From a virus: DNA of 64,000 nucleotides. A program made the translations under genes and the position numbers. Every line of letters begins with the position of its first letter. Position 1 is the first letter of the stretch. The stretch spans positions 30,486 to 94,485 of the IMG/VR virus record IMGVR_UViG_3300043567_001187; one strand, 5' to 3'. The notes under the pieces are model-generated. The model saw only the letters and a list, made by a program, of their open reading frames with translations. It did not search any database and had not been told where the DNA came from. Positions 1-64,000 of the stretch are shown piece after piece.

Positions 1-881
1 CATCGTTTTAAGCCACCTTGAAACTTAGATGGTAGAAAACTATTACAATTCCTACATAAGTAACTAAAATATACCTTATCGGCAAGACCATATTCCAATA
101 ACAGTCCTGGAATATCCCATCCGTTTTCTTCTGGATATGATGTGTGCAGATACAGGTATGTTTTTTCATATTCAGAGTCTAAATTATTAGACTTAAGAAT
201 TTCTAAATACTTTTTAAAAGACATCATTAAATCTGCTAAAAGTTTACGCTTTTGATTTCTCATCACAGCACCAATAACCGTGATATCTTTACCAAAATAT
301 TGTATTTTATGATTAGTTTTATTCTCTATAGGAAAAAACTCTTCAGGGTTTATACCAGCATAAGCACACCTATCAAACATATTGATTTGTGAACCACATT
401 CCCTGGTTAAAGTCTTTTTGGCCCATTCTGTATACGGAACCACAACATCAGCATTAGCAAAAGTATATCTCCACTCTGTTTTTTGTGGAGCAGAATCTAC
501 TGTGGGCATAATTACCCAGTGAAAAAATGGTCTAAATGGACTAGTTTCTTGATAAGAAAACATCCAATAGTCTCTTATATCAAAAACTATATGAGGCTTA
601 AAATCTGCTATTGCTTTATTAAATTTCCATAAACCAAACTGATTGATATTATTAGAAGCATACTGAGAGTGTTTGGCATGATCCTGAGCAACAGCATTAG
701 GATAAAATTTCCATGGTATATTTGCTTTACTGGCAGTTTCTTTGGTAGCATAACATCCTAATTCTGCTATTTCGTACTTGTTACTATTATGCAACCGTGT
801 TAGAATTTCTTTACCATAAATGCCATAGCCAGTATTTAAACAACTGGCATCATTAGCAATAAATATTCTTTTTTTGATCAT
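1..881 (-). CDS. Glycosyltransferase, GT-B type (partial, C-terminus outside window)
   Basis: An open frame of 293 codons from ATG at 881 runs off the left edge. The N-terminus (IFIANDASCLNTGYG) has the first beta strand and NTGYG turn also seen in the glycosyltransferase at 30114-31220. The middle has a typical acceptor-domain pattern (FADAD-like strand then VPYTEWAKKTL), and a CxxC (CRNC) lies near the cut end. It probably transfers sugar to a surface glycan or virion component; donor and acceptor are unknown. It follows ssb after a hairpin. The fold is fairly sure, the substrate is not. Confidence 0.7.
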   Translation of the reverse strand, partial: MIKKRIFIANDASCLNTGYGIYGKEILTRLHNSNKYEIAELGCYATKETASKANIPWKFYPNAVAQDHAKHSQYASNNINQFGLWKFNKAIADFKPHIVFDIRDYWMFSYQETSPFRPFFHWVIMPTVDSAPQKTEWRYTFANADVVVPYTEWAKKTLTRECGSQINMFDRCAYAGINPEEFFPIENKTNHKIQYFGKDITVIGAVMRNQKRKLLADLMMSFKKYLEILKSNNLDSEYEKTYLYLHTSYPEENGWDIPGLLLEYGLADKVYFSYLCRNCNSFLPSKFQGGLKR

Positions 882-897
882 TGATGATAAACAAGAC

Positions 898-923
898 CCC
901 TGGTATCTAAAAAGACACCAGGG
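898..923 (-). terminator. Hairpin after ssb, probable terminator
   Basis: A 10-bp inverted repeat (898-907 with 914-923, one G-T wobble) has a 6-base loop and sits between ssb and the glycosyltransferase gene. The 3' flank on the minus strand is T-rich (TCTTGTTT) but not a clean U-tract, so termination may be partial. Confidence 0.5.
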
Positions 924-945
924 ATCTTGCAAAACTCCTTTAATG

Positions 946-1317
946 TCAGAATGCTACTGGTTCAGCATCTGTGGTCTTTTCGGCCCTTTTAGACTTTACA
1001 ATCTTACCGAAATTATTCACTCTTACCTTTAGGGTACTATGTTTAACACCATCTTTTTCCCAACTATCGTTTCGTAGTGATCCTTCAACCATTACCAGAT
1101 CACCCTTCTTTAATGAAGATGAGATGCTCTCGGCACCACTATCCCAAGCCTCACATTGGATAAATGAAGTAATCTTATCCTGGGTTCCGTTAGCCTTGGT
1201 AAACTCTCTTGATACAGCTACTGTGAAGTTAACTACTGAGGTTTGTTTATCACCAATATTAACAACTCTTAGTTCGGGATCACGAGCCAAATTTCCTCTT
1301 AACATTACAATATTCAT
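946..1317 (-). CDS. ssb: Single-stranded DNA-binding protein
   Basis: Binds single-stranded DNA at the replication fork and in recombination. 123 aa; a bacterial-type OB fold covers residues 1-105 (MLRGNLARDPELR, FTVAVSREF, QCEAWD, GDLVMVEGSL). The C-terminus is short (DAEPVAF) and only weakly like the acidic tip through which bacterial SSB recruits partners. Start chosen from AAAGGAG upstream. It has its own promoter (1357-1384) overlapping the end of the polymerase C-terminal gene, so it can be made independently of the operon. Confidence 0.93.
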   Translation of the reverse strand: MNIVMLRGNLARDPELRVVNIGDKQTSVVNFTVAVSREFTKANGTQDKITSFIQCEAWDSGAESISSSLKKGDLVMVEGSLRNDSWEKDGVKHSTLKVRVNNFGKIVKSKRAEKTTDAEPVAF

Positions 1318-1356
1318 TCATCAATCTCCTTTGAAAAGTTTTGAAACCAACAAAAT

Positions 1357-1384
1357 ATAATAGATCTGAGCGGTAGGGTGTCAA
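1357..1384 (-). promoter_or_regulatory. Sigma70-like promoter for ssb
   Basis: TTGACA (1379-1384), 16-base spacer, TATTAT (1357-1362), about 40 bases upstream of the ssb start. The -35 overlaps the stop codon of the upstream gene. Same architecture as the promoters at 45003, 45673, 55178, 57062, 58278, 61812 and 63409. Confidence 0.6.
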
Positions 1385-2994
1385 GTTTTGGCGATATAGG
1401 CTTTGTCTACTATGATGCCGTCTCCGTTTTTCGTTTTTGACCCCTTTACTATAATTACGTTGTTTTGAAATAATAAATTTTTATAGGTTTTATATTGTTC
1501 AGGGAAAAATATAATAGAGTCCGTCGATCCTGTGGAATCCGACAGTGTCACAAAAGCCATTTCTAGTCCTGGGTTTTTACCGCTCTTAGTTTTTGTAGTA
1601 TTAATAAAATCAATCTCACCACCAAGTATAAGATTATCTTTTAGTATAGTATTCTTTAGTTCTTTACAACTAATATTGGTCATACTAATATCATACATAT
1701 CTATTCTAGAACAAGTAATAGAGCATCCCAATAAAGAGTCCTCACTATCCGCTATCCATTCTGGACTATCATCTAAACTATAAGGAGGGTGATCGAGAGA
1801 AGATAGTATGTCTTGTATAGCTTGTTTTCTATTTTTATTTACTTTGCCTATACTTAATAAAAACTTTAATGCATCTCCTAAACTGGTAAAATTTTCTATA
1901 TGATCAATAATATGCTGAATTTCTTTTTTGGTCAAACTACTACCAAGACTATATTCAAAAAGCATACTATTTCTAGTTTTTTTTATAAAGCTTATAGCGC
2001 CACTTTGTATAAGGGCTTTAGCTGCTGTAGAATTAATATTTACTAGTATATTAAATAATATCTTAAGCCAATTCATACTATTCCATTCTATATTGCCACA
2101 TATAGTAAGTAGTTTATCAAAAACAGATCCACCCACACCCTTTATATCTGTTAAACCAAAATATATTTTATTATTTTTTATAACAAATAAACTATTTAAA
2201 TTTCTGAGATCCGGCGTATGTACAGTAATGTCCATTTCCATGGCATTCTGAACTAAAGACTTTATTTCTTCTTGAGGGTCTATTTTATCTTTAGCAAATC
2301 TTAAGTATGAAGCAAAAAACATCTTAGGGAAATGAGCTTTGGCATATGCAGATAAATACGCATTAATAGCATAGCTAACAGAATGAGACTTATTAAAGCT
2401 ATATCTCTGACTTTTCTCAATCCAACCGAAAATTTGTTCTGCTTCATCATTTGTTACTATGTTTAGTCTATTAGCACCCTCTATAAATTTAGTTTTGACT
2501 TTAGCCATCTCTTCCGGTTTTTTCTTGCCAATAGCTTTGCGTAATAAATCAGCCTCTTGAAGATTAAAGTCAGCAATAACCCTAGCAATTTCCATAGCCT
2601 GTTCTTGATAAACCATTTCTCCATATGTTTTGTTTAAGATAGGTTCTAAGGCTTTATGAAAGTAATCTACAGACTCTAAACCATTTTTTCTATCTATATA
2701 ATGATTAGTAACACTTTTACCATCTCTTATCGCCTCTAATGAACCCGGTCTTAATACCGCGATCAAAGCAGATAATTGTTCTATATTTTCTGGTTTTAGT
2801 TTTTTAGCAATTGATCTTCCTAGTCTAGACTCTAACTGGAAAACCCCCTTAGTATTTCCTTCGGATATTAATTCCCAAGTTCTAGAACAATCGAAATTAA
2901 TATTTTCTATTTTGAGATCAAAGTCTACCTGGGTAATGCCACCATCCTCAATAATAGGAAAACCACAACCACAAGAATACTGATATGTTTTCAT
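1381..2994 (-). CDS. dnaE: DNA polymerase III alpha subunit, C-terminal half of a split gene
   Basis: 537 aa matching the part of DnaE after the palm: GVFQLES (50-56), LRPGSLEAI (81-89), YQEQ (129-132) and GKKKPEEM of the fingers, then HhH and beta-binding regions, and an OB-like region from about 450. The catalytic aspartates are absent here and lie in the separate gene at 3849-5717, so the two products must associate. The first 22 residues, including YSCGCGF, have no counterpart in standard DnaE. N-terminal half (622) plus this (537) gives 1159 aa, about one normal DnaE. No intein motif is visible at the break. Start ATG overlaps the exonuclease stop (ATGA). Confidence 0.9.
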   Translation of the reverse strand: MKTYQYSCGCGFPIIEDGGITQVDFDLKIENINFDCSRTWELISEGNTKGVFQLESRLGRSIAKKLKPENIEQLSALIAVLRPGSLEAIRDGKSVTNHYIDRKNGLESVDYFHKALEPILNKTYGEMVYQEQAMEIARVIADFNLQEADLLRKAIGKKKPEEMAKVKTKFIEGANRLNIVTNDEAEQIFGWIEKSQRYSFNKSHSVSYAINAYLSAYAKAHFPKMFFASYLRFAKDKIDPQEEIKSLVQNAMEMDITVHTPDLRNLNSLFVIKNNKIYFGLTDIKGVGGSVFDKLLTICGNIEWNSMNWLKILFNILVNINSTAAKALIQSGAISFIKKTRNSMLFEYSLGSSLTKKEIQHIIDHIENFTSLGDALKFLLSIGKVNKNRKQAIQDILSSLDHPPYSLDDSPEWIADSEDSLLGCSITCSRIDMYDISMTNISCKELKNTILKDNLILGGEIDFINTTKTKSGKNPGLEMAFVTLSDSTGSTDSIIFFPEQYKTYKNLLFQNNVIIVKGSKTKNGDGIIVDKAYIAKT

Positions 2995-3686
2995 GCTGTA
3001 AAAGAATCTTTGAATTTAATTTTTTGACCAAGATTTCTATGCAATTTCATAAAACGAACTATCAACTCGGCTGTATCCTTAACATCTTTTAGAGCATCAT
3101 GAGCACCGGTTTTAGATATGCCAAAATAATCTCTCACACTATCTAGCGTATAGCTTTTAAGATCTTGATTACTTTCAAACCAATAAAACATTAAATTCAT
3201 ACAATCTACCACATCTCTTGGATAAAATAGTTCTGTTTTGTTTTCTTTATTGGTGTTACCATATTTTCGGCTTAGTCTATCAATAATTGGTAGGTCAAAT
3301 CTATAGATATTATAGCCTGCCGCAATGGGCGCACTAAATTGACTTTTTTTAGATGATCGTGTATGATATTTATCCAAATAGTTGACAAACAAATTCCAAG
3401 AATGATCTTGTTTTGGGTATTCTTTCCATAAGGCCAAGACTTTTTCTTTTGAGCATTGTTTCACTTTAGCATGAAAGTCTAAGATATCTGTTTTATATTC
3501 ATAGTTAGGATCTTTTTCAATACATTCTGGTTTAAAATTAATATTGAATTCAGAACCATTTATAATTTCTAATTGTATAGGATCAATCATTACCGCAGCA
3601 ATTTGTACAGGACTACATTCACCAGGGTCTGATCCGTCGGTTTCAAAATCAAAAACACAAATTTTATTATAGTTGATCATCAACAT
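2991..3686 (-). CDS. dnaQ: DnaQ-type 3'-5' exonuclease (proofreading)
   Basis: 231 aa DEDDh exonuclease: D13/E15 (FDFETDG), D131 (GYNIYRFD), H196 and D201 (GAHDALKDV). These four acidic residues and the histidine form the two-metal site of the epsilon family. It lies between the two halves of the polymerase alpha subunit and is translationally coupled to the C-terminal half. Its likely job is proofreading for that polymerase. ATG codons at 3686 and 3680 are both possible starts. Confidence 0.9.
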   Translation of the reverse strand: MLMINYNKICVFDFETDGSDPGECSPVQIAAVMIDPIQLEIINGSEFNINFKPECIEKDPNYEYKTDILDFHAKVKQCSKEKVLALWKEYPKQDHSWNLFVNYLDKYHTRSSKKSQFSAPIAAGYNIYRFDLPIIDRLSRKYGNTNKENKTELFYPRDVVDCMNLMFYWFESNQDLKSYTLDSVRDYFGISKTGAHDALKDVKDTAELIVRFMKLHRNLGQKIKFKDSFTA

Positions 3687-3852
3687 CTACTTCTGTGAGG
3701 GGTTGTACAAATGTTCTATTATTAGGATCTGCTACTTGTTGAGCATTGATAGATTTGCAGCAACTAATTTTTACAGCATTAATTTTTGTGTATTCTACAT
3801 CATTAAGCTTAAACTTTTCATCTACAGATATATCTTTAAATTGTTTTTTCAT
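3667..3852 (-). CDS. Small conserved-looking protein, 61 aa
   Basis: Sits between the polymerase N-terminal gene (ATGA overlap at 3849-3852) and the exonuclease (20-base overlap). Sequence is MKKQFKDISVDEKF followed by a Y-x-KI strand, a CCKSINAQ turn and an acidic end (EVDVDDQL). It looks like a small beta-rich phage protein. Its place in the coupled polymerase module suggests co-expression with it; function unknown. Confidence 0.65.
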   Translation of the reverse strand: MKKQFKDISVDEKFKLNDVEYTKINAVKISCCKSINAQQVADPNNRTFVQPLTEVDVDDQL

Positions 3853-5717
3853 AATTTAACTCCATTGAATAATAAATCTTGAACTGTCATCATTTTATCG
3901 AGTAAAGCAACTCCTAGTATATCCAATTTAATAACTCCCAAAGCTTCTAAGTCTTGCATTTCCATACCAGCTATTAGTTGATCGTTTTTGCTATCATAAA
4001 CCATAGGACAAATTTCATTCAAGGGTTCTGCACTAATGGCTATGCCAGCAGCGTGTTTAGACTGATTGGACTTTGTACCTTCTAATCTTATAGCCTGTTC
4101 GAACCTTTTTGACAATGGACCCTGTAATTCGTTATTTTCATCTATGAAACACCATTCTCTCAGTTTATCTTGATTATTTTCTAATGACCATCGTATAATT
4201 GAAGCTTCTCCTGTTTCTTCTTTCATCTCTTGAAGCTCATCAGCAATTTTAGATTCATCAGGAATATTTTTGGTTATATTATTCATTTCATCAAACGTTA
4301 TATTACCATACACCCTAATAACATCTTTGAGGGCGCCCCTACCTTTAATAGTATTAAATGTTACCATTTGAGAAACTTTATCTATACCATATTTATTTTT
4401 AATGTACTGAATTATGTTTTCTCTTTTATTAATTGGTACGTCAACATCAATATCTGGCATAGAATCTGATCTAGCAGCATTAAAAAATCTCTCAAAAAGT
4501 AGATTATATTTTATAGGATCAATACTAGTAATACCTATTAAATAAGATACCAAACAACCAGCGGCACTCCCCCTACCCGGACCCGGCAACCAATTATTAG
4601 ATCTTACGTAATTTACTATATCTTGAACTATTAGAAAATAACTACTAAGATCAGCACCTTGTAAAACCTCTAATTCATATTTGACCCTATCTACATAAAT
4701 CTGCTGGTCTTCTTTTGGAATAATATTAGCTATTTTTTCTTTCCATCCTTTACGACATAACTCTCTTAAATACTCAGCATCATCATATCCTTCTGGACAT
4801 TGAAATGTTGGGAGTTTAGGTTTGCTAAGTATATCATAATTTTCAATTAAACTTGCCACATAATTAGTGTTTTCTATTTCTTGTGGTAAATGCAAGCTGG
4901 ACATTTCTTCTTGAGAAAGTATATGATAATTATCAGAATTAAAGAAACACCCCATAGGCACAGATTCATTATTACTAATTTTACGACTAATTTCTGGAAA
5001 TGTAGTCTTTAAATTATTGCACAACAATATTCTTTGATCAACAGCATCCTCTTTTCTGCAATAATGAGCATCTGGTGTGCATACTACTTTAGTGTTTGTG
5101 ATTTGCCCCAAGTGTCTTATAGATTCTGTAAGTATTTTTTGAACTGGTAAATTTTCCACATCCATTAATTGGACTTCTAAAAATACATTATCAGACTCAA
5201 AGATATTTTTTAAGATATTTATATGTTCTGTTCCTAAAGTTTTCCAATTGTCTTTTAGCTGTAGATTATTATCTAATAGGGTATCTGCTAATGTTGAACC
5301 CAAATGACCTGTAATAGCGACCATATCAGACTTATTAAATTTAGATAGAGTTTTTAAATCTAGTCTTGGCTTGTGATAATAAAAATCCGGACGATTAGAT
5401 TCAGAAATTATTTTGATAAGATTTTTCCATCCTCTATAATTTTTAGCCAGCACTATAAAATGGCTTAATTCTTTGTTGTCTTTTTCTTTAATAGACGGAT
5501 CATGATTACAAATATATAATTCACAACCCAGTATGGGTTTAATACCAGCCTTTTTCATAGATGAATAAAACTTGACAGCGCCAGCTATATTGCCATGATC
5601 TGTTAAAGCACATGCAGTAGCGCCAATTTCTTTGCATCTTTCAGCAATCTGGTCTGTTTTAGAAAGTCCGTCTAATAACGAAAAAGTACTATGAGTATGA
5701 AGAGGAATATAGTTCAT
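3849..5717 (-). CDS. dnaE: DNA polymerase III alpha subunit, N-terminal half (PHP and palm)
   Basis: 622 aa. A PHP domain at the N-terminus keeps most metal ligands (HTHS at 7-10, TDHGN, GCELY, PDAHY), unlike the degenerate E. coli domain. The palm has both catalytic motifs: PDIDVDVP near 420 and KLDILG with D599. PGPGRGSAAG is the conserved glycine-rich loop. The protein stops right after the palm, where ordinary DnaE continues into the fingers; the rest is at 1381-2994. This half carries all three catalytic aspartates but lacks fingers and clamp-binding parts. A TTGACA-17-TATAGT sequence lies just upstream. Confidence 0.92.
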   Translation of the reverse strand: MNYIPLHTHSTFSLLDGLSKTDQIAERCKEIGATACALTDHGNIAGAVKFYSSMKKAGIKPILGCELYICNHDPSIKEKDNKELSHFIVLAKNYRGWKNLIKIISESNRPDFYYHKPRLDLKTLSKFNKSDMVAITGHLGSTLADTLLDNNLQLKDNWKTLGTEHINILKNIFESDNVFLEVQLMDVENLPVQKILTESIRHLGQITNTKVVCTPDAHYCRKEDAVDQRILLCNNLKTTFPEISRKISNNESVPMGCFFNSDNYHILSQEEMSSLHLPQEIENTNYVASLIENYDILSKPKLPTFQCPEGYDDAEYLRELCRKGWKEKIANIIPKEDQQIYVDRVKYELEVLQGADLSSYFLIVQDIVNYVRSNNWLPGPGRGSAAGCLVSYLIGITSIDPIKYNLLFERFFNAARSDSMPDIDVDVPINKRENIIQYIKNKYGIDKVSQMVTFNTIKGRGALKDVIRVYGNITFDEMNNITKNIPDESKIADELQEMKEETGEASIIRWSLENNQDKLREWCFIDENNELQGPLSKRFEQAIRLEGTKSNQSKHAAGIAISAEPLNEICPMVYDSKNDQLIAGMEMQDLEALGVIKLDILGVALLDKMMTVQDLLFNGVKL

Positions 5718-6757
5718 TCTGTGCTTCCTGGTGCTTTGTAAGATCCTACACTATAGCCCGGAATGGTATATTTGTCAACCACGTTCTCTATGCCAAGCAG
5801 ATCAACATCATGCTTAACCTGTTGACACTTGGTCATAGTATTATCAACTTTAGTTATCTGATTATCTCTATATTCCACAATAGGAAGTACATGGCTATTT
5901 TCAAAAGTTGTTTTTCCAAAATGGCATAGTTTCGTACATTTCCAGGTTTTGTTTAACTCTGGCACCTTAGTATTTTTAATGGTTTCAAACTTCTTTTTAA
6001 TCATTAATTCTGTTTGCGGCAAATCATTTTTATCATAACAAACACTAAAAGCTCCACCATCATTAATAAAATTTATAGTGAAAATAATATGATCCATTTG
6101 AGGATATAAAGAACTAACAGCATAATGATAAATTCTTAATTGTGGATCATTTTGTAGTTTAGCTAATGTTTTTTCTTCGCCAGTGGCCCAATCTAATCTT
6201 TTACCACTTTTCCAGTCTATTATCTCAATAGTATTATCATTAACCTTGGTTATGAGGTCAATAGTGCCTTTAATGGCCAAATATCCTTCTAATAATCCGT
6301 CTTTAGTTTGATAAGAATATTTAGCCCATGGTTTTTTTATAACAATATCAAATCTTTGTTCTGGTTGTAGTATGTTTCTATTGCGAGGGTCGAATGATCC
6401 GTTGTGCGATTCCAGAGCCTTGTTGACCCACAGGTGGCAATCTTTATAGTCTTTGACACTCCACTCATGGTTTTTAAACTGAGTCGAGTAATACTTGTAA
6501 ACCTTTTCAATAATAGAGTTTAAATTGTACTGATTAATATTAATTGGGCCTAAAATATCATCAGTATAAATAGTTTCATTATTTTGTTCGGTCAACTTGA
6601 TGTAAGCTAAAACCTCTAAGACTTTATGTATAATAGTGCCTTTATCGGCTTTAATTCCCGAAGGAGATTTCATTCCTAATACATATTCAAGAAAATATTG
6701 CTGTCCGCACATACTATGAGTATTATATGATGAACTTCTAAGATAAGTAATTATAAT
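5714..6757 (-). CDS. RecB/Cas4-family PD-(D/E)XK exonuclease, probable AUU start
   Basis: Nuclease core: KADKGTIIHKVLE helix with catalytic His, then IEIIDWKSGK (the D..ExK motif), then the Q/R..Y helix (LRIYHYAV). The first ATG is at 6712, which would begin inside the conserved first helix (MCGQQYFLEY). The frame stays open upstream and encodes TYLRSSSYNTHS, the usual start of this family, with no ATG, GTG or TTG. AGAGAGG lies 9 bases before an in-frame ATT at 6755-6757, which I take as the start (347 aa). A related nuclease with AddAB/Cas4 fold could process DNA ends in recombination. Overlaps the dNMP kinase by 7 bases. Confidence 0.8.
   Translation of the reverse strand: MIITYLRSSSYNTHSMCGQQYFLEYVLGMKSPSGIKADKGTIIHKVLEVLAYIKLTEQNNETIYTDDILGPININQYNLNSIIEKVYKYYSTQFKNHEWSVKDYKDCHLWVNKALESHNGSFDPRNRNILQPEQRFDIVIKKPWAKYSYQTKDGLLEGYLAIKGTIDLITKVNDNTIEIIDWKSGKRLDWATGEEKTLAKLQNDPQLRIYHYAVSSLYPQMDHIIFTINFINDGGAFSVCYDKNDLPQTELMIKKKFETIKNTKVPELNKTWKCTKLCHFGKTTFENSHVLPIVEYRDNQITKVDNTMTKCQQVKHDVDLLGIENVVDKYTIPGYSVGSYKAPGSTE
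5750..5778 (-). promoter_or_regulatory. Possible sigma70-like promoter for the polymerase module
   Basis: TTGACA (5773-5778), 17-base spacer, TATAGT (5750-5755), about 35 bases before the start at 5717 and inside the end of the nuclease gene. It fits the spacing of the stronger promoters elsewhere, but being coding sequence it could be chance. Confidence 0.4.
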
Positions 6758-7371
6758 GGCAGTATTCCTCTCTTAAGTATGAATCGGTAAATAAGACTAT
6801 TTTTTTCTTCTATAGAAATGTTATCATTTTGTATAACACAACTAAAGTTGCCCCAATTATATTTGTCTGGATCTAATGCGGTTTCTGGTTCAGCAGAGGA
6901 GTTGAATGGATTTCTTGTTAATCTAATAACATATCCACCAGCTTCTAGTATAGGATCTACCTCATTGGGAAATCTATTATCTAGTAATAGGGCGAAGTCC
7001 GGATTATCTTTTTGTATAGTATTAAGAGTTGCTTCTACCCAAATTTTATCTTTCATTCTTCTGAACATTTTTGTTCCAATATATTCCATAACTTCTCTTG
7101 CTGTCATTAATCCTATTAATGGACCATTATACCCCGGCATATTTTCCCACAATAATGAAGTAAACGAATTCTTATCCTCATCACTACCATAACATTGAGC
7201 ATTTGTTAATCCTAGCAAGTCTATACAAATATTCTTTTTTAATGGATCAGCAAAACTATATGTTCTAACATCTATGTTAGGGTTTATAGAATATATTAAA
7301 CTCTGTAAATATTCTCCTGATGTACTTTTGCCAGACTGTTTACGTCCAGAGAATGCTAATATTTTGGTCAT
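6751..7371 (-). CDS. Deoxynucleoside monophosphate kinase
   Basis: 206 aa P-loop kinase resembling the phage dNMP kinase family (T4 gene 1 type). Walker A is GRKQSGKST (9-17). TAREVMEYIGTKMFR and the LLLDNRFPNE segment are typical of the family. It would phosphorylate dNMPs for DNA synthesis, in step with the RNR and dCMP deaminase upstream in the operon. Stop overlaps the nuclease start. Confidence 0.82.
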   Translation of the reverse strand: MTKILAFSGRKQSGKSTSGEYLQSLIYSINPNIDVRTYSFADPLKKNICIDLLGLTNAQCYGSDEDKNSFTSLLWENMPGYNGPLIGLMTAREVMEYIGTKMFRRMKDKIWVEATLNTIQKDNPDFALLLDNRFPNEVDPILEAGGYVIRLTRNPFNSSAEPETALDPDKYNWGNFSCVIQNDNISIEEKNSLIYRFILKRGILPL

Positions 7372-8528
7372 GCTATACTTTCTATAAAACTCTTAATTTC
7401 AGTATTAATTTGTTCACTATTCATTTCGCCCACATCAGAACAACTAATTTTAGGTATAAAAATACGATAAGTATTCTGGCATTTACTCTTAATCTGATCA
7501 GCAGCTTTGTGTCCAGCATCATCATTATCTGTTAGTATTACCAAATTCATAGCTCCTGAACTATCTAATAGAATTTTTTGTCTATCGCTCAGTGATGACC
7601 CAAAAATACCTACACTATTATGTATATTGTTTTCTTCTAGTCTCCATACATTACCAGGGCTTTCTACTATAATAGCAGTGCCACTATCTAAGATAAACTT
7701 TTTAGCAAACCATAGGTTATACAAATGGTTTTGACTTTTAAAATCCGCATTATGTTTCCACTTAGGATATTTCCACTTAAAAGAATCTTCTGGACACCTA
7801 TTTAGAGGATTATGGTAACATTTACAACTATCACATTTTTCATATATACTACGACCAGTACATCCTACCATATATTTATAATCATTATCATATATGGGTA
7901 CAACCACCCTATCAGACATTTCCCTACCTTCTCTGCTACATAAACCTACATCATATTTAGATAGTATTTCATCGCTATAATTTCTATTAAGATAATATGA
8001 TGCGGGAATTTGCAGGGTTTTGATTATTTGTTCTCTAGTAATATTAGATTTGGTGATGGCAACATTTTTATTGATATAGCTAATAACAGATGTAAACTGC
8101 TGTTTTTCTCTATCAACCTTAGACACTTTTATCTTACTAAAGTCTTTATTCAAGAAGTTTGTAGCAAAGGCTAATGCTTCTTGAAAGGAACACATATCAT
8201 CACCTGGTTGTGTCCATCCATAATTCTGGGCTGAAATAATCCCCCTAATAAAACCTAGAATAGATCCCTTAAAAGTTTTTTCACAATTATGGGTTCTGCA
8301 TTTCCAATTACCTCTATAGTGATCTCCTTCTGGATAGATATTGATAGCAGACGAGTTATCTCCACCATGAATTGGACAACTCATGGTGATCATTTTTTGG
8401 TTGATTTTATAGTCTAAATTAAAAGAGTTCAATAACGATGTGATATTATCACACAACTCATCACAGACTATTTTTAGTTTAGCCTGATCATTCAAAAGGG
8501 ATTTGGTCATTGTCGTTGTCATTATCAT
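7368..8528 (-). CDS. dnaG: DnaG-type DNA primase
   Basis: 386 aa. An N-terminal zinc-binding region (CPIHGG .. WKCRTHNCEK) of the CHC2 type is followed by a TOPRIM domain: AIIVESPGNVW with the catalytic Glu and LVILTDNDDAG with the DxD metal site. It makes RNA primers with the helicase encoded next door, whose gene overlaps it by 41 bases. There is no C-terminal DnaB-interaction domain of bacterial length. The start is uncertain among three close ATGs (8528, 8522, 8510). Confidence 0.88.
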   Translation of the reverse strand: MIMTTTMTKSLLNDQAKLKIVCDELCDNITSLLNSFNLDYKINQKMITMSCPIHGGDNSSAINIYPEGDHYRGNWKCRTHNCEKTFKGSILGFIRGIISAQNYGWTQPGDDMCSFQEALAFATNFLNKDFSKIKVSKVDREKQQFTSVISYINKNVAITKSNITREQIIKTLQIPASYYLNRNYSDEILSKYDVGLCSREGREMSDRVVVPIYDNDYKYMVGCTGRSIYEKCDSCKCYHNPLNRCPEDSFKWKYPKWKHNADFKSQNHLYNLWFAKKFILDSGTAIIVESPGNVWRLEENNIHNSVGIFGSSLSDRQKILLDSSGAMNLVILTDNDDAGHKAADQIKSKCQNTYRIFIPKISCSDVGEMNSEQINTEIKSFIESIA

Positions 8529-9945
8529 CTACTACAAAACCTTCACTATTATTTTTGATATTATGAGCTACTTCTAATTTGGTTTTACCTTCCGTAATCT
8601 TTGCACACCAGCCCTTCATATAACAGTTAATATAGTCATTATCGTCTAATCCTCCACCATGACGACTAATTAATGGTACAAGTTTTCTATTCCCATTATC
8701 TGGACCATCTTCTGCAATTTCTTCATCACTTTTTCTTTTAAAAATACTAAAATTACTACAAAGCCAAATAATTCTATCTGATCCACTAGCAGAATCGGTA
8801 CTTTCTTTTGTAATACCATCCCTGTTTAACTGAATAAAGGCAACTATAGGAACTTTATATCTAACAGCAAAATTATGAAGGCTAGTCATCATAAATCCTA
8901 ATAATTGATATTCTTTTAGATCTTGACTAATACCACTACTATCCATAAGTTTAAGATAGTCATAAAAAATCACACAATCTTTTGCTGTACCGTCATCATT
9001 TAATCCTACCTCTTTAACAAGCCATCTTCTCATAATAGCTAATTGATCTTCAAATGGTTTTCCAGCTATGCTCTTATGATACAATTTCATAGCCTTAAGT
9101 TCTTGAGCTGCTTTTGTGATTTTATTCTTTTTGTCTGGTGAATCTGAGAATTTACCAGTTTCAATATTATTAATCTCAATCTCGGTAAGCATTGCTAAAA
9201 TTCTATGAATATGATCCTCTTTATTCATTTCAGTATCCATATTTAATACTGGAACACCTAGTTTAGCAACATTAATACCCATATTATCGCTTAAAAGAGT
9301 TTTACCCGTTTTGGGCCTGGCTCCTATAACATTAATAGTACCCTTTCTTAATCCTCCACCAATTGCTAGGTCATACGTAGGAAATCCTGTAGGAATACCA
9401 ACCTGATCAACTTTATTAGTCTCTAATGATTCAATATACTCTTCAATAGACGAGCCCATTTTTTCTGGACCACTATCGGTATCATTTAATAAAGAGGTAA
9501 AATTAAAAATGCTATCTTCTGCTATTCCAATAATTGAAGATATGGGTTCATTACCAGTAACTTCTAAAATTTTATCTTGGGTTTCTTCTAGTTGTTTTCT
9601 TAAAAGTCTAGCAATTTCTAGTTTACGAATTTTAGCCGCAAACTTTCTAACATTATCTAGGCTAACAGGAAAATCTATAATAGCCTTTAAATGTTGCGTT
9701 TCTTCTTTTTTAGATAGTATATGAGAAAATCCAAGCTCTTGAGCTACAGAATATATAGATGCTATATCTATAGGGCTTTGATTACTATCACAAAGAGTCT
9801 TTAAACACTTAAAAATAATGTTATTACTATCGATAGTAAAAGAAGTTTCTTGAACTATATCAGCAATATCTAAATAGGCATTTTCACCATATTGAAAAAT
9901 ACCAGCCAATACCGCTCTTTCTGCGGCAGGATCACACAAAATCAT
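8488..9945 (-). CDS. dnaB: DnaB-type replicative DNA helicase
   Basis: N-terminal DnaB-like helical domain (PAAERAVLAGIF) and a RecA-like motor with Walker A ARPKTGKT and Walker B VIFYDYLKLM; PIVAFIQLNRD is the motif 3 region. It unwinds DNA at the fork. Start chosen at ATG 9945 because AGGAG lies 7 bases upstream and it overlaps the preceding stop as TAATG; a longer reading from 9975 adds ten unlike residues. An acidic Asn/Asp repeat (DDNDNDNDQ) is near the C-terminus. Confidence 0.92.
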   Translation of the reverse strand: MILCDPAAERAVLAGIFQYGENAYLDIADIVQETSFTIDSNNIIFKCLKTLCDSNQSPIDIASIYSVAQELGFSHILSKKEETQHLKAIIDFPVSLDNVRKFAAKIRKLEIARLLRKQLEETQDKILEVTGNEPISSIIGIAEDSIFNFTSLLNDTDSGPEKMGSSIEEYIESLETNKVDQVGIPTGFPTYDLAIGGGLRKGTINVIGARPKTGKTLLSDNMGINVAKLGVPVLNMDTEMNKEDHIHRILAMLTEIEINNIETGKFSDSPDKKNKITKAAQELKAMKLYHKSIAGKPFEDQLAIMRRWLVKEVGLNDDGTAKDCVIFYDYLKLMDSSGISQDLKEYQLLGFMMTSLHNFAVRYKVPIVAFIQLNRDGITKESTDSASGSDRIIWLCSNFSIFKRKSDEEIAEDGPDNGNRKLVPLISRHGGGLDDNDYINCYMKGWCAKITEGKTKLEVAHNIKNNSEGFVVDDNDNDNDQIPFE

Positions 9946-10310
9946 TAGCCTGCTCCTGTGGAACACTTGTTGCACTTGTATCTATCTATAGACTCTATGA
10001 GGGACGGTGCAACTTTTTCTGTTTTTCCACAAACTCTACACTTGGCTTTTACAAAGTCAAAAGTTCTATTCCTCACCGATGGTGGTGGTTTTCTGATCTT
10101 TTTGTCAAACTCAACATCCTCTTTGCACATACCAAATTCAGCCATATGCTCAAATTTATTGGTAGTTTTTTTCTTTTTTGTTGCGGTTTTGGGCTGGGTT
10201 TTTCGTGTCTTAGGTTTTACAATCTCTACATTGCCCTGATCATCCTCATCAGTTAAACCCTTTTGTAAAATAGCTATCAAAGCTTTAATATCATCTTTAT
10301 CAAGAGCCAT
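9945..10310 (-). CDS. Zinc-ribbon protein upstream of helicase
   Basis: 121 aa: short helical start, a lysine/threonine-rich basic linker (about 33-52), then a C-terminal zinc ribbon with CRVCG and CNKC. Basic linker plus ribbon suggests nucleic-acid binding. Translationally coupled to the helicase (TAATG). I do not recognise the family; a helicase accessory role is only inferred from position. Confidence 0.6.
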   Translation of the reverse strand: MALDKDDIKALIAILQKGLTDEDDQGNVEIVKPKTRKTQPKTATKKKKTTNKFEHMAEFGMCKEDVEFDKKIRKPPPSVRNRTFDFVKAKCRVCGKTEKVAPSLIESIDRYKCNKCSTGAG

Positions 10311-10788
10311 GTTTCACCTTGCTTTTTTGTACAGATAGTATAATATCAGATAAATTCTTAAGACTATTAGCTAAATAAGATAATCTATCACTTCTTTGTT
10401 TAGCGTATTTTTTAATATTGTTTAATGATTGAGCTTTATCATTATGTTTTATAGCCTGTGTGGATTTCTCTATATATCCATACCCCTTATATGTATTTAT
10501 CTCGTCGGCTATTAAATCCTTTAATGTCTCCTCTGCCCAGTTATATCTAGCTATTTCTCTATTAATAGTTCTTTGAGTATGAAAACTGAATTGTCCTAAT
10601 CTATATGCTATTTGAGCACAATCTTCTGGTCCTAATTTTTCAATAGCATCCCTATTCATAGTAAGATATTCATTTAGTTCAATAGAGGGTAAAGAGTCTT
10701 CTTTATAAGAATTGAATCCTATAGCTTGTTCATATTCATCTAGAATATCATCCCAATATTTGACTTCTTCTTTGGATGTTTTAAGCAT
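10300..10788 (-). CDS. Unknown helical protein, 162 aa
   Basis: Predicted almost all helix, charged, no cysteine motif. Features include GPEDCAQIAYRLGQFSF and a basic NNIKKYAKQRSDRL segment near the end. Overlaps both neighbours by a few bases, between a Vsr-like nuclease and a zinc-ribbon gene. Probably a replication or recombination accessory protein; no function assigned. Confidence 0.55.
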   Translation of the reverse strand: MLKTSKEEVKYWDDILDEYEQAIGFNSYKEDSLPSIELNEYLTMNRDAIEKLGPEDCAQIAYRLGQFSFHTQRTINREIARYNWAEETLKDLIADEINTYKGYGYIEKSTQAIKHNDKAQSLNNIKKYAKQRSDRLSYLANSLKNLSDIILSVQKSKVKHGS

Positions 10789-11188
10789 CTTTTATCCTTT
10801 CATTCCACACTTCGGAATCTTCGTTATACGCCAAAGAAATATATTTAAGACCATTGATCTCGCACCATTCTTGTTTATCATTGTCTCTTTTTTGAGATTT
10901 TTTAAACGCTAGCATATTAGTATGATAAAATGCTACAAACTTAAAATGTTGTTCCCCGTGAACTTCAAAGCAAGTCTTTTTTAATGGTAGATAAAAATCT
11001 AAATATAATGTTTCACTTTTTCGTAGTGGAATAGGTACTTCTTCTAATATTTGCATTGTTGGAAAATTTTGCGTAATCAAAGATCTGGCAGTTAGGTGTA
11101 AAGACGATCTATTATCTACCTTTCCTTTAGCCATATTACCAGTTAGTTGCCAGTTACGAGAGTTTCCATCTAGATCCTTAATCAGCAT
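10781..11188 (-). CDS. Small PD-(D/E)XK endonuclease-like protein
   Basis: 135 aa. The order LYLDFYLPLKKTCFEVHGEQH gives D-(x)n-E-x-H like very-short-patch-repair/DUF559 endonucleases, followed by KRDNDKQEWCEING and a final LKYISLAY strand that complete the fold. It may cut mismatched or branched DNA. Directly after the RecA gene, so a recombination or repair role is plausible. Activity and specificity unproven. Confidence 0.6.
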   Translation of the reverse strand: MLIKDLDGNSRNWQLTGNMAKGKVDNRSSLHLTARSLITQNFPTMQILEEVPIPLRKSETLYLDFYLPLKKTCFEVHGEQHFKFVAFYHTNMLAFKKSQKRDNDKQEWCEINGLKYISLAYNEDSEVWNERIKDA

Positions 11189-12198
11189 TTTATAATGCCC
11201 ATCATGTCTTTAATACTTACTACTAATTGTTCATATACTTCTGGATGTTCGACTAAATATTGTCTTACTTTTTCTGTACCTTGAAATTTTGGTTTATCAT
11301 CAACACAGTTTAAAGTATACCAAGCACCTCCCTTATGAATCAAACCCATATCAGAACCTAAACTAATAGCTTCTGTATATTTATCAATTCCTTGTCCATA
11401 TCTAATATAACTAGTAATATTACCTCCAGGTGGCCCCAGAGCAGAACAAATAACTTGCCATTCTATTTCTTGACCAATTTGAGTATTATCGGCACCTAAA
11501 GTCCATGGCTTAAAAGTTTTTGCTCTTAGTTTGATATCTGTTTGATAAGCTATAGCCTGACCACTCTTCTCTTTAAATTCTGCACCATATCCTGTTGGAT
11601 TACCCATTAAGTGAGTAATACCAATAACTATATTTTTATTAACGGGAATAACGTTGGCTACCTTTCTACAAAATTTAGCTAATAGTTTTGCTCCGTCTGC
11701 TCTTTGCATCTTGTCCATTTCGCTTGTAATCTCTGCTTCTGTACATAGTGCAGAATATGAGTCGATAATCAATACAGAGCCTGGAACTTCATTAATAATT
11801 TTTTCAGCTATTTGTAAATATTCTTCGGCATGTAATATTTTACCCTGTTGACTTCCTATAACATGAAATCTATCCAATAATAATCCTGGTATACCTTCTA
11901 GATCTCGTTTTTTCAATCTACCTTCGATATTTAGATAATACACTTCTCTTGGACTTTTCAGGTTGCCCTTATATTTTTCTTGTTGTGCAGTAGCGGCGAA
12001 ATCTAGACTACTCGTAGTCTTGCCACATTTGGGTTGACCGGTCAACACAACAAAACTTCCTTCTGGTATTCCACCGTTTAAAAGAATATCTAATGATGGA
12101 CTGACTGGTATAACGACACTTTTTCTATCTATTATAGCGTTGCCGGTGACTATAATATCGTCCCCAAAGTTCTTAACTACATCTTCCTTTAAACTCAT
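11182..12198 (-). CDS. recA: RecA/UvsX-type recombinase
   Basis: 338 aa. Walker A GQPKCGKTT (54-62), YYLNIEGRL as the catalytic-Glu strand, Walker B VLIIDSYSAL, and an INKNIVIGITHLMGN-like loop region. It forms filaments on ssDNA and drives strand exchange; in phages it is used for recombination-dependent replication and repair. Overlaps the neighbours on both sides. Confidence 0.9.
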   Translation of the reverse strand: MSLKEDVVKNFGDDIIVTGNAIIDRKSVVIPVSPSLDILLNGGIPEGSFVVLTGQPKCGKTTSSLDFAATAQQEKYKGNLKSPREVYYLNIEGRLKKRDLEGIPGLLLDRFHVIGSQQGKILHAEEYLQIAEKIINEVPGSVLIIDSYSALCTEAEITSEMDKMQRADGAKLLAKFCRKVANVIPVNKNIVIGITHLMGNPTGYGAEFKEKSGQAIAYQTDIKLRAKTFKPWTLGADNTQIGQEIEWQVICSALGPPGGNITSYIRYGQGIDKYTEAISLGSDMGLIHKGGAWYTLNCVDDKPKFQGTEKVRQYLVEHPEVYEQLVVSIKDMMGIIKC

Positions 12199-12608
12199 TC
12201 TAGGTCCTTTAATTTAGAAATAATACTTGTAGATTTTTTATTAGCTTCACCAAATACTATATTTTGTTTTCTATCTACTTTTAGAGATAGTGTTGTATTT
12301 TCTGATGCTAGCCTGTTTTGTTCTTCTTCTATGATAGATATAAGGTGTGGTGCTCGCAGAGAATATATTTTTGCTGATTTAGGATTAGACAATGCCCTAA
12401 CAATAGCTTGGTCGCCATATTTTTTGAGCAGCTTATTGGCCGAACCTATTTGATTTCTATAGTATTTTTGCCACTGAGGACTTGACCAAAACTTATAGTG
12501 TAAGTCCTTATTTTCCTTTTTTGCCATTTTTTCACATATTAGTTCTGTGATATATTGAGCTGGCGAAACGCTCTTACCATTAGAATACTTCGATAAGTAT
12601 TTTTGCAT
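12195..12608 (-). CDS. Unknown phage protein, 137 aa
   Basis: Contains WSSPQWQKYYRNQI, LLKKYG, ALSNPKSAKIYSLRAPHLI, then a charged end. Tryptophan/tyrosine-rich helices suggest a compact helical protein, possibly DNA-binding. Coupled to the RecA gene. Family not recognised by name. Confidence 0.6.
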   Translation of the reverse strand: MQKYLSKYSNGKSVSPAQYITELICEKMAKKENKDLHYKFWSSPQWQKYYRNQIGSANKLLKKYGDQAIVRALSNPKSAKIYSLRAPHLISIIEEEQNRLASENTTLSLKVDRKQNIVFGEANKKSTSIISKLKDLE

Positions 12609-12910
12609 TATTTGTTAGGTCGAAAAATATAAGTATTAGTATTTTTAGTTGAAGGTCCTATGTTTTTAATAAACTCATCACTAACTTGTGATGCTGCTTC
12701 TGTCATTATACTCACACTATTACTTTTCTTAGATGATGTTTGTCTGATCATCAACTCTTTAGTCTTATCAGTTTTTGCTGGTTTAGTTTTTTCTTCTGTC
12801 TGATATGACTTTACTATTGAGATAGAGACTTTTAATTCTTTAGCTATTTCCTCTGGTGATTTCTTTTGAGACAATAAGTATTTGATAGCATATTCTTTAG
12901 TTTTATTCAT
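12608..12910 (-). CDS. Small helix-turn-helix protein
   Basis: The start ATG at 12910 (MNKTKEYAIKYLL) is supported by GGGAG 8 bases upstream and a TAATG overlap; a longer reading from 12943 is unlikely. SPEEIAKELKVSISIVKSY is a helix-turn-helix, followed by a lysine-rich linker. Likely DNA-binding; possible regulator or terminase-small-subunit-like, not resolvable here. Confidence 0.6.
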   Translation of the reverse strand: MNKTKEYAIKYLLSQKKSPEEIAKELKVSISIVKSYQTEEKTKPAKTDKTKELMIRQTSSKKSNSVSIMTEAASQVSDEFIKNIGPSTKNTNTYIFRPNK

Positions 12911-13290
12911 TAGGACATCTCCCTTTCGGCATTGTTTAACCATGCTGTATTTTTAGTTGATAAAAAGTTTACATATAAATCAAAGATTTTTTGATTTACC
13001 TCTTTGAATTCAAATTGTTTTCTGCCTATCTTAGCCAAAAACTTTTTGCTTTGGCCTTCGCTATATAGACCGATGGGATTATAAACCTTGCCATAAGTAC
13101 CAACCTTAATATAAAACCTGGTAGGTTTATTGTCTACACTAACAGCTTTTGCTAACGCGTCTTCTTCATTGTCTATTCTGGGTTTCTTCAGACTATCTAG
13201 GTAGTCTTGTTGACCTAAGATAGTATAGCATTCAACAACTCTTGGTGATTGTTTTGTGTGATTTTGTATAAAGTCATTTATGTCGGCCAT
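12910..13290 (-). CDS. Unknown protein, 126 aa
   Basis: Contains TRFYIKVGTYGKVYNPIGLYSEGQSKKFLAKIG, which looks like a beta-rich core, then a helix. Overlaps the zinc-ribbon gene upstream by 13 bases. No recognised domain. Confidence 0.55.
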   Translation of the reverse strand: MADINDFIQNHTKQSPRVVECYTILGQQDYLDSLKKPRIDNEEDALAKAVSVDNKPTRFYIKVGTYGKVYNPIGLYSEGQSKKFLAKIGRKQFEFKEVNQKIFDLYVNFLSTKNTAWLNNAEREMS

Positions 13291-13628
13291 ACGGTTTTAT
13301 TGCCTTTCTTTATTCTTGTCATGCCGCTTGGTAGAGGCTTATCTTCAATCTTATTTTCTTTATAATCGTTATGTTTTTTATATAGAGAATCTTTTTCATC
13401 TTGACTCATTCTGTCACGGTTCCTATTTGCTAAATCCCCTATAGTTTTTAGTTCACTATCGGTTTTTTTCACAGAACAGTTTTGTGTTGATACATCCTTC
13501 ATATAATTACGATGTGTTTTTTTGTTATTACAATGAACACACTGTGGAGATTCTATATAATTTCTAATAGAAAAGAATAACTCAAAATCTTGAGAACATT
13601 TACTACAAGTATAAGAATATGTAGGCAT
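13278..13628 (-). CDS. FmdB-like zinc-ribbon protein
   Basis: 116 aa. N-terminus MPTYSYTCSKCSQDFELF .. PQCVHCNN is the FmdB/CxxC_CXXC_SSSS regulatory zinc ribbon. The remainder is charged (RNRDRMSQDEKDSLY). Small ribbons of this kind are common in phages; the role is unknown. Confidence 0.7.
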   Translation of the reverse strand: MPTYSYTCSKCSQDFELFFSIRNYIESPQCVHCNNKKTHRNYMKDVSTQNCSVKKTDSELKTIGDLANRNRDRMSQDEKDSLYKKHNDYKENKIEDKPLPSGMTRIKKGNKTVWPT

Positions 13629-13630
13629 AA

Positions 13631-14218
13631 CTAATTAAAATAAATATCTGATATGTATAATGACCACTCTGGTGGTATGTTCTCTTTTATCTTAGATAGG
13701 TGGTGGGCTATAGGCAAGTATTTGGTATTTTTCTGTGGCATTATAGGAATATTTTTGAGCGGCATATTAGCCTGTTTTGGAGTTCTATTTCCCTTTTTTC
13801 TATTGCAATCTATACAAGCTGTTACTATATTGGTCCAACACGTTGGAGAACCCACAATACAAGACCAGGATGATTTTGGGATCACATGATCATATGTTAA
13901 TTCGCTAAGGTTAGGATTATTGCCACAATATTGACAAGTATATTCATCTCTAATATAAATATTCTTCCTAGAAAACTTAACATACTGAGTAGCAATTCTC
14001 AAATAATGATGAGTTTTTACTACCGCAGGGATGGGGTATTTTTTATAGTTAGCCCCCAAAATATAGTCATCTTTATAAAAGTCTATGATTTGTATACTAA
14101 GATTATGATTAGTCTCATATTTCATAGACCATACTAATGCTCTTTGCCAACTGATAATAGTCAGTGGAGAATAATCTGCATTAAGCACTAAGCATTTGCT
14201 ATGTTGCTTTTGTTCCAT
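13631..14218 (-). CDS. HNH endonuclease
   Basis: 195 aa. CLVLNADYSPLTIISWQRAL is the N-terminal domain common in HNH proteins of this type. The HNH core follows: YTCQYCG, LTYDHVIPKSSW, NIVTACIDCNRKKGN, with two CxxC zinc pairs and the His-Asn-type metal site. Could be a homing or DNA-processing nuclease. It is part of the operon (20-base overlap with phoH), so not an obvious insertion. Confidence 0.85.
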   Translation of the reverse strand: MEQKQHSKCLVLNADYSPLTIISWQRALVWSMKYETNHNLSIQIIDFYKDDYILGANYKKYPIPAVVKTHHYLRIATQYVKFSRKNIYIRDEYTCQYCGNNPNLSELTYDHVIPKSSWSCIVGSPTCWTNIVTACIDCNRKKGNRTPKQANMPLKNIPIMPQKNTKYLPIAHHLSKIKENIPPEWSLYISDIYFN

Positions 14219-14942
14219 CGTTATTTTCGTATTTATCTATTTGTTTCAAAAGATCTGCTATAATAGGATTACGTAAAATATCAGATGAATTTAAATATGA
14301 AATACCAACACCAACAATGTCGGTTAATATATTGATCATAGTGAAAAATCCACCCTGTAAATGTCTATTCAAATCTGATTGACTAACATCCCCAGTTAAT
14401 ACCATTTTACTTTTGAGACCTAATCTTGTCAATAACATCTTCAGTTGATCATATGAAGCATTTTGACACTCATCTGCTACAATAAAACTATCATGAAAAT
14501 TACGACCTCTCATTAGTCCAAGAGGAACAATTTCTATTTTATTATTAGTCTTTAAGGAATTATATTGTGCTGGACTGATAAAATAATTGATTTCATCCAG
14601 TATAGGTAGAAGATATGGGTGAAGTTTTTCTTCTGCGGTTCCTGGCAAATAACCTATCTTTTCACCACTTTCTACTACTGGTCTAGTTATGATAATTTTT
14701 TTTACTTTATTATCTAATAGATAAGATAAAGCCATACCTATAGCAATGTGCGTCTTCCCGGATCCTGCTACACCTTGGCAAAAAGTAATATGGTTTTCAG
14801 CTATGTTTCTAATATAGTCGTGTTGATTGGGTGTTCTTGGTTTTAATTCATTTCTATAGGTTTTATCAGCACCATTAATATTAGCATCTTTTGTTAAGTC
14901 GATAGTTTTCTTATTTTTTGTGTTTTTAGTTTTTTTTCTCAA
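14199..14942 (-). CDS. phoH: PhoH-like ATPase
   Basis: 247 aa. PRTPNQHDYI then Walker A GVAGSGKTH (57-65), PVVESGEKIGYLPGT and FIVADECQNA (Walker B), as in PhoH proteins, which are common phage auxiliary genes of unsettled function (RNA helicase/ATPase-like). The start is TTG at 14942, supported by AAGGG 6 bases upstream; no ATG occurs before the conserved core. The N-terminus is lysine-rich. Confidence 0.88.
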   Translation of the reverse strand: MRKKTKNTKNKKTIDLTKDANINGADKTYRNELKPRTPNQHDYIRNIAENHITFCQGVAGSGKTHIAIGMALSYLLDNKVKKIIITRPVVESGEKIGYLPGTAEEKLHPYLLPILDEINYFISPAQYNSLKTNNKIEIVPLGLMRGRNFHDSFIVADECQNASYDQLKMLLTRLGLKSKMVLTGDVSQSDLNRHLQGGFFTMINILTDIVGVGISYLNSSDILRNPIIADLLKQIDKYENNDGTKAT

Positions 14943-14966
14943 TTGTTGCCCTTTTATTATAGAGTG

Positions 14967-17159
14967 TTAAATTAGACATGCACCGCCAGCGCAACTAATT
15001 TCCTCTATACCGGTCGTATTATCCTCTGTCTCAGACAGTTGCGTATAATCAACCTTCTTAAAACTATTAAATAAATCACAATAGATTTTCCAATTATAAA
15101 CATCTTTCATACAGTAAGTTAACCTCTTGATGTCTCCATCAAAGTATTTTCCTGCAAAGTTTTTCATTTTGGTGATAAATAATAATTTTTCTTTAGAGTC
15201 GCTTTCTTTGGCTTGATTCATATTAACATAATCACAAGCTGACCATAAATTATTAGAAAAAGCATTAAGACCTAATTCTATTAAACCAGAGCACCATAAA
15301 GCAGCATCTCCATATTCTTTAACAATTTCTCTGCTAGTATATACTGTGGTAAAGGGAGCTTGGGGATAGTCTTTATCTCCGCTTTGTGGAATAAGGCTAA
15401 TACCAGCAAAATATTTTCTATGATTATAGATATATTTAGTAACATCATCCCATTCATCTGGTTTAACGGTAACTGTGTTGCTAACATTATGACTAAGATA
15501 ATCCTGGGTACATAGTTTTTTGTTTTTACCAGAATAAACCCAATTTTTTTGTGTTTCTTTTACTATACTCAACATCTCTACTGCTGGTAATTGATTTTTT
15601 AATTTAGCTCCGTCTGGAACTTCAATTGGAAATTTAATAACTTCATCAGTATCATTGGCAGACCATGAAGATTTTTCACAGGCTTGTGGGTTATAGTTCT
15701 TAAAGTGCTGGAATGGTGCTTCTAAAACATTGGCCTGTACATGGCGTATATATCTTTTAGCGTGATGTGGATGGATACCAGACGAAGTTCCTAGCATAGA
15801 ACTAGAAGTGCCTTCCGGTTTTAAGCAAGTGACTCTGGCTGCTTGGTTAATATCTAACAATTCTGCAATAGCTTTATTGGTATCTACCGCTATTTTAGCG
15901 CCATTCTTTAGTACCTTTTCTGTAAGCACAAGTTCATGCTTTTCCATAATACCAGTTAATGATACTCCTAATAAAGCTTCTCTTTTGAATATTCTGCAAC
16001 TAATTTCTCCTAGATAGTCCAGTTTTGTAAAGCCTGCTTGTAGAGTGCCAATAATTGCTGCTGCTTTGCATCGATCATAAAAATCATCTTCATCTTCTAT
16101 GGATGAACAATTGATTGTAGATAGATTACATCCTTGCCAGCCACTTTCATTTGTTTCGGCATCAACAGGCCACATACCTACTTCTACGCATGGATTAAAA
16201 GTCATCTCTGTAGAATCACTCCAAATAAATCCTGGTTCACCAAACTCTTTAACGCTCTGCATTAATGTTTCAAATTCTTCTAATGTTGTAGATTCTTTGA
16301 GTAAAAGAGCAGAATTATTGCTTCTTGCTCTTTGTGGATTATCAATAAACCAGTTACCAGTTTTTGCTTTAGCCATTTCTTCGTCGTCGTGACTAAAGAG
16401 TGCTAAACTAGCAGAGCGTCTGACCCCACCACTTAATACAGCATCACTACTGTGCATAATAATATCATAAGCATCAATAGGTCTTAGTTTCTTTTGTTCA
16501 TTAGCTAAACATCTATCTAACAAGGTGCGAATTTTTTCTAGACCATTAGCCAACGGTTCAAATCCTGGAGCTTTACCAACACCAGAACTTAATATAGAAC
16601 CTTTTGGTCTAATATTAGAGTAGTCAAATACAACATAAGTATTTTTATACATCTCAAATTCTGGAATAGGATCACTAAAGTAGCTGCTAAGTAGTACTCC
16701 TAAAGCATCAGCCCATCCTTCTATACTATCTTCTATAGTATACTTAAGACCTTCACCTTCTGGTGGATTATGTTCTAGTTTTGGTAATTTAGCCACATGA
16801 TGTTTTTGTACGCTAAATCCTGTACCGCTACCACATAATAGTAACCAAAAACACTCTTGAAAAAATCTTAATCTATCACAGTATGAGCTTGTGCAGTTAT
16901 ATATTTTAGCGTGACGTTTTAGAATGGGTTCTCCCCCAAACTGAAGTGCTCTTTGACTACCAAGAACCTTTTTCTTATACATCATATCGTAAGCCCAATT
17001 AATCTGCTCACCAATATTTTTATCTGCATACATAGTATGCATCATGTTTTTTACTCTTTCTACAGCCTCTTTCCAAGTTTCTCTGCGATTCTTGTCTTCT
17101 AACCACCTAGCGTACTTACTAACAAATGTATAATTTTGAAGTTCTTGAAGCGCAGACAT
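14967..17159 (-). CDS. nrdJ: Adenosylcobalamin-dependent (class II) ribonucleotide reductase
   Basis: 730 aa from ATG 17159 (AGGAGA 5 bases upstream; a reading from 17207 adds an unrelated hydrophobic stretch). Resembles the monomeric B12-dependent reductase: YNCTSSY with redox C89, GSGTGFSVQ, SGGVRRSA, NPCVEVG with the thiyl-radical Cys and Glu, GCNLST, LKPEGTSSSML, and C-terminal CAGGAC redox pair. It reduces ribonucleotides to deoxyribonucleotides. No R2 subunit is seen nearby, as expected for class II. The host or its environment must supply cobalamin. Confidence 0.92.
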   Translation of the reverse strand: MSALQELQNYTFVSKYARWLEDKNRRETWKEAVERVKNMMHTMYADKNIGEQINWAYDMMYKKKVLGSQRALQFGGEPILKRHAKIYNCTSSYCDRLRFFQECFWLLLCGSGTGFSVQKHHVAKLPKLEHNPPEGEGLKYTIEDSIEGWADALGVLLSSYFSDPIPEFEMYKNTYVVFDYSNIRPKGSILSSGVGKAPGFEPLANGLEKIRTLLDRCLANEQKKLRPIDAYDIIMHSSDAVLSGGVRRSASLALFSHDDEEMAKAKTGNWFIDNPQRARSNNSALLLKESTTLEEFETLMQSVKEFGEPGFIWSDSTEMTFNPCVEVGMWPVDAETNESGWQGCNLSTINCSSIEDEDDFYDRCKAAAIIGTLQAGFTKLDYLGEISCRIFKREALLGVSLTGIMEKHELVLTEKVLKNGAKIAVDTNKAIAELLDINQAARVTCLKPEGTSSSMLGTSSGIHPHHAKRYIRHVQANVLEAPFQHFKNYNPQACEKSSWSANDTDEVIKFPIEVPDGAKLKNQLPAVEMLSIVKETQKNWVYSGKNKKLCTQDYLSHNVSNTVTVKPDEWDDVTKYIYNHRKYFAGISLIPQSGDKDYPQAPFTTVYTSREIVKEYGDAALWCSGLIELGLNAFSNNLWSACDYVNMNQAKESDSKEKLLFITKMKNFAGKYFDGDIKRLTYCMKDVYNWKIYCDLFNSFKKVDYTQLSETEDNTTGIEEISCAGGACLI

Positions 17160-17160
17160 A

Positions 17161-17310
17161 CTATCTCCTATCAGCAGTAATAAGTGTAAAAAATCCGAAA
17201 ATAACAATAGATTGAAAAGATAATTCGATCATTTCAATATTATGTATTGCCTTATAGTAAACATAAGCATATATACTAAGATAAAATATTATATTATTAA
17301 TTTTAGACAT
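17161..17310 (-). CDS. Small membrane protein, 49 aa
   Basis: ATG at 17310, three bases after the dCMP deaminase stop; TAG at 17161-17163, just before the RNR start. Two hydrophobic stretches (IIFYLSIYAYVYY and SIVIFGFFTLIT) suggest two membrane segments. There is no clear Shine-Dalgarno, so it would rely on coupling. Fills the only gap in the operon, which supports it. Confidence 0.5.
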   Translation of the reverse strand: MSKINNIIFYLSIYAYVYYKAIHNIEMIELSFQSIVIFGFFTLITADRR

Positions 17311-17313
17311 AAT

Positions 17314-17787
17314 CTATAATACACCGCTTAAATGTTTCAGCCAAGAAAGATCTGGATCGATATTGATAATATTGATACCGCTCATTTGTACAAAAAGATC
17401 AAATCTTTTTTTAGCATCGTCATCAAAAAGATGAGTTCCATGGCTTTTCATCATGATAACAGTAGAGACTCCTTCTTGCCACAGAGCCATTAAACAATCA
17501 TTACAGCATTGACCCGTTACATATGCTGTGGCGTTATCTGGCCTTACTACACAATTAGATAAAGCGTTTCTTTCTGCATGAATCATCCAGTTATACTTTT
17601 CTGGTCTAGTATTAGGCAGAATAGAGTCATTTAGTCCGCGAGCAAATCCATTATATCCTACACCCAGAATACGATTATGGTTATCAGCAATAACACAACC
17701 GTGTTGAGTTTGAATATCGTGGCTGCGTTGAGAAACAACAACAGCAAGTCCTAAAAAATAATCTATCCAGTTTGGTCTATTGTTCAT
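17314..17787 (-). CDS. dCMP deaminase
   Basis: 157 aa ComEB/dCMP deaminase family. Zinc ligands: HAERN with catalytic Glu, and QCCNDC in place of the usual PCxxC. GYNGFARGLND is the conserved substrate loop. Converts dCMP to dUMP for dTTP synthesis; fits the adjoining RNR and dNMP kinase. Confidence 0.88.
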   Translation of the reverse strand: MNNRPNWIDYFLGLAVVVSQRSHDIQTQHGCVIADNHNRILGVGYNGFARGLNDSILPNTRPEKYNWMIHAERNALSNCVVRPDNATAYVTGQCCNDCLMALWQEGVSTVIMMKSHGTHLFDDDAKKRFDLFVQMSGINIINIDPDLSWLKHLSGVL

Positions 17788-17826
17788 AGAACTATGATAG
17801 ACTATGTTTTGTTGGTAGCAAGGTAT

Positions 17827-18072
17827 TTATTTTGCAAGCTTATTGTATAGAACTAGTGCTAAAATAGCCCCTACTACGCCTACTACAACCCCTGCCGGTG
17901 ATACTGCGCTATATTGACCGAGCATATACATAATTGCGCCGCCCATATATGAACCAGCAACACCTAGAGCCACAGTTTTAATGAAACCGAAGTTTTCTTC
18001 ACCAGGAACAATAGTTTTAGCGATTGATCCAACAAATAGACCATAAACACACCACACTAAAATATTAAACAT
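17827..18072 (-). CDS. GlsB/YeaQ/YmgE-family membrane protein
   Basis: 81 aa with three glycine-rich membrane helices; GLFVGSIAKTIVPG, GFIKTVALGVAGSYMGG and VVGVVGAILALVLYNK are the family pattern ('transglycosylase-associated' proteins, function unproven). First gene of a membrane-protein cassette running to 21341; could be holin-like or alter the envelope. Confidence 0.8.
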   Translation of the reverse strand: MFNILVWCVYGLFVGSIAKTIVPGEENFGFIKTVALGVAGSYMGGAIMYMLGQYSAVSPAGVVVGVVGAILALVLYNKLAK

Positions 18073-18454
18073 GTGCTGCCTCCATTAAAATTAAAGTTTC
18101 TTCTGTAGAAAGGTTAGACCCACACTCTAAGATAGCATCCATTAGTGGAATACCATATTCTTTGTATTCTGCTGGTGTGAGTTCTTTTTTTAGTAGTTTT
18201 TTAATAGTACGTCTAGTAAACCAACTTCTTTGTAGACTAAATGTTTTTAATTCTGTCATCATAAAAGAACATTTTTCATCTTTACTGCGAAATAGTTTAA
18301 GTTTACTTTGACGACATTCTTGAACTACTCTTACTAGGGTTAGTATAATACTAATAATCATTAGAATAGCCATAACGCTACCAAAAGTTTCTGGTGGATT
18401 AGGTACCATAGACAATATTTTTTGGGCTAAATTTTTTAATTTTTCGTTATTCAT
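18065..18454 (-). CDS. Membrane-anchored protein, 129 aa
   Basis: One membrane segment at about 25-45 (GSVMAILMIISIILTLVRVV) and a basic, helical C-terminal part (SWFTRRTIKKLLKKELTPAEYKEYG). Overlaps both neighbours. Unknown function in the cassette around the papain-like protease. Confidence 0.6.
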   Translation of the reverse strand: MNNEKLKNLAQKILSMVPNPPETFGSVMAILMIISIILTLVRVVQECRQSKLKLFRSKDEKCSFMMTELKTFSLQRSWFTRRTIKKLLKKELTPAEYKEYGIPLMDAILECGSNLSTEETLILMEAAHV

Positions 18455-18714
18455 TGTTTTAGTATTATAGATGTTGCTGATTCAGGTTCACAATAGCCAC
18501 AATCTACTTTCTTAATACCATCACCGCTAATGTACCATCCTTTACCCTTGCATACTGGGCAGTTTTTTCGTGGATATTTTTTGTTTGTTTCTTGATGAGA
18601 CACTTTAATAACAGATCCAGCTAAGATTACTGGAGCTAAAGTGGATCCATTATAATCTTGAGCGGCAAAAAAGCCTACAGAACAAATTAGTGGTAAAACT
18701 AAAAACTTATTCAT
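18451..18714 (-). CDS. Exported protein with CxxC zinc motif, 87 aa
   Basis: An N-terminal signal-like stretch (FLVLPLICSVGFFAAQ) is followed by CPVCKGKGWYISGDGIKKVDCGYC, a DnaJ-like zinc-finger repeat pair. It may be a lipoprotein (LICS) or periplasmic. Start overlaps the stop of the preceding 56-aa gene by 8 bases. Confidence 0.6.
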   Translation of the reverse strand: MNKFLVLPLICSVGFFAAQDYNGSTLAPVILAGSVIKVSHQETNKKYPRKNCPVCKGKGWYISGDGIKKVDCGYCEPESATSIILKQ

Positions 18715-18877
18715 CTTTTTTCTCTTTTCTCCATCGTGGTTTCCACTTTCGATCTGGTTTAATAATAGGGTCTACCGTGCCAGTTTTAGATGGTACAAAT
18801 ATTTTAATTAATGTTAGCACAAAAGACAAAACCATTGATAACGCTCTTTCAAGAGCTATTCTATCTAAGAGTTTCAT
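18707..18877 (-). CDS. Small basic membrane protein, 56 aa
   Basis: ATG at 18877 overlaps the TGA of the papain-like gene (ATGA) with GAGG upstream. A hydrophobic helix (ALSMVLSFVLTLIKIFV) is followed by a basic tail (KWKPRWRKEKKDE). Stop overlaps the next start. The tight coupling on both sides makes it convincing despite its size. Confidence 0.65.
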   Translation of the reverse strand: MKLLDRIALERALSMVLSFVLTLIKIFVPSKTGTVDPIIKPDRKWKPRWRKEKKDE

Positions 18878-19800
18878 AAATAATCCTCAAAACCGTAGGA
18901 AGGAAGTTTTTGTACAGGAAAACCGTCAAAATTGCTAAAAACATAAGCAGCATTGCCACTTAACATACCAGAGGCAACATCAGCAGTAATTAAAAATGAT
19001 CCGTCTGGAATAGGACCCCATTCTGGATGACCACCACTATTCCACTTGCCCCAACTATTTTGTACTAAAAATGCTGGTTCTTTACCTGTGTCGTCACAGG
19101 CTATCCATGCCATAGCATGAGCCCATTGTCCTTGTGGCTTTGCAAATCCCTTTTTATCTCGTGTGCTACTAAATCCATACATACTACAAACACTAATACC
19201 ATAACCATTAGCAAGAGCATCTCTTGCTTCTTCTATTGTACGGACCAAACTTACTGTTTTAATTTGATGATCATTAGCTAAATCAATGACTTTATCTGGT
19301 AATCCTCGTCCGCCCCATCCTGCTCCTAGACTACCATTATATTTGGTTAAATCTACAACCCCTTTATATTCTTTTCTAACCAATACTCCACCGTGTTTAC
19401 TTACAAATTCTGCCGCTCTGGCACAACTCATGCCTTCACCAGCATGACCTCTAGCTCCATAGACAGCTTCAGTAGCGCCTCGTGCTATCCAACTCTCTCT
19501 ATCATTATGAACATCAATTTCTACTGCTCGTGTAACGTCTATAGCGTTTCTTGTAGAATGGCTTACGCAATCCCCGGTTGTTTGTCTCTCATTATATGGA
19601 TTCTTATCAAACTTATAAACGCTCTTATAAGGAGTACTTAGTTTGCCTTTACCGCTACCGGCTATTCTTCTGCCACCATCACTGAAGTAAGCATATTTAG
19701 ATACTTCCATTAAATGTTCAAAGATATGGGGTTCCCACAAACATCCACCAAAACCATTCTTATATAATTTTAATAAATCTTCTGGAGAATAACGTGGCAT
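18874..19800 (-). CDS. Papain-like cysteine protease (C1A fold)
   Basis: 308 aa. Catalytic Cys in QTTGDCVSHS (C78), His in QWAHAMAW (H228) and Asn in LVQNSWG (N248) in the order of C1 peptidases, with GHAGEGMSCARAAEF matching the following helix region. No signal peptide or long propeptide. It sits in a cassette of small membrane proteins, so it might act in lysis, entry or virion processing; the substrate is unknown. It could also be an inactive scaffold, but all three residues are present. Confidence 0.85.
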   Translation of the reverse strand: MPRYSPEDLLKLYKNGFGGCLWEPHIFEHLMEVSKYAYFSDGGRRIAGSGKGKLSTPYKSVYKFDKNPYNERQTTGDCVSHSTRNAIDVTRAVEIDVHNDRESWIARGATEAVYGARGHAGEGMSCARAAEFVSKHGGVLVRKEYKGVVDLTKYNGSLGAGWGGRGLPDKVIDLANDHQIKTVSLVRTIEEARDALANGYGISVCSMYGFSSTRDKKGFAKPQGQWAHAMAWIACDDTGKEPAFLVQNSWGKWNSGGHPEWGPIPDGSFLITADVASGMLSGNAAYVFSNFDGFPVQKLPSYGFEDYL

Positions 19801-20295
19801 TTATTTACTTCCTTCATTACAGGCCCAGGCTAATGCTTTAAAGCCATCAACAGCTTTAGTTCTTAACTCTGCTGATAATAAAACTTGATCATCTCCAATA
19901 GCAGATACCATAACGTCTTTAGCTTCTTTAGCTAGATTAGCATACTTGTCTTTAATATCTAATCTTAGCATCACACCAGCTAAACTATTAGCCTGACGAA
20001 TTTCTTCAGTATTTTTTACTATCTGATTTTCACCATCTAATGAAACTAAGGTTGATAAATCTAGATAAAGATCCCGTAATCTAAGACTATCATCTTTTGC
20101 TGAAGATCCAAAAGATTTTAATAAAGCTACTAATTCATCGGCTTGTGCTCTAATGTTAGAATCCATAGGAGCGTCTATCACCACACTATTTGTAGGATTA
20201 TTATTAGATGGTATTAATTTAGATAAATCTGGTTTAATTAAACCAACTAGTACCAATAAGGCTCCACAAACTAATAAAATATATTTGAGTTTCAT
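19801..20295 (-). CDS. Membrane-anchored protein, 164 aa
   Basis: N-terminal anchor (YILLVCGALLVLVGLIKP) followed by a helical domain with regular charge pattern (AQADELVALLKSFG, LRLRDLYLDLSTLV). Likely one membrane pass with the rest outside or inside. Coupled to both neighbours; function unknown. Confidence 0.6.
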   Translation of the reverse strand: MKLKYILLVCGALLVLVGLIKPDLSKLIPSNNNPTNSVVIDAPMDSNIRAQADELVALLKSFGSSAKDDSLRLRDLYLDLSTLVSLDGENQIVKNTEEIRQANSLAGVMLRLDIKDKYANLAKEAKDVMVSAIGDDQVLLSAELRTKAVDGFKALAWACNEGSK

Positions 20296-20684
20296 AGCTG
20301 TGTTTTTTCCTCACAAGAATTAGGACTTAAATAGGGGAACATCTGATCAGCAACCTTAACTGCTTCACTACAATTTAATTGAGACGCTAAATCTCGTGTT
20401 TGTTTCCAGCTCACTATCAATTTAAAAAAGGTATCTTCTTTAGCAGACGCGGGGTGGTTGTTGGTAACCACTGGTAGTTTTACTTCTGGAACAACAGTTA
20501 AATTTGATTTGTTGCCTAAAAGGGTTTTGCTCTTATTCATTAGATCAGTAATTATTTTTTGCACTGGACTCATTTTGTCCTTAAATAAAACAAATAGTAC
20601 CAAAGCAGCACCAGCGTATAGGGCTAAATCTGTTGGACCCAATCTGCTTGAAAAATCACTAAAACTTTCAGTAGCATAATTCAT
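20292..20684 (-). CDS. Membrane protein, 130 aa
   Basis: A hydrophobic segment near 16-33 (TDLALYAGAALVLFVLFK), then a linker and a helical end with C-A-type residues (LNCSEAVKVADQMFPYL). Overlaps neighbours by 4 bases. Unknown function, same cassette. Confidence 0.6.
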   Translation of the reverse strand: MNYATESFSDFSSRLGPTDLALYAGAALVLFVLFKDKMSPVQKIITDLMNKSKTLLGNKSNLTVVPEVKLPVVTNNHPASAKEDTFFKLIVSWKQTRDLASQLNCSEAVKVADQMFPYLSPNSCEEKTQL

Positions 20685-21055
20685 GATAGTTTAAATACTC
20701 CTGTATTTTTAAATATGGTTACGGTAGCATCAATCGTAGAACTAACTAATAACATTAGTAAAGTCTTGATGTATCTACTTATAATAGGTTGTAAAAATGC
20801 TGGCACAAAGGGAATATTAACTATAACAAAAACCTTATCGTAAAACGATGATAACAATTCCATAGCTATAGTTTTTTTATCTTTACCAGCTAAATCTGGA
20901 TAATTAATTTGAATAGTTTGAACAATTTCCGCTACTGCTAATTGTAGTATTTTCCAAGCTTGATCTAAAGCAACACCTTTAATATTATTTAGGTTTTCTT
21001 GGTTGTTTTTTACTAGTTCTTGTAGTTTTAGATTTAACTTTTCTAGGTTTATCAT
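20681..21055 (-). CDS. Amphipathic/membrane-associated protein, 124 aa
   Basis: Start taken at ATG 21055 (MINLEKL); an upstream ATG at 21067 adds four residues. Helical and partly hydrophobic (FVIVNIPFVPAFLQPII, TLLMLLVSSTIDATVTIF). Overlaps the upstream holin-like gene by about 70 bases in another frame, an unusually long overlap for this genome. Confidence 0.55.
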   Translation of the reverse strand: MINLEKLNLKLQELVKNNQENLNNIKGVALDQAWKILQLAVAEIVQTIQINYPDLAGKDKKTIAMELLSSFYDKVFVIVNIPFVPAFLQPIISRYIKTLLMLLVSSTIDATVTIFKNTGVFKLS

Positions 21056-21341
21056 TAGTATCACCATTATTAATTACTGGTTTAGGAATATCTTTTTGCT
21101 CATCACCCATCATGCTCCACCAAGTTTGTTTAATCTCTTTTCTACTATTAATATATTTCCAAAGAATGATTAATTGACCGCCAATTAAAATAATACTTTC
21201 AACACCATGACTAACATCTCTTATAAGATCTTCTTTTTGACTATTGTCACCTATTAATCCAAGCAGATATAAGCCACTAAAAATAAAGCTTACAGCTGTG
21301 AACCAAAATTCTGAGCTTTTCCAGCCAGGTTTATACTTCAT
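20985..21341 (-). CDS. Holin-like two-helix membrane protein
   Basis: 118 aa. KSSEFWFTAVSFIFSGLYLLG and ESIILIGGQLIILWKYI are two membrane helices separated by a short polar stretch, and the tail is strongly basic (KSKTTRTSKKQPRKPK). This layout matches small phage holins. First gene of the cassette; GGAG before the ATG. Confidence 0.55.
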   Translation of the reverse strand: MKYKPGWKSSEFWFTAVSFIFSGLYLLGLIGDNSQKEDLIRDVSHGVESIILIGGQLIILWKYINSRKEIKQTWWSMMGDEQKDIPKPVINNGDTNDKPRKVKSKTTRTSKKQPRKPK

Positions 21342-21441
21342 ATTTTATTCTCCATACTATTTTACACCAGAATGGAGTAAGATAAAAAGACATTATATTA
21401 ATCCAAGAATACTTGATTCATTAATGGTCTACTCTCTCAAG

Positions 21442-22070
21442 TTAGTACGGAGCGGTGGGCGGGGTGAAGTTGGCGGTGTAGAGGGCCGCGCCTTTAACGA
21501 TCCGCATCTCGTCGATGTAGCCTTTAAACCAGTAAGCACTGTATCCAACCCCGATCTTGCCAATCTGGAGGCTCGAACCCGGCCCCTGCGTCGAATCTCC
21601 TTCAAGGTCAACCGTGCCGACAATCGCCCCGTCAAGAAATATCCTGCCAGTGTTTCCGCTTCTGGTCGCCGCTATGTGATACCACTGATTCGCAGACACC
21701 GATCCACCGCGGGCGTCTGTAGCGCTCAAGTAATTTGAGCCTAGCCACACCTCGCCATCGTCAATGCCAAGAATAAAGTCGGCAAGACTGTCATCCCACA
21801 GGGAAAGAACCGCTCGCTCGCCGCCGGTAACGTCCGTTGGGTAAATCCATGCCTCAACCGTCCAATCGCCGGCCGTGAAGTCGAGGCTAGAGAACCCCTC
21901 GACTCGCAGATACTCGTCAGTGCCGTTCAGGAGAAGGCTTGATCCACCAAACTTGCTTTGGGCAGTCGAAATCGTGGCGCTACCGCCCCGAGTGACGGAG
22001 TAGTTATTGACCGAAGAGTCCGCGAACGTGGTTGCGTTGTTGGCCCCGTCAAAGTGCAGAAGTAAAGTTG
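21442..22070 (-). other. GC-rich foreign block encoding the LamG domain
   Basis: Two 60-base lines counted by hand (21481-21540 and 21541-21600) are 53% and 62% G+C; the line 22141-22200 in the same gene is near 28%. The change falls where the beta-helix region ends and at the stop codon, so the block coincides with one protein domain. Confidence 0.75.
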
Positions 22071-22581
22071 TTAGGTTTGGATACATTCCTAATATATCGG
22101 AGTTTGCTATTCCTAATATTTTTCTATTAACAATAATATTATCAGCAGCGATATTAGTTATATTCTGTGAATTATTATTAAAAGTTATACTACCACTAAC
22201 TATATTATTGCTAGTGTCCCCTTTGAAAATTGCATTATCATTAAAAATACAATTTCCTATTATGTTACCGACACTATCATGTCGTGACGTATGATTAAAT
22301 GTACAGTCTCCTGTAATAGTTCCTTCAAGGCGTGAATTCTCATTAAAAGTCGCCATCCCAGTAACGGTAATAATGATCCCTAAACTAGAGTAATTCTGTA
22401 CCGTCAAGTTCGCTACTGTTGGCTCACTACCACTATTACTAGCTATACTAGCTGATGCTATTACATTATCACTACTAGATGGCAAACTTGTGGCCGGTGT
22501 TGTAAAAGTAGCATCAGTCCACCAGTTGTCAAGTTCGGTCCACTCACTATCTACTGCACCATTGAAATATAAAGTTGCCAT
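21442..22581 (-). CDS. Fibre-like protein with beta-helix N-terminus and C-terminal LamG domain
   Basis: 379 aa. Residues 1-165 match the paralogue at 22581-23492 (YFNGAVDSEWT, DNWW, LPSSSDNV) and contain short FN-x-NS repeats of a beta-helix. From about 170 a LamG/concanavalin-like domain follows (LLLHFDGANN, FGGSSLLLNGTDEYL, WTVEAWIYP, WYHIAATRSGNTGRIFLDG, GYIDEMRIVKG). LamG domains bind carbohydrate, so this may be receptor-binding. The LamG part (about 21442-22070) is far more GC-rich than its surroundings, a sign of recent transfer. Confidence 0.8.
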   Translation of the reverse strand: MATLYFNGAVDSEWTELDNWWTDATFTTPATSLPSSSDNVIASASIASNSGSEPTVANLTVQNYSSLGIIITVTGMATFNENSRLEGTITGDCTFNHTSRHDSVGNIIGNCIFNDNAIFKGDTSNNIVSGSITFNNNSQNITNIAADNIIVNRKILGIANSDILGMYPNLTTLLLHFDGANNATTFADSSVNNYSVTRGGSATISTAQSKFGGSSLLLNGTDEYLRVEGFSSLDFTAGDWTVEAWIYPTDVTGGERAVLSLWDDSLADFILGIDDGEVWLGSNYLSATDARGGSVSANQWYHIAATRSGNTGRIFLDGAIVGTVDLEGDSTQGPGSSLQIGKIGVGYSAYWFKGYIDEMRIVKGAALYTANFTPPTAPY

Positions 22582-23492
22582 TATACTATTCCTAATATAG
22601 AGGATCCATTAACACCCTTTGTTCGATTAACAACTACGGTACCTAAACCAACTTTATTTATTGAGCTATCATTAAATATTACATTATCTACTCCCTGGTA
22701 TATTAGTGCATTATCAGTCATATAACTATTATGATTAAAAATAACTAATGAAGTACTTGTTATCGAACCATCCTCTTCAATATAACTATAATCATTAAAG
22801 ATAATGGTTCCATCCACACTGCTAGCATAGCCATAATACCTTATATAACTATGATCATTAAATGTAATGTTATCTATAGCTGCTACTCCCCCTGTATCAG
22901 AAAGCACATAAGAACTATCATTAAATATAGCATTAGATGTTCTTAGACCAGCATCACTGGTATAATCAATATAGGAATAATCATTGAAGGTTGCAGTACC
23001 AATAATATCTAATAAGTTTGTAGAACTAGATATCCCACCATCAAAATGCGAATAATCCTTAAAAACAACATCTCCATCAATTTGTGCTAAGTCTATTCCT
23101 AGAATATATGAAGTACCATTTAGAATAACATTACCACTAACAACACAACCAATACTAGCACTATTATATAGAGATATATCACCATTTACTGTGGTGAGTC
23201 CGGTTATATTACTATTTCCATTAAGAACGATTTCATTAGTAACATATATGGCTATACTATCTTCTTCTGTTTGCGGCTGGATATAAGAACCATTATTCAT
23301 TGTTAAACTAAGTATAGTTATGGAACTTCCAGTATTACTTGTTACAGCACCTTCATTTAGTATCACATTGTCTCCACTAGAAGGTAAAACTGTGGCTTGA
23401 TTTGAGTAGTTTGTTCCGTCAAAAGTCATCCACCAGTTGTCTAGTGTGGTCCATTCAGAGTCAACGGCACCATTAAAATAAAAAGTGGGCAT
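22581..23492 (-). CDS. Beta-helix repeat protein, fibre-like
   Basis: 303 aa. N-terminus (YFNGAVDSEWTTLDNWW, LPSSGDNVIL) is paralogous to the next gene. The rest consists of about ten repeats of the type FNDxSYI (for example IIFNDYSYI, ITFNDHSYI, ATFNDYSYI), which predict a parallel beta-helix. Probably a virion surface or host-binding protein. Adjacent paralogues with different C-termini suggest modular exchange of the tip. Confidence 0.65.
   Translation of the reverse strand: MPTFYFNGAVDSEWTTLDNWWMTFDGTNYSNQATVLPSSGDNVILNEGAVTSNTGSSITILSLTMNNGSYIQPQTEEDSIAIYVTNEIVLNGNSNITGLTTVNGDISLYNSASIGCVVSGNVILNGTSYILGIDLAQIDGDVVFKDYSHFDGGISSSTNLLDIIGTATFNDYSYIDYTSDAGLRTSNAIFNDSSYVLSDTGGVAAIDNITFNDHSYIRYYGYASSVDGTIIFNDYSYIEEDGSITSTSLVIFNHNSYMTDNALIYQGVDNVIFNDSSINKVGLGTVVVNRTKGVNGSSILGIV
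22640..23260 (-). repeat. Tandem degenerate repeats coding FNDxSYI
   Basis: Motif coding F-N-D/H-x-S-Y-I recurs about every 20-30 codons. On the plus strand it shows as repeated 'ataactatNatcattaaa'-like units. Protein-level repeats, not a CRISPR array: spacing and sequence vary and they keep the reading frame. Confidence 0.65.
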
Positions 23493-23503
23493 AAAATACC
23501 TAA

Positions 23504-23797
23504 TCAGTTGATGAACAAATCTGTTAGTACTTTAGAAGCATTGTTTCCTAATAATTCTAAAATTCTAGCTTCAGCTTGAACTTGAGTATAATCCCCTATA
23601 TTTGTGTACTCTTGATCTTTCCATAAAACTAAAGCTTTTGGTATGCCCATTATTTTAGCAATAACGTTTTTTCTTTTGCTATTATCTATTAATGTAATAT
23701 CAAGCTCGTTTAATGTAATAGGATTAAAACTTCGTATTGTTCCATCTTTTCTTGTAAAGCTTGGAGGAGTAAAAGATATCGGATTTGGTAGATTCAT
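23504..23797 (-). CDS. Unknown virion-associated-like protein, 97 aa
   Basis: PNPISFTPPSFTRKDGTIRSFNPITLNEL resembles a short proline-rich structural start; the rest is a small alpha/beta region. Encoded between fibre-like genes; likely structural or assembly related. Family not recognised. Confidence 0.55.
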   Translation of the reverse strand: MNLPNPISFTPPSFTRKDGTIRSFNPITLNELDITLIDNSKRKNVIAKIMGIPKALVLWKDQEYTNIGDYTQVQAEARILELLGNNASKVLTDLFIN

Positions 23798-23800
23798 ATA

Positions 23801-24271
23801 TTAGTATCCTGGTACAAAGGCGATAATGTCCCATTTGTTTCGACTACTATCATAAGTAGCGCCTAATATATCCATAGTTCCGCTAGAACTACTAAATGGT
23901 AGTGGACTAGAGGCACTGCTTGGAATTCTAAAATTATTACCAAGAGTTAGTGGGATGCCACTGTTAGCATAACTTATTCTCCATCTTAAACTTTGACCAT
24001 CAGAACCATTAGTTGGATCAGCTAAAAGGCCACTACCAGCAAGCGTTAAATCAAAAATACCACCAAGACTAGCGTCTGTAGCAATACTACCGCTTATACT
24101 ACCTAGTTGTACAACGACTGCCGATGCTCCCCCAATAGCGACACTTATTTGGCTAAGACTAATCTTTTTGGTGACGCCGCTACCAGCCGGATCATCCATA
24201 AAAAGAAAAACGTCATCATTGGTTAGGTTGCCGCTTCCTTCTGGAAATTCATTAATGCGATAAACTGGCAT
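23801..24271 (-). CDS. Tail-fibre-like protein, 156 aa
   Basis: YRINEFPEGSGNLTNDDVFLFMDDPAGSGVTKKISLSQI is a phage fibre N-terminal pattern ('defined function then dimension'), followed by glycine/serine-rich strands. No catalytic motif. Likely a small virion protein next to the beta-helix proteins. Confidence 0.6.
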   Translation of the reverse strand: MPVYRINEFPEGSGNLTNDDVFLFMDDPAGSGVTKKISLSQISVAIGGASAVVVQLGSISGSIATDASLGGIFDLTLAGSGLLADPTNGSDGQSLRWRISYANSGIPLTLGNNFRIPSSASSPLPFSSSSGTMDILGATYDSSRNKWDIIAFVPGY

Positions 24272-24272
24272 A

Positions 24273-24494
24273 TTAACCCCCTACTATAATTTGATTACTA
24301 CCAGTTAATTCTACAAAAATACCATTATAGAATCTATTATCAAACTTACTTTGTATAGTCTCTAAAGTAGGAGTATTCAGAACATAGGTGTCTAGAACGT
24401 CTTTATCAGAAAATCCTGTTGGTTTACATCCTACTACTATTGTACCATTTTTTATATCGTTAGAGGTTTTAGCTTTTAGAATATCATTTGCCAT
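24273..24494 (-). CDS. Unknown small protein, 73 aa
   Basis: Beta-rich with VVGCKPTGFSDKDVLD and LTGSNQIIVGG. Between two virion-like genes with 1-3 base spacing. Could be a small structural protein. Confidence 0.5.
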   Translation of the reverse strand: MANDILKAKTSNDIKNGTIVVGCKPTGFSDKDVLDTYVLNTPTLETIQSKFDNRFYNGIFVELTGSNQIIVGG

Positions 24495-24497
24495 AAA

Positions 24498-24818
24498 TTA
24501 TACCCTTTCTATTCTTTCTTCTAGTGCTTCTAGTGTTTTACCTAATATGCCTATTTGAACTTTTAATTCATTCATAACGTCGCTATTTCTTTGTAGCGCA
24601 TTAGCGAACGCTGCTTGATTTTCTTTATTACTATTTAATCTTTCCATTATAAATTGTCTATCATGCACATACGGAGATTGAGTTTCTATCATAACTAATA
24701 CTTCTGATTTTGTGGCCATATTACGACCAATCGCAACCCAAAAACCTAGCATAGTAACTATAATACCAATACTAGTAGTAGCAATATTTTCCCAGAAATG
24801 AATAATAGTGTCTGTCAT
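24498..24818 (-). CDS. Membrane-anchored coiled-coil protein, 106 aa
   Basis: Start taken at ATG 24818; an in-frame TTG at 24839 is the alternative. One membrane helix (ATTSIGIIVTMLGFWVAIG), then a long heptad-like helix (NELKVQIGILGKTLEALEERIERV). Resembles small phage membrane proteins in lysis or DNA-injection modules. Downstream of a terminator, so it may start a new unit. Confidence 0.55.
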   Translation of the reverse strand: MTDTIIHFWENIATTSIGIIVTMLGFWVAIGRNMATKSEVLVMIETQSPYVHDRQFIMERLNSNKENQAAFANALQRNSDVMNELKVQIGILGKTLEALEERIERV

Positions 24819-24841
24819 ATGGTTCTCACTATATAACAAAA

Positions 24842-24867
24842 GCCATAAAGGATATACACCTTATGGC
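24842..24867 (-). terminator. Rho-independent terminator
   Basis: Inverted repeat GCCATAAGG / CCTTTATGGC (one bulged base), 7-base loop, followed on the minus strand by TTTTGTT. Lies just after the gene at 24901-25467. Confidence 0.7.
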
Positions 24868-24900
24868 CTTGTTATCTTATAAAGTTTTTAGTAATTAAAA

Positions 24901-25467
24901 TCAGTTAGTTTTAGCCTTGTAATTATCATTATATGGAGTATTAGAACCTCTCATATAGGTTAATTCGCCAGGAACTTCTCTAGTTGGTGTTGCAGCCTCA
25001 TCTGTGGCTAGAGCGTCTACAGCAACCACAGGAAAGCCACTATCAAAAGTATTGGTTACTCTATTATACTTATTGGCTCTAACTGCCGATGTAAATCTGC
25101 GAGTTCTAACCGTTTCAACCTTATTAATACTGCGTACTGTATCTCCATCATTTCCTGGGGTTAGGATACTAGTATTAGCCACACCAGCAATTTCGTTAGT
25201 AATTAAACTAGAAAGTGGTTTGGTGTTATTGTATGCAAAAGTACCACCACTAATAGCTTTACCAGCATAATCTTTGACTGTTACGCTATCTTCTACAACC
25301 TTGGAACCAAAAGCATCTACTGGACCAACAACAGTTTTAACTTGATCCATTACATTGGATGCTGATGATCCGTTAGCTTTCATTGTGCCGTTATCATTAT
25401 TGGCTTCTGAAAATGAACCATAGGGGGTGCTTGTTAAAGATGAACCATTTACTTGTACTGTGGCCAT
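24901..25467 (-). CDS. Unknown, probable virion protein, 188 aa
   Basis: Low-complexity, Ser/Thr/Asn/Ala-rich, no cysteine, with MATVQVNGSSLTSTPYGSF at the start and RTRRFTSAVRANKYNRV in the middle. This is typical of minor capsid or decoration proteins. It has its own terminator, implying high or separate expression. No family recognised. Confidence 0.55.
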   Translation of the reverse strand: MATVQVNGSSLTSTPYGSFSEANNDNGTMKANGSSASNVMDQVKTVVGPVDAFGSKVVEDSVTVKDYAGKAISGGTFAYNNTKPLSSLITNEIAGVANTSILTPGNDGDTVRSINKVETVRTRRFTSAVRANKYNRVTNTFDSGFPVVAVDALATDEAATPTREVPGELTYMRGSNTPYNDNYKAKTN

Positions 25468-25516
25468 TATATTACTCCATATATGGTAGGATATATTGCT
25501 AAGTGTTTATACACCA

Positions 25517-26179
25517 TTATTTCTTTAAAGAAGAATTAAAAGCTACGAAATTTTTAAGACTATTGATAGAGGATGTTCTAAAACCGAATAGGCCAGATTT
25601 AATCATGGTTTCAAAATGCTTATCACACCACATATTTCCTGTACATAACACATTTAAGTCTTTAGAGTTTTGATGCAGGAAGATGGATGCTAGAATATTA
25701 TCGGCTAAATTATCTATAAAATAACCACTAGAAGGATAAATAAACTTAATATTATTGTTGTCAAAAATTTCACAAATCTTTTTAAGGCAATAGTGGTCAA
25801 AAACCCTGTATTCTAAAATATATCTCATCTCTATATTTTTTTCATTACAGTATTCTGAACAAACTTTGATATCTTCACGAATTTTATCATATTTTCTATT
25901 AGCTGCTAGATTTTGTGGCATACTAATATCCACAGTACAGGCACCAGCAGCATTAGCCTGCTCAATAGAGTATCTGCGACTTTTAATATCAGCAATACCT
26001 AATGGATAATCTATAAGACAGGATAATTTATTATCTGTAGGTATTAGGTTTTTAAAAGACTTAATGAGATAGTAAGGAACCGTTATACTATTAACCGTAT
26101 AGTTTTTAATTTCTTGTAATATTGTTTTTGCTTCTGATTCACTAATCTCAGTATTTATAATAGCAAAATCAATATACAT
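25517..26179 (-). CDS. DeoC-like TIM-barrel protein lacking the Schiff-base lysine
   Basis: 220 aa resembling deoxyribose-phosphate aldolase: SITVPYYLI strand, LIDYPLG, VDISMPQNLAAN (aligning with the catalytic-Asp strand) and a long helix with KVCSEYCNEKNIEMRYILE. At the position of the DERA lysine (FIKTSTG) it has FIYPSSG, so the lysine is Tyr. It is therefore unlikely to be a normal aldolase. Next to a ClpP-like protease in a virion-gene neighbourhood. Confidence 0.55.
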   Translation of the reverse strand: MYIDFAIINTEISESEAKTILQEIKNYTVNSITVPYYLIKSFKNLIPTDNKLSCLIDYPLGIADIKSRRYSIEQANAAGACTVDISMPQNLAANRKYDKIREDIKVCSEYCNEKNIEMRYILEYRVFDHYCLKKICEIFDNNNIKFIYPSSGYFIDNLADNILASIFLHQNSKDLNVLCTGNMWCDKHFETMIKSGLFGFRTSSINSLKNFVAFNSSLKK

Positions 26180-26183
26180 AACG

Positions 26184-26858
26184 TTATTTCTTTTTTAAGG
26201 TATTTTTTATATAGTCTATGTTAGGATATTTTTTTGAACCCAAGATACCATCAGCAAAACCATAATGAACAGCTTCTTCTGCTGTTAAGATCCAATCTCT
26301 TTTTGTGGCTAATTGTGTTACTATGTGTTTACGTACAATCATTTTTTTCCAATTTTTACTTTTACATAGACTACTATTCATACACTTTTCTGTAAATATA
26401 TCAATCATCTTTTCACTCTCTTTTTCGCTCCAATGAACCATACTAAGGGCCGCTTTATGCTCATTGTCTATGCTCAATGATCCATAATGTATTAAAAAAT
26501 TAGTATTAGGACTTAATATTCTAAGATCTGCCGCCTGTAATAATACTGTACTACTGGATTCTACTTTAGCAGATGCGATGATAGCGACCTTTGCTTTGGA
26601 GCTTTTTATGCTATCATAGATACCTAAACAATCTTGCCAGTCTCCACCCGGAAGGTGCATATGTACAAGAATAGGATCTAAAGATAACAAGTTTAAATAT
26701 CTTAAGTTTTTTTCAAATACTATAGCTGATCTATAGTCTACTCCAGATTCTTCGTTTTCGTCAGAAATATATGAGTGTAAATATAGTTCTCTATTATCTA
26801 CATCTATATTATAGTCGTGTATATGGCTTAAATTAATATTATGACTATTCGTTGTCAT
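26184..26858 (-). CDS. ClpP-like serine protease
   Basis: 224 aa. HLPGGDWQDCLGIYDSI, then VESSSTVLLQAAD with the nucleophile serine (S101 or S102), NTNFLIHYGS with H124, and TKRDWILTAEEAVHYGFADGIL with the acid. The order matches ClpP/SppA-like proteases. Phages often use such enzymes for prohead maturation. Overlaps its upstream neighbour by 14 bases. Confidence 0.78.
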   Translation of the reverse strand: MTTNSHNINLSHIHDYNIDVDNRELYLHSYISDENEESGVDYRSAIVFEKNLRYLNLLSLDPILVHMHLPGGDWQDCLGIYDSIKSSKAKVAIIASAKVESSSTVLLQAADLRILSPNTNFLIHYGSLSIDNEHKAALSMVHWSEKESEKMIDIFTEKCMNSSLCKSKNWKKMIVRKHIVTQLATKRDWILTAEEAVHYGFADGILGSKKYPNIDYIKNTLKKK

Positions 26859-27273
26859 GTGTGTTATTTGGTCCTAAATGGTTATAAATCGTATCACTAA
26901 TTAATTTCATAGTTTCTGAATCATTAAAACATTTACCTATAGCAATTCTAAATCTGTATCTGGTAAAAATATCTAAAATTTCTACACCATGAATATTTTC
27001 TATAATACCCTTGATTTTTTCTGAAATATTAAAATTAGTATGACCTAACCAAAAATTAAATATTTTACTTGACGCCGTATGTTCATTATACGGAATAAGA
27101 CCAAGAGGAGATGCTATCACTTTGATTGGCTTACCAAGGTTGGTATGTTCATCAGAAGGGATCAGACTATCTGTTTCATGTATATCATTTTCATAGTCTG
27201 TCCATTTAGCATCATCCATATTTTCGCCAAACGGATCAACCCACTTTTCCCATTTTATCAAAGGTTTATTCAT
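26845..27273 (-). CDS. Unknown protein, 142 aa
   Basis: An acidic N-terminal part (WVDPFGENMDDAKWTDYENDIHE) is followed by an alpha/beta C-terminal half (FNISEKIKGIIENIHGVEILDIFTRYRFRIAIG), which looks like a small ferredoxin-like fold. No known function; operon with the protease. Confidence 0.5.
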   Translation of the reverse strand: MNKPLIKWEKWVDPFGENMDDAKWTDYENDIHETDSLIPSDEHTNLGKPIKVIASPLGLIPYNEHTASSKIFNFWLGHTNFNISEKIKGIIENIHGVEILDIFTRYRFRIAIGKCFNDSETMKLISDTIYNHLGPNNTHDNE

Positions 27274-27647
27274 GATGTTTTATTGTTGTTAAATGCTTGT
27301 TGCTGAAATAAACTGGGTTTAACTATAGGAGGTTCTTCAGTCTCATGAATCTTAGAATTGATAGGATTTAAATGCAAAGACCATGTGTTAATCACATTAT
27401 AAATATAATCTTTATGCTGTGGATTTTTTTGAGCAATACCAAGTAGAATATCTAGAACATGCACTGCATAATAGCCACCACTTAAATAATATAAAAAATC
27501 TCCCGTTTTGGCAGCAGAGTCTGGATCTATGTTATCAAATAGAAAATCTACCTTAATATTATCTGTCTTATTGTCTAATATAAAACTAATAGTATTATTG
27601 TTTGATTCTTCTTCTATAACTTTTTTCCATGGCCATAGATTCATCAT
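27270..27647 (-). CDS. Unknown protein, 125 aa
   Basis: MMNLWPWKK start, then SFILDNKTDNIKVDFLFDN and GDFLYYLSGGYYAVHVLDILL. Mixed alpha/beta; no motif. Overlaps both neighbours by 4 bases. Confidence 0.5.
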   Translation of the reverse strand: MMNLWPWKKVIEEESNNNTISFILDNKTDNIKVDFLFDNIDPDSAAKTGDFLYYLSGGYYAVHVLDILLGIAQKNPQHKDYIYNVINTWSLHLNPINSKIHETEEPPIVKPSLFQQQAFNNNKTS

Positions 27648-28036
27648 TTTAATTTTTGTATTACCTCTATTAGTAAAGGCATGTACTCTACTGGCTGTGA
27701 ATAGTCAAATTCAATCCAGTAACAATTATTTAAGCTAGTAGTATAATTAATTAAAAATCCATAAATAGTATTTAGTGTTTGAGTATCTGACACAATATGA
27801 TTTGAATGTAAAGATATTATCTGTGGTAATAATTCTAGATCACTAACAAAAACGTATTCTTTTAAAGATAGAATAATCTTATCATTAAGCTTATTGTCAG
27901 ATAGGTGGTCATTTATAACATTAAAAGACGGAATAGTTAACTTATCTTTATCTAAGGATAAAACATATTTTTTACCTAAAGAAATATTAGTTGTTAAAAC
28001 AACACAATTAATTTTAACTTCAAATTTATCGCTCAT
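27644..28036 (-). CDS. Unknown protein, 130 aa
   Basis: KFEVKINCVVLTTNISLGKKYVLSLDK suggests a beta-rich start and an alpha/beta remainder. Coupled to the sigma-like gene upstream. No recognised domain. Confidence 0.5.
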   Translation of the reverse strand: MSDKFEVKINCVVLTTNISLGKKYVLSLDKDKLTIPSFNVINDHLSDNKLNDKIILSLKEYVFVSDLELLPQIISLHSNHIVSDTQTLNTIYGFLINYTTSLNNCYWIEFDYSQPVEYMPLLIEVIQKLK

Positions 28037-28686
28037 GAAATACTTTCCTTGATATTTTCTATAGCTTTATTTAAGCCTTGCCTTACCGCTTCTCTAGTAA
28101 TACCGTATTTTTTGCCTATTTTTTCAAACGTATAAGATTCAAAATAATATAGCTTAATATACTCTTTTTGTCTAGCAGATATACAGTCTAACGACAACAG
28201 CTGTTGTACCAAATCTGACAGTTGCTCTTTTGATTCTTTTTGAATAGCTAAATCTTCTGGAGATAAATCTGACATATCTGATGTTATAGAAGATAGATTA
28301 GTGCCGTCGTCGTTATCTAAATTGAAGTCTAATGAGTATATTTTCTTAGTCTTCTTTTTATGTTTGCTATCCTTTGATATATATGTTTGTATAGCCCATA
28401 GAGCACATTGGTTTCTATATGAATATTTAGTTTTTTTAGTTCCTTTATCGTTTTTATAGTTGTCATCCCATCTCCAATCTGCCATCATCAGAGCATTAGC
28501 AACAGAAGATATAGCATCTTCATCTTTTAACATTTTAATGGCTAACCCATTATAAAAATTATTGGCAAATTTAGAAATGGCCTTTTTCGCCAATGTGACA
28601 TAAATATGTAAACTATCAAATTGAATATCTTTATGATCTTTATAATTTATCTTTTGTTTACCCACACCCTGTAGTTGTAATAGCAT
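28033..28686 (-). CDS. Sigma-70-family RNA polymerase sigma factor
   Basis: 217 aa. The C-terminal region-4 helix-turn-helix is clear (SARQKEYIKLYYFESYTFEKIGKKYGITREAVRQ). KYSYRNQCALWAIQTYI resembles region 2. A phage factor of this kind would redirect host RNA polymerase to phage, probably late, promoters. Its target sequence is not obvious here: the TTGACA promoters look host-type. Confidence 0.8.
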   Translation of the reverse strand: MLLQLQGVGKQKINYKDHKDIQFDSLHIYVTLAKKAISKFANNFYNGLAIKMLKDEDAISSVANALMMADWRWDDNYKNDKGTKKTKYSYRNQCALWAIQTYISKDSKHKKKTKKIYSLDFNLDNDDGTNLSSITSDMSDLSPEDLAIQKESKEQLSDLVQQLLSLDCISARQKEYIKLYYFESYTFEKIGKKYGITREAVRQGLNKAIENIKESIS

Positions 28687-28692
28687 TATTTA

Positions 28693-29019
28693 TTATCCTT
28701 TAATTAAGAAGTCCTTTGGAACATTATGATTAATTACGTCCTGAACTAAGTTTTTAAGATTATTTCTTAGTTTATATCTACTATTCTTATCAAATCCTAA
28801 ACCCATATCTTCACTATAATCCATGTTGTAGTCAGTATAGTATTTTTCTATTATCCTATCCCACTCATCGTCCGTTAAATCTCTACCTATACTATTGGAT
28901 AAATGATAAGACAACTGGTCTAGACTCTTAATAACCACATCATTATTCTGATATTGATGCTTATTCAGTAGTCTTTGTTTAATCCATGCGATAAATCGCA
29001 CACAGTCCGAAAGTAACAT
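28693..29019 (-). CDS. Unknown protein, 108 aa
   Basis: Helical: SDCVRFIAWIKQRLLNKHQYQ, LTDDEWDRIIEKYY, DFLIKG. Just upstream of the sigma factor. No family recognised. Confidence 0.5.
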   Translation of the reverse strand: MLLSDCVRFIAWIKQRLLNKHQYQNNDVVIKSLDQLSYHLSNSIGRDLTDDEWDRIIEKYYTDYNMDYSEDMGLGFDKNSRYKLRNNLKNLVQDVINHNVPKDFLIKG

Positions 29020-29026
29020 TTAAAAT

Positions 29027-29560
29027 TTACTTAGTTAGTTTTTTCCACTGGTCTGGATCTGGTCTATCCTTATCTCCCCTTTTTGCTGGTTTGTATTTTT
29101 TACCCATTCTTTCTTTTTTCTTACGAATATTATCCCAAAGTCCAGGTTTACTACCAGCATCAGTAGTATCGGCACTAGATGCTACAAACATGACAAAATC
29201 ATGAATGCTTCTCATCTGATCCTCCACAACAGCGATCATACCCTGTAGGTGTGATGCTGTCAAGTTTTCCTTAACGTTTTCGTTATTTAGATTGTCTAGT
29301 ATATTTTTAGCGTGATTCATAACAGCATTAAGAGAGCCAACGCTCATATTATAAAAGTCGTTTTTATATTCCATCATTTCTGTCTCTGGACTCTCTTCCT
29401 CTATCTCCTCAATATCTGTAAAATCAGTAGACTCATTAGCTACCAACTTATTAAATGTAGAGATAAATTCTTTTAGCATATCTCCAATATTAGAAATGGT
29501 ATATTCTTCTGTTTTTGATGAAGTATTATGGATCTCTAAGAGATCGTCTATATTTGACAT
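29027..29560 (-). CDS. Acidic, helical phage protein, 177 aa
   Basis: Residues 1-80 are acidic (DIEEIEEESPETEMMEY), the middle is helical, and the C-terminus is basic (GLWDNIRKKKERMGKKYKPAKRGDKDRPDPDQWKKL). I recall similar C-terminal tails in phage proteins encoded near capsid genes, so a scaffold or capsid-associated role is possible but not shown. Confidence 0.55.
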   Translation of the reverse strand: MSNIDDLLEIHNTSSKTEEYTISNIGDMLKEFISTFNKLVANESTDFTDIEEIEEESPETEMMEYKNDFYNMSVGSLNAVMNHAKNILDNLNNENVKENLTASHLQGMIAVVEDQMRSIHDFVMFVASSADTTDAGSKPGLWDNIRKKKERMGKKYKPAKRGDKDRPDPDQWKKLTK

Positions 29561-29581
29561 TTAAAATTAACTCCTATTTAA

Positions 29582-30142
29582 TTACCAGGCTTTACAACTC
29601 CAATATCGAGCCTTCCACTTGGGACCAGGATTATCACAATTGTGTCGTGCTCTAAAACTTTTACGTCTTGATGGAATATTTTTTTTGATTTTCATGTTTT
29701 TGTCACCGAAGCGCACAATAACAACTTTACCCTTATCATTCTTAACATAAACCGCTGATTTCTTAGGACCGTCTGGTGTTCTAAAAGGTTTATTGAGAGT
29801 CACTTTACGTCCTTGATATTCTGAGGCTACTATGTGTGAGATATCGTACTCTTCAGTTTCTTCTCCAGCGTCTACATAATCTTCATCTTTAGGAATAACT
29901 AGATTAGATAGTGTTAATTCCTCAGATTCTCCACAATCTTCACACTCAAAAGAACTAGCTAATCCTAGAATTTCTAAAACCTGATCTAACAAACTACCCT
30001 TACCCTGTTTTTTAGTTTGTCCTAAGCATATAGCAACCCTTTGTTTACTATCTGGATACTCTTTTTTCATTGTTTCATTGCCCATGCAGCGAGCAACAAA
30101 ATCCGACCCTTTTTCATCGTCTTTTGGTTTTGGAATTGGCAT
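29582..30142 (-). CDS. Unknown phage protein with paired-cysteine segment, 186 aa
   Basis: N-terminal DFVARCMGNETMKKEYPDSKQRVAICLG, a middle CEDCGE pair, then VRFGDKNMKIKKNIPSRRKS and RARHNCDNPGPKWKARYWSC at the end. The two ends are motifs I associate with phage structural or prohead proteins. Overlaps the start of the glycosyltransferase gene by 29 bases. Confidence 0.6.
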   Translation of the reverse strand: MPIPKPKDDEKGSDFVARCMGNETMKKEYPDSKQRVAICLGQTKKQGKGSLLDQVLEILGLASSFECEDCGESEELTLSNLVIPKDEDYVDAGEETEEYDISHIVASEYQGRKVTLNKPFRTPDGPKKSAVYVKNDKGKVVIVRFGDKNMKIKKNIPSRRKSFRARHNCDNPGPKWKARYWSCKAW

Positions 30143-31220
30143 AGCTATGATTCTTTATTAGAGTATTAAGTATAATTTGTGCTGTTTGATCCCAAGAATA
30201 TTTTTTAGCCGTAATTAATCCTTCAGGATTAGAGTCTATATTATTAGTATACACAGTTCTCATATATTCTATTGACTGTTCTAGTGCATTATGGTCTAAT
30301 TTCGCCCAATTACCCTGACCATGAAACCATTTACCATCATTAGCCGGTTCAGTTTCATTAATATTTACTAAAAAACTATTTTTACTGTTACAATACTCTG
30401 TGTGAGCAGAATAGTTCGTGGTGATAATTGGCTTATTTAATGCCATGCTTTCTATGATCTCATTATTCCACCCTTCCGCCCTGCTTAGAAATACGCCACA
30501 ATCACAAGAGTCTATAAATTCTGCCACATGATACTGTGTTGGTAATCTATCATAAATTTTTATTTTATCTTTGAGCGGTGATTGAGATACTATATTAAGC
30601 CAATAGTTTGTTTCATTTTCTGAAAGAAAGGGGTTGTGTGGTAGCAACCATAGTTCTACTTTATCATTAATATCAAAAGCTTTACTAAATGCATGTATTA
30701 AAAAATCCTGAGACTTTCTGTGTTCCCATTTTCCTATATGAAAAAATATATAATTTTCTTTAGCAAATCTTATTTTATTTTTTAGTTGAAAAATGTCTAA
30801 GTCTACTCCTAAAGGAGCAACATATATTGGTTTGATTATTTGGTTGTTAATTAAAACTTGTCTAGCCCATTCAGAAGCCACAAAAATATAATCACTATAA
30901 TTTAGGTGGTGAACTTCACGAGGAGTTAATTTATCAATTTCGAAAAAGGGAAATGTATAATAATGCCCATTACCAATTTTAGACGCTAAATCGTGTTGGT
31001 GCCATATTTTTAAACAGGGGGCATCATAATTAAAATCATTAATTTTTAACATTAAAGATTTAATAAGATCAACATCGTTTTGAGAATTTACTTCTATATT
31101 AGTGCCAATAGGAAATAGGGCTGTTTGTACACCGGCCTTATGAATAGCCTTGACTATATTGGTAGAGGTTATACCATATCCAGTACTGTTAATAGGACAA
31201 TTAATATTTATTGATTTCAT
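30114..31220 (-). CDS. Glycosyltransferase family 4-like
   Basis: 368 aa GT-B enzyme. NSTGYGITSTNIVKAI at the N-terminus, YIFVASEWARQVL, PIYVAPLGVDLDIF, IFFHIGKWEHRKSQDFLIHAF, and CGVFLSRAEGWNNEIIESMALNKPIITTNY (the E-x7-E donor site). Related in form to the partial protein at 1-881. Probably part of the glycan locus or of virion glycosylation. Confidence 0.85.
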   Translation of the reverse strand: MKSININCPINSTGYGITSTNIVKAIHKAGVQTALFPIGTNIEVNSQNDVDLIKSLMLKINDFNYDAPCLKIWHQHDLASKIGNGHYYTFPFFEIDKLTPREVHHLNYSDYIFVASEWARQVLINNQIIKPIYVAPLGVDLDIFQLKNKIRFAKENYIFFHIGKWEHRKSQDFLIHAFSKAFDINDKVELWLLPHNPFLSENETNYWLNIVSQSPLKDKIKIYDRLPTQYHVAEFIDSCDCGVFLSRAEGWNNEIIESMALNKPIITTNYSAHTEYCNSKNSFLVNINETEPANDGKWFHGQGNWAKLDHNALEQSIEYMRTVYTNNIDSNPEGLITAKKYSWDQTAQIILNTLIKNHSYANSKTKRR

Positions 31221-31224
31221 TAAA

Positions 31225-32349
31225 CTATACTCCTAGTATTGGATTAGTGTTTTTATGTATACTATTTACTCTACAAAATTTGGCACATCTAGACATATGT
31301 TTTAAAGAATCTGCTCCTATATAACAGCAGCAAGATCTTATGCCCCCTAGTAGCTCTTGAGCTACGTTATCAAGAGATCCTTTATATTTTACTGTTATTT
31401 TAGTTCCTTCACTAGCTCTATAATTTTTAATATGATCCTCATATTTTTCTTGTGCATAGTGGGTGCTCATGCCGTAGTATGAGAATTTAATTTTTCTTTT
31501 TTCTGTATCATATCCTGGATTGTTTGGTTGCCAAAAAGCTCCATGATTTGCTAGATACTCATATGTCCATTCTCCATCAGATTCTTCAGAACCAGCAAAA
31601 TATCCTCCCAACATTACAAAATCGCTTCCAGCGCATAATCCCTTGCAAACATCCCCAACTGTTTTATGTCCACCATCAGACACTATCAAACCGAGTTTCT
31701 TGGGTCCGTTTTGAAGACCGTGAGCAATATATGAGTTTTCTAAACAAGCCGACAACTGTGGAAAGCCACAACCAGTAAGAAAGCGAGTCGTACAGGCGCT
31801 TCCTCCACCAATTCCAATTTTGGCCAAATCTACTCCACCATAAATCAATAATTCTTGAGTAGACGAGGTATTGGTTACGTTTCCAGCTACAATTATCGAC
31901 TCTGGAAAATTTTCTCTCACCTTCTTACAATACTTTACAAAAACATCCATATGACCATTAGGAACATCAATACAAATATTGGGCTGTTTTCCAAGTTTAT
32001 TTTTTAGCTCTAATAAATGGCTTAAGTCACTTTTCTTATATCCTATAGATACAAATGTATAGTCTATATTTTCTGGATAGTCTGTGAAATAGTTGTATAA
32101 ATCTTCAACCCTATGATACTTATGGAGACATGCTATCATTTTATGTTTTGCTAAAGATTTAGCAATCTCAAATGAGCAAAAACTCATATTAGCACACATT
32201 ATAGGAATACCATTCCAAACTCTAGGACTATGATAAAAATAGAAAGTTCTTTCTAGTTTAATCTCTGATCGACTAGTAAGAGTTGACCTTTGTGGTTCTA
32301 TTAATACGTCATCAAAATCTAGTTTAGTTTCATTGCTTATTGTTTGCAT
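31225..32349 (-). CDS. guaC: GMP reductase (IMPDH/GMPR family)
   Basis: 374 aa. DFDDVLIEPQRS, MACLHKYH, GIGGGSACTTRFLTG with catalytic Cys, GLIVSDGGHKTVGDVCKGLCAG, SYYGMS and LLGGIRSCCCYIGA match GMP reductase rather than IMPDH (no CBS domains). It would turn GMP into IMP with NADPH, rebalancing purine pools. Adjacent to a deoxyribosyltransferase-like gene, so nucleotide salvage is the simplest role. Its link to the sugar locus is unclear. Confidence 0.85.
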   Translation of the reverse strand: MQTISNETKLDFDDVLIEPQRSTLTSRSEIKLERTFYFYHSPRVWNGIPIMCANMSFCSFEIAKSLAKHKMIACLHKYHRVEDLYNYFTDYPENIDYTFVSIGYKKSDLSHLLELKNKLGKQPNICIDVPNGHMDVFVKYCKKVRENFPESIIVAGNVTNTSSTQELLIYGGVDLAKIGIGGGSACTTRFLTGCGFPQLSACLENSYIAHGLQNGPKKLGLIVSDGGHKTVGDVCKGLCAGSDFVMLGGYFAGSEESDGEWTYEYLANHGAFWQPNNPGYDTEKRKIKFSYYGMSTHYAQEKYEDHIKNYRASEGTKITVKYKGSLDNVAQELLGGIRSCCCYIGADSLKHMSRCAKFCRVNSIHKNTNPILGV

Positions 32350-32351
32350 GA

Positions 32352-32882
32352 TTAGATATCAAAAAATCTCCAGCGGTTGTGGTGTTCTATGCTGTTATAG
32401 CCATCAATATATTGTAGATAGTTTTTTAGTTCATCCCAAGAAGAAAAAATCATCTGGTGTGGTATTGTACCAAACAACCAGTCTGGAGCATTTTGTTTGC
32501 CCTGTTCCATATGTACAACCACGGGCTTTTTAGACCTATTGGCTAAAAATATTTCTTCGTATGTACCACACGGATGCACATCTAAATCTAGATTGACTAT
32601 TAAAAAATCGCTAATATCTACTAGTCTTAAATCCACTCCTCGTATAGTTTTCATTACGGAGGATAGTGCATCATAATTTTGATCGTATTTTAGTTTAGTC
32701 TTATACTCGTGTGTTTCAGCATCTTCTTTACCAAGTTTTGTTGGTTTTTTAATTGGATTAAAGACAACAACACCTAAACTTTCTAAAAAAGGTGTTATAT
32801 TATCTCTCCACCCATTACCTCTATCTATTACCCTGTCCATCGCACCCGCTAAATACACTCTCTGATTTTTTAATCTATTCAT
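32352..32882 (-). CDS. Nucleoside 2-deoxyribosyltransferase-like protein
   Basis: Start ATG 32882 (a TTG at 32885 is the alternative). VYLAGAMDRV strand, GWRDNITPFLESLGVVVFNP, DFLIVNLDLDVHPCGTYEEIFLA with the acidic active-site strand, and KKPVVVHMEQ give the NDT fold. It may transfer deoxyribose between bases or hydrolyse nucleotides. TGATG overlap with the small upstream gene. Confidence 0.7.
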   Translation of the reverse strand: MNRLKNQRVYLAGAMDRVIDRGNGWRDNITPFLESLGVVVFNPIKKPTKLGKEDAETHEYKTKLKYDQNYDALSSVMKTIRGVDLRLVDISDFLIVNLDLDVHPCGTYEEIFLANRSKKPVVVHMEQGKQNAPDWLFGTIPHQMIFSSWDELKNYLQYIDGYNSIEHHNRWRFFDI

Positions 32883-33022
32883 CAATATTTATCCATAAAT
32901 AAAAAAGTAAATAAATTATTAGAAGGTTTCACTCCGACAGCACGACCACTTCTAACAAAATTTATTTGTTGAAGACCATGTATCACTCCCACAATAATAC
33001 ATACCATAAAAACATATTTCAT
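32882..33022 (-). CDS. Small membrane protein, 46 aa
   Basis: ATG 33022 to TGA 32882; the stop overlaps the next start (TGATG). A single hydrophobic helix (YVFMVCIIVGVIHGLQ), then a polar end. GGAAAGG lies 13 bases upstream. It is the first gene after a promoter-like sequence at 33070-33097. Confidence 0.5.
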   Translation of the reverse strand: MKYVFMVCIIVGVIHGLQQINFVRSGRAVGVKPSNNLFTFLFMDKY

Positions 33023-33069
33023 TATATTAATTATACCTTTCCGATGTCAGCATACCACTCACTGTCTTT

Positions 33070-33097
33070 AGTATAGCGACCAGACGAGGTATTTCAA
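33070..33097 (-). promoter_or_regulatory. Possible sigma70-like promoter
   Basis: TTGAAA (33092-33097), 16-base spacer, TATACT (33070-33075). Located in the only long gap (33023-33111) between the glycan genes and the GMP reductase group; would serve the 46-aa gene, the NDT-like gene and guaC. Confidence 0.4.
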
Positions 33098-33111
33098 ACA
33101 ATATTTTTTGT

Positions 33112-34215
33112 TCAATGGCTATAATATATATTTTTAACAGTATTTATAGGAAATATTTTATTATTAACCATATTTGTTATATCTTTTATAAGAATATTCT
33201 CTGTATTTTTATACAGCTCACACAGATAATCGAACTGATCCTGTGCTTCATTTACAGACTCTATTGCCATACGAATTTGATCTGGTGAATTACCATATGC
33301 TATACCAGCATCATAACAAAAACCGTCTGGATGACACAATATACGAGATCTGAAGTATTCTTTTTTTGTTAAATTGTTCAAAGGATGAAGAACAGTGACG
33401 CAACCACATAAAGGGGCCATAATAGAAAAAAAGGTATTAGGATCATAGCAGTAAAATAATTTAGATCTATTAAAAACATCAACAGCTTCTGCAACAGATA
33501 CTTTGTCAAGATTGGTGTCTTGTGTGGTATGGTAATATTGAATTTCTGTTTGATTTAGTGTTTGTGGAATCCATTGCATTTTTTTAAAAGCATAACAATT
33601 AATATTTCGTTCTTGTTGTTGATAATTTTTGATTATTGGATTAATCCAAATATTAACTAATTGTTTTGTGTTTTTAAGAAAAGATGGCTCCCAGTGATAA
33701 ACAATATCGTCTTTATTCCAGTTTATATAATGATCATGAGAAACTTCTAATCCCAGATCTAGTAAAATCCATCTTATAACGTACTTAGCATTTAAGGGGT
33801 TACCCGTGATAGTCTCAGGATATATAACAACAGTGTTATCGTCCATCCAAAAGGGATTAAAAAAATTATTACAAAAATTATTAGGATACTCTTTATGATC
33901 ATAAGCGTATATTAATCCAATTATATTATCATTTATATTGTTAATTTTTTGTATTAAACTATACAATACCATTATTCCTCCACAAAGATCATTAAGTGGT
34001 GGAGTATAAATTACAATCTTAATTTTGTTGTAGTAACTTTGGTCTATTTTTATAGGATTATCGTTGAAGTTATGCTGATGATATTGTTTATAAAGATTTA
34101 TAAGAGTTTGATGGCTTTGATTTCTCAAAAAACTTACATTATAATTATGTTCTCTATTCATAGTTAATGAATCATTATTAATAAGATGAATGAAGCTACA
34201 ATTGTAATTATTCAT
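33112..34215 (-). CDS. Glycosyltransferase-like protein
   Basis: 367 aa from ATG 34215 (a reading from 34236 is 7 residues longer). IKIVIYTPPLNDLCGGIMVLYSLIQ is a GT-B N-terminal strand-loop-helix; DVFNRSKLFYCYDPNTFFSIMAPLCGCVTVLHPL is the donor-domain region. Family not certain. Next to the GT11-like gene, so likely builds the same glycan. Confidence 0.6.
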   Translation of the reverse strand: MNNYNCSFIHLINNDSLTMNREHNYNVSFLRNQSHQTLINLYKQYHQHNFNDNPIKIDQSYYNKIKIVIYTPPLNDLCGGIMVLYSLIQKINNINDNIIGLIYAYDHKEYPNNFCNNFFNPFWMDDNTVVIYPETITGNPLNAKYVIRWILLDLGLEVSHDHYINWNKDDIVYHWEPSFLKNTKQLVNIWINPIIKNYQQQERNINCYAFKKMQWIPQTLNQTEIQYYHTTQDTNLDKVSVAEAVDVFNRSKLFYCYDPNTFFSIMAPLCGCVTVLHPLNNLTKKEYFRSRILCHPDGFCYDAGIAYGNSPDQIRMAIESVNEAQDQFDYLCELYKNTENILIKDITNMVNNKIFPINTVKNIYYSH

Positions 34216-35111
34216 AATATATCTAAAGCTAACCAAGTATTAGGGTACCACTTAAAATTTAGCAGTTTAGCTAAAGAAGAATTTTTCATTGGATTAATAA
34301 AATATGTTGAACAAATTATTTGTTTATTCGCTTTTTTATTTAACATAGCCGCCCAGTAACCAAAGCTACTATTAGCACATATTATATGATCACATAATGA
34401 CATAGTGCATAATCCAACAGCGCTTTGCATAGCAGAGGTATATTCTATGTCAAAATTTTCTTCTAATGCTTTAAAAAATACCTTACTTTGTTCAATATTA
34501 TCACTAAAAATTAAATATTTTGTATTATTTTTATCAAAACGATTCATACTTTCTTTATAAAACTTTAGAGATAAGCTTGCGTGTGGGTGACGACAAAAAC
34601 TTTCATTATATTCATTTCTAAAACAAACACCAACTATACTTTTTTGGGTTTGTGGTAAAATTTGTTGGCATTGATCAATTAGATTTTTATTAAATTGATA
34701 TAAATCATTAATAATATCATTTAAATATTTTTTATATAGATCTTGAGTTAAATTCCACGTTAAGCATATATTATCATTAATATTTTGTAAACTATTTATA
34801 ATCTTGTTATAATCAGAAGTTAAGCACCGAATTTTCTGCCAGCGGGTGAGAGATAGTTGGTCTTTATCCATCGTACAAAATATTTTATTTAGATTTGGAA
34901 AAGTGCTTAGATGATTATAGATAAATTCTTTACTACTAATAAAGCTATGATTAAAATAGTCCAAAGTAGTTTGTATTTGTTTTGGTGGTGTTAATATGGT
35001 TGGAATAAAACCACAGTCTCTATATATACAATACATAGAAGCATAATGGCTCATTAAAGTACCAAATCCTTCAGTAACAAAAAAAGAAGGATCAATAGTT
35101 ATGTGTTTCAT
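34212..35111 (-). CDS. GT11-like (alpha-1,2-fucosyltransferase-like) glycosyltransferase
   Basis: 299 aa. GVCFRNEYNE at the position of HxRRGDY, KYLIFSDNIEQSKVFF, then MSLCDHIICANSSFGYWAAML, the GT11 C-terminal motif. The first motif is altered, so donor or linkage may differ from fucose. ATGA-type coupling to the 3-dehydratase gene. Confidence 0.7.
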   Translation of the reverse strand: MKHITIDPSFFVTEGFGTLMSHYASMYCIYRDCGFIPTILTPPKQIQTTLDYFNHSFISSKEFIYNHLSTFPNLNKIFCTMDKDQLSLTRWQKIRCLTSDYNKIINSLQNINDNICLTWNLTQDLYKKYLNDIINDLYQFNKNLIDQCQQILPQTQKSIVGVCFRNEYNESFCRHPHASLSLKFYKESMNRFDKNNTKYLIFSDNIEQSKVFFKALEENFDIEYTSAMQSAVGLCTMSLCDHIICANSSFGYWAAMLNKKANKQIICSTYFINPMKNSSLAKLLNFKWYPNTWLALDIL

Positions 35112-36250
35112 GTTCTATAAAAATTTTTTATAGTATCACATACATAGTCTACATCTTCTATAGACATTCCATGATGTGCGCCAAGTAAAAATCCATTTTT
35201 CATTATGGTATCAGCATTAATAAATGGCTTTAAATACTGTCTATATATAGGATGTCTGGTAACATTACCGGCAAAAGTTACACGAGTCTGAACACCATTT
35301 GATTCTAGGTAGTTAAGCAGGTCAAGTCTGTTATCGGCCTGTAGCGGTATGGCTAACCAATTAGGTTTTATGCTGTCATCTGGTAATAAAACTTGTTCAC
35401 AATCCAATAAATTAGCTATATATCTTTCTATATTATCTCTACGTATTTTAGCAAAAACTTCAAATTTTTTAAGTTGAACTAATCCGAATGCAGCATTCAT
35501 TTCACTACTTTTCATATTGTATCCTAAGAAACCATATAAAAATTTATGATCATATGGAATACCATCAACACTGTGGTTGAATCTATCACTCATTATTTCA
35601 GAATTATCTCCCAATCTACCCCAATCTCTAATATTTAAACAGGTATCTCGTAATTTACTATCATTAAACATTACCATTCCGCCAGACCCACCAGCGGTAA
35701 TAACATGACTAGCATAAAAACTAGTTGTGCTAATATCACTTTCTAGAGTATGAGTAATCGTATCAGCAGAATCTTCTATCAGCACAATATCGTCTCTACC
35801 CATATCAATAAGTGCCTGTTTTAATAGTCTCCACTCTGGCTTATTTCCAATTAAGTTTGGCAACATAATTACCTTAATAGAATCATCTACTAGGTCTAGC
35901 ACCTGTATCAACGATGGTACATATGATGTTAATTCCACATCGCAAAAAACAGGTTCTAGGCCAAGTTGGACTATTGGTGCCAAAGTAGTGGAAAAAGTAC
36001 AAGCAGGAGTTATAACTCGACTACCTTTTGGCAGTTGTAAACTAGCTAATGCTAACAAACACGCGGACGATCCAGAATTAACAAATACTCCGTATTTTTT
36101 ACCGAATGTTTCTGATATCTTTTCTTCAAATTCTACGCTTCTTGGTCCAAATCCAGCCAACCAACCATCTTGTAAGCATTGTGTTACAGCATCTATTTCT
36201 TCCTGTCCGTAAGATTCAAACTTGTTGGGCGCGTACCATATTTTTTTCAT
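35108..36250 (-). CDS. NDP-4-keto-6-deoxyhexose 3-dehydratase (RfbH/ColD type)
   Basis: 380 aa of the DegT/DnrJ/EryC1 PLP fold. GWLAGFGPRSVEFEEK, NSGSSACLLALASL, DSADTITHTLE, then SFYASHVITAGGSGG: the PLP lysine is His here. That Lys-to-His change is the mark of RfbH (E1) and ColD, which remove the C3 hydroxyl instead of transaminating. NIRDWGR and PYDHKFLYGFLGYNMKSSEM also match RfbH. No [2Fe-2S] partner is seen, which favours the one-enzyme ColD route. Product would be a 3,6-dideoxy-4-ketohexose. Confidence 0.78.
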   Translation of the reverse strand: MKKIWYAPNKFESYGQEEIDAVTQCLQDGWLAGFGPRSVEFEEKISETFGKKYGVFVNSGSSACLLALASLQLPKGSRVITPACTFSTTLAPIVQLGLEPVFCDVELTSYVPSLIQVLDLVDDSIKVIMLPNLIGNKPEWRLLKQALIDMGRDDIVLIEDSADTITHTLESDISTTSFYASHVITAGGSGGMVMFNDSKLRDTCLNIRDWGRLGDNSEIMSDRFNHSVDGIPYDHKFLYGFLGYNMKSSEMNAAFGLVQLKKFEVFAKIRRDNIERYIANLLDCEQVLLPDDSIKPNWLAIPLQADNRLDLLNYLESNGVQTRVTFAGNVTRHPIYRQYLKPFINADTIMKNGFLLGAHHGMSIEDVDYVCDTIKNFYRT

Positions 36251-37025
36251 AATTATTTACCATTATATTAAATGTGTTATTTATACCTGTTGTTAAACCT
36301 ATAAAATTGATACCAATATCTATAAAATTGCCTATATATTCATTATCCATTTCTGATGAACAAAATTTAATGTTACTTTTTTTATGGTGGTCGAGTTCGT
36401 TTATCAGTTGAGTAATATTTGATAGTTTGTACTTATTATTATAAACACAGTCTATAGTCTTTGGCAATCCACTATTTATTAGATATGCTTCAATGATCGA
36501 TAAAAGATCTGGCATGTAAATAAAATCCATGAATTTATCTTTATGTATGATGAGATTCTCGCCAATTATATATCTTAAAATATTAGACTTAATGAATCTT
36601 CTTTCATTTTCATTATGGTCAAATACAGCATAAATTCTTAAGTTATAAAAATTTTCAAATGTATGAATAATAGAGTTAATATATCTTTTACTAGAGCCAT
36701 AAGGAGAATTGGGGCTGAATATCTCTGCTCCAGAACCAAATGTTATTAATTTATTAAAATGGTTTTTATTGTTTAATAAATTTTTAAACATCAGTATATT
36801 TTTATTATATATATTCATATCCTCTTGTAATAGTCTATTTCCTCCAACAATTGCTGTATGAATAATAACATCAAAATATTTATCTTTAAACCAAGAGCTT
36901 AATGATGAGCTATCTGTTAAATCTAGTGTTTGCCTATTAATTTGTGTTATATTATATATATTTTTAAATTTATGAAAAATAGCCTGAGCTATATATCCAT
37001 TAGATCCTGTAATTAATATATTCAT
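36216..37025 (-). CDS. NAD(P)-dependent epimerase/dehydratase (extended SDR)
   Basis: 269 aa from ATG 37025 (NILITGSNGYIAQAIF). GxxGxxA nucleotide site, IIHTAIVGGN, and YGSSKRYINSI with the catalytic Tyr-x3-Lys. Reduces or epimerises an activated sugar in the locus. Overlaps the 3-dehydratase by 35 bases. Confidence 0.8.
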   Translation of the reverse strand: MNILITGSNGYIAQAIFHKFKNIYNITQINRQTLDLTDSSSLSSWFKDKYFDVIIHTAIVGGNRLLQEDMNIYNKNILMFKNLLNNKNHFNKLITFGSGAEIFSPNSPYGSSKRYINSIIHTFENFYNLRIYAVFDHNENERRFIKSNILRYIIGENLIIHKDKFMDFIYMPDLLSIIEAYLINSGLPKTIDCVYNNKYKLSNITQLINELDHHKKSNIKFCSSEMDNEYIGNFIDIGINFIGLTTGINNTFNIMVNNYEKNMVRAQQV

Positions 37026-37029
37026 TATG

Positions 37030-37947
37030 TTATTTTTCTGTAATAAATTTTGATAACCCAATCAATGTTTCATCTATATTTTTTGAAATAAGCTGTACAT
37101 TACTATTGGGATACCTGTAAGAAAAATATTTTTCAATGATTGGTAATTTTTTAGGAATGCCTCCTGATAATAATATATTACTATTATTTGGAGAGATTAA
37201 TAAAGACTCATATTGTATTAAATAATTTTTAATTATAGATCCTATAAAATTTTTAATAGTAAAATTTGTTTCATTTATTTTTGATACGGATCCACCATCA
37301 GTATATTTATCAGACTGAGGAAAACAATTAAGATCTATATCCAGATCTGATCTAATTATATCTTGTAAAGATAATCTATTTATATAAGAAAAAAAATCAA
37401 TGTTTATTTGATTAAAAAATTTAGAAAAAACATTTAATGATCTTCCACTTGGTATATATGAATGAATATGTAATTCATTGTATTCATCTTTATAGACTAC
37501 TTGGGATCCTGTTCCCATATTTATAAGTATATTTTTATTTGGTAATAATTCAGCTGATTTTATAACACATTGAGTATCGATAAACGGAGTAATGACATTT
37601 ATATTTAAAATTTTACCTATAATATTATTATTTATAGGATCAACAAAGATATCTTTGATAATACATGACTCTTTATTTTTAACTCCTTCTATATTAGAGC
37701 ATTTCCAAGAATAATATACATCATCTATATATTTACCACCTAATATAGAACATATTGCTATGCTATCAATATTATCATATTGACTAATGATATTTTCAAG
37801 ATGTTTTATGATAGTTTGTTTTTGAATTTGATTGCATGTTTTTAATGGGGATTCTATAACTAAGTATTTAGAAAAATTATTATTTTCTGTTTTATATAGA
37901 GTTGATTTTATGTACGATGCACCAAAATCAATTAATAAATATTTCAT
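37030..37947 (-). CDS. FGGY/actin-fold sugar kinase-like protein
   Basis: 305 aa. KYLLIDFGASYIKSTLYK (phosphate-1 loop), NKNILINMGTGSQVVYKD (phosphate-2) and SNILLSGGIPKKLPII (adenosine motif) in order of the actin/hexokinase kinases, shorter than typical FGGY proteins. Between the cyclase-like gene and the SDR. It may phosphorylate a sugar such as sedoheptulose; substrate is inference only. Confidence 0.6.
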   Translation of the reverse strand: MKYLLIDFGASYIKSTLYKTENNNFSKYLVIESPLKTCNQIQKQTIIKHLENIISQYDNIDSIAICSILGGKYIDDVYYSWKCSNIEGVKNKESCIIKDIFVDPINNNIIGKILNINVITPFIDTQCVIKSAELLPNKNILINMGTGSQVVYKDEYNELHIHSYIPSGRSLNVFSKFFNQINIDFFSYINRLSLQDIIRSDLDIDLNCFPQSDKYTDGGSVSKINETNFTIKNFIGSIIKNYLIQYESLLISPNNSNILLSGGIPKKLPIIEKYFSYRYPNSNVQLISKNIDETLIGLSKFITEK

Positions 37948-38950
37948 AAATTTTTTTCATTAATTTATCATCTAATATAGTAGGAACAAATTTTGTTATT
38001 CCTGGACTTTCAACTACAATCAGAGATATGGTGTTTAATTGCATTTTTTTATCGTGTTTAAGATAATTCATTACTAAATCTGGATTTATATTTTTAATTT
38101 TTTCTAATGAAGTAAATTTATTAACTATTGATGTTATTTGTTCAGATTTACCGAACAATTGATTTATTATCTCTATGCCTAATATAACTGCTTCTCCATG
38201 AGGTATAGCATAGTTTGATGCAGACTCTATTGCATGTCCGAAAGAATGTCCATAATTTAAAGACTTTCTAATATTTTTTTCAAATTCATCATATTCTACT
38301 ATAGTCTTCTTGATTATTAAACTATGGAAAATTTTCTCTTTTAACGATATATTATCTAATAATGATATATACGGCTCTCCAGCGATAATAAAAAATTTCA
38401 CCACTTCTCCCATTCCGCTCAAAATTTCTTTCTGTGTTAATGACTGTAAAAAATTTGTATCAATGATAACAGATCTTGGTGCTGAGAACAAAGCCAGTTG
38501 ATTTTTCATCTGATTAAAATTTAGTGCTGTTTTACCACCTATACAACTATCACATTGAGATAAAAGTGTAGTTGGAACATATATCCAATTAATACCTCTT
38601 TTATACATACTTCCAACAAATGCTCCAATATCTTGTGTTATTCCTCCTCCAATTACATATAAAATATTACCTTTATTAAAATTTTTATTAGATAACCATT
38701 CACAAATTTTTAATACAGTTTCTATACTTTTATTATTTTCTGTAGCATCTATTGGCATCATATTATGATGTGATATATTGTATATTTTTTGTATATTTTT
38801 ATCTATAATTAAAAAATCATTATCTTTAAAATTAGGAATAAAATCCATGAATTTAACAGTATAATTATATGGATTAGAAGATATATTTATATTTGTTAGT
38901 AACTCTTCACTACAATTAAACTCTATGCTATCTATAATAAATTTATTCAT
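37928..38950 (-). CDS. 3-dehydroquinate-synthase-like sugar phosphate cyclase
   Basis: 340 aa. LYVIGGGITQDIGAFVGSMYKRG NAD site, VPTTLLSQCDSCIGGKTALN, GMGEVVKF, RKSLNYGHSFGHAIE and PHGEAVILG: the zinc ligands and the main catalytic residues of the AroB fold are all recognisable. No other shikimate gene is near, so a housekeeping AroB role is unlikely. In a glycan locus it probably makes a cyclitol or other carbocycle from a heptulose or similar phosphate. Confidence 0.75.
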   Translation of the reverse strand: MNKFIIDSIEFNCSEELLTNINISSNPYNYTVKFMDFIPNFKDNDFLIIDKNIQKIYNISHHNMMPIDATENNKSIETVLKICEWLSNKNFNKGNILYVIGGGITQDIGAFVGSMYKRGINWIYVPTTLLSQCDSCIGGKTALNFNQMKNQLALFSAPRSVIIDTNFLQSLTQKEILSGMGEVVKFFIIAGEPYISLLDNISLKEKIFHSLIIKKTIVEYDEFEKNIRKSLNYGHSFGHAIESASNYAIPHGEAVILGIEIINQLFGKSEQITSIVNKFTSLEKIKNINPDLVMNYLKHDKKMQLNTISLIVVESPGITKFVPTILDDKLMKKIYEIFIN

Positions 38951-38951
38951 T

Positions 38952-39578
38952 TTATATTCCTAATAAACTATATCCACCATCAATGATAATGTTTTGACCA
39001 GTCATATTTCTATTTCTTAGCATAAAAATGCACATATCTGCTATGTCGGATGGTTCTGTCATGCCTAATGGTATTGATTGATTTAAAAAATCTAATCTTT
39101 CTATACTATTATTTTTTTTAGTTAAATTAGTTAATACAAATCCTGGTGAAATCATATTTACTTTAATTTTATTGACTGACATTTCAATGGCTAGAGTTTT
39201 TACCGCTCCATACATGGCGTGTTTTGACATAGCGTATGCTAACCTTCCAACCCTTGACTCTGTAGCATAAATAGAGCCTATTGCAATTATATTTGCTTCT
39301 GTATTAAATTTAATATTTTTACATAGCTCTACAAAGGATAGGGCATTAATTTTAAATATATTTTGTAAATCTATTTCTGTATATTCATGGTATGGTTTTG
39401 GATCATTTACTCCAGCACAATATATTAATCCATCAATATTTTCATTAGTATATTTTATGTTTTTTGAAAGATCGCAATCGTTTCTAGATATTTCTATTGT
39501 GTCTATATTTGTACTTTTGCATTTATGAGCTATAGACGATCCTATTCCGCCAGTAGATCCAGTTAATACTACTCTCAT
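38952..39578 (-). CDS. Short-chain dehydrogenase/reductase
   Basis: 208 aa. VVLTGSTGGIGSSIAHK nucleotide site, IYCAGVND, IAIGSIYATES, YAMSKHAM with Tyr-x3-Lys, and NMISPGFVLT. Classical SDR, likely the keto-reductase of the pathway after the ThDP enzyme. Confidence 0.85.
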   Translation of the reverse strand: MRVVLTGSTGGIGSSIAHKCKSTNIDTIEISRNDCDLSKNIKYTNENIDGLIYCAGVNDPKPYHEYTEIDLQNIFKINALSFVELCKNIKFNTEANIIAIGSIYATESRVGRLAYAMSKHAMYGAVKTLAIEMSVNKIKVNMISPGFVLTNLTKKNNSIERLDFLNQSIPLGMTEPSDIADMCIFMLRNRNMTGQNIIIDGGYSLLGI

Positions 39579-39581
39579 AAC

Positions 39582-41339
39582 TTAAAAAACTTCTGAGATA
39601 TACATATCGGTAAGAGAGCCAGGAATGATATTTCCGTTGTCATCTATACCCTTATGTGTAACTTTTGGCTCATGTCTTTCTTTTGGATGTGTAAAGACCT
39701 CAATAATACATGGATTATTATAGCTTTTGCCTTGCTTGAGGCAAGAAATTATTTCATCGTTAGATCTAATAGCAAAATATTTTATGCCAAACGCCTCACA
39801 TATGTTTTTAAAGTTTGGAAGCGTAACGCCATTAGTTGGTCCGCTAGCAAATTCCGATCCTTTAAAAAATGATTCTTGTGTAAGTTTTATTGATAAATAT
39901 CCATCATTGTTAATCAATAATATACATATTGGTAAATTATAATGTTTGATAGTTTGTAAATCTTGTAAATTCATCATAATACTTCCATCTCCTTCTATAC
40001 ATATTGTGGAAGTTTTTTTATTTGCTATACAAGCTCCTATGCTCGCTGGCAAACCATATCCCATACTTGCGCATCCAACATTTGTAAAAAGTTTTTGATT
40101 AGAATGTAATTGATATGTTTGTAGTGTTATTACATGAGCACTACCATTGCTGGTCACTATAGATTCCTTATCCCATATTTTTGTTGCTTGATTAATTAGT
40201 TCATAAAAACTAGTATAATTTTGTAAATTTTTATGTTTAGGATATGAATAGATTTGATTATTTCTGATTTTATGAATATAATTTATCCATTCTGTTTTTT
40301 CTTTTAAGTATTTATCATCAATTTTTATTGAGTCTATTGTATCAAAAAAATTTCTTAAATCTCCAATAATTTTTAAATCTATCTTAAATGAGTGTTTATT
40401 TATTTCATTTTCATCAATATCAATAATAACTTTTTTAGAATTAGGAGAAAAAGCTTTAATATTATATCCTGTCATTTTTACTGGAAGTCTTGATCCTAAG
40501 CATATTAAAAGATCTGATTCTTGAACAATCGTATTTGATGTTAATTGACCAAGAATACCTATTCTGCCCATATAATGGTTATATTCATTATCTATACAGT
40601 CAACGCCAGAATGTGGACCAGTAACAATAGGAAGATTAAATTTATCTAAGAATTTAAGTAGTCTATCTGATGTATTTGATAGACATATGCCATTACCTGT
40701 TATGACTAATGGTTTATTTGATAAGCCGATTAACTCCATTAAAGCCAATATTTGATCTTGTTCTATATCTTTATATTCATTTTTATGATGAAAATGTTTT
40801 AATAATGTTTCATCGACAACAGCTCCCTGTATATCTAACGGAATATCTACCCATACTGGGCCTGGGCGTCCATCCAAACAAATGCTATATGTTTTTTCTA
40901 ATTCATATAATATATCTTCTGGTTTATTTATCAATACAGAATATTTTGTAATAGAAGATACTAATTTTACTATATCGAATTCTTGATCTCCAATCTGCCG
41001 ACACCCTGTTTCTTTTGATAGTTGTGATCTGGAAACTTGTCCAGAAATAAATATTCCTGGTATACTGTCGAGCCACATACCCAATAGCCCCGTTATAGTA
41101 TTTGTTCCTCCTGGTCCAGTTGTAACAATATTTGCGCACAGATTATTCGATTGCCTATAATACCCTTCTGCTGCCATCGCTAGTGCTTGTTCATGATGAA
41201 AACAATATGTATTTATAGTGTTCTGGTATTTATTAAGACTATCAATTAAGTGTATACATCCACCGCCAGAAATAGTAAAAACATCTTTTATATTTTTGGA
41301 TAAAAGAAAATCTATAACAATATCTGAAACTTTTTTCAT
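39582..41339 (-). CDS. ThDP-dependent enzyme of the acetolactate-synthase family
   Basis: 585 aa. FTISGGGCIHLID, HHEQALAMAAEGYYR with the activating Glu, NIVTTGPGGTNTITGLLG, CRQIGDQEFDIVKLV and the C-terminal GDGSIMMNLQDLQT with NNDGYLS (ThDP Mg site GDG-x-NN). Such enzymes in O-antigen loci add a two-carbon acetyl unit to a 4-keto sugar (YerE in yersiniose) or make an unusual ketose. It directly precedes an SDR and follows the NeuB-like gene. True acetolactate synthase is unlikely in this setting. Confidence 0.8.
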   Translation of the reverse strand: MKKVSDIVIDFLLSKNIKDVFTISGGGCIHLIDSLNKYQNTINTYCFHHEQALAMAAEGYYRQSNNLCANIVTTGPGGTNTITGLLGMWLDSIPGIFISGQVSRSQLSKETGCRQIGDQEFDIVKLVSSITKYSVLINKPEDILYELEKTYSICLDGRPGPVWVDIPLDIQGAVVDETLLKHFHHKNEYKDIEQDQILALMELIGLSNKPLVITGNGICLSNTSDRLLKFLDKFNLPIVTGPHSGVDCIDNEYNHYMGRIGILGQLTSNTIVQESDLLICLGSRLPVKMTGYNIKAFSPNSKKVIIDIDENEINKHSFKIDLKIIGDLRNFFDTIDSIKIDDKYLKEKTEWINYIHKIRNNQIYSYPKHKNLQNYTSFYELINQATKIWDKESIVTSNGSAHVITLQTYQLHSNQKLFTNVGCASMGYGLPASIGACIANKKTSTICIEGDGSIMMNLQDLQTIKHYNLPICILLINNDGYLSIKLTQESFFKGSEFASGPTNGVTLPNFKNICEAFGIKYFAIRSNDEIISCLKQGKSYNNPCIIEVFTHPKERHEPKVTHKGIDDNGNIIPGSLTDMYISEVF

Positions 41340-42403
41340 GTTATATCGTTAATAGTTAGAGGATTATCTTTTTTTAAATTTTTATTTGCTATACAATCTT
41401 TTTCTATAAAATTTCTAGATGTAAATTGTCCTATTTCTTTTTGATACGGTATAGCGCTGTATAGATCATTAATTGTGATTTTTGATCCTTTTTTGATATT
41501 CTTTTTAAGATAAAGTCCACGATATAGAGACTCCAGATATTCTATCTCTTTTGAGTCTATGGTACGTCTTTCTACGTTTGCTGTTCCACACATAGATTGA
41601 GCAGTATGAAAAGCTTTAAACCATTCATCGATTTGGTGTGGTAAGGAACAGTACGGTGAAACTTCCTTTTGAATGTGGTTTTTGGGATATGGGATATCAA
41701 TATGTCTTTCCCATGTTCTGGCTCCTTTAGCATAAGATATTAGCATAGATGAATGCCAGTCGTGATACTCGTGAGTAGATAAGCCTATAGTTAGATCTGG
41801 ATATTGATTTTTTAGATAGTCTATTTGATCTAGTTCCAACTCATTATCTTCGCTAGGATATTTAGAAACACAATGATTGAGTGCGATTGGTATTTTTCTA
41901 TTTAAAAAAAATTTAACGCTGTCATCAATTTGTTTTTCATTAGCTCCGCCAGTAGAGAGTATAATGGGTTTTTTTGTTGCTGCTATTTTTTGTAAAAGTA
42001 TCCAGTCGTTAAGGTCGGAACTAGCCACTTTAATTATTGGCATATCGAATTTGACGCAAAGGTCTACTGATGGTTCATCAAACGCTGTAGCCATAGGTAT
42101 ACAGCCATTATCTTTGATATACAGTACAAGATCTTCAAATTCTTGAGAAGACAGTTTTGTTTGGCTGGTTTTCTCTATGTATCGTAATCTTTTGGGTAAA
42201 GATGTCAGATTTTTTTCTTTCTTAGCCTGAAAATCTTTGTGTATAAAACTATCTACATCACGAAATTGTAGTTTAATAGATGCTTTAATATTATTATCCT
42301 TAACAACTTTTGCAAATTCTTTAATAATTTTTTTACCCCTAGTCACTGATCCCCAGTGATTATTGGCTAATTCTAATACGAATAGATTATTAAATATACT
42401 CAT
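41336..42403 (-). CDS. NeuB-family (sialic/nonulosonic acid) synthase
   Basis: 355 aa from ATG 42403 (ATGA overlap with the HAD gene). ANNHWGSV, IKLQFRDVDSFIHKDF, IPMATAFDEPSVD, KVASSDLNDW, IILSTGGAN and YAKGARTWERHID fit the NeuB barrel; the C-terminus from about 300 is an antifreeze-like SAF domain (LKKNIKKGSKITINDLYSA). It would condense PEP with a hexose or its phosphate. No CMP-NeuAc synthetase is in the window. Confidence 0.82.
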   Translation of the reverse strand: MSIFNNLFVLELANNHWGSVTRGKKIIKEFAKVVKDNNIKASIKLQFRDVDSFIHKDFQAKKEKNLTSLPKRLRYIEKTSQTKLSSQEFEDLVLYIKDNGCIPMATAFDEPSVDLCVKFDMPIIKVASSDLNDWILLQKIAATKKPIILSTGGANEKQIDDSVKFFLNRKIPIALNHCVSKYPSEDNELELDQIDYLKNQYPDLTIGLSTHEYHDWHSSMLISYAKGARTWERHIDIPYPKNHIQKEVSPYCSLPHQIDEWFKAFHTAQSMCGTANVERRTIDSKEIEYLESLYRGLYLKKNIKKGSKITINDLYSAIPYQKEIGQFTSRNFIEKDCIANKNLKKDNPLTINDIT

Positions 42404-42693
42404 ACCCAATCCTTTGTATTTATATTTTTATCATCAATAAAAAGATCGTAATATGGTTTGCCAAATTTGATATCGTGATATTTAACTCCCCAATCTTCAA
42501 ATTGTTTTTTAGTTGTTTCTGTCCAATCTATTCCGCTAACCGTACCTCTGGCAGTCCAATATATAACAGTGTGTCCCTCATCGTATAGAGTATTAGCCCT
42601 TTTTATATTTTCTATAATAGGAAAACTATTAGTATAGTCAGGTTTATTGGGGCTATGACAAATTGTGTCGTCAATATCTATGTATATTACCAT
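42400..42693 (-). CDS. HAD-family sugar phosphatase
   Basis: 97 aa. YIDIDDTICHSP carries the DxD nucleophile motif, VIYWTARGT is motif II, FGKPYYDLFIDDKN motif III/IV. Small HAD phosphatases accompany NeuB-like synthases and remove the 9-phosphate. Coupled to the synthase gene. Confidence 0.75.
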   Translation of the reverse strand: MVIYIDIDDTICHSPNKPDYTNSFPIIENIKRANTLYDEGHTVIYWTARGTVSGIDWTETTKKQFEDWGVKYHDIKFGKPYYDLFIDDKNINTKDWV

Positions 42694-43643
42694 ATAAATA
42701 TCTTTTTATAAAAATTAACTATTTCTGGAAGTTCACTAGAAAATATTTTTTTTGGTTCCCATCCTAAATTTCTCAACTTAGAATCATCTAAAGCATATCG
42801 TAAATCCTGACCAATTCTATTAAAAGAAAAATCAATATGTTTTAATGTATCAGATTCGTCTATATTATAGAGTTTAAGTATTTGTTTTATAGTATTTAGA
42901 TTTGATTGTTCAAACCCACCACATATATTATATATTTCGTTTTTATTATTAGATTCTATAATAGCTATTATAGCATCTGCTGTGTCTTGTGCATGTAGCC
43001 AATTTCTTATGGGTGAACCATTGTTATGTAGAGGAATTTTTCTGCCTAATAGTAGATATTTGCATGTTTTTGGAATTAATTTTTCTATATATTGACCGAT
43101 ACCATAATTATTAGTAGGTCTAACTATCACATATGGTATATTATATGTTCTATTCCATGCTAATATGAGCATATCTGCGGCTGCTTTTGTTGCAGAGTAG
43201 GGGTTGGAGGGTTTTAGTAGATCTTTTTCTGTATGTGCGCCATATATAATATCACCATAAACCTCGTCGGTGCTAAAATGTAGTAACGTTGGAACTGTAG
43301 AGTTTTCTTGACGATAGTTTTGTATAAGCTTTAATAGATTATGTACCCCGTCAATATTAGACTTAACAAAGTCATCACTATTTGAAATAGAATTACCAAC
43401 ATGTGTTTCTGCCGCAACATTTATTACATAGTCGCAATCATACAAAAACTTAAGGTCGTTGATATCGCAATGAACGAATGAAAAATTATCATATTTATTA
43501 AAATCATCTAGTAGATCAGTATTTGCTGCATATGTTATTTTATCCACGCCCTTAACATACCACCCCTTTTCTAAGCATGTTTTAGTAACATATGATCCTA
43601 TAAATCCCAAGCAGCCCGTAACATAAACTATCTTTTTATTCAT
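42687..43643 (-). CDS. rmlB: dTDP-glucose 4,6-dehydratase
   Basis: 318 aa from ATG 43643 (ATGA overlap; the GTG at 43655 is less likely). YVTGCLGFIGSYV, HCDINDL, NVAAETHVGNSI, FSTDEVYGD (catalytic Thr-Asp-Glu), NPYSATKAAADM (Tyr-x3-Lys), RPTNNYG. Makes NDP-4-keto-6-deoxyglucose, the substrate expected by the 3-dehydratase at 35108. Nucleotide (dTDP or CDP) not decided. Confidence 0.88.
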   Translation of the reverse strand: MNKKIVYVTGCLGFIGSYVTKTCLEKGWYVKGVDKITYAANTDLLDDFNKYDNFSFVHCDINDLKFLYDCDYVINVAAETHVGNSISNSDDFVKSNIDGVHNLLKLIQNYRQENSTVPTLLHFSTDEVYGDIIYGAHTEKDLLKPSNPYSATKAAADMLILAWNRTYNIPYVIVRPTNNYGIGQYIEKLIPKTCKYLLLGRKIPLHNNGSPIRNWLHAQDTADAIIAIIESNNKNEIYNICGGFEQSNLNTIKQILKLYNIDESDTLKHIDFSFNRIGQDLRYALDDSKLRNLGWEPKKIFSSELPEIVNFYKKIFIW

Positions 43644-44458
43644 TGTGAACCCCACACCATCTTATGGTAATCATTATACAGCTTATACGCTAAATCTTGC
43701 ATATTGAGAAAATATCTATTTTGAAATACTGACATTTGTGCTGGTGGTAGATTTGGCTTTAATCCAGAAAAATGCATAACGCACAAAGGTTTATTATCTA
43801 TTAACAACATATTTTCTTGTTGAACAAGATATCTTTGTTTAATATTCCAATATGCAACATTATACCCTGGATGACGAAAAATCTTAGTGTCATCATCAAA
43901 GTCTCCAGCAAATCTTAGCCAACCCTGCTCATTGACTAAGCCAGCGTCTGGTCTTGTTATCGGAAATAAAGATGTCTGCTCTTTCCACCACCGAATAAAA
44001 TTTAATCCTTTTTGGGAAGCTGCCCACACACCAGTATTATAATTACCAGATAATGATATAACTCTATTTTGTGGAAACATATTATCATTAGGTAATGGTT
44101 TGGTTATATGCGGAATAACAACGATAGAATGTTTTTCTGTAGTCTGCTGTAAATCATTATAATTATAATATGTATATGTATCACCATCTACAAAAATAGC
44201 AGTATCAAAATTCAAAACATCCAAAGCGTATTCTACTATGCTTACTCTGCCTACGATTAACCAATTATCTATGGGTAAGTTAATATCTTCTGGTGTTAAC
44301 TGTATATCCGCCAAAGAACAAGCCAACTTATCATTAATCAAAAGAATAGTAGTATGATCAGGATTATGTAGTTTAGCTGATTCTATAGCAAATTTACCCT
44401 GATTAATATAGTTTGTATCAAAAATAAAACAGATACATTTTTTAATATTATCGATCAT
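43640..44458 (-). CDS. GT-A glycosyltransferase-like protein
   Basis: 272 aa. FDTAIFVDGDTYTYYN contains the DxD metal site, KLHNPDHTTILLIN is the nucleotide-binding side, VWAASQKGLNFIRWW follows. Resembles glycosyltransferase family 8-like proteins, but the family is not certain. First gene of the glycan locus in the direction of transcription. Confidence 0.7.
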   Translation of the reverse strand: MIDNIKKCICFIFDTNYINQGKFAIESAKLHNPDHTTILLINDKLACSLADIQLTPEDINLPIDNWLIVGRVSIVEYALDVLNFDTAIFVDGDTYTYYNYNDLQQTTEKHSIVVIPHITKPLPNDNMFPQNRVISLSGNYNTGVWAASQKGLNFIRWWKEQTSLFPITRPDAGLVNEQGWLRFAGDFDDDTKIFRHPGYNVAYWNIKQRYLVQQENMLLIDNKPLCVMHFSGLKPNLPPAQMSVFQNRYFLNMQDLAYKLYNDYHKMVWGSQ

Positions 44459-44464
44459 AATATT

Positions 44465-44983
44465 TTATAGTTGATATACAAATACTTGTATATTTTTCCA
44501 AATATCTGTAATCAGATCCTGAATAAAATTCCAATTACCACCAGCCAAACCACACCCAAACTTTGGGGCATGAATTTGCACTCTATTTTCACTATCAAAA
44601 TTCTGATGAATATATAAATTAACATTAGCCATACACTTAGCAAGACTATAGTAGTTTAGTGGTCTGGGATTGTTTTTATGTATGGTTCCATTTTGAGCTA
44701 TCATGTTAGCAAAAATTATCTTGTGCCCATAATCTTTGTTCTTATAAACTTCTACAAATTGTGTATATCCTAAAATATTTTGTTTACCAAGCAAATGATA
44801 ATTTTCTTTAACTATCGGGAAATGCTTGGCTACTCCAGCAGCAAAGCCAGCACCAAAAGAATTAACATTATTACAAACATGGGGAACTATAATTGAACAA
44901 CCATTATGGTTTTGATTCACATAAGACTCTATGTGTTCAAAAAGATTACCGATTAATAGTTGTGGCTTAAGAATAGTTTTCAT
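44465..44983 (-). CDS. Macrodomain protein
   Basis: 172 aa, essentially one macro domain: LLIGNLFEHI, IIVPHVCNNVNSFGAGFAAGVAKHFP (ADP-ribose-binding Asn and glycine loop), FANMIAQNG, APKFGCGLAGGNWNFI. Such domains hydrolyse ADP-ribose esters or ADP-ribose-1''-phosphate. In a phage it might reverse host ADP-ribosylation or handle tRNA repair products. Own promoter with a dyad at the -10. Confidence 0.85.
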   Translation of the reverse strand: MKTILKPQLLIGNLFEHIESYVNQNHNGCSIIVPHVCNNVNSFGAGFAAGVAKHFPIVKENYHLLGKQNILGYTQFVEVYKNKDYGHKIIFANMIAQNGTIHKNNPRPLNYYSLAKCMANVNLYIHQNFDSENRVQIHAPKFGCGLAGGNWNFIQDLITDIWKNIQVFVYQL

Positions 44984-44998
44984 AAAGATTTACTCCTA

Positions 44999-45014
44999 CT
45001 GAATAATAATTCAG
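44999..45014. promoter_or_regulatory. Inverted repeat over the -10 of the macrodomain promoter
   Basis: CTGAAT-4-ATTCAG, a perfect 6-bp dyad covering the -10 hexamer (45003-45008). Could be a repressor site or chance. Confidence 0.35.
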
Positions 45015-45030
45015 ATGATTCGTGTGTCAA
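45003..45030 (-). promoter_or_regulatory. Sigma70-like promoter for the macrodomain gene
   Basis: TTGACA (45025-45030), 16-base spacer, TATTAT (45003-45008), 20 bases before the start codon with AGGAG between. Confidence 0.6.
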
Positions 45031-45031
45031 A

Positions 45032-45268
45032 CTACCATTTATTGATAGGACACTTCTGATCTGCCCATGCTAGCTTATTAAGAAATCTTTTTTTACGACC
45101 TATATTACATCCGCAAACCATACATTCGTTATTAACACTATCCATCATATCACAATTTAAACAGATATTAAATCTATCGTTTATTAGATCTTGACTACTT
45201 TTTGGACATCCACTATAAATATGCCAAAATAATGATTTTAAAAATGTTTTTAGTCTAATAAGTATCAT
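45032..45268 (-). CDS. Small cysteine-rich protein, 78 aa
   Basis: RFNICLNCDMMDSVNNECMVCGC and WADQKCPINKW form a zinc-ribbon-like pair pattern; preceded by an amphipathic helix (RLKTFLKSLFWHIYSGC). Similar small proteins are frequent in phages. Coupled to the 70-aa gene upstream. Confidence 0.6.
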   Translation of the reverse strand: MILIRLKTFLKSLFWHIYSGCPKSSQDLINDRFNICLNCDMMDSVNNECMVCGCNIGRKKRFLNKLAWADQKCPINKW

Positions 45269-45477
45269 GTTTTTATAGGTATAATATTATTGTCTTTATC
45301 TAAAGAATAAATGCTAAGGGGCTCCACTATATCCTGACTACTAAGCCACTTTGGATATCCGCTTACTAAAGAATAGCACAATCTAGACCCGTCCCTCTTA
45401 AAGTCACTAGTTAATAAAAAGTTTTGTTCTTTATATACAAAACAATCTCCACTCTTTAATTCTTCAAGATATTTCAT
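45265..45477 (-). CDS. Unknown small protein, 70 aa
   Basis: ELKSGDCFVYKEQNFLLTSDF, beta-rich, acidic and small. ATGA-type overlap with its neighbours. Resembles the short beta proteins such as the one at 3667-3852; no function. Confidence 0.5.
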   Translation of the reverse strand: MKYLEELKSGDCFVYKEQNFLLTSDFKRDGSRLCYSLVSGYPKWLSSQDIVEPLSIYSLDKDNNIIPIKT

Positions 45478-45643
45478 TTTCCCAGTCTTCCCATATTTCT
45501 TCCGCTTTCATATCCTGTATTTTTCTTTTGTGCTGTTTTTTGCTTTTAGAAACAAACCTTTGTTCTTCTGAAACCATTGGTTTCTTATAAGTTTTATCAG
45601 CAAGTTTTTGTCGTCGAAGATCTTTTGAGTTATCAGAATCCAT
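45464..45643 (-). CDS. Small basic protein, 59 aa
   Basis: ATG 45643 to TGA 45464; overlaps the next gene by 14 bases. Strongly basic middle (FVSKSKKQHKRKIQ) and an acidic Trp-containing end (EEIWEDWENE). Directly behind a consensus promoter, which supports it. Function unknown; possibly an early host-takeover peptide. Confidence 0.55.
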   Translation of the reverse strand: MDSDNSKDLRRQKLADKTYKKPMVSEEQRFVSKSKKQHKRKIQDMKAEEIWEDWENEIS

Positions 45644-45672
45644 AGTATTATAAAAATTGGTAGTTACTATTT

Positions 45673-45700
45673 AATATAGTTAGAGTGTATAGATTGTCAA
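45673..45700 (-). promoter_or_regulatory. Sigma70-like promoter
   Basis: TTGACA (45695-45700), 16-base spacer, TATATT (45673-45678), upstream of the 59-aa, 70-aa and 78-aa genes. The -35 starts right after the protease stop codon. Confidence 0.6.
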
Positions 45701-46444
45701 CTATTTGGGTCTTAAATGTTTTTTTATCCAGTCTAAGTGTACACTGATTCTGGTATGCCCACATTCTGTAGCATAATCAGATTTTGGCTCTTGTTTTACT
45801 GCTAGTACACACGAATTAATTCCAGCTAATTTATTGTCTATAAATAATCCACCACCACTATCTCCACTAGCAATAATAAATTCTAGAGGAGTTTTCCCTT
45901 TGCCTATAGTTGGTGAGCATATTAATAAATGTTTATCTATATAATCTATCATATTTGATCCTGCTCTTTGTTTATTATCTCCTTTTGTTGCACCAGTATT
46001 AAACGTGCCGGTCATACCAAAACCCGATATATAACATAATCTTCCAATCTCGTCACTGTTTGTATATAGTTGTGGGTAATCTTTAAGTTTTAATTTATTT
46101 CGACTATATCCTATGGCAATATCATAATAACCAAATGTATTATCTTCATTAAACTGTGGAGGATAAACAAACTCTGTAATTACATATTCTGTCTTATTAA
46201 TTATAAAAATACAAGACTTTATTTCTTTAATTACATGAGCTGCTGTTAATATGTGGTCATCATCTATAGCAACGGCGGATGCATAAAATAATTTATTATC
46301 TTGTGTTCTACCTTGTAGTTGTCCAACACAAACAAAATTTTTAGAATATTCTATATATTGATTATCAGAAATATTAGGATCGATAGTTCCTGCTTTAGAA
46401 GTAAGAGATAAACACATCAAAACTATTAATATAATGTGTTTCAT
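45701..46444 (-). CDS. Secreted trypsin-like serine protease
   Basis: Start taken at the second ATG (46444), 6 bases after AAGAG; the ATG at 46450 adds two residues. Signal peptide MKHIILIVLMCLSLTSKAG. Catalytic His in LTAAHV, Asp in YYDIAIG, Ser in ASGDSGGGLF: the S1 triad is complete. It would act outside the cytoplasm, perhaps on envelope or virion proteins. S1 proteases are not routine phage genes. Follows a secreted thioredoxin-like gene. Confidence 0.85.
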   Translation of the reverse strand: MKHIILIVLMCLSLTSKAGTIDPNISDNQYIEYSKNFVCVGQLQGRTQDNKLFYASAVAIDDDHILTAAHVIKEIKSCIFIINKTEYVITEFVYPPQFNEDNTFGYYDIAIGYSRNKLKLKDYPQLYTNSDEIGRLCYISGFGMTGTFNTGATKGDNKQRAGSNMIDYIDKHLLICSPTIGKGKTPLEFIIASGDSGGGLFIDNKLAGINSCVLAVKQEPKSDYATECGHTRISVHLDWIKKHLRPK

Positions 46445-46466
46445 ATTCATCTCTTGTAATAAAAGA

Positions 46467-46844
46467 TTAGCGATTCAACCAGTCTGTAAAATTATGATAA
46501 TTACTATAACCTACTTTTCTTTTACTTTCTATATTATTTTTTAATACAAAATAATCCGGAATAGTTTTTACCTGATATTCTTTAGTTAGATCTAATCTTT
46601 TTTCAGTATTAACATAGCAGATGATATAAGTGTCAAAGTCTTTTATATTTTGATCTATGTCTTTTTTCATAATATTGCAAAATTTACACCAGTCAGCAGT
46701 AAAAACTACTAATATCGGCTGTTGAGTATCTTGGGCTATCAAAACAGCATCTTCTAAAGAATCATTAATATAAAAAGAATTACATAATCCAGTATTAGAT
46801 AAAGTAATAATAAAAAATATAATGCTATATAGTATTTTATTCAT
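46467..46844 (-). CDS. Secreted thioredoxin-like protein
   Basis: 125 aa from ATG 46844 (ATGA overlap with the actin-like gene). Signal peptide or anchor (ILYSIIFFIITLSNTGLC), then ILVVFTADWCKFCNIMKK with the CxxC active site and VKTIPDYFVL (cis-Pro). A periplasmic disulfide exchanger, fitting the cysteine-containing secreted protease next door. Confidence 0.82.
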   Translation of the reverse strand: MNKILYSIIFFIITLSNTGLCNSFYINDSLEDAVLIAQDTQQPILVVFTADWCKFCNIMKKDIDQNIKDFDTYIICYVNTEKRLDLTKEYQVKTIPDYFVLKNNIESKRKVGYSNYHNFTDWLNR

Positions 46845-47842
46845 AATACGTTTGAGGCTATCAAACATCCTTTTGCAACAGCGTGTAGTGGATCGTTAGC
46901 GTGTTTGACTACTTTAATAGCTAAAGGAAAATTATTTAGTTCTAATTGTTTGGTTAATTGTTCTACATAACCATCTGCCTGAGAAGTACCACCAGCTATT
47001 ACTATAGTAATAGGATTTTTAAATTTAGGCAAAGCTTTGCAGTTTTTTAATGCAAAACTTAATTGTTTAGCAGTATACTCTATGAGCCTCTCATAGTACG
47101 AGGCAACGGCTGATAAAACAGGATTGGGGTTGGGTTCGCCCACTTTAAAACCACCAGCCTCCTTCTCAGCCTGGACTACACTATCGGGTTCTCCTGTGGC
47201 AACAGCACTCATTCTATCAACCCAGTCGCCAGATTTTGTAGTGCTAAAGGCTACGGTAGGCTCACCGTTTAACATAATACAAACATTGGTCATACCAGCA
47301 CCACAACTAATACCAATGCCTGTATAATCTTCTTCTCCTAATTCAGCATAACATAAGGCTTCAGCTTCATTAATACTTCTAGCATCGTATCCACAGTCTG
47401 ATAAAACAGTTTTTACAACATCTTCATGATATCCTACGTCAAAATCATCATCTTCTTGATCTACTGGTTGAGCAGGGACGCAGAATACTAGTTTTTCATT
47501 GGGTTCTGATGCTGTTCCGACTACTTCTTTTAGAATAAAAGCTAAAATTCTTTTGGCATCTTTTTCTTTTGAAGAGACTACACCTTTATACATGGGTCTT
47601 TTTGCTGTGTCATTTCTTTCTATAGCTTTCTCGATAGCATCTTTGCCCAGAAGAATAAAAGAACCATCATTATCTTTAATAAAAACCTTACCCGACAATC
47701 CTTTTTCTATCATTTTTGTGGCTACGGGGGTGGATGGCTTTATAGTATAAAAAGCATCTCTAAAATCTTTATATTGTATATTTCCGTCATTTTCTTTTGC
47801 TAATACTATAAAACTTGTACCCACATCAAGGCCACAACTCAT
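46841..47842 (-). CDS. Actin-like ATPase (ParM/MreB/Hsp70 superfamily)
   Basis: 333 aa. CGLDVGTSF (phosphate-1), EAEALCYAEL, GIGISCGAGMTNVCIM (phosphate-2), ITIVIAGGTSQADGYV (adenosine). Phage actins position DNA or segregate it; a chaperone or kinase role is also possible for this fold. AGGAG upstream. Domain IIB-like insertions cannot be judged by eye. Confidence 0.75.
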   Translation of the reverse strand: MSCGLDVGTSFIVLAKENDGNIQYKDFRDAFYTIKPSTPVATKMIEKGLSGKVFIKDNDGSFILLGKDAIEKAIERNDTAKRPMYKGVVSSKEKDAKRILAFILKEVVGTASEPNEKLVFCVPAQPVDQEDDDFDVGYHEDVVKTVLSDCGYDARSINEAEALCYAELGEEDYTGIGISCGAGMTNVCIMLNGEPTVAFSTTKSGDWVDRMSAVATGEPDSVVQAEKEAGGFKVGEPNPNPVLSAVASYYERLIEYTAKQLSFALKNCKALPKFKNPITIVIAGGTSQADGYVEQLTKQLELNNFPLAIKVVKHANDPLHAVAKGCLIASNVL

Positions 47843-47844
47843 AA

Positions 47845-48153
47845 CTAGTCTCCTTTTAGTTTTTTCAGTTTATTAATCGACGATCCTATATTTTCTGTAG
47901 AATTTTGGATATCGCCCAAATTATCGTATTTTTTTTCGATATTTGTTGTATCTATTTTAGTAACTATTTTTTTATCGTCTATGGATATATTAGATTGTGG
48001 AATTTGTTTATTGATCTTGTGCTTATTATTATCAGTGTAATATACACCAGATGAACTATTTAACTTGCCTAATATAAAGCCAATACTGAACGATAATAGA
48101 TTCAAGACTATCAATATAGAAAGAATAATAATTTCGTAATTTATAGTATTAAT
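47845..48153 (-). CDS. Single-pass membrane protein, probable AUU start
   Basis: A TTG at 48114 would cut the membrane helix in half and has no Shine-Dalgarno. Upstream the frame is open and an ATT at 48151-48153 lies 7 bases after AGGAG, giving a 102-aa protein with a full N-terminal helix (YEIIILSILIVLNLLSFSIGFILG). The remainder is polar with a charged end. Overlaps the end of ruvB by 13 bases. Confidence 0.6.
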   Translation of the reverse strand: MNTINYEIIILSILIVLNLLSFSIGFILGKLNSSSGVYYTDNNKHKINKQIPQSNISIDDKKIVTKIDTTNIEKKYDNLGDIQNSTENIGSSINKLKKLKGD

Positions 48154-49058
48154 GGTTTGTCTCCTAATATTCTACCCTTTTGGGTACGTTTTACATACCC
48201 CGCCCTGACCAAATATGGCTCAATACTATTTTCAATAGTCTCAATAGCAATACCTGTCATAGACGAAATACTCTTTAATCCTAGCGGAGTACCTTTGGCC
48301 TTAATGAGTTCTTTAAGATACATAACGTCATAATTATCAAGACCAATATTATTTATACCCTGATTATTAAAAACCTCTTCCATACTCACTGTTTTATTCT
48401 TATAGAAGGATTTATAACTCTTATACCATTGTAGTCTAGAGTTTAAAATACGAGGAGTTCCTTTACTTCTTTTAGCAATCTCCAGCAAGTCATTTTCAGA
48501 GATCATTAGTCCGAGCTTTTTTGCGTTCAACCCTGCTAGTTTGGCTAGTTCATGCTCATCATAGAACACCAAATGTTCCTTGATGGTAAACCTATCATAA
48601 AAGGGTTGACTCAAACTTCCCCCACTAGTAGTAGCACCAATAAGTGTAAATAGTGGCAGATTAATAGTTTCTGGTTTGTCCTTGTCATCCTCTCCCTTTA
48701 CTGTGATATTTAGTACAAAATCTTCCATCACAGGATAAAGAAATTCTTCCACGATTTTAGGCAAACGATGAATCTCATCAATAAATAATACTGATCTGGG
48801 CATCATGCCCATAAGATAGGGAAGTAGATTCTTGATACTACGAATATTAGCAGCATTGATAGTATGCAAATTTACAGCAAGTTCATTAGCAACAGCACTC
48901 GCTAATGTGGTTTTACCAAGCCCAGGAGGTCCGTCAATTAAAATGTGTGGCATAGTAGATGATGACTCTACGCAGCCACTAACAATAATGCGTAGTCTAT
49001 CCACCACACTAGACTGCCCAATAATATCGTCAAACTTAGATGGTCGTACAATGTTCAT
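48141..49058 (-). CDS. ruvB: RuvB-type Holliday junction branch-migration helicase
   Basis: 305 aa AAA+ protein. FDDIIGQSSVVDRL, Walker A GPPGLGKTT (about 44-52), Walker B LFIDEIHRLP, sensor GATTSGG, FYDRF arginine region, and a winged-helix end (LKSISSMTGIAIETIENSIEPYLVRAGYVKRTQKGR). Moves four-way junctions with a RuvA partner; the adjoining gene at 49036 may encode one. Confidence 0.9.
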   Translation of the reverse strand: MNIVRPSKFDDIIGQSSVVDRLRIIVSGCVESSSTMPHILIDGPPGLGKTTLASAVANELAVNLHTINAANIRSIKNLLPYLMGMMPRSVLFIDEIHRLPKIVEEFLYPVMEDFVLNITVKGEDDKDKPETINLPLFTLIGATTSGGSLSQPFYDRFTIKEHLVFYDEHELAKLAGLNAKKLGLMISENDLLEIAKRSKGTPRILNSRLQWYKSYKSFYKNKTVSMEEVFNNQGINNIGLDNYDVMYLKELIKAKGTPLGLKSISSMTGIAIETIENSIEPYLVRAGYVKRTQKGRILGDKPLIL

Positions 49059-49440
49059 TTCTTAAAATCTCCAAGGTATTTTTTATTAGTAATCCAATAT
49101 CATTGGTTTGTTGGTTGGCGTATGCTTTGCTTAGTAATTCTTTAGACTCGTTTTTAGTAAACCCATATGGTAATAGTGCTTCTATAGCACGATTTAATAA
49201 ATCTTCTGGAATAGATGGTGGCGATTTTGTTTCTTTTGGCTTGATTGGTTTAGTGGCATACTTCAATTTAAATCCAGTAGTTCTTTTAACAGAAAAAACA
49301 CAGCCGCAATCACATACAATCTTAAAATTTTTAGTCGATGTTTCTAATAGAGAAAGCCAGTGTATATTAAAACATTCTGGACATCTATACTGAAGATGAA
49401 TATCGTAATCAGTCGGTTTCTGGTTTTTCTTTGTTTTCAT
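49036..49440 (-). CDS. Zinc-ribbon protein with RuvA domain III-like C-terminus
   Basis: 134 aa. Ribbon YRCPECFNIHWL .. IVCDCGCVF at the N-terminus, a Lys/Pro linker, then LNRAIEALLPYGFTKNESKELLSKAY .. LIKNTLEIL, close to the three-helix domain III of RuvA that binds RuvB. It overlaps ruvB by 23 bases. I infer it is a RuvB adaptor that uses a zinc ribbon instead of the RuvA junction-binding tetramer. Confidence 0.55.
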   Translation of the reverse strand: MKTKKNQKPTDYDIHLQYRCPECFNIHWLSLLETSTKNFKIVCDCGCVFSVKRTTGFKLKYATKPIKPKETKSPPSIPEDLLNRAIEALLPYGFTKNESKELLSKAYANQQTNDIGLLIKNTLEILRNEHCTTI

Positions 49441-49819
49441 CTTTTATCCAAAAAATAAAGTCATTAGATTCCTCGTCAAATCCTGTCTCTAATAATCCCT
49501 TATTAACCAAACCATTCAACATATTACTAACCATACGATCATTAAATAGTGTTATCATTTCCATAAAAGAATCGTCTGTCACAATATATCTAACTTGTTT
49601 AGTTTTTTTATTGATTTGTTTTTTAATAATGCTTTTTGCTATAATCATTGATTCTTCTTGAGAAAGAACTTGGTTAAATTCTTCTAGTTCTTCTATTTTT
49701 ACATCCTGAATTAGATCATCGGATGGATTGTCTTGATTTTTACCAAAGTTATTAAAAACCACCGATCTACTAGATAATACAAAACTATCTATATCCTTGA
49801 TAACATATTCTTTATTCAT
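49409..49819 (-). CDS. Unknown protein, 136 aa
   Basis: Acidic and helical (DDLIQDVKIEELEEFNQVLSQEESMIIAKSI); KNTKQVRYIVT-like strand then GLVNKGLLETGFDEESNDFIFWI, which looks like a winged-helix end. Probably DNA-binding or partner-binding; no family. Confidence 0.5.
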   Translation of the reverse strand: MNKEYVIKDIDSFVLSSRSVVFNNFGKNQDNPSDDLIQDVKIEELEEFNQVLSQEESMIIAKSIIKKQINKKTKQVRYIVTDDSFMEMITLFNDRMVSNMLNGLVNKGLLETGFDEESNDFIFWIKDENKEKPETD

Positions 49820-49826
49820 AGTTTCC

Positions 49827-50246
49827 TCAGTTTAAAATATCGTGCAGTCCATTATAATAGGCGGGCTGTTGTATGAAATAAGCAGCGTGGCTTTGTAGGT
49901 GTAGTTTATACTCATTATTAATTTTATCAACTACAAAATATTTCTTTTTCCAGATGGGGGAGTTTTGATAATTGGACCCCAAATACTGTAAGGAATTACC
50001 CTTATCAGTATTGGGATTCCAACTATTCACAGGAAACTTCTTCTCATAAAAACCGGGAATACTAACTATGTTATAGTCACTAGGAGGATTCTTAATAAAA
50101 TCATTAATTAGATCATCAAGCCATTTAGAAACAGGATTGTCTGGCCCAACGTCGAATTTATAATACCATTTGTATGGATCTTTTGGCACATCATCATAGT
50201 TATAGTCATCATAATCCTCTTCGTTATCATCGTATGATTCGTGCAT
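49827..50246 (-). CDS. Acidic N-terminal unknown protein, 139 aa
   Basis: Start ATG 50246, overlapping the previous frame's end region; the TTG at 50261 is less likely. DDNEEDYDDYNYDDVP acidic run, then a Trp/Tyr/Pro-rich part. Follows the AEP primase; function unknown. Confidence 0.5.
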   Translation of the reverse strand: MHESYDDNEEDYDDYNYDDVPKDPYKWYYKFDVGPDNPVSKWLDDLINDFIKNPPSDYNIVSIPGFYEKKFPVNSWNPNTDKGNSLQYLGSNYQNSPIWKKKYFVVDKINNEYKLHLQSHAAYFIQQPAYYNGLHDILN

Positions 50247-50248
50247 TT

Positions 50249-51463
50249 TTAACCAATACAAAAATGATCGCTAAGTTTATTCGCCAACTCTTTAGCGGAC
50301 GAAGATAGGAATCTGTTGTTACTAAAATAGAGTGGGGTGCTTACTTGATTAAGGAACTCCACGACGGTTTTTAAAAGTCTAGTCTGCTCACCGTCTAGAC
50401 TTAAAACATCATCGCCTGACGCTTCCTGACGCTTGTGACACGATCCTTCGTGGGGCAAGGTAGTGTCGATTGAATCAGTCTCGTCGTCTACCTCATTCTG
50501 AGCAAGTTCGGAACAAAGAATATCCTCTTCTTCGGAATCATCAACTAGATCATATTTAATATTTTGTTGACTATTCTTCTGACCACAACCCATAATATTA
50601 TTGAGTAAATACTTGGCTTGATCTATGACTCCGTAACTCTTTTTGTTTTGAAGATCATTTAGAATCTGTTTAGCAACCTCGGTCGATACTGGGATGCCAG
50701 TTTCATCAGATTGCTTATACGCAGTCGCATAGCCCTTATACCATTCGTCGCTGCATTTCTCTGGAACAATACTAATGTTTGCTGGTTGACCCGTTAAGGC
50801 ACTCTTTAGATCAGCAACATTAATTGGATTACCAGTTGAGCCACTAAGAATACTAGTAAAATAAGGTTGCTTACCTTCCCAACCTTTCCTCCACCAAGTA
50901 TAAGGAACTCGATAAATCTGATTGGCTTTAATCGCTCTTGGATCACCACCAAAATAGTTGACAAGTTTCTTCTGTAGACCGTTCCAGAACGTTTTATTTT
51001 TACCAATCATTTTTACTGATTGTTCATCAAAAAGCCAATAGCACTGATAACCATTACGAGTATCAACAACCCAACTTGGGGCTACTGGAAACTCGTTGAT
51101 AGTTTTTAGAAAACCCTTCTTCTTTTGCATTACAACGCTAGGCTTAAAATACTTGCCCTCATTGTCTCGCCCAGCATCCATATCACAGAAGCAACAGGTA
51201 AAGTTGTTAATAGCATATAGTTTTCGCCCACCATTAACATAAAAGTAAACATCAGAATTTTTCTTCACATTTGCTTCTGTAGCCTCAACTAGTCGATTAG
51301 TATGATTCATACTACTAATCTTTTTTCTAGGATCTCCATTATAGCAAAAGATGTGTTTGATACCAAAAGAGTCTAAAAACTTTTCTCTTGGCCTAAAATA
51401 CATTTTGCCGTGAGGGGAAAGTTTATGATCAAACGGATTGAATCCTAAATTATCGCTAAACAT
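50249..51463 (-). CDS. Archaeo-eukaryotic (RepB-type) primase-like protein
   Basis: 404 aa from ATG 51463 (AGGA 7 bases upstream; the TTG at 51484 is the alternative). CCFCDMDAGRDNEGKYF has the DxD metal site; PSWVVDTRNGYQCYWLF is the conserved strand with the histidine position replaced; GGDPRAIKANQIYRVPY matches the plasmid and phage AEP/PrimPol family. A C-terminal extension with little recognisable sequence follows. A second primase besides the DnaG-type at 7368. Confidence 0.68.
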   Translation of the reverse strand: MFSDNLGFNPFDHKLSPHGKMYFRPREKFLDSFGIKHIFCYNGDPRKKISSMNHTNRLVEATEANVKKNSDVYFYVNGGRKLYAINNFTCCFCDMDAGRDNEGKYFKPSVVMQKKKGFLKTINEFPVAPSWVVDTRNGYQCYWLFDEQSVKMIGKNKTFWNGLQKKLVNYFGGDPRAIKANQIYRVPYTWWRKGWEGKQPYFTSILSGSTGNPINVADLKSALTGQPANISIVPEKCSDEWYKGYATAYKQSDETGIPVSTEVAKQILNDLQNKKSYGVIDQAKYLLNNIMGCGQKNSQQNIKYDLVDDSEEEDILCSELAQNEVDDETDSIDTTLPHEGSCHKRQEASGDDVLSLDGEQTRLLKTVVEFLNQVSTPLYFSNNRFLSSSAKELANKLSDHFCIG

Positions 51464-51532
51464 AATATGTCCTGTTTCTTTCAATTATTCCTAAATATTG
51501 GGACAGCAACCTCTGCTATCATTATCAATATA

Positions 51533-51594
51533 AAAGTGGTGATGGAATCGAACCATCACAATAGTATTCTATTGAGTCACCAGACTTTCACTTT
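51533..51594 (-). other. Degenerate tRNA-like element
   Basis: 62 nt on the minus strand. AAAGTG / CACTTT can close an acceptor-like stem; GATGG TTCGATT CCATC is a perfect T-arm. The rest is abnormal: AGTC-TGGT-GACT mini-hairpin and CAATAG-AATA-CTATTG hairpin with no normal anticodon loop. Either a pseudo-tRNA or a structured processing signal, located between rIIB-like and primase genes. Confidence 0.45.
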
Positions 51595-51599
51595 AACGA

Positions 51600-52460
51600 T
51601 CAATACTGATCGTCATAATCCTCCTCAAAATCCTCTTCTTCATCTTCCTCGTCAAACTGATCCCAATAACTTTCGTCAAGGGTATTATAATCATCTTCAT
51701 CATCTTCACTATACTCATCCTCAGTAAAAGAGGCTGAATAAAGAGGCTTGAGAAGTTCGCCTTGATACTCTCCGACTACTTCATATCGGCAAGTGCGAAG
51801 TTTCTCACAATTACAATCGCTTGGAACACTAACAACATCACGAGGATTAATCTTAACGATAACAATACGATCACCAGACTCAACAGAGCCATATCCTGCT
51901 ACATAGTTCAATGCTCCAGCATGAAGTCCGTCTGAGCATCCTCTAGCACGATCATCATCAACTTTGGCTCGTTGCATTTTAACAACTTGACCAACACTAT
52001 TATCAAATACTCCACGGTACTTATCTTTAAAATCACTCCTAACAGCCTTGTAAGCAAGGAAGCACCCATCCTCAGTAATTGGCAGATGTTCGTGTTCAAG
52101 GAAATCATACAATTCCTTTTGACTCTGCATACTAGGATTTTCCATCAGATTATTAAGGAAATTAACAAGAGGCTGGAAAGGTAGACCCTTGCTCATAAAC
52201 TCAAGAATCCTCTTACTGATACTTCCATGAACCTCCTCGCCCTCGTACATAACCTTACCATTCTTAATCTCTACAAGACCATCACTAAAAGTGCTAACAG
52301 CCTTTTCGACATCTACAATTTCAAGAAGTTCATCAGCAGTCGCACTAGGCAATGCCTCAAGAATCATCTTATAGTTAATATGATCTGGAAGAACCTGATA
52401 GGTTCTATTATTAAGAACCAGTGTCAGATTTCCATCAACCCACATAAAAGGAACACTCAT
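51600..52460 (-). CDS. rIIB: rIIB-like protein
   Basis: 286 aa. ITEDGCFLAYKAVRSDFKDKYRG, MQRAKVDDDRARGCSDGLHAGALNYVAGYG and KINPRDVVSVPSDCNCEKLRTCRYEVVGEY match phage T4 rIIB-like proteins. The last 40 residues are an acidic tail (EDDEDDYNTLDE..DEEDEEEDFEED). Paired with rIIA-like as in T4; rII proteins limit exclusion by resident prophages through an unclear membrane role. Confidence 0.85.
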   Translation of the reverse strand: MSVPFMWVDGNLTLVLNNRTYQVLPDHINYKMILEALPSATADELLEIVDVEKAVSTFSDGLVEIKNGKVMYEGEEVHGSISKRILEFMSKGLPFQPLVNFLNNLMENPSMQSQKELYDFLEHEHLPITEDGCFLAYKAVRSDFKDKYRGVFDNSVGQVVKMQRAKVDDDRARGCSDGLHAGALNYVAGYGSVESGDRIVIVKINPRDVVSVPSDCNCEKLRTCRYEVVGEYQGELLKPLYSASFTEDEYSEDDEDDYNTLDESYWDQFDEEDEEEDFEEDYDDQY

Positions 52461-52487
52461 TATCTATCTCCTTGTTTACCTGTGAAA

Positions 52488-55133
52488 TCAACCAATTACA
52501 TTACCCATTTGAACTCTAAATGACTCCACATCATTTAGACTAGTCAACCATTTACTCTTAGTACTACCATACCTATAACTATGGTTAGAATCTAATTCCC
52601 TTAGAGGGTTGGTGTTAGCATGAAGATGTCTCAAATTACCCTGCACCGGAGCAACTCCCATAATATACTTGAACAAGGGGTTCTTGTCAAGTTCGGTCTT
52701 AATGCTTTCTCTTAATGTCTTGATACTAACCAACTCTACACCCTTGCCATTTTCTTGCTTTAGTAGTTTAGAATATTCATCACTATTACCGTTATATAGT
52801 TGATTGAGCATTACTAGAACATAGTTATACATCACATTAGTCTCTTTGATCTTTTTACTATCTAGACCATTGATACCCATATCGCTTAATAGTTGAGTCA
52901 TAAGACCAAAATAGTCTGTTGCTTTGAATCTGGTAATATCAAAAGAATCTCTGTGCATAGTATCTACAAAGAATTCTAATACCAACAGTTTGTCTACAAC
53001 ATCTACTACATTTTGATTGTTGATATACTTCTTGTATTCAAGACCAAACATATTCATAATATGAAATAGAAACTGACGGTCGATAAAGCCTGTATTATAC
53101 TGATGATCCATACCATCGTCAGTACTATACTCTTTGCGAGCTTTCTCTACCAGATCATTGTATTTGGTCAAATCACCAAACTTATTATTGTTCAGGTGTT
53201 TGAGTCTACGCTTCATAAAAGTATTAAAGTCTACCAAATTTAGACCGTCCTTCTCAAGATTCTTAATTGAGGATTGCTTGATCGCATAGATATTGACACC
53301 CTCAAACAAATCCTTAATTAGACCCTTGCATGTATCATTATTTGACCAACGATTCAAAGTACTAATACTTGGATAGTTATCTGTAGCCTTATACCTTAGA
53401 ATAGGAATATATACAATCTCATCCTCTTCAACAAATTCATCTAGTCTATCAGTTTTTAGACTACGCATATAAACAGCATCATTATACTCTATAGTAAGCG
53501 GCTCTGTATCCTTATTATCTCCAACAACAAGAAATACATCTTGATCGCTTACACTACCTTTACTATCAACAGAGTTTCTCTTTTTAGGACTTGACTTGAT
53601 AAGATCACGATAGTCTGACACATTAAGGATACTAGAGTCCCCAACATCTTCGACTAGACTATCAAATCCATTAATAACATCCTTATGATCTTCAGTATCA
53701 ACCATCAAGTATGCAAAACAATCATTCTCATTGCAATACTTAGTTACAATTTTCTTTGCTGTTTCTGTTGCTGCAATATCACACCAGAAAAAAGCCATGT
53801 TTCCATTCTTTCTAGCATTGTTCCAATAATTTTGGCCTTTACCAGTAAGAGTTTCATGATGAATTTTATCTGTTAGATAAACCATCCTGCGAGAACGATA
53901 GCCCGCTGTACGATAATTAAACACATACAGATTCTTGCTCTTCTTGAGTTTATATTCAAGATCATTACCAGAATTGATACTGTGAACCTTATTATTAGAA
54001 TCAGTCCACGAAGCACCAACTCCCCATCCGCCAGCCAGATCATTCATCTGGTAATATGTCATAATTGCTTCTACTTTAGTTTTAGCAGTAGCAATCTTAT
54101 CGCTAAAATTCTGTTTGAGTTCTAGGAAAATATCCTGGGTCTTGTCTCTAAGAGCCTTAATTACACCCTTAGTATACTGTAGACCCTCACGACTAACATC
54201 CATCTCAAGTTCACCAATACCAAAATCTAGTTCTAGATAAAGATTTTGATGAATAATTTCTCCAACAAAACTCTTCCAACTAGCAATATCCGCCTTATTA
54301 AAGGCTCGGTTCCACTTAGCAATATGATCCGGGGTTTCGGTCTTTTCTTCCCCAATCAAATGTTCTGTTTGAACAGGGTAGGCGATATTACCCATGATAG
54401 CAACAACGCCACTATTAATACGATGATGTTGATTAGGGAATAGTTGGTTGTTTAGACGACAAACCCTCCAACCTTCACCATCAATAACAACATTTCGACT
54501 ACTATATTCTTGCTCAAAATTCCAAGTAACGCCTCCACTAATAATAGGCTTCATCTTAAAGTAGTGGAAAATTCTAACTGCTTTTTGACTAAACTCATGG
54601 AAATCGTGCTGCTTAACAGCAAAACTAATTTCTAGACCATTAGGCTCACTGGTATCACAACTATGAATAAGGTTTAGGGTAGGAACACCACTATCATCAA
54701 TAGCGGCAATATAAGTATACTGCTTACCATCAAAATACGATGTTGTGGTAAAACTCTTAGTATAAGCAAAAGGACTCTTAGAGCCTAGACCAAGACAACC
54801 CACAAAGTCATTACTATTATTCTTGTTACTAGCACCATAGGTAGTATACAGACTCTCCATATCGACCTGACTAAGACCAGTGCCATAATCACGCACGGTA
54901 AAATTAGGATCAGCAGATGTGGGTAACTTTACTAGGAAGGGATTCTTGTTGCCAGCACTAATATGACTATCATAAGCATTTGTGGCTAGTTCTCTAATAA
55001 CAGCCATCACCTTGTCGGAATATAGAGAATCCGAAAGGATTTTAAACATTTTGCTGGTCTGAGCAATACTAAACTGATTAGTACTATTAATACCAGCACT
55101 ATGAACCTCAACTGTCCTATCTGCCAACTTCAT
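52488..55133 (-). CDS. rIIA: rIIA-like GHKL ATPase protein
   Basis: 881 aa. GHKL ATPase core at the N-terminus: IRELATNAYDSH (N box), RDYGTGLSQ (G1) and GCLGLGSKSPFAYT (G2). The long C-terminal part has no recognised domain. Next to rIIB as in T4-like phages. A promoter (55178-55205) precedes it. Confidence 0.85.
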   Translation of the reverse strand: MKLADRTVEVHSAGINSTNQFSIAQTSKMFKILSDSLYSDKVMAVIRELATNAYDSHISAGNKNPFLVKLPTSADPNFTVRDYGTGLSQVDMESLYTTYGASNKNNSNDFVGCLGLGSKSPFAYTKSFTTTSYFDGKQYTYIAAIDDSGVPTLNLIHSCDTSEPNGLEISFAVKQHDFHEFSQKAVRIFHYFKMKPIISGGVTWNFEQEYSSRNVVIDGEGWRVCRLNNQLFPNQHHRINSGVVAIMGNIAYPVQTEHLIGEEKTETPDHIAKWNRAFNKADIASWKSFVGEIIHQNLYLELDFGIGELEMDVSREGLQYTKGVIKALRDKTQDIFLELKQNFSDKIATAKTKVEAIMTYYQMNDLAGGWGVGASWTDSNNKVHSINSGNDLEYKLKKSKNLYVFNYRTAGYRSRRMVYLTDKIHHETLTGKGQNYWNNARKNGNMAFFWCDIAATETAKKIVTKYCNENDCFAYLMVDTEDHKDVINGFDSLVEDVGDSSILNVSDYRDLIKSSPKKRNSVDSKGSVSDQDVFLVVGDNKDTEPLTIEYNDAVYMRSLKTDRLDEFVEEDEIVYIPILRYKATDNYPSISTLNRWSNNDTCKGLIKDLFEGVNIYAIKQSSIKNLEKDGLNLVDFNTFMKRRLKHLNNNKFGDLTKYNDLVEKARKEYSTDDGMDHQYNTGFIDRQFLFHIMNMFGLEYKKYINNQNVVDVVDKLLVLEFFVDTMHRDSFDITRFKATDYFGLMTQLLSDMGINGLDSKKIKETNVMYNYVLVMLNQLYNGNSDEYSKLLKQENGKGVELVSIKTLRESIKTELDKNPLFKYIMGVAPVQGNLRHLHANTNPLRELDSNHSYRYGSTKSKWLTSLNDVESFRVQMGNVIG
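52662..52690 (-). promoter_or_regulatory. Possible internal promoter for rIIB
   Basis: TTGACA (52685-52690), 17-base spacer, TATATT (52662-52667) inside the end of rIIA, about 200 bases before rIIB. Coding constraint makes chance occurrence possible. Confidence 0.3.
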
Positions 55134-55177
55134 TATAGTTCTCCAAAAGTCCTGTGAATCGTTCCCTGTGTTACACC

Positions 55178-55205
55178 ATCATATCATACGTTTATCGGTT
55201 GTCAA
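55178..55205 (-). promoter_or_regulatory. Sigma70-like promoter for rIIA
   Basis: TTGACA (55200-55205), 16-base spacer, TATGAT (55178-55183) in the intergenic stretch before rIIA. An overlapping second TATGAT (55183-55188) has too short a spacer. Confidence 0.6.
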
Positions 55206-55211
55206 CGTCGG

Positions 55212-55466
55212 CTACTTGAATTTTTCTGAGCGTCGTCTATTAACTCGCTGTATGCTGATATATCCAAAATATATTGGAACCAGCCCAACGTACCATATTG
55301 GCAATCCTATAGCAATAAACCATATTCCATTAATAATAGACAATATAGATAAAACATATACTATAAATGCTGGAAAATTTAATCTAGATAAAAGATACGC
55401 TAATGGCCCAACTAATATTGTTGATAAAACCACTAATGAAGCAATTAATGCTAAACTAGCCATCAA
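55212..55466 (-). CDS. Small membrane protein, 84 aa
   Basis: Mostly hydrophobic: three or four helices (SLALIASLVVLSTILVG, AFIVYVLSILSIINGIWF, GLPIWYVGLVPIYFGYI). Resembles a small polytopic transporter or holin-like protein. Coupled to the coiled-coil gene upstream. Confidence 0.6.
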   Translation of the reverse strand: MMASLALIASLVVLSTILVGPLAYLLSRLNFPAFIVYVLSILSIINGIWFIAIGLPIWYVGLVPIYFGYISIQRVNRRRSEKFK

Positions 55467-55816
55467 CTATCGTCCTCATTACTGCTCCATTCATCATCTT
55501 CATAATCTTCATCTTCATTAGGAACCCAGGTATCATCACTATCATAAACGCCATAAGGAGACTCCTCATCATCCTCATCATCTAAATCATTTTCTTCTAG
55601 TACCATTATGCTTAAACTATTGAGTATTTCAAGCATTAAATCCATTTTATTTGATACTGCTTTAATTTCTCTTTTTAAGTTATCAGTATCTTTTTTAATG
55701 AGTAGTAGGTCTTTGTTAACTATAAAGAGTTGTTTAAACAAATCTATCTCATCATTTTTCATGTCCTTAATCATTTTACTTAGATCTTTAATGATATCTT
55801 CTATATTTTTAGACAT
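55463..55816 (-). CDS. Coiled-coil protein with acidic tail, 117 aa
   Basis: First 75 residues form a heptad-like helix (EDIIKDLSKMIKDMKNDE .. DTDNLKREIKAVSNKMDL), then an extremely acidic C-terminus (DDEDDEESPYGVYDSDDTW). AAAGGAG before the ATG. Unknown function. Confidence 0.55.
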   Translation of the reverse strand: MSKNIEDIIKDLSKMIKDMKNDEIDLFKQLFIVNKDLLLIKKDTDNLKREIKAVSNKMDLMLEILNSLSIMVLEENDLDDEDDEESPYGVYDSDDTWVPNEDEDYEDDEWSSNEDDS

Positions 55817-55833
55817 GATAATACTCCTTTATT

Positions 55834-56385
55834 TTAAGATACACCACATTTACATTGATATTGTAAACAATAGCCACATTTAGGGCCGGGAGTAGAATAT
55901 CCCCAGGCATTAGAATGTCTCTCAAAACTTTCATTTCCAGTATCAATACAAACTAATTTAGCCTTATTATACCTATTCACATAACCCATATTATAATAAT
56001 GACAGTCCCAAAATTTTAGTTTTGTTTTCTTTTCTATATTTTCTACCAAATCTTGTATTTGCGGTAGTCTTTTCTTCATTATTTTTTCATCAAAAATTTT
56101 TGCTTTTTCAGTAATATACCCCCAACCAGTAAGATCTGTATATGTATACTTTTCACCAGCAAAGTTTTCAATTTTTATTTCAAGTCTACAAATTTTTCCG
56201 TGAACTTGAGGAGATAGACCATATTTAGCAAGTAATTTTTGTTTGTTATAAGCATTAATAGCATACTTTTTGCTTCGGAATTGTTTGAATCCAAGAGTTG
56301 TATGATTTTTTATTGGATAAAATTCCGCACTACCACCCTCGTCAAACCAGTTATTATAGTCTATCTGATAAGATTTATTTATCAT
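55834..56385 (-). CDS. Protein-kinase-fold-like protein
   Basis: 183 aa. FWDCHYYNMGYV .. AKLVCIDTGNESF resembles the catalytic loop (HxDxHxxN) and DFG-like segment of small kinases, with FAGEKYTYTDLTGWG before it. No clear P-loop. The first Asp of the loop appears as WDCH, so activity is uncertain. The end has paired cysteines (CGYCLQYQCKCG), perhaps a zinc site. Confidence 0.5.
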   Translation of the reverse strand: MINKSYQIDYNNWFDEGGSAEFYPIKNHTTLGFKQFRSKKYAINAYNKQKLLAKYGLSPQVHGKICRLEIKIENFAGEKYTYTDLTGWGYITEKAKIFDEKIMKKRLPQIQDLVENIEKKTKLKFWDCHYYNMGYVNRYNKAKLVCIDTGNESFERHSNAWGYSTPGPKCGYCLQYQCKCGVS

Positions 56386-56717
56386 ACTAAATTTACTTTG
56401 GCTTCTTCAATAGTATTACCCATAATTTCTTGAGCAATATTTATTGCTTGGGATAAACTTTCTGTTTCTGTAATTTTTAATCCAGACTTTACATCATTAA
56501 TATGATACGAAGCATATACCCCATAAAATACATCGCTAAGTTCATAATTATGAAGCAGATAATCTTCATAGAACTCAAAAGAATCAGTATACCAATTTCC
56601 GTTTTCATCCTGAATTTCTTTTACAGTATCAACTAGAATAAATCTAAAATTAGGATGTGGGAAATCTGGCTTACTTTCAACGATGCCTCTATAAAACCTA
56701 TTAGGAAATGCTACCAT
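56382..56717 (-). CDS. Unknown protein, 111 aa
   Basis: RFYRGIVESKPDFPHPNFRFILVDTVKE and SEDVFYGVYASYHIND: small alpha/beta, no motif. Stop overlaps the kinase-like start. Confidence 0.5.
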   Translation of the reverse strand: MVAFPNRFYRGIVESKPDFPHPNFRFILVDTVKEIQDENGNWYTDSFEFYEDYLLHNYELSDVFYGVYASYHINDVKSGLKITETESLSQAINIAQEIMGNTIEEAKVNLV

Positions 56718-57036
56718 TGTCTAACCTATAGAGAGGAATAATTGTGTTAGGATCAAGATGTGGATTTTTTTGGAGTCTTAAATCAAAAAGGTCGCCCTTC
56801 TCATTAATTCTGGCCCAAGCAACTTCTTTATAATCGAGATTTTTAGTAATTTCTTCAACTAAATCTTGATTACAATTAAATAGTTCTTGATAAGAGTCTG
56901 CTAATTTTTGACGCAATCTTTTCAATTCATCTTTAGCATTAAGAATATTAAACTTAGTTAATTTCCAGTGTCCAGTATTAGAGGCATCCTCACAACACTG
57001 AAGAAGATGATCTAGGGGATTAGAATGTTCATTCAT
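56701..57036 (-). CDS. Unknown protein, 111 aa
   Basis: Helical with possible coiled coil (KDELKRLRQKLADSYQELFNCNQDLVEEI), then a short beta part. Preceded by a TTGACT-16-TATAAT promoter facing it. No family recognised. Confidence 0.5.
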   Translation of the reverse strand: MNEHSNPLDHLLQCCEDASNTGHWKLTKFNILNAKDELKRLRQKLADSYQELFNCNQDLVEEITKNLDYKEVAWARINEKGDLFDLRLQKNPHLDPNTIIPLYRLDNGSIS

Positions 57037-57061
57037 TTTTCAAACCCTTTGGTGTATATCT

Positions 57062-57089
57062 ATTATAGCGTTTACCATACAGGAGTCAA
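57062..57089 (-). promoter_or_regulatory. Sigma70-like promoter, divergent from the HNH gene
   Basis: TTGACT (57084-57089), 16-base spacer, TATAAT (57062-57067), 25 bases before the gene at 56701-57036. It lies just upstream of the plus-strand HNH start codon, overlapping the HNH Shine-Dalgarno. Confidence 0.6.
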
Positions 57090-57093
57090 GAGT

Positions 57094-57546
57094 ATGACAA
57101 AAAACTATACAATCCCTTACTTAAAAGTTATAGTCAAAAAATCCAAGTCCATTAGAGAAGTATTATCCAATCTCAATATGGCTACTGCCGGAGGTAATTA
57201 TCAAACCATTAAAAATAAAATTGCTGAATATAATATTGACACTTCTCATTTTACTGGTCAGGCATGGAATAAAGGGAAAAAACTAGGCCCAAAAAGATCA
57301 CTTGATGAATATTTGTCAAATCAAAAACCTATACAAAGTTGGAAACTTAAAAAAAGATTACTAAAGGAAGGATTGTTTGAATCAAAATGCTATAACTGTT
57401 TTAAAGATAGTTGGATGGATAAGCCAATTCCTCTTGAATTACATCATATTGATGGAAACAATACAAATAATAGTCTTTCTAATCTTAGTATATTATGCCC
57501 TAATTGCCATGCCTTAACTGATAATTATCGAGGTAAAAATAAATAG
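57094..57546 (+). CDS. HNH homing-endonuclease-like protein (only plus-strand gene)
   Basis: 150 aa from ATG 57094 (AGGAG 8 bases upstream; an ATG at 57025 would add an unrelated stretch). N-terminal SIREVLSNLNMATAGGNYQTIKNKI, then HNH core: SKCYNCF, LELHHIDGNNTNNSLSNLSILCPNCHAL with the zinc CxxC pairs and the H-N-H residues. This domain order matches free-standing phage homing endonucleases. Its TAG overlaps the last bases of the tRNA-Leu gene, in convergent orientation; it may be the mobility partner of the intron there. Confidence 0.85.
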   Translation: MTKNYTIPYLKVIVKKSKSIREVLSNLNMATAGGNYQTIKNKIAEYNIDTSHFTGQAWNKGKKLGPKRSLDEYLSNQKPIQSWKLKKRLLKEGLFESKCYNCFKDSWMDKPIPLELHHIDGNNTNNSLSNLSILCPNCHALTDNYRGKNK

Positions 57547-57813
57547 GAGTGGTGGGAGTCGAACCCACACTGGACGGATTTTCTTACCACTATAGTTTTC
57601 ACTACCATTTCTGTTTGTGGTCTGGACTTTACCTTAACCATAACTTTCGTTTTAGGTTCCTGCCATCAAGTCTCTACACCTTCATATTTCTATGCTTGGC
57701 TCGGTATTAGCATTTTAAAGCCTTCACCGAATTTGACAGGTTCTACTATAAAGATTTCTCCTTATGCACTCAATTTAATAAGTCCGTTGTCTCTGCCATT
57801 GGACTACACTCCC
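57544..57813 (-). tRNA. tRNA-Leu(UAA), interrupted by a group I intron
   Basis: Exons 57780-57813 (5') and 57544-57582 (3'). Acceptor GGGAGTG / CACTCCT, D-arm with GGCAGA loop, anticodon stem ACGGA / TCCGT, loop CTTAAAA once joined so the anticodon is TAA, T-arm GTGGG TTCGACT CCCAC. Short variable region, unlike most bacterial tRNA-Leu, as in several phage tRNAs. CCA is not encoded. The 5' exon ends CTT, so the intron sits between U34 and A35. Confidence 0.85.
57583..57779 (-). ncRNA. Group I intron in tRNA-Leu(UAA), 197 nt
   Basis: P1 pairs exon ACTT with intron GAGT, giving the U-G wobble at the 5' splice site; the intron ends in G before AAAATCC. Core elements: AAATTCGGTGAAGG / TACCGAGCCAAGC (P4 to P6 region), GTAGAGACTTGATGG (R/P7) and AAAGTCCAGACC (S/P7'). 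It resembles the group IC3 introns of cyanobacterial and plastid tRNA-Leu(UAA). No open frame inside. Confidence 0.85.
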
Positions 57814-57823
57814 ATAAAACACC

Positions 57824-57890
57824 CAACTACAACAGTTCTTGATTCGAGGTTGATTATTTTGTGCCTCTCTCATTTAAACTGCTGTAGTCG
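57824..57890 (-). ncRNA. Structured RNA hairpin, unknown
   Basis: 14-bp helix (57824-57837 with 57877-57890), perfect only on the minus-strand RNA because two of the pairs are G-U. The 39-nt loop contains a smaller GAGG / CCTC helix. It lies between the HTH gene and the tRNA; it could be an RNA element, a processing signal or a terminator (weak U-tract GTGTTTTA after it). Confidence 0.5.
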
Positions 57891-57918
57891 GAATGTTTTG
57901 GTTTTAAATTAAAGTCTC

Positions 57919-58200
57919 TCAGCCGTTAGCATGGGCCTTGAGACGACGAACAACCTCTGCCATAGCCTCGATATTATCGACTGTCTTATTCGGCTTGGCA
58001 CGTTCCATAGATGGAAGTTCCATACCCTTCTTAGCCAGAGCGGCCTTTGTACGAGCATATCTAGCCATCGTACTAGCGACCTTCTGCCCAGTCTTGGACG
58101 CAATTTCCGCATAAGTCTTAGAAGAAAATACAGCCTCAAGAAACTGCTCATCATCACAACGAACACGCTTCTGCTTCTCACTTGTAATTACATCGCCCAT
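57919..58200 (-). CDS. Small helix-turn-helix DNA-binding protein
   Basis: 93 aa from ATG 58200 (GAGAGG upstream; the ATG at 58239 adds a weak extension). SKTYAEIASKTGQKVASTMARYARTKAAL looks like a helix-turn-helix with a basic recognition helix, followed by KKGMELPSMERAKPNKT. Possibly a transcription regulator of the early region. Confidence 0.55.
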   Translation of the reverse strand: MGDVITSEKQKRVRCDDEQFLEAVFSSKTYAEIASKTGQKVASTMARYARTKAALAKKGMELPSMERAKPNKTVDNIEAMAEVVRRLKAHANG

Positions 58201-58277
58201 AATCAACCTCTCAATCTTTGAAACCAAATTTACAACCAAGTTCGATCACGCGACCGAATCACTTGTGTTGTATCCTC

Positions 58278-58305
58278 ATTCTATCCTATGGTATCGTCTT
58301 GTCAA
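58278..58305 (-). promoter_or_regulatory. Sigma70-like promoter for the HTH gene
   Basis: TTGACA (58300-58305), 16-base spacer, TAGAAT (58278-58283). The spacer contains ATACCAT, as in the promoter at 59777. Confidence 0.6.
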
Positions 58306-58324
58306 GAGTCCAAACTTGAAAAAA

Positions 58325-58510
58325 TCAGAAAGCCACTAAAGATTCTTGTTTGTGACGATTTTCCAAATCTTGGTATGCAATTTTTAGTAATTCGTTTTCT
58401 GTTTCTAGTTTAGATATGATTTCTTTTGCTTGAGATAAAGCAAGTGTTAAAAACTTAATTTTATTAGCTAATTCATCAGCAACATAGGATCGCATACTTT
58501 TAACTACCAT
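58325..58510 (-). CDS. Small coiled-coil protein, 61 aa
   Basis: Nearly all helix with heptads (LANKIKFLTLALSQAKEIISKLETENELLKIAYQDL broken by no proline). Good Shine-Dalgarno (AAGGAG). Unknown; may dimerise with or regulate the HTH protein. Confidence 0.55.
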   Translation of the reverse strand: MVVKSMRSYVADELANKIKFLTLALSQAKEIISKLETENELLKIAYQDLENRHKQESLVAF

Positions 58511-58544
58511 ATTTTTCTCCTTTATAGATAGATGGTAGACACTG

Positions 58545-58817
58545 TTAATTACACCGTGTAGATATAAAATCCTTGAGTTCTTTTAATTGAATATTATTAA
58601 GAACTATTTGATCACCATATGGTTGACCATAAAACAATATACGATAACAGTATCGTAACTTTTGCCACAAAGATATTTTATGACCATAAAAACTAGTAAA
58701 AATAGCAAAATCTGCTAATTTTAGTTCATGGTCATAGTCTATATACAAAACTTCAGTCCCACAAGTACATAAAATAAATAAGGTCTTATTTGTTTTTAGA
58801 TTTGTTAGGCTTGCCAT
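58545..58817 (-). CDS. Unknown protein, 90 aa
   Basis: TLFILCTCGTEVLYIDYDHELKLADFAIFTSFYGH: small alpha/beta with a CTC motif, then a basic region. Start overlaps the 39-aa gene by 32 bases in another frame. Confidence 0.5.
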   Translation of the reverse strand: MASLTNLKTNKTLFILCTCGTEVLYIDYDHELKLADFAIFTSFYGHKISLWQKLRYCYRILFYGQPYGDQIVLNNIQLKELKDFISTRCN

Positions 58818-58905
58818 GTTTAAAAATCTTGTCGTAGTTTTTTGACCATGTTTTATAGTCTATGTTTTTTGGTCGCTGTCTAGATCCTTTTCCATTTTGA
58901 CTCAT
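58786..58905 (-). CDS. Very small conserved-type phage protein, 39 aa
   Basis: ATG 58905 to TAA 58786. SQNGKGSRQRPKNIDYKTWSKNYDKIF belongs to the short phage proteins with an N-G-K-G-x-x-x-x-P start and a Y-D-x-I-F end that I recall from many phages. Upstream GGAG. Function unknown. Confidence 0.6.
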   Translation of the reverse strand: MSQNGKGSRQRPKNIDYKTWSKNYDKIFKHGKPNKSKNK

Positions 58906-58962
58906 ATTAGTTCTCCAATACAAAACTCCAGTATTTATATTCCAGATTTGCTAAGATTGTCT

Positions 58963-59007
58963 TTAGCCCAATTTTTTCTTTTTTTTACATTTTACACATT
59001 GTTTCAT
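58963..59007 (-). CDS. Micro-ORF with CxxC, possible frameshift
   Basis: MKQCVKC then a lysine run and LG, 14 aa, with AGGA 7 bases before the ATG. The run A8-G-A6 is a slippery or error-prone tract; a +1 shift there continues to WAKDNLSKSGI before a stop, more like the small CxxC proteins of phages. Real status uncertain. Confidence 0.3.
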   Translation of the reverse strand: MKQCVKCKKKKKLG

Positions 59008-59050
59008 AGTATATTCCTAAGCATGACTATTTGCTTATTGCAAACACCAA

Positions 59051-59749
59051 TTATTCAAAAACATAAGACCAATAACGAGAATCAGTTTTATTTTGTTTTG
59101 CATCCCAAAAAATACATCTAGCAATATACGGGGGAACTCCTAATTTACCACAATTAATACTCCAATGCCTCTCCATTTTCTTATATTCCTCCAAACCTTT
59201 TTTAGATTGATAGGTTAAGGTTTTCATACCATACAATTCCAACATATGAGTATCTCCACAAAATACCCTACACTCATTAGGATGGCATTGTTCCAATGAA
59301 AACGAAACTTTTGCAGTACCTAGTCCAGAAATATTCTTGACAATCTGATCTCTCTTTTTTACATGATACTTTTTGGCTGTTAGATAAAAATCTTTGGGGT
59401 TGGCCCAAAACTTATCCTTAAAATCCCAAATAAACTTTGTACGATTGTTATATAGTCCACAACCGCTGTTCTTAATCTTGTTTCTGAGAAGTTCTTTATC
59501 ATCAATCCAATCATTAAAGTCTTTGATAGCATTATATCCACTCACATTAGACTTCCATGTGGTATGAACGCTCATAAAACTAAACAAATATCGACGAAAA
59601 ATATCTTCATGATTTTGTGGCCTAACACTTTCCCAGTATTCCTTATAGGCTACAACCCTATCTCTAGGAAAATTCTCAAAGAAAATATCAGCCTTAGTCT
59701 TGTTCATGTCAGTATTCTGAACCGGAATCACTGTATTCTCAACAATCAT
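59051..59749 (-). CDS. HhH-GPD DNA glycosylase-like protein
   Basis: 232 aa. KRDQIVKNISGLGTAKVSFSLEQC is a helix-hairpin-helix region and CRVFCGDTHMLELYG matches the VDTHV strand of endonuclease III with the catalytic Asp. The bifunctional lysine is not evident, so it may be monofunctional. Would remove damaged bases or a host or phage base modification. GGAGG before the ATG and its own promoter. Confidence 0.7.
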   Translation of the reverse strand: MIVENTVIPVQNTDMNKTKADIFFENFPRDRVVAYKEYWESVRPQNHEDIFRRYLFSFMSVHTTWKSNVSGYNAIKDFNDWIDDKELLRNKIKNSGCGLYNNRTKFIWDFKDKFWANPKDFYLTAKKYHVKKRDQIVKNISGLGTAKVSFSLEQCHPNECRVFCGDTHMLELYGMKTLTYQSKKGLEEYKKMERHWSINCGKLGVPPYIARCIFWDAKQNKTDSRYWSYVFE

Positions 59750-59776
59750 AAAACCTCCAAAAGCGTGTATGCTACG

Positions 59777-59805
59777 ATTCTACCTTAATGGTATCGGCTT
59801 GTCAA
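59777..59805 (-). promoter_or_regulatory. Sigma70-like promoter for the glycosylase gene
   Basis: TTGACA (59800-59805), 17-base spacer, TAGAAT (59777-59782). The spacer contains ATACCAT, also present at 58278 and 5750. Confidence 0.6.
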
Positions 59806-60467
59806 CCCGCTCTCTTGAAAAATCCTAATGCTTCCTCTATTGACCAGTCTATATTAGAGTCTATAAGTTCTTTTTGTTGATGGTTAAATTCAGCCGGATT
59901 TTTTTGAAAAGGCTCTGGTGCTTGACCTTGATTTATAAGATTAAATCTATGTCCTATAATATTAAGATAATTATGATGATTCTTTAAAAACGTATCGTAT
60001 GATAATAATACATAGTTTTTAGCAATTACCGGCATTATATTGTTAAGATAATAACATTTTTCTTTACGTAGTTCAAAAAGATTTTTATATCTTTGTTTGG
60101 TTTTATAATTTCTATCGTATAAAATTTCTCTACGTTTATTATCTAAAGAATACCATTCACTTGTTAATAGTTTATTAAAATTCCATCTAATTTCCCTTGG
60201 AGCATGATGGGGAGCTAAATACATAGCACATAACCAGTCATAGGGATTTCTTACTATACCAATAAACAAGGTGCTTCTTGCTATAGGATGATAAGATATA
60301 GTTTCTGGTTTAGTAAAACCAAAAAAATGTTTAAATCCAAAGAAATATGTAAGTTCTAAACCAAATCGCTGCTTGATACAACTTTCTAAAAAATTAGTTC
60401 CAGAATGTCTTTCACCATATATAGTAAATTTATCTATATAATGAGAATTTCTATAGAGTTGTAACAC
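59802..60467 (-). CDS. P-loop sulfotransferase-like protein
   Basis: 221 aa. YGERHSGTNFLESCI is the 5'-phosphosulfate loop and LFIGIVRNPYDWLCAMY the 3'-phosphate strand of PAPS sulfotransferases. GTG start just after the ligase stop (GTG at 60467). It may sulfate a glycan or tyrosine. Unusual in a phage. Confidence 0.7.
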   Translation of the reverse strand: MLQLYRNSHYIDKFTIYGERHSGTNFLESCIKQRFGLELTYFFGFKHFFGFTKPETISYHPIARSTLFIGIVRNPYDWLCAMYLAPHHAPREIRWNFNKLLTSEWYSLDNKRREILYDRNYKTKQRYKNLFELRKEKCYYLNNIMPVIAKNYVLLSYDTFLKNHHNYLNIIGHRFNLINQGQAPEPFQKNPAEFNHQQKELIDSNIDWSIEEALGFFKRAG

Positions 60468-60469
60468 TT

Positions 60470-61786
60470 TTAATCTATTCTCTTATCTCCATGCAAATAC
60501 TTAAACGTAGGAAAACGCAAACTAATACCACCATCCTGATTCTCGCTTTCGCTAAAATATTGGACAGTAATTACTTTTCCAAGAATTTTCTTAGGGTGTT
60601 TGTAAAAGTCTTGACGCTGTTCAATACTAAATCCGCTACCAACTCTAACGTCATGGTTCTTATATTTAATAGTTACACAACTAAGCATAGTTTCCTCATG
60701 TTCTGCACTATTCTTTACGTATCTAAATGGCCCCATTTCTACATCTACTACTTCATACTCATCATCAAAAAAACTCTTATATTTAAGAAGGTCTTTGCTT
60801 CTTTTACCCTTATAAGGCTCATTTGCTCTGAGCATCAAACCTTCCCAATTGTATTCATTGGCTCGACCAGTCCATTCGGCAAAATGGTCATCGTCTTTAA
60901 TGAGTTCTTGACCAAGTACACTCAGACAAACGCAAGTATTTTCTCTCATTACTTCTAGTAGATTATTATAACGAATAGAATATGGTTTGTTCGACTGCCC
61001 CTTCTTGCTATAAAATTCATCGTTACTAATCATATCAAAAATTTTATATGATGGATTAGGGATAGTATGATCCTTCTTTTTTAGTTGTTTCATAACCCCC
61101 TGAAAATCCTCATTACCTTCGTCATCAACAAGACAAAGTTCACCATCAAATACTATATTAGTAATGTTAAGAGCCTTAATACCGCCCCTGACAACATCAA
61201 GAGTATCAAAGGTTTTTCCCGTGCGGGAATAGAAGGTAGTATCACCGCTGCTATCAACAATGCCGATACATCTAGCACCATCAATCTTTCTGCTAACATA
61301 CCAACCATCCTTCCAGTCTACGAGTTTAGGTTCGTACTTATCCGCCAGAGCAACGCTAAACTCTGGAATATGATCCGGTATAGCCTTGTTGATAATCTTA
61401 TCACCCGCTCTGGTTTTCAAGTCCTTATCAATAATACAATGAATTAGTTCCTCATATTCGTCATTATGTTCAATAAAACTATTGACAGCAGCAATAGCAT
61501 CGTGACCAGTAATCTTACGGTCTTTTAGATCATCCAAAAGATCAAAGAAATTACTGTATTCATTCTTTCGTGCAACAAGATGATTCTTTTTCTTTAGATT
61601 ATCACTTGTTACATTATATTGCCACAAAGGATGATAAGTATAAAGAAGAATTTTCTTAGCAAATATCGCTGATGGATTATTGAAAATCCCACAATTAATC
61701 TTAATAAGATCTTCTTTGTCTTTTGTACTACTAGTTGCTCTCAGGGCATCAACCATATTCTGCACATAATCAAAATCGTGAGTCAT
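60470..61786 (-). CDS. ATP-dependent DNA ligase
   Basis: 438 aa. SRKIDGARCIG with the adenylated Lys (KxDG), FDGELCLVDDEGN (motif III), EGLMLRANEPYKG (motif IV), LLKYKSFFDDEYEVVD (motif V), then an OB domain (VTIKYKNHDVRVGSGF). Seals nicks in replication and repair. AAGGAG upstream and a promoter carrying a dyad. Confidence 0.9.
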   Translation of the reverse strand: MTHDFDYVQNMVDALRATSSTKDKEDLIKINCGIFNNPSAIFAKKILLYTYHPLWQYNVTSDNLKKKNHLVARKNEYSNFFDLLDDLKDRKITGHDAIAAVNSFIEHNDEYEELIHCIIDKDLKTRAGDKIINKAIPDHIPEFSVALADKYEPKLVDWKDGWYVSRKIDGARCIGIVDSSGDTTFYSRTGKTFDTLDVVRGGIKALNITNIVFDGELCLVDDEGNEDFQGVMKQLKKKDHTIPNPSYKIFDMISNDEFYSKKGQSNKPYSIRYNNLLEVMRENTCVCLSVLGQELIKDDDHFAEWTGRANEYNWEGLMLRANEPYKGKRSKDLLKYKSFFDDEYEVVDVEMGPFRYVKNSAEHEETMLSCVTIKYKNHDVRVGSGFSIEQRQDFYKHPKKILGKVITVQYFSESENQDGGISLRFPTFKYLHGDKRID

Positions 61787-61805
61787 CCGTTTAGTCTCCT
61801 TTGTT

Positions 61806-61827
61806 TAGCGTAGTATACCATACGCTA
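61806..61827. promoter_or_regulatory. Inverted repeat over the ligase promoter -10
   Basis: TAGCGTA-8-TACGCTA, a perfect 7-bp dyad covering the -10 (61812-61817). Its position suggests an operator for a repressor; no factor is known. Confidence 0.45.
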
Positions 61828-61839
61828 GTCCTTTGTCAA
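61812..61839 (-). promoter_or_regulatory. Sigma70-like promoter for the ligase gene
   Basis: TTGACA (61834-61839), 16-base spacer, TATACT (61812-61817), 25 bases before the ligase start. Confidence 0.62.
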
Positions 61840-61888
61840 GTATCGACAATCTAGTGCTGCTTCTTGAATCTTTCGCTTAATTTTTGTA

Positions 61889-62056
61889 CTAAATCGCTGC
61901 CCGCTGTTGGAAAAAACATGTAAAAATAGAGTGAACAATCAAATAAAATCCCGCTATTAAACAGTTTACCCCATAGAATATAGCAAAAATCATATGCTCA
62001 TTATAAGTCATATTGTTTTCTTGTAGGTGTTCAGTCCATTTTTTCTTTAAACTCAT
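61889..62056 (-). CDS. Small membrane protein, 55 aa
   Basis: Start taken at ATG 62056 (MSLKKKW), 10 bases after GAGGAG; upstream ATGs are in the same frame. Two hydrophobic helices (HMIFAIFYGVNCLIAGFYLIV and FTCFF). Overlaps the next gene upstream by 26 bases. Unknown; holin- or exclusion-type small membrane proteins look like this. Confidence 0.5.
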   Translation of the reverse strand: MSLKKKWTEHLQENNMTYNEHMIFAIFYGVNCLIAGFYLIVHSIFTCFFQQRAAI

Positions 62057-62681
62057 AAAACCATAACTCCTCATTACTTTCACTTATCCATTTATTGCCA
62101 CTATATTCACAACTAAATTCTTTGCTAAATACCTTCCAATGAGGTTTAGTATCAAATTTTCTACTAATAAAACTCCCACCATCTAACCAAAATATTCTAT
62201 TATTAGGCTGAATAAAATACTGACCATCTCCAACAAAAACATGACCACATTTATGTCCTCCAGCCATTTCTCCATATCCATTATTATATTGTGGCCCTAA
62301 ACACCAGTCTAGCGTGAACATATACTGTGCTTTTTCTATAGTTTTATTTTTTAATAACAAATTTGCTGCTCTATTTTTTGTATACTGATTAATATTAACA
62401 GAAACATAATAACTTAAACTATCCCATAGTTGAATCCAATCTAAGGAATAGTTAGTTCCTCCATTTTGTATGGAGTGTAAATAGTGTATAGGAACCCTGG
62501 CGTGTTGACTACCATACTCTGTCATTATGCTAAATAAACCGCATCTTTGAGGTATGCTAGTATAACCAAAGACTTCTACCAAGGTTCTAGGGTTGCTAGA
62601 TTTTGGTTCTTCATTATAAAAAAAAGCATTATCTACATAAGCAGAGAATACTGGGACATCTATATTGAGATAATTACTCAT
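62031..62681 (-). CDS. Unknown protein, 216 aa
   Basis: Aromatic-rich with a DWCLGPQYNNGYGEMAGGHKCGHVFVGDGQYF stretch broken by H and C residues that might bind metal. Acidic C-terminus. No named family; follows endonuclease VII with an 8-base overlap. Confidence 0.5.
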   Translation of the reverse strand: MSNYLNIDVPVFSAYVDNAFFYNEEPKSSNPRTLVEVFGYTSIPQRCGLFSIMTEYGSQHARVPIHYLHSIQNGGTNYSLDWIQLWDSLSYYVSVNINQYTKNRAANLLLKNKTIEKAQYMFTLDWCLGPQYNNGYGEMAGGHKCGHVFVGDGQYFIQPNNRIFWLDGGSFISRKFDTKPHWKVFSKEFSCEYSGNKWISESNEELWFYEFKEKMD

Positions 62682-63024
62682 ATTTTCTATTCCTTGATGC
62701 TATCAAGTAATTTACTGCTTTTATAACACTATCTAAATTATCTCCTAGTTTTCCAAGACCAGTATTGCAAGGTTCGCAGATCCAACCCCTAAAACTATCA
62801 TCAGAATGATCATGATCCAAACACCATTTGTATGGAACTTTTCCACAAAGTTCACAAAATTCTGGTTTTGGTGGGGCAGTTTTATGTAATCCACTTCGTA
62901 TCTTAGAATGTTTTTTAACACACTTTCTACATCTACTATCTAGATTATCTTTGTACATACTGTGTTTAGGAAAACTTTTAAGGTTTTTTCTTTCACCACA
63001 GTAGGTACAAATTTTTCTAGGCAT
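62674..63024 (-). CDS. Endonuclease VII (Holliday junction resolvase)
   Basis: 116 aa. KICTYCGERKNLKSFPK and CRKCVKKH zinc-binding start; FCELCGKVPYKWCLDHDHSDDSFRGWICEPCNTGLGKLGDN is the T4 gp49 catalytic core with the HxDH residues and paired cysteines. Cuts branched DNA before packaging. The gene starts 23 bases after tmRNA and has no clear Shine-Dalgarno. Confidence 0.9.
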   Translation of the reverse strand: MPRKICTYCGERKNLKSFPKHSMYKDNLDSRCRKCVKKHSKIRSGLHKTAPPKPEFCELCGKVPYKWCLDHDHSDDSFRGWICEPCNTGLGKLGDNLDSVIKAVNYLIASRNRKYE

Positions 63025-63047
63025 TATGGAGATGGTAGGAGTTTAAG

Positions 63048-63402
63048 TGGAGGCGGCGGGTTCTGCCCCCGCGTGTTGTGATATTTCTAATTACATCTTC
63101 TACAAGTTTATTTTATTCATGAGTTAAATTGGATTACAGAATAAACAAGACTAATCCAATCTTACCAACTTCTCTTAACCTACAACCCGTTGGATATTGT
63201 AAGTGCAGAGGGATTTGACGACAGACTTTTGATCGCTACCCTCATTCGCAATCTCAGTCTGTTACTGCCCTTTTTTGTCAGGCAGCAAGTGCTAACTGAT
63301 TTGTGCCAGTTAAAGCATTTGGTAGATTTTTATAGTGGCCTTTCCACCAACCACTACTTGCTAACATAATCTTCTATATCCAATCGATTCTATTTCGCCC
63401 CC
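63048..63402 (-). ncRNA. ssrA: tmRNA (ssrA)
   Basis: 355 nt. Acceptor GGGGGCG / CGCCTCC (7 bp) with A73; D-like arm AATCGATTGGAT, as in TTCGACGGGAT of known tmRNAs; first pseudoknot TAGTGG .. CCACTA; reading frame ending ALTGTNQLALAA then TGA; 3' region ACTTGTAGAAGATG similar to the E. coli sequence before the T-arm. The T-stem GCGGG / CCCGC is intact but its loop is GGCAGAA, not TTCxANT. CCA not encoded. Rescues stalled ribosomes and tags peptides for proteolysis. Confidence 0.85.
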
Positions 63403-63971
63403 TATTTTATAGTACACCTTTTACACTTATTGTCAACCGTCTTGTTAGACTCTACAGAATGTCTATATACTCCCATAACTATTCCACTAGTAGTTCCCAC
63501 ATTTAGTGAACGTACACTACCATAATGAGGAATGGTCAAAATCACATTAGCACGATCTAAAATCAGATTTGATAATCCTTTGCTTTCTTCTCCAAAAATA
63601 AATATTGGCTCAAGAGCATTATAGAACTTGTAGTGGAAAAGATTAATGGTTTTGTCATCATACTCCGGAATATTATTTTCTATTGCAATAAGGGTTCGTC
63701 CAGAACATTGCAAAAGAAAAGACTCTTCGTCTTTATGGTGATATATAGGAGTATAATTATGTGTTCCTACGCTACCTCTTTTATCCCACTTCTTTTTGCC
63801 AACATAGTGTACACTTCTAAATCCAAAAAAGTTAGCATTACGAACCATTGTGCTAAGATTAAAGTCTCCATTTATATTAATCATAGCAACACTGGCTGGT
63901 ATACTAGTGCTATGACAATAATTAGCAATATCTGGAATCTCTAGTTCTTTCAGACTATCTATCACATTCAT
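63402..63971 (-). CDS. TrmH/SpoU-type RNA 2'-O-methyltransferase
   Basis: 189 aa. NGDFNLSTMVRNANFFGF (motif 1), IFIFGEESKGLSNLIL (motif 2) and LTIPHYGSVRSLNVGTTSGIVM (motif 3), the SAM trefoil knot. It would methylate tRNA or rRNA ribose. It ends 1 base into the tmRNA 5' end. The substrate cannot be told from sequence alone. Confidence 0.85.
   Translation of the reverse strand: MNVIDSLKELEIPDIANYCHSTSIPASVAMININGDFNLSTMVRNANFFGFRSVHYVGKKKWDKRGSVGTHNYTPIYHHKDEESFLLQCSGRTLIAIENNIPEYDDKTINLFHYKFYNALEPIFIFGEESKGLSNLILDRANVILTIPHYGSVRSLNVGTTSGIVMGVYRHSVESNKTVDNKCKRCTIK
63409..63436 (-). promoter_or_regulatory. Promoter placed for tmRNA start
   Basis: TTGACA (63431-63436), 16-base spacer, TACTAT (63409-63414). 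Six bases separate the -10 from G1 of tmRNA at 63402, the normal distance to a transcription start. Located inside the end of the methyltransferase gene. Confidence 0.6.
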
Positions 63972-64000
63972 TTTGAAGATCCAATAATTGTTTTTCCAAA

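Follow-up and report, generated by a model that had tools for sequence, protein, structure and literature searches.

Results

The Split tRNA Gene and Its Neighbours

The window, the whole 64,000-nt stretch of viral DNA analysed here, comprises bases 30486-94485 of an IMG/VR record of 94,485 bases. On its minus strand, at 57544-57813, lies a tRNA-Leu(UAA) gene in which exons of 34 and 39 nt surround a 197-nt insert. With introns allowed, ARAGORN finds a single tRNA gene in the window, a tRNA-Leu(taa) at complement 57543-57814 whose 197-nt intron falls between gactt and aaaat; without the intron option it finds 0 tRNA genes in the window. As placed by sequence and ARAGORN, the 5′ exon (57780-57813, minus strand) ends in ...ACGGACTT, with U33 and U34 as its last residues, and the 3′ exon (57544-57582, minus strand) starts with AAAATCCGT; CCA is not encoded. 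Given only the joined exons, ARAGORN again reports tRNA-Leu(taa), with the anticodon UAA in a 7-nt loop.

Convergent with the tRNA gene is an HNH endonuclease gene at 57094-57546 on the plus strand, identified by phrog_10822 and by alignments, which encodes 150 aa (173 aa if read from an ATG at 57025) and whose stop codon reaches 3 nt into the tRNA 3′ end. In a three-way alignment with two related loci (L015 and L016) similarity starts near 57050, and the leader that precedes the gene (57050-57093, plus strand), with its AT-rich block and AGGAG, is conserved. The protein matches phrog_10822 HNH with an E value of 1.5e-46, is 52% identical to an ORF inside the tRNA-Leu(UAA) intron of the huge phage LR756511, and contains the residues that are invariant in HNH alignments (C99, C102, H118, N130, C135, C138, and H139, that is, the HNH motif and zinc cysteines). 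By Pfam models it is divergent, the HNH families scoring below their curated cut-offs (PF13392, 18.9 versus 24.8 bits; PF01844, 16.2 versus 21.4 bits). AlphaFold2, given ten sequences, predicts a helical N-terminal part, with the HNH residues in the C-terminal part (mean pLDDT 87.5, pTM 0.57). A PDB sequence search with the protein returned 0 matches, and a PDB fold search with the model returned sub-significant matches only, HNH nucleases being among the top ones.

Elsewhere in the window, a tmRNA gene lies at 63045-63402 on the minus strand (RF00023, 77.9 bits; not called by ARAGORN), and its tag appears by eye to read ...ALTGTNQLALAA-stop. An Endonuclease VII-like ORF (62674-63024, minus strand; phrog_2633) starts about 20 nt past the tmRNA 3′ end; it is another nuclease gene beside an RNA gene, and F-CphI, considered in the Discussion, is also of the EndoVII type. 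The ORF at 63402-63971 (minus strand), which meets the tmRNA 5′ end, has no PHROG match and by eye resembles SpoU/TrmH RNA methyltransferases.

The Insert Is a Group I Intron

The insert (57583-57779, minus strand) is a 197-nt group I intron without an ORF, as established by RF00028, ARAGORN, covariation, and the MFE fold, and it adds one member to a type of intron already known. The covariance-model check that the sequence-only reading had proposed gives a match in a local search (Rfam Intron_gpI, RF00028; 61.7 bits against a gathering threshold of 50, E 2.7e-15, at 57601-57789, minus strand). A whole-window Rfam search at gathering thresholds with fast filters had passed without an intron match, which we put down to a filter effect once the local match was seen. 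The splice-site signs agree with this assignment: U is the last residue of the 5′ exon and G (57583) that of the intron, and the IGS GAGU (57771-57768) pairs with exon ACUU by way of a U·G pair. P3 joins 57740-57735 to 57664-57659, and P7 joins 57672-57669 to 57628-57625, all on the minus strand.

Comparison across 100 intron representatives bears out the fold. The named helices of the window intron are paired in 78-100% of cells, against means of 0.23-0.47 in slid controls, with P1 paired in 96% of cells. Double changes occur at all pairs of P2, P3 (6/6), P5 (3/3), P6a, and P9b, at 6/7 pairs of P8, and at 3/6 pairs of P4; P7 is without variation, in part an effect of the search pattern, which contains the 3′ strand of P7. 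The intron folds with a minimum free energy of -41.8 kcal/mol (z -2.8), in a structure that recovers P2-P6a, P8, and P9. The intron is probably self-splicing. Relatives for which the tRNA caller returned tRNA-Phe(gaa), tRNA-Tyr(ata), tRNA-Ser(aga), tRNA-Stop(tta), and the like were rejected as separate kinds, the splice points having been mis-set; in those examined, tRNA-Leu(UAA) fits once an exon-final U and a terminal G are required, L270 doing so with a poor arm.

The sequence-only reading had thus rightly rebuilt a tRNA with anticodon UAA from the exons, placed the insertion between U34 and A35 (the position known from cyanobacteria and plastids), and recognised an ORF-less group I intron in a phage tRNA. 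It missed the HNH gene that touches the tRNA, and the plus/minus polymorphism and anticodon-stem pattern described below.

The tRNA Body and the Spread of the Intron Type

ARAGORN assigns the tRNA a 73-nt class I body, in agreement with the short variable region noted earlier; the long variable arm of the canonical bacterial (class II) tRNA-Leu is absent. The body is of phage type; Prochlorococcus phage P-SSM7 has an intronless 89% match to it, annotated as tRNA-Leu (codon UUA). Among the matches listed, the bacterial intron-bearing tRNA-Leu(UAA) genes are class II in 113/113 cases (84-92 nt), and the distinct viral ones comprise 76 of class II and 32 of class I. Since the window body is class I, it was not captured whole from a normal bacterial leucine tRNA, as the sequence-only reading had also held.

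The supposed rarity of such an intron did not survive wider searching. The same intron type occupies the same site in at least about 120 matches in IMG/VR, and likewise in bacterial genomes; both scans used a pattern spanning J8/7 to the 3′ exon, and the counts are lower bounds, not frequencies. Of the distinct viral introns collected among the matches listed, 71/109 are 185-225 nt long. The bacterial matches listed span eight phyla (Pseudomonadota, Bacteroidota, Acidobacteriota, Bacillota, Planctomycetota, Chloroflexota, Bdellovibrionota, and Armatimonadota), in a set where some MAG contigs may be viral. BLAST places inserts at this site in the huge phages LR756501 (205 nt) and LR756511 (700 nt), in Agrobacterium phage Atu_ph07 (278 nt), and in a Bradyrhizobium plasmid (204 nt).

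Other phages (L004, L008, L007, L012, and L013) also have DNA resembling the core of the window intron, either within protein genes or between them. It occurs at capsid genes in Pelagibacter-type phages, at DNA polymerase and helicase genes of crAss-like type, and in Pseudoalteromonas phage pYD6-A; two Intron_gpI matches were confirmed in L008 and two in L012. A tRNA-Arg(CCT) gene of a Microcoleus phage (L006, 1813-2098) has a 213-nt insert with a similar core.

The HNH Family Keeps Company with tRNA-Leu(UAA)

To collect HNH loci, we searched IMG/VR with the window HNH protein and its alignment, imposing no tRNA criterion, and took the best 80 of 496 relatives; more distant kin may behave otherwise. 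In 76/80 of these viral loci a tRNA-Leu(UAA) gene encloses or adjoins the HNH gene, all but one within 121 nt, whereas, when intronless tRNA-Leu(UAA) genes of viruses were collected with an arm-neutral pattern, 2/108 had such an HNH gene. The HNH gene sits inside the intron in 22 of the 76, beside an ORF-less intron in 18, and beside an intronless tRNA gene in 36. Within introns it is found at L1 in sense, at L6 in sense, and at L6 in antisense (two of the last were set by reading the flanks), which implies at least three separate insertions; together with the several arrangements of free-standing genes, these positions indicate that the pairing of HNH and intron arose repeatedly. On a tree of 84 HNH sequences, of which 41 branches are starred, the arrangement must change 23 times. 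Among the matches listed in the pattern set, 46/78 distinct viral introns have no HNH gene within 400 nt.

Alternative States within One Phage Lineage

The locus is flanked by a conserved 106-aa gene (57919-58239, minus strand), which served as a probe for the same locus in 80 related contigs, and by a 111-aa gene (56701-57036, minus strand) that directly follows the tRNA in relatives without HNH (L148, L170). Throughout these 80 same-synteny loci every called tRNA is tRNA-Leu(UAA), with or without intron and of class I or II. (L014 and L149 are one contig, equal to the window.) Class I and class II bodies have been swapped at the same locus among the related phages (L148-L227).

L163 has the window tRNA at 98.6% identity, with an intact arm, ACGGACTTAAAATCCGT, and neither intron nor HNH. 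L148 and L150 are 98.6% identical to the window downstream and carry at the locus itself a different, class II tRNA, again without intron and without HNH. In L170 and L171 the tRNA and intron are 99.6% identical to those of the window across flanks of 87.5% and 81.5% identity; HNH is absent and the next gene directly follows. Recent transfer would account for the states of L170 and L148. L015, found through its HNH (93%), is intronless with the arm AGGCACTTAAAATGCCT, and its alignment is interrupted precisely at the two intron boundaries; L163 likewise has a precise empty site, and intronless alleles occur in other kin.

Anticodon Stems beside HNH Genes

The proposed HNH target, defined by comparison, is the intronless anticodon-arm core RGACTTAAAATCY, whose 5′ half (ACGGACTT) lies at 57780-57787 and whose 3′ half (AAAATCCGT) lies at 57574-57582, both on the minus strand. 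A scan of the window for this core found 0 exact sites, and mismatched sites are no more frequent than chance. Among intronless tRNA genes the core is present in 5/32 with an HNH gene and in 102/133 without one (Fisher p=2e-10), the core having been chosen after the data were seen, so that this and the following p-values describe a contrast and not a preregistered test. The depletion holds in class II alone (5/19 versus 87/111, p=1.7e-5) and in class I alone (0/13 versus 15/22, p=5.9e-5), and when distinct arms (4/30 versus 32/54, p=6e-5) or tRNA-body clusters (4/27 versus 78/104, p=1.4e-8) are counted. The HNH-free intronless sample combines the arm-neutral pattern scan with the neighbour-gene set; the background pattern demands the loop CTTAAAA and, through its spacing, class II bodies, and a loop-matched 11-mer test still gives p=5.8e-6. 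The stem statistics exclude loci found by the intron pattern, AAAATCC, since those letters are set by the pattern itself.

Where the core is altered, stem pairing is kept, fully in 21/27 arms and with four pairs in 6/27. Intron-bearing tRNAs show the complementary state: R29 G30 A31 is present in 35/35 distinct examples from HNH-selected loci. Since P1 needs exon ACUU, what is seen in intron-bearing genes is to be expected in part and is weak alone; no P1 constraint enters the comparison of intronless genes with and without HNH. Across independent HNH pairs, intron presence tracks the intact core in 9-12 of 14 (about 10.7), with 0 against (p about 0.001), and the contrast extends to near-twin HNHs, L044 having an intron and a CCGGA arm and L407 no intron and a GGGAC arm. 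Five intronless loci with HNH keep the core (L372, L379, L383, L385, and L421); their enzymes could be relaxed, dead, or differently aimed. In another intronless locus with an adjacent HNH gene, L166, CPNRH replaces CPNCH, and this HNH may be inactive.

Discussion

We propose that the intron and the adjacent free-standing HNH gene work as a pair at the tRNA anticodon arm, in a collaborative homing system whose tRNA-specific HNH family and two apparent forms of immunity would make it a new form of that process; judging from comparative sequence evidence, we put the probability of this reading at about 0.78. The HNH protein would cut intronless tRNA-Leu(UAA) genes at the core of the anticodon arm. 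During a mixed infection the break would be repaired from the intron-bearing phage, and the intron, its flanking exons, and often the HNH gene would be carried across. Because the intron splits the HNH target, it would protect its own genome, and because it would be spliced from the RNA, a tRNA could still form. Sister loci without an intron would have a second form of protection, an anticodon stem altered in such a way that pairing is kept and the core is no longer matched. In other words, a genome that carries an arm-cutting HNH would have to hide its own arm, either by an intron or by a stem change. Cleavage, protection, and transfer by the HNH-intron pair are what we infer from these patterns. 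One might suppose instead that HNH-bearing loci with intact arms gain introns quickly, but that path also needs the arm as the target.

It is improbable, in our estimation, that the phage simply picked up a split tRNA gene with an immobile intron, the neighbouring HNH gene being incidental. HNH genes are common in phages, many of the introns listed from bacteria and viruses lack one nearby, and the same intron resides in tRNA-Leu(UAA) of bacteria from eight phyla, all of which such passive inheritance would accommodate. It does not accommodate an HNH gene at tRNA-Leu(UAA) in 76/80 loci (best 80 of 496) against 2/108 among pattern-drawn tRNA loci, nor the plus/minus polymorphism within one lineage, with tRNA and intron 99.6% identical across flanks of 81-88% identity, nor a class I body where 113/113 of the bacterial intron-bearing tRNAs listed are class II. 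Scarcely better placed is the idea that the HNH enzyme homes to the tRNA region with a target other than the anticodon arm, so that arm differences merely reflect the arrival of unrelated tRNA genes through recombination. The diversity of arms and the exchange of class I and class II bodies at one locus would suit it; the core is nevertheless depleted in each tRNA class taken alone, among distinct arms, among body clusters, and between independent sister pairs, and an enzyme cutting elsewhere leaves unexplained why the intron always splits the core.

Phage tRNAs counter anticodon nucleases, and one could imagine that a tRNA-Leu with a short variable loop escapes the tRNA nucleases of the host or of rival phages, the intron or the stem change shielding RNA and not DNA. 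There is a parallel in the defence system Septu, which has tRNA-Tyr as its substrate and from which phage T6 escapes with the aid of SegB, a homing endonuclease (PMC13096335). An anti-defence role of this kind strikes us as very unlikely here, since it leaves unexplained both the association with HNH and the absence of the core specifically at HNH-bearing loci, and since the spliced RNA has an ordinary arm.

The collaborative homing that we favour has a known counterpart. The term was reportedly coined from a single psbA case in cyanophages. That case pairs F-CphI, a free-standing EndoVII-type endonuclease, with the psbA intron of cyanophage S-PM2, and cleavage was shown (PMC6083498, citing Zeng et al. 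2009); there too the endonuclease gene adjoins the intron-bearing gene, kin have intronless alleles, the intron prevents self-cleavage, and intronless relatives are the target. For the present system the last two points are suggested indirectly, by the depletion of the core at intronless loci with HNH. The psbA system concerns one photosynthesis gene and an EndoVII-type enzyme, whereas the present one involves a tRNA gene, an HNH enzyme, and many phage and some bacterial loci; the same HNH family also lies inside the intron at three places, and a second immunity by stem change is proposed. T4 SegB likewise has a free-standing gene next to phage tRNA genes and favours the inheritance of the region in which it lies, but it is a GIY-YIG enzyme of intronless homing with a target in a tRNA intergenic region (PMC2988022), whereas the window enzyme belongs to the HNH family and has an intron beside it. 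By analogy, intronless homing (PMC2988022) may be regarded as the intron-free counterpart of the tRNA collaborative homing proposed here.

The intron itself shares with the tRNA-Leu(UAA) intron of cyanobacteria and plastids its tRNA, its group I type, and its insertion between U34 and A35; it differs in being 197 nt long, in residing in a phage and in a class I tRNA body, and in having an HNH partner. A known in-intron homing endonuclease of a different tRNA similarly has the anticodon region as its target and a group I intron as its partner. That enzyme is a nuclease of the PD-(D/E)XK type, and it has a single in-intron arrangement, unlike the window HNH family; we know of no stem-change immunity associated with it. 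In a search of open-access literature we found no description of phage tRNA-Leu(UAA) introns paired with such an HNH.

These loci amount to a large natural experiment, in which one endonuclease family and one tRNA site are found in the main combinations of endonuclease, intron, and target, several of them within one lineage. How an intron and an endonuclease with a common target come together as a mobile intron becomes testable, and the variation of phage tRNA anticodon stems is offered a reason. For annotation, the consequence is that many phage tRNA genes are missed when the intron option is not used. We lean, less firmly than toward the homing pair itself, to the wider view that turnover of the tRNA-Leu(UAA) gene in phages is driven by a widespread HNH family specialised on its anticodon arm, with immunity gained by an intron or by compensatory re-pairing of the stem. 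If this is true, phage tRNA sequences would be shaped by a DNA-cutting arms race, beyond codon supply alone.
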